Positions 1 to 20,656 of a stretch of 20,656 nt of DNA are shown here, one piece after another. Under the pieces are notes generated by a model that saw nothing but the letters and a program-made list of their open reading frames with translations, ran no database searches and was not told the origin of the DNA. A program made the translations under genes and the position numbers. Source of the DNA: a virus; IMG/VR virus record IMGVR_UViG_3300037963_002542, positions 5,911 through 26,566 of that record. One strand, 5' to 3'. Positions within the stretch are counted from its first letter, which is position 1, and every line of letters begins with the position of its first letter.

Positions 1-493
1 AGTGGTTGTTGTAGTGCCCTGTCTCCCGATAGCTGTGCATTGGGACGTTAGACATCGCGTGAAACACCATCTGACCGATCTTCAAGCCAGGCCACAACGG
101 CAAGGCATGATGCAACCGCTCATTCTTTAACTCAAGCGTCAACTTGCTTCCGTGCCAACCTGGGTCGCACCAGCCAGCAAGCAAGTGATTAAGACCAGAT
201 CGTGCGCGGCTTGACTTGAGTACAAATTGACAGCTGATGTCGTCGGGCAAGTTAAACAGCTCAAGTGTCTCAGCCAAGCAAAACTCGCCGGACTGAAGCA
301 TGAACGGGTCATCTTCTGTCTTGTCCGCGATGTTGATACGCACTAGATCAGGGCTGTAGATGCTCTCCACCATCAGATAGTCACCAAGTCTTAAATCAAG
401 ACTGGCTGGATTCAGCAACTCCTCGTCGAATGGGACGACCATCTGGCTCTTACGGCACCGAGCCGCAATCTCCCAATCGCAAAGAACCGCCAT
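1..493 (-). CDS. dcd: dCTP deaminase, C-terminal end cut by window edge
   Basis: The first 164 codons are visible from the ATG at 493, and the reading frame runs off the left edge. dCTP deaminase converts dCTP to dUTP (some relatives go on to dUMP), feeding thymidylate synthesis during phage replication. Visible family signatures are ASLDLRLG (residues 30-37), the SSRARSGL segment (94-101) and DPGWHG followed by LTLE (110-121), in which Glu121 aligns with the catalytic glutamate of Escherichia coli Dcd. These are followed by PGLKIGQMVF (135-144). Family members are usually about 170-200 residues, so only the last few dozen residues should be missing. No Shine-Dalgarno sequence is obvious. The gene lies 33 bases downstream of the C39-family hydrolase on the same strand. 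A dUTPase of the same fold is the only serious alternative, and the SSRAR motif favours the deaminase. Confidence 0.9.
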   Translation of the reverse strand, partial: MAVLCDWEIAARCRKSQMVVPFDEELLNPASLDLRLGDYLMVESIYSPDLVRINIADKTEDDPFMLQSGEFCLAETLELFNLPDDISCQFVLKSSRARSGLNHLLAGWCDPGWHGSKLTLELKNERLHHALPLWPGLKIGQMVFHAMSNVPMHSYRETGHYNNH

Positions 494-526
494 ATCTGAA
501 ACGCAAAAATCAATCCTACTTAGAAC

Positions 527-1069
527 TCACTCGGTGATCAAAATCACCCAACCAGTTCCAGGGCCTTCAGCCTGCCAACGTTGGTAAAACGCTGCTTGCC
601 TTACTCGAACGTTGCGTCCCAGATGTGGGTTGCTGTGACCACCCTTCTCCATTTCGGGATAGCCACGGGGATCTTGCATGATCCACTCTGGATCGTTGCT
701 GTTCTTGCCTGCATAACCACTGATCACGCTCCAATGGCCACAGCCAAGGCCATTACACATTGGTGGTTCGCCACGAAGCATGTTTCCGGCGTGCAACCAG
801 CCAACCAACACTGGCCTGCCAGCTTCGATCTCTAGCTCCACCATGTCAGCGTCACCGTCTTTACGAAACTCAGCTTTCAAGCCAAGGCTCTCCAACGCTG
901 CAATCTGAGCCTCTACCGATGTGGTGTCTCCGTATTTGGCGCGGATCTTGTTGTACTCATCATCCGTCCGAACCTTCTTGTAATACGCCGCCACCATGGC
1001 AGCCGCTGAGCTGAAGCACTCGCGGTATCCCGTTCCAGTTTTGTTGTCGAGCTGCTTGAAGTAAGGCAT
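527..1069 (-). CDS. C39-family papain-like cysteine hydrolase, probable endolysin
   Basis: This 180-residue domain has a papain-like triad in family order: Cys18 in RECFSS, His112 in GHWSV and Asp133 in MQDPRG. That pattern fits Peptidase_C39-like proteins, which cleave peptides. In a phage a peptidoglycan peptidase role is the natural inference, but it is not proven. ATG 1069 is the first standard start in this frame. The frame nevertheless stays open upstream and encodes sensible residues (DWFQAWKESGYDQQVF, ending at 1070) with no start codon. Another frame holds a matching upstream segment (1117-1224), so the natural protein probably starts near 1224 and this gene carries a frameshift. It follows two tiny proteins and a membrane/coiled-coil protein on the same strand, consistent with a lysis cassette. 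Confidence 0.75.
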   Translation of the reverse strand: MPYFKQLDNKTGTGYRECFSSAAAMVAAYYKKVRTDDEYNKIRAKYGDTTSVEAQIAALESLGLKAEFRKDGDADMVELEIEAGRPVLVGWLHAGNMLRGEPPMCNGLGCGHWSVISGYAGKNSNDPEWIMQDPRGYPEMEKGGHSNPHLGRNVRVRQAAFYQRWQAEGPGTGWVILITE

Positions 1070-1116
1070 GAAGACCTGCTGGTCATATCCACTCTCCTTC
1101 CACGCCTGAAACCAAT

Positions 1117-1224
1117 CAGCTCCTCCAGTAGTTCCGGCGGCATTGACTCCTCAAGTTGTTTAATTGCAGCCAACTGGTGGGGCGTACCACGGAAGAACTC
1201 GAAGAACGGCAGCAGGCTCAACAC
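1117..1224 (-). pseudogene. 5' part of the C39 hydrolase gene, in a different frame
   Basis: From GTG 1224 (or TTG 1221) this frame encodes a hydrophobic start (LSLLPFFEFFRG) and then TPHQLAAIKQLEESMPPELL. As I recall related cyanophage proteins, this PHQ...LEE...P..L segment sits directly before the W..W....Q...PYF.QLDN segment that here continues in the -1 frame. Joining the frames at 1117 (Leu codon CTG, re-reading its G) gives an uninterrupted protein. No classic X XXY YYZ slippery heptamer is visible, so an indel mutation or assembly error is more likely than programmed frameshifting. If it is not shifted, this frame runs on to 913 with low-complexity Ser/Thr/Arg-rich residues that look non-coding. 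Confidence 0.55.
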
Positions 1225-1235
1225 ACCCGTTACAG

Positions 1236-1382
1236 CTAAAGCTGGCCTGATCTTGCTTGATCGCAAGTGGCTGTGCCAGAGGTGTATCCAGCGATGAAAA
1301 CAACCATCGAACCGCAGAGCAACAGTGTGACTGCGCCGCCTGCAATAAACCAACCAGTTGCTGAGAACGCGGATAGCTTCAC
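1236..1382 (-). CDS. 48-aa single-span membrane protein, holin candidate
   Basis: This short gene begins at GTG 1382, overlapping the TGA of the preceding gene (GTGA), and ends with TAG at 1236-1238. The product has a short polar start (MKLSAFSATG), one hydrophobic stretch at about residues 11-33 (WFIAGGAVTL...VVFIAG) and a small polar tail (TCDQARSGQL). One transmembrane helix upstream of a cell-wall hydrolase gene would suit a holin or another lysis accessory. The size and topology are seen directly; the lysis role is inferred only from position. I do not recognise the family with certainty. Confidence 0.6.
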   Translation of the reverse strand: MKLSAFSATGWFIAGGAVTLLLCGSMVVFIAGYTSGTATCDQARSGQL

Positions 1383-1552
1383 TTCTCAACACGAGTGTCA
1401 GGCAGAAGCAGCTCTTTCAAATGCTTCACAGCAAGATCATCTAAGTCGTTATCAGTACGGGTGACGATCTTTTCAAGCATCGCCACAATCAGCTCCTTAA
1501 AAGCCCTGGAGCGCCACATTGTCATGACCAAGGGCTTGAGTACCAAAAGCAT
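1379..1552 (-). CDS. 57-aa small conserved phage protein
   Basis: ATG 1552 is preceded by AAGG with a 7-base spacer, which supports this start. The product is amphipathic: a hydrophobic start (MLLVLKPLVMTMW), then basic and acidic helical residues including LEKIVTRTDNDLDDLAVKHL. The TDN.LDD pattern is one I associate with small proteins of marine cyanophages, but I cannot name a function. It overlaps the next gene by four bases (GTGA), so the two are probably translationally coupled and belong to the same putative lysis operon as 1236-1382 and 527-1069. Confidence 0.6.
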   Translation of the reverse strand: MLLVLKPLVMTMWRSRAFKELIVAMLEKIVTRTDNDLDDLAVKHLKELLLPDTRVEK

Positions 1553-1568
1553 GGGATTGCCTTGAACT

Positions 1569-1586
1569 GCACTAATACGTTAGTGC
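1569..1586. repeat. 7-bp perfect inverted repeat with 4-base loop
   Basis: GCACTAA and TTAGTGC flank a TACG loop. The hairpin covers the stop codon of the 1580-1831 gene and lies just before the ribosome binding site of the 1379-1552 gene. There is no T-run on either strand, so it does not look like an intrinsic terminator. It could modulate translation or mRNA processing at this junction, or be a small operator. Confidence 0.45.
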
Positions 1587-1831
1587 CTATCGCTGTGTCC
1601 TTCCAGTCGCGCTACAGACCGCTCCAGTTCGTTTAATCTGGCAAACACCTCAACATCTTTCGTCTTGATGTCGTCGTGCAGAACCTGCAACCTGCTGGAC
1701 AGATTATCCACTGCAGTGGTTAAACGCACCAATGAATCCCGACCTTGCTGGCTTTGACGGTTGAGCCCTGAAACGCCCAAGCCAGCTACGGTGACACTAG
1801 CCCCGGCAACGGCGGCCCAGACTTCAACCAT
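1580..1831 (-). CDS. 83-aa membrane-anchored coiled-coil protein
   Basis: The product has an N-terminal hydrophobic helix (about residues 4-23, WAAVAGASVTVAGLGVSG). A polar heptad-like region follows to the end (VDNLSSRLQVLHDDIKT, then ARLNELERSVARLEGH), typical of a coiled coil. ATG 1831 has AGGGG six bases upstream. One membrane anchor plus a coiled coil resembles an inner-membrane spanin subunit or a small holin-like protein, and the genes downstream on this strand look lytic, but the role is inference. It is divergent from the 1858 gene with only 26 bases between the starts, so any promoters for the two must overlap or lie inside the neighbouring genes. Confidence 0.7.
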   Translation of the reverse strand: MVEVWAAVAGASVTVAGLGVSGLNRQSQQGRDSLVRLTTAVDNLSSRLQVLHDDIKTKDVEVFARLNELERSVARLEGHSDRH

Positions 1832-1857
1832 GACCCGCCCCTAACGCTTGCTCAATC

Positions 1858-2136
1858 ATGGCAGAAACTAAGGAAGCGCAAGGCCAAGAGCAAGAAGACC
1901 AGTCCAGTGGCCGCTTAGGTGATTTCGTACGGATCACCATCATGCTCTGGGCTATGGCCATTATCACCGCAAACTACCTGGGCTACTTCAAAGGATCTAT
2001 CGATGTGACTTTCAGTGCATCGTTATTGAGTTCAACGGCTGCGAGCTACGGTTTAACGATGAACAGATTGGGCAAGAAGAAAAAAGATGAAAGCGTTAGT
2101 CTTGAAAGCAAAAGCACTGGTTCTGCCACCAAATGA
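1858..2136 (+). CDS. 92-aa small membrane protein of cyanophage type
   Basis: This is the first gene of a four-gene plus-strand operon. The protein has a charged Gln/Glu-rich N-terminus (residues 1-17), a hydrophobic helix at about 25-43 (VRITIMLWAMAIITANYLGY), a second moderately hydrophobic part around 48-66 (VTFSASLLSSTAASYGLT) and a Lys-rich tail. The pattern of one or two membrane passes with a basic C-terminus fits a small holin-like protein, and I recall similar proteins in marine cyanophages without an assigned function. Its TGA overlaps the next ATG (ATGA at 2133-2136), indicating translational coupling with the secreted proteins that follow. Confidence 0.7.
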   Translation: MAETKEAQGQEQEDQSSGRLGDFVRITIMLWAMAIITANYLGYFKGSIDVTFSASLLSSTAASYGLTMNRLGKKKKDESVSLESKSTGSATK

Positions 2137-2660
2137 AACGTACACTTTTGGTATTGGGCATCACTTTGTTGGCTGCTCCTGCCCATGCTGACATCACGCA
2201 CCGTCTTACTCAAAGCGCTCAGATCAGCATTGATCAGGCTTACAGCTCAGCCAAACGGATCGGTTCCACCTACAGCGCATCAGGCACAAACGTAACTCCG
2301 TCTGTCACCAGCGGAGGCAGCACGACAAGCGGAGCAATCGGTGGCCTGAACCTTGGCAGCTTGACCAGTGGCGTTCCAGCCATGATCGACACTGACTACG
2401 CAGTCACAACTGCCGGTTCCGCTTTCTCCTTCACTGAGTCGGCATTGATAGGTGACACCATCAGCTCAGCCACTGAGGTGACTACCACCACCGGCAATGT
2501 TGACGACCTCCCGACCTACGGCGAAGTCGTGACTGGCTCTGGGGGTGTGAAGTCCAATCTGGCTGCAACAGCTCTTTCAAGCGGAATCATGACCGTGACT
2601 GCAGGCGGAGCAGGCACAAGTGCGATCTTGAGCAACAAGATGGAGATTGAAATTGACTAG
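2133..2660 (+). CDS. Secreted protein of unknown function, paralogue 1
   Basis: A clear Sec signal peptide opens the protein (MKRTLLVLGITLLAAPAHA, cleavage predicted before ADITH). The mature part of about 155 residues is rich in Ser, Thr, Gly and Val with no cysteines and looks beta-rich. It contains a YSASGTNV motif, a GGLNLG motif and AGSAFSFTES. These three align in order with YSAAGHNV, GGVNFS and PGASWSITES of the next gene, so the two proteins appear to be diverged tandem duplicates. The function is unknown. Export to the periplasm is inferred from the signal peptide, and a virion or envelope role is possible. Neighbours: an ATGA overlap upstream and a 3' overlap with the next gene. Confidence 0.75.
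   Translation: MKRTLLVLGITLLAAPAHADITHRLTQSAQISIDQAYSSAKRIGSTYSASGTNVTPSVTSGGSTTSGAIGGLNLGSLTSGVPAMIDTDYAVTTAGSAFSFTESALIGDTISSATEVTTTTGNVDDLPTYGEVVTGSGGVKSNLAATALSSGIMTVTAGGAGTSAILSNKMEIEID
2642..2645 (+). promoter_or_regulatory. GGAG ribosome binding site choosing a TTG start
   Basis: GGAG lies inside the end of the upstream gene, 7 bases before TTG 2653 but only 1 base before TTG 2647. The spacing therefore favours 2653 as the start of the second secreted protein. Confidence 0.45.
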
Positions 2661-3084
2661 GGCCTGGCTGCTGCTTTTGCTGCTGCCTAGCCCAGGGCTT
2701 ACCGCACCGATTGTCCCGCAATTTACGCAGGGGCAACTGAATTCTCGAACGGAATCCACAACGGTTATCCAAGAATCTATAACCAGCTACAACTACCGAA
2801 CGGGCTACAGCTACTCAGCAGCTGGACATAACGTTGAGCCTGTGGACAACGTGCCTATCTCGCCAGAAGCCACAGTCACCAATAATCAGACTGTTGGCGG
2901 AGTCAACTTCTCTTGGACTAGCCCAAACCTTGAAACCAAACCTCAATGGCAAGTCGTCAACCCTGGCGCAAGTTGGAGCATCACAGAGTCATTCATGGCA
3001 CCAGGACTCGATGCTGTAACTCAAGTGCAAAGGACCATCACAACAGAAACCGTCACCGAAAGTACATCGGTGTTCTCGCAGTAG
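2653..3084 (+). CDS. Secreted protein of unknown function, paralogue 2
   Basis: There is no ATG near the signal peptide, so a TTG start is required. TTG 2653 is preferred because of its GGAG spacing; TTG 2647 would add two residues. The hydrophobic leader (AWLLLLLLPSPGLTA) ends about 18 residues in, followed by PIVPQFTQGQ. The mature part has YSAAGHNVEP, TVGGVNFSW and PGASWSITES, matching paralogue 1 in order, and ends in a Thr/Glu-rich stretch (TITTETVTESTS). The function is not recognised. It overlaps the end of the upstream gene. The coding sequence of the third secreted protein overlaps its 3' end in another frame. Confidence 0.65.
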   Translation: MTRAWLLLLLLPSPGLTAPIVPQFTQGQLNSRTESTTVIQESITSYNYRTGYSYSAAGHNVEPVDNVPISPEATVTNNQTVGGVNFSWTSPNLETKPQWQVVNPGASWSITESFMAPGLDAVTQVQRTITTETVTESTSVFSQ

Positions 3085-3716
3085 TTGCTGCACTTGGCAG
3101 CCCTGCTTACGCCAATACAACAGTCGCAAACCCAAGCTCAACATCTACGGGCTCAGTGGTTAATAACGCATACCAAATGATGACAGGACCGCATCCGATA
3201 TACCGGATGTCGCAGGGGATCCAGTGCCCTGGACCTACTTTGACGGTCTCCCCTTTCGTGACAGGCAGTAGAAACTTCGACCTGCCGTTTGAGTCAACTA
3301 CTCGAACACCCGTTTATTCAACAGCAGATGCCGATGACAATGGCGAGCCTGATTCTCCAGGCAAAGTCCTCTACTACTCAGAGCTGCCACGGTTTGAGAA
3401 GGATCGACGCTCACTGAATTACGGCATCACGGCCACCTTTTCTGTGCCGTTGGATCGTCGCTTAGCTAATCAGTGCAAACGAGCAGTCAACACAAATATC
3501 AAGCTGCAGGAGCAGTTGTTAGCCACCAAACGGCTTGAACACGAGCTGTTTCGCGCTGCTAAATGCGGTGAGCTTGCCAAAGCCGGTGTGCAGTTCACAG
3601 GTCAAATGTCCGTTGTCTGCAGCGACCTGATTGTCACCGTTCCACCCGTAAAAATGGTGCCTCACACGCACGCTATTTCCGTGCCTTCCTCTGCGCCTGC
3701 TTCCGCTGGAAAGTAG
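2946..3716 (+). CDS. Third secreted protein, true start unclear
   Basis: The open frame is unmistakable from about 3057 onward. A signal-peptide-like stretch (RKYIGVLAVVAALGSPAYA) is followed by NTTVANPSSTSTGSVVN and LTVSPFVTGS. A cysteine-containing helical segment comes next (QCKRAVNTNIKLQEQ to AAKCGELAKAG), and the end is Ser/Ala-rich. Similar secreted proteins occur, as I recall, in marine cyanophages. The only ATG upstream is 2946, which would place 37 improbable Arg/His-rich residues before the leader and overlap the previous gene by 139 bases. No ATG, GTG or TTG lies next to the leader; ATC 3066 and ATT 2991 are the nearest near-cognate codons. The start given is therefore the only standard one, not a believable one. 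The 3' end overlaps the convergent gene 3673-4386 by 44 bases. Confidence 0.65.
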   Translation: MASRQPWRKLEHHRVIHGTRTRCCNSSAKDHHNRNRHRKYIGVLAVVAALGSPAYANTTVANPSSTSTGSVVNNAYQMMTGPHPIYRMSQGIQCPGPTLTVSPFVTGSRNFDLPFESTTRTPVYSTADADDNGEPDSPGKVLYYSELPRFEKDRRSLNYGITATFSVPLDRRLANQCKRAVNTNIKLQEQLLATKRLEHELFRAAKCGELAKAGVQFTGQMSVVCSDLIVTVPPVKMVPHTHAISVPSSAPASAGK

Positions 3717-4386
3717 AAGGTCTTGCCTCTTTCTTCCGAGTCACAATCTCCTTCGCCTTGGTCAGCAGCTTCTTCACCACCGGCTTAATAATCCGCACCA
3801 AGAACGGCGTGCTTAATGCAGCGGTGGTTGCAACAACAGCGATACCTGCGGTCTGTGCTGCCTCGTAGGGCGATGGCACAGCTTTGATCAGCTGTTCTGT
3901 TACTGGCACGTTGCGGTAAACCTCCTTGCAGACACCATCAACCAGCTCGTAAGACTCCAAAATCTTGCGGCCATTTGATGACAACGTTCCAACCTCAGTT
4001 GCATCTGCTGGCGGGCACTTCACTTCTGGTTGTGGCTTGTCCTCTGGTGGTGGTGGTTTTGGGTTGGTCTTTTGTTGTGCAGGTGGCTGCTCTTGTTCAT
4101 TGTTTTGTACTGGTGTCGGCTCAATGATCTGCAGCTTGCGCGGGTTCCAGTCCAGCGGAACGTAACTGGGCATCTCACCCTCAGGGCAAGAAATGCCGAC
4201 ACCATTCGGGTCATCCCGCAGTAGGGATGGGTTTAGATGTGCATCTCTGTGAACGCTGGCACACCCTGGCTTTTGATATATCGGACGTGGCGCTAAGTTC
4301 TGCGTGACTGGCGGTGGAAATACATGCGGCTCAGGGATGGGTCGTATTTCAATCGTCGGGATCTCAATATCAGGAATGTCTGGCAT
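3673..4386 (-). CDS. Proline-rich protein with C-terminal membrane segment and basic tail
   Basis: The 237 residues form three zones. The first, about residues 1-125, is Pro/Glu-rich (MPDIPDIEIPTIEIRPIPEP, then PPPPEDKPQPEVKCPP). A compact middle (LSSNGRKILESYELVDGVCK) follows. The last zone has a hydrophobic stretch (TAGIAVVATTAALSTPFLV) and then a strongly basic end (KKLLTKAKEIVTRKKEARP). One membrane anchor with a positive C-terminus and an extended proline-rich arm is seen directly, and I recall similar proteins in marine cyanophages without a proven role. Its ATG (4386-4384) shares the CATG with the ATG of the divergent 4385 gene. Its 3' end overlaps the convergent plus-strand operon. 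Opposing transcription on both sides could cause interference. Confidence 0.75.
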   Translation of the reverse strand: MPDIPDIEIPTIEIRPIPEPHVFPPPVTQNLAPRPIYQKPGCASVHRDAHLNPSLLRDDPNGVGISCPEGEMPSYVPLDWNPRKLQIIEPTPVQNNEQEQPPAQQKTNPKPPPPEDKPQPEVKCPPADATEVGTLSSNGRKILESYELVDGVCKEVYRNVPVTEQLIKAVPSPYEAAQTAGIAVVATTAALSTPFLVRIIKPVVKKLLTKAKEIVTRKKEARPSTFQRKQAQRKARK

Positions 4387-4738
4387 GAAATCAGAGCGGT
4401 TTACAGCAGGTCAGCTGTGGATTGAACGTAACCGCAGACGTGAAGGTCCGCCTGTCGTTTACACCGTAATGTCCGGCAACTCAGCTAGACCATTTACCGA
4501 CCCAAAAGCAATCCTCAAGTGGGTTAAATGGCCCAAAGGCACACCAACTGGTGATGCTTTACGTGAATGGTTAGCGTCGTTTGACCAGAAACCTCAAGCA
4601 CCCGCGCCAGAACTTGATATGGCAAAAATCAAGGCGGAAGGCTTTGGGCCTGAAGCTCATGACGAAAAGACCATTGACCCAATTACCGGGGAAGAAATAC
4701 CGGACGACCCAATCACCGGCACCAAAATGGTTATTTGA
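4385..4738 (+). CDS. 117-aa conserved cyanophage-type protein
   Basis: ATG 4385 is preceded by AGGA at 9 bases, giving a soluble protein of 117 residues. Its core (VVYTVMSGNSARPFTDPKAI, then LKWVKWPKGTPTGDALREWL) is of a type I recall as widespread in marine cyanophages with no assigned function. The acidic C-terminal part repeats a DPITG motif (IDPITGEEIPDDPITGTK). It is a lone plus-strand gene: its start overlaps the start of the minus-strand gene 3673-4386 and its end overlaps the minus-strand gene 4731-4949 by 8 bases. A promoter, if separate, would have to lie inside the divergent gene. Confidence 0.75.
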   Translation: MKSERFTAGQLWIERNRRREGPPVVYTVMSGNSARPFTDPKAILKWVKWPKGTPTGDALREWLASFDQKPQAPAPELDMAKIKAEGFGPEAHDEKTIDPITGEEIPDDPITGTKMVI

Positions 4739-4949
4739 AGGGAATTGCAGGCCCCGTCGCTTTAGGCATCTCAGGAATCTCTGGGACGGGGACTGAATCA
4801 AGAATCGTTTGCGTCAGCTCTAGCTTCAACTCGCTGACGTAGTTTTTGACCATTGACGGCACACGGGTGTAAGCCATCACACCCATGACGGCCATCGTTC
4901 CAGACATCGCAAAGCCCAGTACGCCGAGCAGGTTGTAGACCTTTTGCAT
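4731..4949 (-). CDS. 72-aa single-span membrane protein
   Basis: ATG 4949 is chosen over an in-frame TTG at 4961, which sits against the terminator T-run. The protein has a hydrophobic helix at about residues 5-27 (YNLLGVLGFAMSGTMAVMGV). A polar amphipathic stretch (MVKNYVSELKLELTQTILD) and a Pro-rich end (VPVPEIPEMPKATGP) follow. Location in the membrane with the tail on one side is inferred; the function is unknown. The gene starts immediately downstream of the 4963-4996 terminator, so its expression would depend on read-through or a promoter not recognised here. Confidence 0.65.
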   Translation of the reverse strand: MQKVYNLLGVLGFAMSGTMAVMGVMAYTRVPSMVKNYVSELKLELTQTILDSVPVPEIPEMPKATGPAIPFK

Positions 4950-4962
4950 GATGATTGCCAAG

Positions 4963-4996
4963 AAAAAACCCCTTCCCGTGTGAGGCGAGGAAGGGG
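4963..4996 (-). terminator. Intrinsic terminator after the beta-barrel gene
   Basis: On the minus strand an 8-bp stem (CCCCTTCC with GGAAGGGG) encloses a 12-base loop and is followed by six T residues. It lies 29 bases past the stop of the outer-membrane-protein gene and probably closes the long late transcript. The next minus-strand gene begins directly behind it, so partial read-through could set a lower level for that gene. Confidence 0.85.
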
Positions 4997-5025
4997 CGTT
5001 TGCGTCTCTGCAGACTCAAACTAGC

Positions 5026-5385
5026 TCAGAATTTGTACTTCAGGCCAGCCTTAAGGCCATAACCAGCATCAGCATCCTTGTACTTGGCGTAGGACACTTC
5101 GCCGTAAACATCCAGAGGTTCTGCAACAGCGGCAGAAACACCGGTCTTGGCGGAGAAGCCAACCTCGGTGTCACCTGCATCAGGTTGCAGCCAAGAAGGA
5201 CCGCCCTGGATGTAGAAGGCACCTGACTCATAGCCAACGTGACCGTCAAGAACAGCACCGCCAAAGTCAGAACCAGACCAGCCGCCGTTCCACTCAGGAT
5301 TCAGATAAAAGCCGTCTGCGCGTGCAGACAGGGGGGCCAAGGCAAGAGCACCAGCGATGGCACCAAAAGCAAGACGCTTGATCAT
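5026..5385 (-). CDS. Phage-encoded outer-membrane beta-barrel protein
   Basis: The 119-residue product starts with a Sec signal peptide (MIKRLAFGAIAGALALAPLS, cleavage after ARA). The mature part of about 97 residues alternates polar and aromatic or aliphatic residues in roughly six strand-like segments, for example GAFYIQGGPSWLQ and LDVYGEVSYAKY. It ends in KYKF; a terminal aromatic residue is the usual signal for BAM-dependent outer-membrane insertion. It lies 11 bases behind a small basic-protein gene and is followed by a terminator, so it is probably expressed late with the structural genes. Possible roles include superinfection exclusion, altering host permeability, or envelope disruption. 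None of these is shown by the sequence. Confidence 0.75.
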   Translation of the reverse strand: MIKRLAFGAIAGALALAPLSARADGFYLNPEWNGGWSGSDFGGAVLDGHVGYESGAFYIQGGPSWLQPDAGDTEVGFSAKTGVSAAVAEPLDVYGEVSYAKYKDADAGYGLKAGLKYKF

Positions 5386-5396
5386 TTGGAAGAGAA

Positions 5397-5522
5397 TTAA
5401 CGTTTTCCTTGGCCACGATACTTCTTCCGTCCATGGGACGGTTTTGAATGTGATCCATTACCTTGACGTGTCTTTTTTGGCTTGCTAGGGACAAAGTTTT
5501 GTCCGCTTAATGACTTAGCCAT
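5397..5522 (-). CDS. 41-aa strongly basic protein
   Basis: ATG 5522 overlaps the TGA of the preceding gene (TGATG). The product is polar and very basic: MAKSLSGQNFVPSKPKKTRQ, then GNGSHSKPSHGRKKYRG and a final KR. The absence of hydrophobic residues and the dense Lys/Arg/Gly content suggest a nucleic-acid- or ribosome-binding peptide. I recall near-identical small proteins in marine cyanophages, always unassigned. Overlap on one side and an 11-base gap to the beta-barrel gene on the other place it firmly in the late operon. Confidence 0.65.
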   Translation of the reverse strand: MAKSLSGQNFVPSKPKKTRQGNGSHSKPSHGRKKYRGQGKR

Positions 5523-5713
5523 CAGATACCGTCAGTTGAATTCAAGTTCTGGTACTTGAGAGCCAAGCCTGTGAACAAACCGTATTGAGGGTGGCTGATC
5601 TGGTCACGGCCATCAAGGAAGTACAGCTCTTCGAGCCACAACGTTCTAGCCGCCATAGCCTGTACGTCCTCCGCACCAGGCTTAGCGGCGATCATTGGAT
5701 CAGGGCGTTGCAT
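5522..5713 (-). CDS. 63-aa small conserved protein
   Basis: ATG 5713 starts inside the end of the preceding 51-aa gene (22-base overlap in another frame). The product has an Ala-rich helical start (KPGAEDVQAMAARTLWLEEL) and a region with several aromatic residues (YFLDGRDQISHPQYGLFTGL), with no signal peptide and no membrane helix. It resembles small cyanophage proteins I have seen near fibre genes, and no function can be given. Tight coupling on both sides (overlap upstream, TGATG downstream) supports it as a real gene. Confidence 0.65.
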   Translation of the reverse strand: MQRPDPMIAAKPGAEDVQAMAARTLWLEELYFLDGRDQISHPQYGLFTGLALKYQNLNSTDGI

Positions 5714-5847
5714 TGCTGTCTTGCAGGGAAATCACGCTGTGCCTGTGAGTAGCCAGCGTCATACATGATATGAGCGGTGCTCACGATGGCCATCAGCCAA
5801 GAGGCAATCACCAACCAGAAGCACAACATCAGCCGACTAGCTGACAT
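5692..5847 (-). CDS. 51-aa single-span membrane protein
   Basis: ATG 5847 overlaps the TGA of the 110-aa gene (TGATG), and the frame ends at TGA 5692-5694. After a short start (MSASR) comes one hydrophobic helix at about residues 6-25 (LMLCFWLVIASWLMAIV). A polar C-terminal half follows (HIMYDAGYSQAQRDFPAR, ending CNALIQ). The size and topology (N-terminal anchor, hydrophilic tail) would fit a small holin or an inner-membrane accessory protein, but there is no motif to decide. The coupled start and the lack of any other gene in this gap argue that it is translated. Confidence 0.6.
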   Translation of the reverse strand: MSASRLMLCFWLVIASWLMAIVSTAHIMYDAGYSQAQRDFPARQQCNALIQ

Positions 5848-6179
5848 CACCAGCTAGAAGGTGTGCCAGATGCCTGAGTCGGCGTGATCTGCTCAACAAT
5901 GCGTGCAGCCAGTGCATCCTGAATCTCAGTGACCTTTTCAGCGCCACCGAGTTTTGCCTGCACAGCTGTCACGATGTCAGCCTCAGTCAAATCCTCAAAA
6001 TCAGCCAAGGTGTTAGGCCGATCAAGCACGATGCTGCCATAAGCGCCTGAGTTGTAGGCGTTGCCCTCAGAGTCAACCTGATCGCTGATTGCGGTCACGG
6101 TGTAATGGGCCGTGTGAGCGAATCCATCCGACAGATTCCTGTCGAGGTTGGCGATTTTCCAGACGTAGGTGTTAGCCAT
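5847..6179 (-). CDS. 110-aa conserved cyanophage-type protein next to the tail fibre
   Basis: The protein begins MANTYVWKIANLDRNLSDGF and alternates beta-like segments (HTAHYTVTAISDQV, GAYGSIVLDRP). It ends in a helical region (DLTEADIVTAVQAKLG, then VTEIQDALAARIVEQI) and a Thr/Pro/Ser tail. I recall this family downstream of fibre or structural genes in many marine cyanophages, and its function is not established. Position 27 bases after the fibre stop suggests a fibre-associated or small virion protein. The start is ATG 6179, and the 3' end overlaps the following 51-aa gene by TGATG. Confidence 0.7.
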   Translation of the reverse strand: MANTYVWKIANLDRNLSDGFAHTAHYTVTAISDQVDSEGNAYNSGAYGSIVLDRPNTLADFEDLTEADIVTAVQAKLGGAEKVTEIQDALAARIVEQITPTQASGTPSSW

Positions 6180-6206
6180 GATGATGTGAAGTCAGAAGAA
6201 GTTTAC

Positions 6207-8246
6207 TTAGCCAGCCTCAAGGGCGGCAACTTTGGCTTCAAGGGTTTCAATGCGATCCATCGCCTCTTGAAGTGCTTTGACGGCCTTCATGTAGAGCACG
6301 GAGTAGTTAACTGATTTAGTAACCGTCCCAAGGTCGTTGCCTTCGTCGTCAGTATCAGGCGTTTCATATACAAGACCAGGCGATACAGTTTCAACTTCCT
6401 GGGCAACAACACCAAGTTGAGTATGAGTTGACTGTCCTGTCGATTCTTTAAAGTTATATTTACGAACCTGGACTGCCTTAATGTCGTTCCATTGAGATGA
6501 CGCATCGACGATATTTTCTTTTAACTTAACGTCAGAAATTGCACCGTAAGAATTGTTGATATTTTCGACATTGCCATTAGACCAAACAGTAAAAGCAATA
6601 GTTCCAGCAGAGTAACTTCCTGCATTGGCGCTATGAATTCCCCTGAGAATGTATTTGACAGTTCCAGCACCCTGTGTTACATAAACAGCATGTCCATGAT
6701 TTTCTGACACTGAGAAAATAATTCCTTCATCATCAATCCTCATTCTCTCAGTCGGACTGCTGTCACCTCCCGTAGTCGTAAGAAATTCGAGACGGCTTGG
6801 TTTATCGTTATTTTGATGTGTCCCGTCAGCTCGCGCTATGATACGAGCACATTCTTGATAACTTCCACCATCATTTCCATAGAAACGAATTCCACCAAGT
6901 GAATTGCCGTCGGTGACAGAACTGTCATTTCTGCCAAGAAGAATCTCTGGACCGGCAGCACTGACAAGATGTAATAGTGCGTCGGTGCCTCCCCCAATAA
7001 CGTTTGTCGTCCCAACAAACACCCGCCCCGCATGGTCGATGCGTACGCGTTCGCCTAAAGAACCAGAATTTGACGTACCAAGAGCAAGAGCAGTGCTACC
7101 ACCATTTGAGTCGGCATTGATCTGTGCAACTCCACTAGAACTGTCGTAAGACAAATCGAGTGCATTATTTGCAGATGCGGAAGCACCCATAATTGTTAAC
7201 TGCCCAGAGCTGTCCAGCCTCATGCGCTCCGTCGGGCTGCTTGCACCGTCCGCTGTGGTCCTGAATGACAACCTTCCTGGCATGTCATTAGCGCCAGGAG
7301 TACCATCAACAAAACCGCTAACACTTGCTAGCTCAACAAACTCTGAGCCATCATTGCCCATAAAGGCGACTCTTCCGCACCAGTCCCCATTAGAAGACAA
7401 AGTGTTGGATGAAAGTGTGTTTGAATTTGACCTTCCCAGCATCAGTAATGCTGGATGCTCTGTACTCGCATTATTGATTACACTTAAAGCTCCGCGTGCT
7501 GTACTTCCTGCTGTTCCTTCTACTTGCAACCGAGCAGTTACACTACTATTCAAAAAGTTTGTACGGTCAGTACTAGTGTTTACCAAAAGCTTCCCATTAG
7601 CGGGGAGACGCATTCTTTCTTCGTTTGCACTGTAAAAAGCAAAACCTTGCGAAGCAGTTATGCTTCCAACAAAATTAATCGATCCAGTACTACCAAGGAC
7701 TGCGGCTCTTGTTCCATCTGCAATGCGTATTTGACCAGCTCCACTGGTGACCACGTGAAGGTCCGCACCAGGAGTGCTCGTCCCAATTCCGATGCGATCT
7801 TCACCTCCATCCACAAAAAACATGGAGGAGTTATTGTTTGATTCAACGCGGAAATTCACATCACTCCCGCCTTCATTAACTGCAACTACCGTGTCTGTGA
7901 CCCTTAAACGCTGTGTGCCACCAGTGGTAATGCCTAACTCATTTGCAGCAGGTCTGTAAATGCCAGTGTCGAGATCCGACGCAAAGGCAAGGGCAGGCGA
8001 TCCAGCGCCGCCATTTTCCAACAGCATCGTGCCGTCAAGCTCACGTAGCGTGATCCAACCGTTGTTGGCGCTATTCCTGATTTTGAGCTGGTTGGCGTTG
8101 GTGTCTGCCCACCACTGATATGCGTAAGTCGTTGCGGGGGCAGAGCTGCTGCTGTTATTGCTGACGATTGCCGCTAGGGCGTTGTTCAAGTCAGAACGGA
8201 CTGCAGCACCCGTTCCATTGGCAATCACATAATCGTGGGTAGCCAT
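6207..8246 (-). CDS. Tail fibre with C-terminal self-cleaving S74 chaperone
   Basis: The 679-residue protein starts with an N-terminal region of cyanophage-fibre type (MATHDYVIANGTGAA, then YAYQWWADT). The beta-rich shaft contains two copies of a module with LLMLGR or ILLGR, GNDG and SSPTERMR motifs, at about 7200-7460 and 6730-6965. The last 109 residues are an intramolecular chaperone of peptidase S74: SDVKLKENI with candidate nucleophile Ser571 and Lys576 five residues on, LGVVAQEVE, and a C-terminal coiled coil (AMDRIETLEAKVAALEA). In this family the chaperone trimerises the fibre and then cuts itself off. Receptor binding on the host envelope is inferred. The stop of J lies 34 bases upstream of its ATG. 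Confidence 0.9.
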   Translation of the reverse strand: MATHDYVIANGTGAAVRSDLNNALAAIVSNNSSSSAPATTYAYQWWADTNANQLKIRNSANNGWITLRELDGTMLLENGGAGSPALAFASDLDTGIYRPAANELGITTGGTQRLRVTDTVVAVNEGGSDVNFRVESNNNSSMFFVDGGEDRIGIGTSTPGADLHVVTSGAGQIRIADGTRAAVLGSTGSINFVGSITASQGFAFYSANEERMRLPANGKLLVNTSTDRTNFLNSSVTARLQVEGTAGSTARGALSVINNASTEHPALLMLGRSNSNTLSSNTLSSNGDWCGRVAFMGNDGSEFVELASVSGFVDGTPGANDMPGRLSFRTTADGASSPTERMRLDSSGQLTIMGASASANNALDLSYDSSSGVAQINADSNGGSTALALGTSNSGSLGERVRIDHAGRVFVGTTNVIGGGTDALLHLVSAAGPEILLGRNDSSVTDGNSLGGIRFYGNDGGSYQECARIIARADGTHQNNDKPSRLEFLTTTGGDSSPTERMRIDDEGIIFSVSENHGHAVYVTQGAGTVKYILRGIHSANAGSYSAGTIAFTVWSNGNVENINNSYGAISDVKLKENIVDASSQWNDIKAVQVRKYNFKESTGQSTHTQLGVVAQEVETVSPGLVYETPDTDDEGNDLGTVTKSVNYSVLYMKAVKALQEAMDRIETLEAKVAALEAG

Positions 8247-8280
8247 GCTCTAGCTCGCGTCAGACGACATTGCATCCATC

Positions 8281-11200
8281 TTAAACGCCCCTGCCATAGC
8301 CCACAGCCGCATAGGTGAAGTTCCTGTCAACATTGGCGTTACTACCGTTCAGAATGTCTACATCAAAGCCAGTGGCGCTGACATTGCTGACGTTTAGGCG
8401 CTCACCGTCGCCAAGATTTTGCACCGTAACTGCAACACTCGGCAGATAAGCGTTCGATCCGCCAAGCGAAGCTGTGCCTACGAAGAACGCCTTATCAAAC
8501 GTCACGCTCTTTGTGCTGGTGCCTGAAGCAATGGTGCCGTTGCTGTTCTCCTGACGACGCTGGAAAGTCGCTTCATAACCCAGCTCATCAACCAAAATAT
8601 TCTGAGCAATATCAGAGCTTTCCAACTCTGCTTTGAACTGAAACGCCCTTGCTTCAAACGTTCCAGACACAAACTCCTGCCATGCACCATACGTTGGTGA
8701 GCCCGATGGATCATCGTTGGTACTTCTGAAATACAGCTTGGCGTTCACTGCATCAGCCTCTGTGCCATCAAAGTCATTCCAGGTGTCAACGTTTGCCGTG
8801 CGGGAATCAATCAGATCATTAGGGAAAAACGCTCGTGTGACAAAGCGCCGCTGAAGATCCAGTGAAAATCGTGCACCAAGGTCTAGCGCATTAACAAACT
8901 GGTATTCAGCAGAAGACAGGACATCGCCAAGCGTGTCAAAAGAGCTGATGTCGTCAAAGTCCGTTTGATCATCAATGTCTTCGCTACCATCGATAATTAG
9001 CGCATCTAGCCCCTCGTCATAGAAACAATCGGTTTTAGTGCCTTGGAATGGCGGCGTGTCTTGATCCTCACGACGAGTCTGAACAATCAGACGCCCCAGA
9101 GTGTCTGGGAGCTGCATGATTACGCTGGTTGCGTTTGTGCTCTTGTTGCCAAGATCGTCTTCAAACTTGGCAAAAATTTCACCAGCCACCAGAGGAACGA
9201 TTGCTTCAGTTGAGTTGCCCGCAACAGCAGGGATCAGGTCAACAGAGTTAGGCCAAGTCGCTGTGCCGTCAGTTAGGTTGCTGTGCTTGATGTGAACAAG
9301 GCCATTGACCCTTACGTCAAGATCAGTGGTCTGATCCCAACGCAGACGAGCACTGTTAGCGCTAATCGGTTCAATCGATAAGTTCTGCACATCAGCAGGC
9401 ACTGCCGTTTTGCCCACAAGTGTGAATGTTGCTGTCGAAATAGTGCTTTGTTTACCTAGATAGTTACGGGCCAACACTTGCGTGCTCAACGTTCCGGCAC
9501 GCAACGCCCGTAATGTGACCGATGGAGTGGTGGAGGTCAGTGTTGTGAAATTATCATTGTCAATCTTGTACTTAACAAGAAAATCATTAACATTGGCTCG
9601 ATCATGACTCCAGCTGAAGTCAAAACCAGTGTGAACCGTCTGACCCTCTTGATACAGGAACTCAGTACCTGTCAGGTCCCCTGGAGCGGTAGGCGTGCCG
9701 GAGAGATTATTAACGTCTCGTGCGGTCAGCGCAACATCTTCCTCGACGGCTGCATAAATTGATTCGTTGTACGCAATAGCACTAACGCCATAAACACCAT
9801 CACCAGACTCTGCTACTGATAAAACACGAAACTGTTGAGACTCAATGTCTGAAGTCTGAATTAGATAAACAGCTGCTGCGTTAGGCGCTTCGCTAAAAGC
9901 ACTGTCAACAGTAATAGCCGCCCCAGAAATGCTAGAGATGGTCTTAGTTTCAACTAAGCCCGTAGGCATCAAGACTGAAATTGTCGGGCTAGAAGCAAGG
10001 TTTACTGACAAGTTTGTGTCGCTATCAATCGTAATTACTGTCGTCGTAGCAGAACTAACTCGTCCACTTCTGCGCGTTCCGCCACGCACCGGATCGGCAA
10101 TATCAACAACCATCCCTGGCCGAAGAATGATTCCGCTTTCAATAGCGACCGCAAACTCGCAAGTTTCAGTTAAATTTTGCTCAGACAGCAGTGTCCATTT
10201 ACCTAAACGGTGGGCTTGGCCCTGGCTATAACAACCAATAGCCTTGATGTCTTTTTTGATAATGCCGTACTTGGCAACAGCAGCGTGATCTTCTACATAT
10301 TCGTACTCAATATCGCCACGAGTGTCGTATGACTGCCATGCCACTACGGCGACGGTGTGACGAGCCTTTTGCGCAGAACCTGAATAAGAAAACGTTCCAT
10401 CAACAACGTTAGATGGGCCAAGCAAGTATTGAGAATCAGTTGGTTTATCCTGAAGCAGCACTAACGATCCAGATCCGTAATACGCAATACCACGGAAGAT
10501 CCCGGTCAGTTGCTGAATAACGTTGTAGACCTCATCACGACTATTAATGAGGATGTTAAGGCTGAACCGTGGCTCTTGGCCGCCTTTGCCGTCGTCTACA
10601 AGCGCGTTGCAATACTGACTAATCGCAAAAAAGTCATAGCGATCAAGCGTATCTTCTGGGATACCAGCTCCATATCGATCATTGATGAGCAGGTCGTATA
10701 AGCACCATGCTGGATCATTCGTCCAGGTTGCAGCCTGAAAAGTTCCGTCCCAAACCCCGGAGTACGTGATCCGTCCTAAATGGGTAGTAGTGTCTACCGT
10801 TGCATTGCTGGGAATCTTGACCTTGATGCCTCGTATTAGATATTTACGAGACGGAACACTGCCAAACTGACGAGAGTCGAATCGCAGACCAACTAAAGCA
10901 GTATTGGGATAACGAAATTTCTCGTCAATAATTTCGGTGTAAGCCTGAAAAAACGTTGAACTAGCACGACGTGTACTGGTTTCATTAGCACTAACGCGCA
11001 CCATCCGAATATCAACCGGAAAGGCTCCGCTAAGCGCAATCATGTAGTCACGCTGATACCTTGCGCTGCTTTTTCCACTGATTGTGTCTGAAATTACGTC
11101 GTTAAAGCCACCACCGTTGTACTGAACTTGAATCTTGATGCTAACTGAATGACCGGTAATATCACCATCGTCTTCAACGATTCTCAGTGATGGAATCGTT

Positions 11201-12027
11201 AGCGTGACACGCACTCGATCTACGTCAGTGTCTGTTATTGATCGGGTAACAGGTGTGCCATTAACAACTTCGGCGTTTACGGCCTGTTCGGACTGAGTTG
11301 CGCCAAACTCACCAGTAATGTGCGTCTGCGTTTGCGTTCCAGTGCGCGTAACGATCGAAAAAGCGCTGAAATTATTTGAGCCGTCAGCATTCTGGAGCGG
11401 CGTGTCTTGCAAAAAAATGCTTTTATTACCGTCTTCTAAACCTTGAATTTCGCCTTCGCTCAATACATCAAGAACACTGGCAAACTGGACTGACTGAAGA
11501 GTGTCGTCAGCTTCTGTAGGCGTGTGAGTGCTCCCGCCACCACCTTTACCTCCACCACCACCACCAGCACCGGCAATACGTGCGCCTAATCCAGCATTAT
11601 GAACACGCACACTGTTGGCGATAAAAGTATGTTGACCTTCTACAGTCAGGTTGTAGACCATATGCGTTCCAAGATCCGTTTGGCCGACAATCGGGCGTAG
11701 ATGACCAAATTCATCAACTACGCAATCATCAGTGCCCAGCGTGCCGATTGACGCAAATGTATTGAACTGATTTAGAACCCAATGATTAGGTGTAGCATCT
11801 AAAAACTTGTCGCCCCAAAGCTTGTACCTGACAACAGTTTCGTTTTCATGTTTATGGACTTTAAGAACTTTGGAATCGTGAATAATTCCTTTGTCATCAA
11901 AGCTGCAAACAGTATCGCCAACTTTTATTTGGTCAATTCGCTGTGTGCCACCTGGTACAGAAACAAGCGTGTCGCCCGTAAAACAACCGCCACCACCAGA
12001 ACCAGCAATGTATTTGGCTCGTGTCAT
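8281..12027 (-). CDS. J: Tail-tip host-specificity protein, lambda J type, with N-terminal Hint domain
   Basis: The 1248-residue protein forms the tail-tip hub that contacts the cell. Residues 15-144 are an intein-like Hint domain (separate entry). From about residue 166 the protein follows lambda J closely: THTPTEADDTLQSVQ, VLDVLSEGEIQGL, RYPNTALVGLRFDS, YSGVWDGTF, PAWCLYDLL and SQGQAHRLGKW. Two fibronectin-III-like domains lie near residues 777-965 (one contains FDFSWSHDRANVNDFLVKYK). A long C-terminal part is not obviously lambda-like and probably varies with the host receptor. Its ATG overlaps the stop of gene I (ATGA). Lambda J has no Hint domain, so the first 165 or so residues are an addition ahead of the conserved start. 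Confidence 0.92.
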   Translation of the reverse strand: MTRAKYIAGSGGGGCFTGDTLVSVPGGTQRIDQIKVGDTVCSFDDKGIIHDSKVLKVHKHENETVVRYKLWGDKFLDATPNHWVLNQFNTFASIGTLGTDDCVVDEFGHLRPIVGQTDLGTHMVYNLTVEGQHTFIANSVRVHNAGLGARIAGAGGGGGGKGGGGSTHTPTEADDTLQSVQFASVLDVLSEGEIQGLEDGNKSIFLQDTPLQNADGSNNFSAFSIVTRTGTQTQTHITGEFGATQSEQAVNAEVVNGTPVTRSITDTDVDRVRVTLTIPSLRIVEDDGDITGHSVSIKIQVQYNGGGFNDVISDTISGKSSARYQRDYMIALSGAFPVDIRMVRVSANETSTRRASSTFFQAYTEIIDEKFRYPNTALVGLRFDSRQFGSVPSRKYLIRGIKVKIPSNATVDTTTHLGRITYSGVWDGTFQAATWTNDPAWCLYDLLINDRYGAGIPEDTLDRYDFFAISQYCNALVDDGKGGQEPRFSLNILINSRDEVYNVIQQLTGIFRGIAYYGSGSLVLLQDKPTDSQYLLGPSNVVDGTFSYSGSAQKARHTVAVVAWQSYDTRGDIEYEYVEDHAAVAKYGIIKKDIKAIGCYSQGQAHRLGKWTLLSEQNLTETCEFAVAIESGIILRPGMVVDIADPVRGGTRRSGRVSSATTTVITIDSDTNLSVNLASSPTISVLMPTGLVETKTISSISGAAITVDSAFSEAPNAAAVYLIQTSDIESQQFRVLSVAESGDGVYGVSAIAYNESIYAAVEEDVALTARDVNNLSGTPTAPGDLTGTEFLYQEGQTVHTGFDFSWSHDRANVNDFLVKYKIDNDNFTTLTSTTPSVTLRALRAGTLSTQVLARNYLGKQSTISTATFTLVGKTAVPADVQNLSIEPISANSARLRWDQTTDLDVRVNGLVHIKHSNLTDGTATWPNSVDLIPAVAGNSTEAIVPLVAGEIFAKFEDDLGNKSTNATSVIMQLPDTLGRLIVQTRREDQDTPPFQGTKTDCFYDEGLDALIIDGSEDIDDQTDFDDISSFDTLGDVLSSAEYQFVNALDLGARFSLDLQRRFVTRAFFPNDLIDSRTANVDTWNDFDGTEADAVNAKLYFRSTNDDPSGSPTYGAWQEFVSGTFEARAFQFKAELESSDIAQNILVDELGYEATFQRRQENSNGTIASGTSTKSVTFDKAFFVGTASLGGSNAYLPSVAVTVQNLGDGERLNVSNVSATGFDVDILNGSNANVDRNFTYAAVGYGRGV
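11554..11577 (-). repeat. 24-bp repeat on the C-terminal side of the Hint domain
   Basis: It encodes IAGAGGGG (J residues 151-158). It matches the copy at 11986-12009 at 21 of 24 bases by eye. The pair brackets the Hint domain and the six residues after it. Confidence 0.6.
11596..11985 (-). other. Hint (mini-intein / bacterial intein-like) domain inside J
   Basis: This 130-residue domain has all the recognisable splicing blocks. Block A opens with the nucleophile Cys15 (CFTGDTLVSV), block B has the TxxH motif (ATPNHWVL, Thr79-His82), and block F is VYNLTVEGQHTFI. Block G is VRVHN, ending in His143-Asn144. At this size there is no room for a homing endonuclease. The residue after Asn144 is alanine, not Cys, Ser or Thr, so the standard splicing step is not available. 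That is typical of A-type bacterial intein-like domains, which cleave and sometimes splice. C-terminal cleavage would release J beginning AGLGARIAG, close to the lambda J start. Activity cannot be read from sequence. Confidence 0.88.
11986..12009 (-). repeat. 24-bp repeat on the N-terminal side of the Hint domain
   Basis: It encodes IAGSGGGG (J residues 7-14), directly before the Hint Cys15, and is the partner of 11554-11577. Part of the similarity is GGT-repeat bias, but the leading ATTGC-GGT is also shared. Confidence 0.6.
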
Positions 12028-12689
12028 GCGCTCACCTCATCAACATCAAGACCGCTAGAAATAATTGCCGATCCAACGAACACCCGTCCATACGCTATCG
12101 GAACCGGTAGACCCTGCTTTGATGTATTAACGACGTTTGAGAACGAAAATGATTCAAGCTGGACTGATTCATCAATAGTCCTGTCTAAATTTGGCTGAGG
12201 AGAAATTGACTGAGCAATTCCTAAAAACACCAAGCCAATACCAATGTTGCCTGCAAATGCGGCTGCCGCTCCAGCAAACGCAGTTGCAGCGCTTGCACCC
12301 GTGGCAGCAGCCGCACCAGTAGCAGTGAATCCGCCAGCAGCAGCACTAAAGCCAGCTACAGGAGCCAAAACCGCAACAGTGATCAATGCCACTCCTGCCA
12401 AAATCGTTCCAAGCCCCCGACCTGCACCAGCAATAACGGGAGTAATGCTAAAAACCTCTCTTTCACTCCAAGGCATAACCAAAGCATTTAGATCTTCGGT
12501 GACACGTTCTTTCCCAATAGTTACTCGATAGCCAACACCGTCTTTTTCGCTATCAATAAGCCATTTATCAAGACCTGGAAAATTTACACATAAAGCTTTG
12601 ATAGCTTGGGCTGGTGTTGCAGCCTCAAGCTCAAACCGGCATTGGCCTAATCGCTTACGAAGTGCGCCGTAAACCTTAACGACTTTCAT
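12024..12689 (-). CDS. I: Tail-tip assembly protein, lambda I type
   Basis: The 221-residue protein has a ubiquitin-like N-terminal part (MKVVKVYGALRKRLGQ, then ELEAATPAQAIKALC). A Gly/Ala-rich hydrophobic middle (about residues 85-155, GAGRGLGTILAGVAL onward) follows. The end is characteristic of lambda I proteins (LPVPIAYGRVFVGSAIISSG). In lambda, I is needed to build the tail-tip complex around J but is not found in mature virions. It overlaps K by 14 bases and J by ATGA, in exact lambda order. The Ala/Gly-rich middle is longer and more repetitive than average, a common variable part. Confidence 0.85.
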   Translation of the reverse strand: MKVVKVYGALRKRLGQCRFELEAATPAQAIKALCVNFPGLDKWLIDSEKDGVGYRVTIGKERVTEDLNALVMPWSEREVFSITPVIAGAGRGLGTILAGVALITVAVLAPVAGFSAAAGGFTATGAAAATGASAATAFAGAAAAFAGNIGIGLVFLGIAQSISPQPNLDRTIDESVQLESFSFSNVVNTSKQGLPVPIAYGRVFVGSAIISSGLDVDEVSA

Positions 12690-13395
12690 GCCTCAAGGCG
12701 CAAGCAGTGCTCTTGCCATAGTAACTGCTGCCAAGGGTGTAAACATCCCTGCTCGACAGCCTTCCTTGCACATGATGCAAGATCTGGGAGTCACCTAGAT
12801 AAATCGCAGCATGGTTTGGAACGGGTGAAACCAGCTGCATCAGCAAGGCATCACCGCGCTGCAGCTCTTCAACCGGAATCTTGTGGAACCCTTCCTTCTG
12901 AAAGTTTTCTAGATACAGGTTTTCGCCATGCTCCCACCACTGGTCTCGACGGTCATAATCCCGCAACTCAAGCCCCCACTCCCTTCCGTACCAATCACGG
13001 CAAAGGCTGTAGCAGTCCACAATGCCGTGAACAAACTCACGTCCCACATACGGAAGCTCAAAGCCCTCTGGCTCGCAGTAGCCCCAGCCCTCAGTGTTTG
13101 GATTAACAATGAACCAAGGCAGACCAGACTTTTCGCACGCAACACGATCAGCCGGTGATGGAGCGGGGTTGGTCTTGGGGTGACTGTGGACAACAGCAAC
13201 CACCTCGCCTTTGTCTTCTACTTCGTTCCAACCGTCAAGAATGAAGTGCTCGTCAGGCGTTTCAGCAATGTTGCGACACGGAAAGTAACGCCGACGACCT
13301 TTGACAACAGCCACCAGACCACAACTTTCACGCGGGAACTCATCCTTTGCTTGCTGAAGAATCTCAGCCTGCATTGTTGCTGTCAGCTTCATCAT
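12676..13395 (-). CDS. K: Tail-tip protein K: JAB metalloprotease plus NlpC/P60 hydrolase
   Basis: Two enzymatic domains are visible in 239 residues. The first is a JAB/MPN domain with the complete JAMM zinc signature: Glu23, His70-Ser-His72-Pro, then Ser80 and Asp83. The second is an NlpC/P60 peptidase with Cys128 (VDCYSLCRDWY), His195 (NHAAIYLGD) and a third polar residue at His207 or His208. NlpC/P60 enzymes cut peptidoglycan stem peptides, so this domain could open the wall during DNA entry, while the JAB domain may process a tail protein. Both roles are inferred from family knowledge. The JAB domain is a candidate partner for processing events at the Hint-bearing J next door. ATGA overlaps L upstream. 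Confidence 0.92.
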   Translation of the reverse strand: MMKLTATMQAEILQQAKDEFPRESCGLVAVVKGRRRYFPCRNIAETPDEHFILDGWNEVEDKGEVVAVVHSHPKTNPAPSPADRVACEKSGLPWFIVNPNTEGWGYCEPEGFELPYVGREFVHGIVDCYSLCRDWYGREWGLELRDYDRRDQWWEHGENLYLENFQKEGFHKIPVEELQRGDALLMQLVSPVPNHAAIYLGDSQILHHVQGRLSSRDVYTLGSSYYGKSTACALRHESR

Positions 13396-14285
13396 TTAGT
13401 CAGTCCAGCCCCAGGGAACGATCCAAATGGCAACTCGCCATTACTGCCAAAACGCAATTTGCAGCTCTCAACTCGTTTACCGCAGACATCAGCTGCCAAA
13501 GTGCTAACGGTGTTGCCGTTCACGTCAAAATAATTGCTGCCCGTATAGCTGCATTCACTGCTTCTGTAGACCCACTGACAGACGTTGGCCACGATTTGAC
13601 GCTTTGGCAGCTTTTGACCCGCAAGGTCAAACTTACTAGCCAGCTCGAACGTCACACTATCCCGTGATTCATTCGCCTTCCGATCGATAAACCAGCGTTC
13701 ATCAGGAAACTTGGCATTTGGATCGGCAGTTGATTCGCCATCCAAAAACTTTTTCAGCGTTCGGATCCGACGAACCTCCGCACCACCAAGATCATTGCCT
13801 GCAGTCGTTGCGTTGACCAACAGCAGCAATGTAGTCATCGTGCCGTCAAGATTGCTTATGACCAACGTGGGACGGGGCAACGTACCAGTGTTTGTAGCCT
13901 CAAACCCCTCTGCCTTGATCGGAAGGCGGGTGTAGGTGTTGCCGTTAAAAACAACGTTGCCGTCTACATCTGCGTTTGCACCTGCATGGAAACGGTAAAC
14001 ATCAGTGCTGCCGTGCAGTGTGCTATCCAAATGCACCTCAAACAGCTCAATAATTGCACTCGGATTGAGCTTTGCCAGCTCCTCATACGCAGAAGCAATC
14101 GCCGTCCAGACACAAGTGTTGTCTGTGATCGTGCTGCCAATGTCTGTTGGCCAACTGGGTTCAGACGATGCTGACGTTCCAGCAGTCGTACACCGGAAAA
14201 ACAAGCCAGACGCTTGCTCTGTTGTGGCACGTCGGATGTCACCAACAGAAAATGCTGTACTAGCGGCCCAAGCTGCTACTGCCAT
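13392..14285 (-). CDS. L: Tail-tip protein L with iron-sulfur cysteines and extra N-terminal module
   Basis: From about residue 68 onward the protein matches lambda L: AKLNPSAIIELFEV, TRLPIKAEGFEA and a C-terminal domain with Cys236, Cys245, Cys268 and Cys275. The spacings of 9, 23 and 7 equal those of the four cysteines reported to hold a [4Fe-4S] cluster in lambda L. The first 62 residues or so are an added module (AAWAASTAFSVGDIRR, RCTTAGTSASSEPSWP, DNTCVWTAI). This W.AS..F..GD...SEP.WP pattern is found in phage structural and carbohydrate-binding-like modules. It overlaps M by TAATG and K by ATGA. The extension may be surface-exposed at the tail tip; that is inference. Confidence 0.88.
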   Translation of the reverse strand: MAVAAWAASTAFSVGDIRRATTEQASGLFFRCTTAGTSASSEPSWPTDIGSTITDNTCVWTAIASAYEELAKLNPSAIIELFEVHLDSTLHGSTDVYRFHAGANADVDGNVVFNGNTYTRLPIKAEGFEATNTGTLPRPTLVISNLDGTMTTLLLLVNATTAGNDLGGAEVRRIRTLKKFLDGESTADPNAKFPDERWFIDRKANESRDSVTFELASKFDLAGQKLPKRQIVANVCQWVYRSSECSYTGSNYFDVNGNTVSTLAADVCGKRVESCKLRFGSNGELPFGSFPGAGLTK

Positions 14286-14626
14286 TACGGTTCAAAGACT
14301 TGACGGAATGTTGCTTGGATTGTGGCGCGATTTAAATATGGAATCGACTTACTCCACTCCTCGCAGACAAACTTAGACGCACTGCTTTCGCCAGGGGGCG
14401 TGAAGTCAAAGTTTGCGTTGTCAGCCGCTCGTGCATCCAAAAATGTTTCAATCGTGTCGGCATCAGTCTCTGACACCTCAAACGTCAAACTGAAAAGCTT
14501 GGGGTTCTGGTTGATGCCGTAAGTCAGTCTGGCTTCGTAGCCATCACCAAACTGAACTTTCCGAACCACAGGGGAACTGCTTTTCTGCAGTCCATATGTC
14601 GGTGTAATTGAAGGAAAGGTGGCCAT
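14285..14626 (-). CDS. M: Minor tail protein, lambda M type
   Basis: The 113-residue protein fits the phage minor tail M family. It has VVRKVQFGDGYEARLTYGIN near the start (lambda: RKVRFGDGY), LFSLTFEVSE in the middle, and FDFTPPGE followed by KFVCEEWSKS, with an ATFRQVFEP end. In lambda, M joins the tail-tip complex next to L and the tape measure. The start ATG overlaps the tape-measure stop as TAATG, and its own stop overlaps the L start in the same way, so translation is coupled. Confidence 0.9.
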   Translation of the reverse strand: MATFPSITPTYGLQKSSSPVVRKVQFGDGYEARLTYGINQNPKLFSLTFEVSETDADTIETFLDARAADNANFDFTPPGESSASKFVCEEWSKSIPYLNRATIQATFRQVFEP

Positions 14627-17130
14627 TACATCGCAAGGAGACCGCCAGGGCGTTTCTGCTTCACAAGTTCTTGCTGCACAGCAATGCCGATGACTTTGCC
14701 AAGTTGCGAAGCCTGATCAGCATTGCCCTCAACATTAGAGCCAGAAGCGTCTACGTTGACCACCACGTTAGCGCCACCCATTGCGTTGTTTGGAACGATG
14801 TTGCCCTTTGCACCAGGGACAAACAACTCGGGGCCACGCTCTCCAACCATGTAAGGCTGGCCCGCTCCAACAGGCCCTCCGTTAGCACGAGGTCTCGGGA
14901 CAAGGCTGCTCACATCGGTATTCGCTCCAATGCCTGAATATTGTTCAATTTGATTCAGGCTGTTGGTGTTGATTGCATTTCTTCCCCCACCAAACGGATT
15001 AAAGAAGCTCATGAACAGGTTTACTGCCTGCATCCTGATCTGAGCTGCAATCATCTGTGCAGCCATATCGATAAAATGATCTGCTGTGCGTTGGAATAGA
15101 TTGGCCAACGCCTGCTGAGCAGTCATACTGCCATCAACAATTCCCCTGAAAGACTCGCTAAACGCATCGCCCAACGTCTTCGACAATTCAATTACTCGGA
15201 ATATCGGGTCATTCAGCCGTTCGATTTCTTCCCTGGTCTGCTGGATAAACTTGTTTAGCGGACTGTTTTTGTCCGACAACTGCTCCATTCGAGATTTTAT
15301 TTCAAACAGCTGTGATTCTGTAAATTGACCACTGTCTCTGAGCTTTTTAATTTCTTGTTCAATACGAAGACGCTCTTTCTCCTCTCTAGTCGTGGCTTCA
15401 GCAATTTTTAGCTGATAGTCAAGACTTTCAATTCTGTTATCAAACCTTTCCTGCCTTTCAAACTCCAGTTGATTTATTTCACGAGCTGTATCAGCTTGAG
15501 CGGCTATGACCTTGGCTGCTGCCAGCTCATTGATTTTTCTTATTTCGCTTTGCTTTGTAACTCCAGCAAGATCTTTTAACCGCTTGGCTTCAATATCTTT
15601 AAGCTTTTGCTCTCCCTTGAGACGAATAACAAGGAATTGGTCCTTAGCCTGCTCTGCAGCAGCAATCTTATCTTGCAAGCTAGAAATATCTTGCACTTTT
15701 TGACGTTCTGCATCGAGCCTGTCCAGACGTTTTTGCAGTTGAGCTGCCTCTCTAGCTGCTTTTCTGCTTGTTTGATTGCCCAACGTATCGTCAAGGCTGG
15801 TTTGACCTGTTACATCAATGCTTTGACGCAGCTTTGCCACCCTTGGGTCTTTAAGAACCGCTTCTTTCACGGCTGTCGTCAGTTTTCCTGCTACTGGGTC
15901 AGTAGAAGTTCCTTGCCTTAAAGCACTTTGCTTCTCTCGACCAGTTAATTTTCTAGTGCCACGAGCTTCAGCAACAATAGCTTCAAACTGAGCCGCAGCA
16001 TCTCCAGTCAACGATCCACGGAGACTCCCAAATTGTACGTCCGTTGATACGCCGCCTAAAACTGAATTGATTGCACTAAGGAATCCGGCCAAAGGTCCAG
16101 CAACAAGACCCTGAATGGCCAAAAACAAACGATTGATAATTCCAAGGAACTCTTTGACCTCACCACCAAGAGCTTGAAAGTTTTCAACAGCATTTTTGCC
16201 GATCTGACTAGCAAGATCCTTCGCGAGAAGAGTCGCAAGCTCTTGCATCTTGCCCTGCTCTTCCAACTGGAAAGCGTGCTCTTTTACAGCATCGCTGCTA
16301 AACAAATTCTTTTCCCGGAACATTTCTACCGTTCCAGAGGCTGAGGTCAGCGCTGTGCCGACGCTTGCAACGCTGGCAATAAATTGATCAATCTGTTGAC
16401 CAATAGCGCTGAATGCAATTTGCGCTCCAAATGATCCCGTCAGGCCACCTACAGCGCCGCCAAGAACAGAGCCTGGTCCGCCACCAAACAACAATGGGAA
16501 GCCAGCGCCAAGGCCAATTTGTTCAAGTTGTTTCCTTCTGGCTTTACGAGCTTCAGGTGATCCCGCAATGTTTCTGCGCCCTTGAATAGGGCTGCTTCTG
16601 AAACGACCAATCTCAAGCGCTCTATTGAACTCTGGAGAGCCGGGAGTACCTGCCGTTCCAGCAATAGGTGATGCAATACGTCCGGCAAAAGCCGGTGATG
16701 GCCCAAATGTTCGGCCTCTAAGCCCAGGAATTGGAGCACCCGCTAGGAATTTTGCCCGCTCCCGTGCTGCAGAAGCCTGATTACGTATTATCCTTAATTT
16801 TGACGCTTCTAGTTGAACATTTCTGTTCAAAACACGAAACTCTTTTTCAGCATTTATTAAATCTCTACGGCTTTGCAGCTCAGTTGCCTTGCCCATTTGT
16901 TTTCTGAGCTTGGCTACATTTAAACCTTTGCTTTCCAGCTCGTTGATGCGATTCATCAATCGAGCACGTTTGTCTACAATTCTTTCAAGAGTTTTTTCCT
17001 TGGCAGTTATAGCTTTTCCCTGTGAAATTGCCGACTTGCCAATGCTTTTTACCTTTGTATCAACCTTGTTCAGGTCAGCGACGACCTTATCCGAGTTAAT
17101 CTTGATATTGACTTCGTACTCAGCGGCCAC
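14626..17130 (-). CDS. H: Tape measure protein
   Basis: The 834 residues start at GTG 17130 (MAAEYEVNIKINSD). Long coiled-coil regions lie at about residues 30-130 and 440-640. A Gly-rich hydrophobic segment begins near residue 205 (LGAGFPLLFGGGPGSVLGGA) and another hydrophobic stretch near 335-365, which could enter the host membrane. The C-terminal tail has the familiar tape-measure pattern YMVGERGPELFVPGAKGNIV. Such proteins set tail length and are ejected first; at about 0.15 nm per residue this one predicts a tail near 125 nm. It follows the two-frame chaperone, as in lambda (G/GT then H). There is no lysozyme or peptidase domain that I can see. Confidence 0.9.
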   Translation of the reverse strand: MAAEYEVNIKINSDKVVADLNKVDTKVKSIGKSAISQGKAITAKEKTLERIVDKRARLMNRINELESKGLNVAKLRKQMGKATELQSRRDLINAEKEFRVLNRNVQLEASKLRIIRNQASAARERAKFLAGAPIPGLRGRTFGPSPAFAGRIASPIAGTAGTPGSPEFNRALEIGRFRSSPIQGRRNIAGSPEARKARRKQLEQIGLGAGFPLLFGGGPGSVLGGAVGGLTGSFGAQIAFSAIGQQIDQFIASVASVGTALTSASGTVEMFREKNLFSSDAVKEHAFQLEEQGKMQELATLLAKDLASQIGKNAVENFQALGGEVKEFLGIINRLFLAIQGLVAGPLAGFLSAINSVLGGVSTDVQFGSLRGSLTGDAAAQFEAIVAEARGTRKLTGREKQSALRQGTSTDPVAGKLTTAVKEAVLKDPRVAKLRQSIDVTGQTSLDDTLGNQTSRKAAREAAQLQKRLDRLDAERQKVQDISSLQDKIAAAEQAKDQFLVIRLKGEQKLKDIEAKRLKDLAGVTKQSEIRKINELAAAKVIAAQADTAREINQLEFERQERFDNRIESLDYQLKIAEATTREEKERLRIEQEIKKLRDSGQFTESQLFEIKSRMEQLSDKNSPLNKFIQQTREEIERLNDPIFRVIELSKTLGDAFSESFRGIVDGSMTAQQALANLFQRTADHFIDMAAQMIAAQIRMQAVNLFMSFFNPFGGGRNAINTNSLNQIEQYSGIGANTDVSSLVPRPRANGGPVGAGQPYMVGERGPELFVPGAKGNIVPNNAMGGANVVVNVDASGSNVEGNADQASQLGKVIGIAVQQELVKQKRPGGLLAM

Positions 17131-17157
17131 GACTAACCCGAAGACATTGCCTTCAGG

Positions 17158-17361
17158 TTAGCGCACCTTCCGATACTGAGCCTGCTGACGAGCTTTCTCC
17201 ATCTCCTTCTCCTCTCGGTCAGCCTTGACCGAAAGATACGCGCTCCAGCCAAGCAACTCCTCAAACGACATGCTGGCCCGCAAGCCAGCCAATGTCATTC
17301 CCAGCTTTTCAGCAATGAAAAACTGCAGGAACAGGTAGTTGTCCTGCTCAAGCGTCGCTTT
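17158..17361 (-). CDS. Tail assembly chaperone, downstream (T-like) part reached by frameshift
   Basis: This stretch has no usable start codon near its beginning and reads on from the upstream chaperone after a +1 or -2 shift at AAAA (17359-17362). It encodes 67 residues: KATLEQDNYLFLQFFIAEKL, GMTLAGLRASMSFEELLGW, then a charged helical end (KADREEKEMEKARQQAQYRK). The MSFEELLGW segment is like the T-type domain of G/GT chaperones, which binds the tape measure while the tail tube forms. The fused product would be about 186 residues after a +1 shift. The stop TAA lies 27 bases before the tape-measure GTG. Confidence 0.8.
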   Translation of the reverse strand, partial: KATLEQDNYLFLQFFIAEKLGMTLAGLRASMSFEELLGWSAYLSVKADREEKEMEKARQQAQYRKVR

Positions 17362-17719
17362 TAAGGTCGTCCGCTTCTTCCACCTCTTCCATGCCCTGCA
17401 TCTTGGACATGATGTCCAGCACAATGCTCATCGGAAGTCGGTTTTGGATCTTGGCACGGTCACCGTCCGAAAATACCCGATTGCCAGCTTCGTCCTCAGC
17501 CTTGCGGATCAGCATTTGGATTGCAAAATCCAAGTTGTCCTCTGTCCGCCCCAAGTTCAAAGCCTTCATGGTCTTGTTGATCGAGTCTCGATCAGCAATC
17601 GTCAAAGGCTTCCAGTACAGCTTGATAATGACTTCATCGCCCTTTTTAATCGTGTAGCTGCTGCGTTCTTCAACGCTGAACGCCTTGCACAGCATGTCGA
17701 TTGCGCGTGTTTCAGCCAT
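17348..17719 (-). CDS. Tail assembly chaperone, upstream (G-like) part
   Basis: The 123-residue protein starts at ATG 17719 and has a beta-like beginning (RSSYTIKKGDEVIIKLYWK) followed by helices (TIADRDSINKTMKALNLGR and NRLPMSIVLDIMSKMQGM) and an acidic end (EEVEEADDLKSDA). Size, position directly before the tape measure, and a second frame continuing past its end all identify it as the G-type chaperone. In this family most ribosomes stop at the end of G and a few percent shift frame to make the G-T fusion. A 28-base gap separates it from the tail-completion gene upstream. No major tail protein gene lies between the two. Confidence 0.85.
   Translation of the reverse strand: MAETRAIDMLCKAFSVEERSSYTIKKGDEVIIKLYWKPLTIADRDSINKTMKALNLGRTEDNLDFAIQMLIRKAEDEAGNRVFSDGDRAKIQNRLPMSIVLDIMSKMQGMEEVEEADDLKSDA
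17359..17365 (-). other. Probable +1 or -2 ribosomal frameshift site
   Basis: The minus strand reads GAC CTT AAA AGC in the upstream frame. The downstream frame continues as TTA AAA GCG. This needs either a +1 slip of CTT to TTA (giving DDLKATLEQ) or a -2 slip on the four A residues (giving DDLKKATLEQ). Lambda uses a -1 shift at GGGAAAG and phage Mu a -2 shift. A -1 shift here would enter a third frame that does not encode the T-like domain. Confidence 0.6.
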
Positions 17720-17747
17720 AAAACTCAGTCAACTAGCACAATATAGC

Positions 17748-18221
17748 TTATCCCAAGCGAACAGATGCAAATGCTTTGTCTAGATCAAGAAACAACCCCG
17801 TATCCCTACTCGTCTCTGTATAAATCTTGTACCAACGTGGACCGTTAGGTGCTGTACTTCGTAGTGGTGGCCTAGCTTCTCCGTATGTCTTGCCATCAAG
17901 CTTTGCTTGCGGATTATTGACCGCATATCCAGCATAATCGGCTAAGTTGCCGATGTATAAAGGACTATTGATTGGAACCCTTAAGGCAGGACGTTTTTGA
18001 AAGCTTCTAGCGTTGGGAAGATTAGGACTTTCCCAATCACGCCGATTGTTTACTACCGGCCTAACTGGATTAGGACTAAGCTCCCACAGCTCACCAAAGT
18101 TTCCGGTCCACCAAGGTCCAGCTTTTTGCAGACTGAAAACGATCTCCGGACCAGCAGCGGCCCGTCCATCCTCAATTAACTTGCGAATATCGTTTGCTAG
18201 CTCAGTGATGGGCTTAGCCAT
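17748..18221 (-). CDS. Tail-completion / neck protein, HK97 gp10 or lambda Z type
   Basis: The 157-residue protein has a helical N-terminus (ITELANDIRKLIEDGRAA) and a middle rich in Trp, Pro and Arg (QKAGPWWTGNFGELWEL, NNRRDWESPNLPNARSFQ). A PLYIGNLADYAGYAVNN segment follows, typical of gp10/Z-like proteins that join tail to head. Identification rests mostly on this pattern, its size and its place between tail-terminator and chaperone genes. In lambda the order is Z then U, whereas here the Z-like gene follows the U-like one. Start ATG 18221 overlaps the upstream stop (TAATG). The function in head-tail joining is inferred. Confidence 0.65.
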   Translation of the reverse strand: MAKPITELANDIRKLIEDGRAAAGPEIVFSLQKAGPWWTGNFGELWELSPNPVRPVVNNRRDWESPNLPNARSFQKRPALRVPINSPLYIGNLADYAGYAVNNPQAKLDGKTYGEARPPLRSTAPNGPRWYKIYTETSRDTGLFLDLDKAFASVRLG

Positions 18222-18646
18222 TAGATCGCAGTAAACCGACAGCTAACTACGCTGACAAAATGACTGTTGTTTTCCTCAGTCACTGCTGTTGGGCCATTGA
18301 TCTGACCAACACGCGGCTTCACCGAATAGGTATCCGTATAGCCAGAAGCATTTACCGAGGTCAAACCATCAATAACTGACTCCGCAATCGCAGCAGCTGC
18401 AGCACTACCCTTGTTTCTTGGCGTAAAAATTCCGCATTGCACCGTTCCAGCGTATTGATCAACCGCTGCTCCATGGGCTTGGATCGTGGCTTGATCAAAG
18501 TTGATCGTCACCATCACATACTTCTTTGTCTTGCCAGGCGTTGTAAATGGCATGTTGTCGAACACCACTGAAACCGTGTTATCGGCGTCTGTCACTGCAG
18601 TGTTGATCGCAGTTTCGATTGCAGCTCTAGCGTTTACAAGCGTCAT
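18221..18646 (-). CDS. Tail-terminator-like protein (lambda U / DUF4128 type)
   Basis: The 141 residues start with a helix (NARAAIETAINTAVTD) and then a VVFDNMPFTTPGKTKKYVMV strand pair; N.PF..P is common in tail terminators. Then come AAVDQYAGTVQCGIFTPRNK, an Ala-rich helix (GSAAAAAIAESVIDGL) and a final beta strand (FVSVVSCRFTAI). Terminators form the hexamer that stops tube growth and joins it to the head. The fit to family pattern and position is good, but the sequence match cannot be tested here. It overlaps both neighbours by one base (TGATG and TAATG). Confidence 0.65.
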   Translation of the reverse strand: MTLVNARAAIETAINTAVTDADNTVSVVFDNMPFTTPGKTKKYVMVTINFDQATIQAHGAAVDQYAGTVQCGIFTPRNKGSAAAAAIAESVIDGLTSVNASGYTDTYSVKPRVGQINGPTAVTEENNSHFVSVVSCRFTAI

Positions 18647-19029
18647 CAGAACACCACCCGAATCATGTAAAGGTATTCCTGCTCGCCCCTGAACGTCCGA
18701 ATGTCTTGAATCTTGGCAGTCCTTGACGACCCAGCAAACGGCAGCGAGATCTCATCCTGCAAAGTCGCTTGATTGTCGCCAATCTGATCAGGAGTCACCA
18801 TTAAACGAGCAGTGTTCTCCTGATAACCCGCTTCTTCGTCAGAAACAATGATTTCGATTGGAGCGTCAAAGGTATAAGTGGTGTCAGTAGTTGTTACCGC
18901 GCCAGTAGCCACGTTGTATGAAGGCGATGCTTTTCTTGTGTAAGTGATCTCCGTGCTAAAAGACTCGCCAAGTTCTTTTTGGACTCGCTTGGCAACATCC
19001 TTAAAAAGTTTGTCGAGTTCACCTGCCAT
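18646..19029 (-). CDS. Head-closure / head-tail connector protein
   Basis: The 127-residue protein has a short N-terminal helix (DKLFKDVAKRVQKELGESF) and then mostly beta segments (TEITYTRKASPSYNVATG, DAPIEIIVSDEE, KIQDIRTFRGEQEYLYMI). This is the layout of small head-closure proteins such as lambda FII or SPP1 gp16. It is placed between the DnaT-like adaptor and the tail-terminator gene, as expected for a connector that plugs the portal. It starts one base after the stop of the adaptor gene. Family assignment is by layout and position; a profile search would settle it. Confidence 0.65.
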   Translation of the reverse strand: MAGELDKLFKDVAKRVQKELGESFSTEITYTRKASPSYNVATGAVTTTDTTYTFDAPIEIIVSDEEAGYQENTARLMVTPDQIGDNQATLQDEISLPFAGSSRTAKIQDIRTFRGEQEYLYMIRVVF

Positions 19030-19030
19030 C

Positions 19031-19561
19031 TCAACCCCTTACAACGCGGACAGAATACGAGCCACTGCCACCCAGACAATAAGCGCCGAGATAAGACTGA
19101 AGCCAAGGATAAACGTCGAATACGTTATTAACAGTTCCAATAGCCTGACTAGAAGTGTTGTACTTGACTTCCATGTCTCCGAACTTGACGGCTTCGTATA
19201 TCCCCGTATCGCCGGTATTCCCTGTAATCGCGTCCGTGTCATTAGCCAGAGCGTTGGCTAACTCATAGGTAGCGTATTTGATGTCGTTTGGAATCGCGGA
19301 GCAAGCAAGCTCAACACGATCCACATGATAATTATTGCGAGGCCAGCTCAGAGCTTGGTCTGCATCGCAACGATCACCGTAAAAATTCAACGTGTCAATC
19401 CAGCGTGTGGCTGAGATCAACGCCCGGTTCTTGGCGTCATCAGTCTTGTTGTCCCAGTTGGTACTGCTTGGGACGGTCTCAAAATACGTGTTGGCTTCCG
19501 CCAACGTCACAAAGCTGTTGGCTGTTTCGCTCTTCAAGGTAGCGTTGATGGTTGCGGCCAC
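19031..19561 (-). CDS. Head-tail adaptor, DnaT-like family
   Basis: The 176-residue protein has an all-helical core typical of phage DnaT-like head-tail adaptors. It includes SFVTLAEANTYFETVPSS, TDDAKNRALISATRWIDTL, FYGDRCDADQALSWPRN and IPNDIKYATYELANALAND. The YF.....W......K..AL..ATR.ID pattern with ALSWPR is the part I recognise. Its C-terminus is beta-like (NNVFDVYPWLQSYL, SVRVVRG) and could contact the closure protein. In assembled virions such adaptors sit under the portal. It lies 3 bases after the 55-aa gene and one base before the connector gene. Confidence 0.8.
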   Translation of the reverse strand: MAATINATLKSETANSFVTLAEANTYFETVPSSTNWDNKTDDAKNRALISATRWIDTLNFYGDRCDADQALSWPRNNYHVDRVELACSAIPNDIKYATYELANALANDTDAITGNTGDTGIYEAVKFGDMEVKYNTSSQAIGTVNNVFDVYPWLQSYLGAYCLGGSGSYSVRVVRG

Positions 19562-19564
19562 GGC

Positions 19565-19732
19565 TTACCTACCTACCTTTTTCATTGCCATTTTATGCGC
19601 TTCGGTGAAGGTCTTACCAGACTTCATCAGCCGACGCATCTCGGCCATGTGCTTTTTGGTGTGATGCTCTGCATGACGCTCCATCGCGGCTTTTTGCCGA
19701 GTGGTCAGTTTCTTGGAACTGCTGTACGCCAT
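19565..19732 (-). CDS. 55-aa Lys/His-rich protein after the capsid gene
   Basis: ATG 19732 begins a 55-residue, strongly basic helical protein (MAYSSSKKLTTRQKAAMERH, AEHHTKKHMAEMRRLMKSGK, TFTEAHKMAMKKVGR). The two-part pattern of Lys/His/Met-rich helices ending in SF/TFTEAHK.AMK.VG is one I recall in marine cyanophages just after the capsid gene. No function is assigned; DNA binding or capsid association is possible from charge alone. A longer in-frame reading (to 20032) crosses the terminator and the capsid gene and is not credible. It starts 4 bases after the terminator T-run, so it may be expressed by read-through. Confidence 0.7.
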   Translation of the reverse strand: MAYSSSKKLTTRQKAAMERHAEHHTKKHMAEMRRLMKSGKTFTEAHKMAMKKVGR

Positions 19733-19735
19733 GCC

Positions 19736-19768
19736 AAAAAGAAGAAGGCCCCACCTAATGGTAGGGCC
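19736..19768 (-). terminator. Intrinsic terminator after the major capsid gene
   Basis: On the minus strand GGCCCTACC pairs with GGTGGGGCC (one T-G wobble) around an ATTA loop, followed by TTCTTCTTTTT. It lies 16 bases past the capsid stop, where a terminator would keep capsid mRNA abundant relative to the genes behind it. The interrupted T-run suggests it is leaky. Confidence 0.8.
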
Positions 19769-19784
19769 GTTTGTTCCGTCAGGA

Positions 19785-20656
19785 TCAGGACTTGAGGCCG
19801 TTATCCAGAGGAGAGTTAACGAAGATCTCAACCATGGGGATGAGGTCGATGTCATAGGTGGCAGCCCAGTTGCTGCCGGTACGCAGGTTTGCGTTGGTGG
19901 GGTTGTCAGAAGCGGAAGACCACTTGGTGCCCATGACGTGATAGGCAGAGTGATAATCCACAGACAGCACGTCCTGCTTAGAAAGCACGTTGCGGTCAGC
20001 TTCAATCCGAAGATCCTGCTGCACACCCTCAAGGATGGTGCCGGACTTCATCATGTAGCAACGGAACTCCTGACGGTTGCCAGTAGAAGTCGGGTCATTG
20101 GTGTTGACCTGAGAGTCAACAATGACGCGACAACCAGCAAACTCACCAACTTCACGAGCGCCGATGCCAACACCACCGCCACCCCAAGTCACCGCGCCAG
20201 AGGCAGCAAGTGCAGAAGTGGAGAAGGTCAGCAGACCAACCTGATACAGGTAGTAAGCGACGGAGGGGTGAACAATCAGAAGATCCATTTCCTCACCGCG
20301 CTCACCCAGCTTGGAGCGAGCTTCTGCAACAGTTGCAGCGGTCAGGTAGTTGGCTTCAGCGGTAGAACCAGAACCACCCAGTTGCTTCTCAAGACGGTGG
20401 TCGTTGAGGGCAGTGTGGAACAGGCCAGTCAGCTGCTCAAACAGGCGAACACTGTTGAGCTTGTTGATGGCGTCGGCAAGCTGGTTGCGGATGTGAAGCA
20501 TCGGATCTTCACCAGCCGCCAAAATTGCAACGTCATCCACGGCGTAGGCAAAACCACGGTGAACGATGGATGCAATCTGGGTTCCGGTGCCGACCTTTTG
20601 AGGAGTCAGATAACCAGCACCACTGGTGCCCCAAGTTGCAGTGCCGTCGAAGATCT
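19785..20656 (-). CDS. Major capsid protein, N-terminal part beyond window
   Basis: The frame is open from the right edge to TGA 19785-19787, giving about 289 visible residues. Typical shell-protein features include LFEQLTGLFHTALNDHRLEK, LLIVHPSVAYYLYQVG, FAGCRVIVDSQVN and RCYMMKSGTILEG. The IVHPSVA...L and VIVDSQV elements and the adjacent adaptor genes indicate an HK97-fold major capsid protein. A GTG at 20540 is internal, because the same frame continues coherently to the edge (SIVHRGFAYAVDDV). The gene is followed by a terminator, as expected for a very highly expressed gene. Which HK97 subfamily it belongs to cannot be decided without a profile search. Confidence 0.88.
   Translation of the reverse strand, partial: IFDGTATWGTSGAGYLTPQKVGTGTQIASIVHRGFAYAVDDVAILAAGEDPMLHIRNQLADAINKLNSVRLFEQLTGLFHTALNDHRLEKQLGGSGSTAEANYLTAATVAEARSKLGERGEEMDLLIVHPSVAYYLYQVGLLTFSTSALAASGAVTWGGGGVGIGAREVGEFAGCRVIVDSQVNTNDPTSTGNRQEFRCYMMKSGTILEGVQQDLRIEADRNVLSKQDVLSVDYHSAYHVMGTKWSSASDNPTNANLRTGSNWAATYDIDLIPMVEIFVNSPLDNGLKS

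Follow-up and report, generated by a model that had tools for sequence, protein, structure and literature searches.

Why should the tail-tip protein of a lambda-like phage begin with a self-processing domain, and what becomes of that domain once the protein has been made? The question is raised by the J gene of the window, the whole stretch of 20,656 nucleotides of viral DNA analysed here. The original prediction placed a Hint (intein-like) domain at the N-terminus of J, between a short start and the lambda-like part of the protein, and proposed that it cleaves or splices J and so might time or license assembly of the tail tip.

Gene content of the window

The tail genes are arranged in the lambda order H-M-L-K-I-J (Table 1). 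From residue 158 onwards J was identified by profile search as phrog_31, ‘central tail fiber J’, with the FNIII-A_GpJ match covering residues 245-369. A weak NCBIfam match of residues 288-312 to Shiga toxin B (E 0.055-0.11) was judged to be due to chance. The K protein, encoded near J, carries both the JAB and the NlpC/P60 domain expected of it. The L protein (297 aa) has approximately 65 additional N-terminal residues ahead of its lambda-L part, with a weak match to the head-decoration family phrog_20658 (1.4e-7). Elsewhere, the window encodes a cyanophage-type outer-membrane beta-barrel protein (5026-5385; Phage_OMP, 3.1e-29), a dCTP deaminase (2-493) and a C39-like peptidase with a match to an endolysin family (527-1069), which provide hints to the lifestyle and host of the phage.

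Table 1. Features of the J gene and neighbouring tail genes, with positions in the window
Feature	Position	Strand	Evidence
J, lambda-type tail-tip/host-specificity protein, 1248 aa, Hint-bearing	8281..12027	minus	phrog_31 4e-235; FNIII-A_GpJ 4e-37; Phage-tail_3 1.8e-13
Lambda-like J body, residues 158-974	9106..11556	minus	phrog_31 match
C-extein start, residues 145-158, AGLGARIAGAGGGG; predicted mature N-terminus	11554..11595	minus	+1 Ala invariant
Hint domain, residues 15-144, 130 aa	11596..11985	minus	profile, structure and family evidence
His143-Asn144, block G, Asn cyclisation; predicted cut after Asn144	11596..11601	minus	VHN in 157/157
Block B, T79-P-N-H82 (TPNH), residues 79-82	11782..11793	minus	Thr and His in 157/157
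Cys15, Cys1 of Hint, putative nucleophile for N-S acyl shift	11983..11985	minus	conserved in 157/157
N-extein, residues 1-14, MTRAKYIAGSGGGG; counterpart of the Hint-less J N-terminus	11986..12027	minus	comparison with relatives
I, tail assembly protein	12024..12689	minus	phrog_32 6.7e-47; SAMP1 only E 0.15
K, JAB + NlpC/P60 peptidase	12676..13395	minus	2.5e-16; 3.1e-14
L, minor tail protein (hub), extra N-terminal segment	13392..14285	minus	Phage_tail_L 2.3e-56

Identification of the Hint domain

The predicted boundaries and active-site residues of the domain (Cys1, TPNH, block F, the terminal His-Asn and the following Ala) proved to be exact. Block F is VYNLTVEGQHTF (residues 124-135) and the domain ends in VHN; the Asn144 codon occupies 11596-11598, Ala145 comes next, and an ordinary lambda-type J follows. 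The start of the C-extein repeats the N-terminal motif of J, I-x-G-[AS]-G.

Profile searches against Hint, intein and bacterial intein-like (BIL) families were positive throughout. Using the whole of J, Pfam returned Hint (9.5e-6), Intein_splicing (0.002) and PT-HINT (0.045), and using the isolated domain the same three families at 5.6e-7, 1.2e-6 and 7.6e-4, respectively; each of the three matched all 32 family members scanned. The NCBIfam model intein_Cterm matched at 3.2e-5, above its family cut-off. The sequence of the domain alone matched mini-inteins and a BIL domain in the PDB, and when the family profile was used the top PDB match was the BIL domain 2LWY (E 3.2e-10).

An AlphaFold2 model built on an alignment of 59 relatives had a pLDDT of 91-98 over residues 21-140 (approximately 95 overall), falling to low values on the Gly-rich flanks. 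Foldseek ranked first BIL2 from the Tetrahymena BUBL1 locus (6y75; 1.7e-12, TM to target 0.80, 23% identity), followed by the gp41-1, DnaB and RecA mini-inteins; 2LWY was matched at a TM of 0.87. The nearest solved folds to the predicted model are thus BIL domains and mini-inteins. Among viral models the best match, at 34% identity, was ‘gp62’ from an uncultured virus. These results confirm that the Hint domain in J is real and complete, rather than a chance match.

Distribution and conservation of the family

In IMG/VR, the best 80 of 457, 547 and 450 relatives were taken from three scans for the domain, the last of which was started from a more distant family member; the three sets overlap. 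The carriers are many uncultured, mostly marine phages. Of 159 distinct Hint sequences retrieved, two end at a contig edge before Cys1, leaving 157 for residue counts. The J body is attached in 153 of the 159, the remaining six contigs ending soon after the Hint domain, and wherever a contig extends to J the domain occupies the same site. A search of genome contigs yielded one match (L082), on a MAG contig that is probably viral, since an IMG/VR contig of equal length carries the same Hint domain (100% identity).

Among loci whose ends were matched, the domain measured 130 residues throughout, both in the initial 97 and in the 108 used for comparison with J. Cys1, the block-B Thr and His, the terminal VHN and the +1 Ala were each present in every one of the 157 relatives. 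Block B reads TPNH in 147, TANH in nine and TPSH in one; the residue preceding Cys1 (-1) is Gly in 156, and the residues following the predicted cut are AGLG in 151 and AGIG in six. Family alignments showed Cys15, Thr79, His82, Asn126, His133, His143 and Asn144 to be invariant. Also invariant, and outside the core blocks, are His58, His60, Asp100, Asp101 and Cys102, which possibly form a metal or redox site within 11596-11985. The median dN/dS of the domain was 0.12 (1995 pairs), demonstrating that it is under purifying selection.

The stable and confidently predicted fold would suit an inactive structural domain that simply remains on the tail tip. This is scarcely credible, however, given that the catalytic positions are all invariant though the relatives diverge to approximately 60% identity.

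J relatives were present in 1,535 of 50,697 phage records, whereas no Hint match was found in these records at a threshold of 1e-5. When the threshold was relaxed to E 10, none of the matches listed lay in a gene annotated as J; those listed were in helicases, terminases, polymerases, an RNA methyltransferase and hypothetical proteins. According to the original prediction, a lambda-type J with a Hint domain is not known to have been described, and none was found in the literature searched, which covered sources other than subscription journals.

Presence, absence and exchange of the domain

A survey of related phages revealed J both with and without the insert: among the closest relatives, with bodies 88-93% identical, some carry the domain and some lack it. 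The Hint-less form begins MTQTKYIAGAGGGGKGGGGSH and runs directly into the body, whereas the Hint-bearing form consists of MTQAKYIAGSGGGG, the Hint domain, AGLGARIAGAGGGGGGKGGGGS and the body. The Hint domain and a duplicate of the start motif therefore make up the insert.

When presence was mapped on a tree of 148 J bodies, a sample biased by the fact that most carriers had been fetched via their Hint domain, at least 13 changes were required, five of them forced by well-supported branches, as against approximately 33 for shuffled states. The domain is therefore partly inherited and partly exchanged. Hint-less sisters fall largely into one clade. Two sequences within a Hint-less group (L134 and L222) carry the domain and keep the MTQT start of that group, and read as candidate recent gains; a third (L092) lacks the domain, yet has the MTQA start otherwise typical of carriers, and reads as a candidate recent loss.

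The relationships of Hint domains and J bodies are discordant in both directions. The J bodies of L095 and L038 are 94% identical, whereas their Hint domains are only 64% identical; conversely, the J body of L059 is 29-35% identical to others with which its Hint domain shares 74-79%. It follows that the domain passes from one J allele to another, in the manner of inteins. Compared with the window itself, L059 (4114 bp) has a J body approximately 37% identical and a Hint domain 71% identical, likely reflecting long-distance transfer. The Gly-coding repeats on either side of the domain would be an obvious substrate for recombination, and the duplicated motif could be a remnant of insertion by recombination within such repeats.

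Predicted self-processing

In canonical splicing, a +1 Cys, Ser or Thr and the block-F Asp serve transesterification, and Asn cyclisation is assigned to the block-F and block-G His (PMC7765530). Members of the J family invariably have Ala at +1 and, at block-F position 4 as placed by alignment, the invariant Asn126 instead of Asp. Since the residues for the N-S shift and for Asn cyclisation are invariant, both of these steps are predicted to be intact and transesterification to be absent. The proposal that the domain is of the kind that cleaves without a standard +1 nucleophile agrees with this active site and with a BIL domain as best PDB match. The prediction is either cleavage at both ends of the domain or ligation by a less common path, suggested for BIL domains.

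The flanks point in the same direction. On the C-side, the sequence AGLG-x2/3-[IV]xG[AS]G places six (130) or seven (25) residues between cut and motif in 155 of 157 relatives; in Hint-less J, six residues precede the motif in 59 of 60 sequences, mostly of one clade. Spacing in the N-extein is variable, mainly three to eight. Because the segment after Asn144 restarts with AGLGxx and IxG[AS]GGGG at matching spacing, cleaved J should be equivalent to Hint-less J. The expectation that a cut at Asn144 would leave a nearly normal J start is thus matched by the natural Hint-less sisters. Its companion, that J might be split into N- and C-products, is not what the anatomy predicts if two long products are meant, the N-side piece being only some 10-20 residues.

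Taken together, these data suggest that the BIL-like Hint domain probably cuts itself off J to leave a protein beginning at Ala145, and that it is an intein-like passenger devoid of an endonuclease. From its constant insertion site within the flexible, Gly-rich stretch that begins J, the domain would form a thioester between Cys15 and the carbonyl of Gly14 by N-S shift, aided by Thr79 and His82, and Asn144 would cyclise, aided by His133 and His143, severing the Asn144-Ala145 bond. Given the invariant +1 Ala and the block-F Asn, which leave no canonical transesterification, the main products would be cleaved J and the freed domain, with or without a short N-peptide. J would remain functional because the segment after the domain supplies its own N-terminal motif, and the domain would be swapped among J alleles by recombination, being gained and lost.

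Splicing without a +1 nucleophile offers a possible but rather unlikely alternative, in which the amine of Ala145, freed by cyclisation of Asn144, attacks the Cys15 thioester and MTRAKYIAGSGGGG is joined to AGLGARIAG..., so that mature J retains its start together with a 14-residue duplication. The conservation throughout of Cys1, Thr79, His82, His143 and Asn144, the nearly invariant -1 Gly and the BIL domain as best PDB match by sequence would all accommodate this route. Splicing as well as cleavage by BIL domains without a C'-flanking nucleophile is reported in the title of Dassa 2004 (reference 69 in PMC7765530), although the citing review states that A-type BIL domains cannot ligate (PMC7765530). 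Splicing is disfavoured by the uniform +1 Ala and block-F Asn and by the variable N-extein spacing set against a nearly constant C-side; moreover, if splicing were reliable, a complete and invariant second copy of the motif would be superfluous. The flanks therefore point toward cleavage. C-cleavage alone needs neither Cys1 nor block B, and their invariance implies that N-side chemistry, whether N-cleavage or ligation, matters too. Selection appears to persist on the -1 Gly, Cys1 and block B, such that removal or transfer of the N-peptide would also be of consequence.

Selection for self-removal and a possible regulatory role

The lambda tail tip is built as a tight trimer, with the hub domains of J in contact with L and protein I running between the domains of J (PMC10721106, PMC11101478). 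Attached to the N-terminus of J, an extra 15 kDa would probably interfere with such an arrangement, so that the insert would have to remove itself in order to persist; the domain would be kept active because an uncut copy would harm tail assembly. This requirement would be enough to account for the invariance without any benefit to the phage; a regulatory role, though possible, need not be invoked.

Such a role would make cleavage a switch, governed by redox state, metal or an assembly partner, which licenses J for tail-tip assembly. In its favour, the site adjoins I and K, further residues outside the core blocks are invariant (Cys102, Asp100, Asp101, His58 and His60), and zinc acts as a switch for BIL2, a related domain (PMC8616854). 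Nevertheless, close sister phages without the domain match carriers in gene order and in the domains of I and K, no correlation was seen between the presence of the domain and loss of the JAB or NlpC part of K, and gain and loss are patchy. The switch is accordingly improbable, and the original suggestion that the domain times or licenses assembly is not supported in the sense of a necessary step, since J proteins with bodies 88-93% identical occur with and without it. A self-removing passenger fits better, since inheritance of the domain is patchy and independent of J.

Relationship to I and K

The ubiquitin-like domain of phage protein I and the JAB and NlpC peptidase domains of K were described by Iyer et al. 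2006 (PMC1779556), who suggested the Gly end of the ubiquitin-like domain as the place where K processes I. In the window, the ubiquitin-like domain of I is followed by VIAGAGRGLG, resembling the N-terminus of J. Comparison of the window I and J start with those of L084-L088 and L304-L313 showed that the segment of I past the ubiquitin-like domain (VIxG[AS][KG]xGG) corresponds to the J start motif ([VI]xG[AS][KG]GG) in most of the diverse phages compared, often with both in matching K or G form; lambda J itself conforms more poorly. The Hint domain always directly follows the start motif of J, and its C-side restores the motif. This suggests, as a lead, that the I/K machinery may use the start of J as a further substrate or docking site, and that the K protease possibly acts at a site which I and J have in common.

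The shared motif also bears on transacylation, whereby the Cys15 thioester would hand the Gly-rich N-peptide to a lysine in the Gly run of J or in another tail protein, much as happens with a ubiquitin-like domain in Tetrahymena BIL2. The top fold match, BIL2, forms isopeptides (PMC8616854), the -1 residue is almost always Gly, a Lys lies within the Gly run in 148 of 157 relatives, and the N-peptide resembles the segment that follows the ubiquitin-like domain of I. The Gly-run Lys occurs in Hint-less J too, however, and so is not special to carriers, and the length of the N-extein varies; transacylation is a very remote prospect.

Comparison with known Hint systems

The domain belongs to the Hint superfamily, having the fold with blocks A, B, F and G. 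It resembles A-type BIL domains in its size and fold (a Hint fold of approximately 130-140 aa), Cys1, block B, C-terminal His-Asn and want of a +1 nucleophile. BIL domains have been reported from the hypervariable parts of bacterial proteins that are not conserved (PMC7765530), whereas the J domain occupies a single, fixed position in a virion protein that is conserved, followed by an invariant Ala-Gly-Leu/Ile-Gly, and shows intein-like gain and loss. With mini-inteins such as gp41-1 and the Mtu RecA splicing domain it shares fold, size, blocks, fixed site, sporadic presence and inheritance independent of the host gene, and insert-free alleles occur at the same site, as for class 1 inteins. 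Unlike these, it has Ala in place of the +1 Cys, Ser or Thr, Asn in place of the block-F Asp, and a duplicated flank, and it resides in a structural rather than a replication protein.

A class 3 intein, which lacks Cys1 and has Cys at block-F position 4, is excluded by the universal Cys1 and the Asn at that position. A homing intein is likewise excluded: no homing endonuclease or inserted domain was found within the 130-residue element, and a Pfam scan of nine further ORFs of the window, outside the tail genes, gave no endonuclease match. The Hint domains of polymorphic toxins (PT-HINT) and toxin delivery share the PT-HINT profile match and C-terminal HN, but are excluded since a whole lambda-type tail protein lies downstream, with no toxin partner or immunity gene. 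BIL2 is similar in being a self-processing, BIL-kind Hint domain near a ubiquitin-like protein; it is situated between ubiquitin-like domains of one polyprotein and makes an isopeptide, whereas in the phage the ubiquitin-like protein is encoded separately.

Implications

Hint domains, BIL domains and phage inteins are already known; what is new is the combination of a BIL-type active site, a fixed site in a virion protein, a duplicated flank and intein-like exchange. Until now, inteins and BIL domains have stood apart, the former being mobile, splicing elements at fixed, conserved sites and the latter cleaving domains in variable bacterial proteins. The J family unites BIL-type chemistry with intein-type mobility at a single site in a conserved virion protein, and the natural Hint-less sister alleles constitute a ready control. 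Whether a mobile protein element can persist through cleavage alone, given a copy of the start of its host protein, is thereby opened to testing. The family also bears on why a JAB/NlpC protease (K) is present in lambda-type tails alongside a ubiquitin-like protein (I), given the motif common to the J start and the segment that follows the ubiquitin-like domain of I. Were the domain to prove a transacylase, phage tail assembly would include a conjugation step of ubiquitin-like type that needs no E1, a counterpart to ciliate BIL2.
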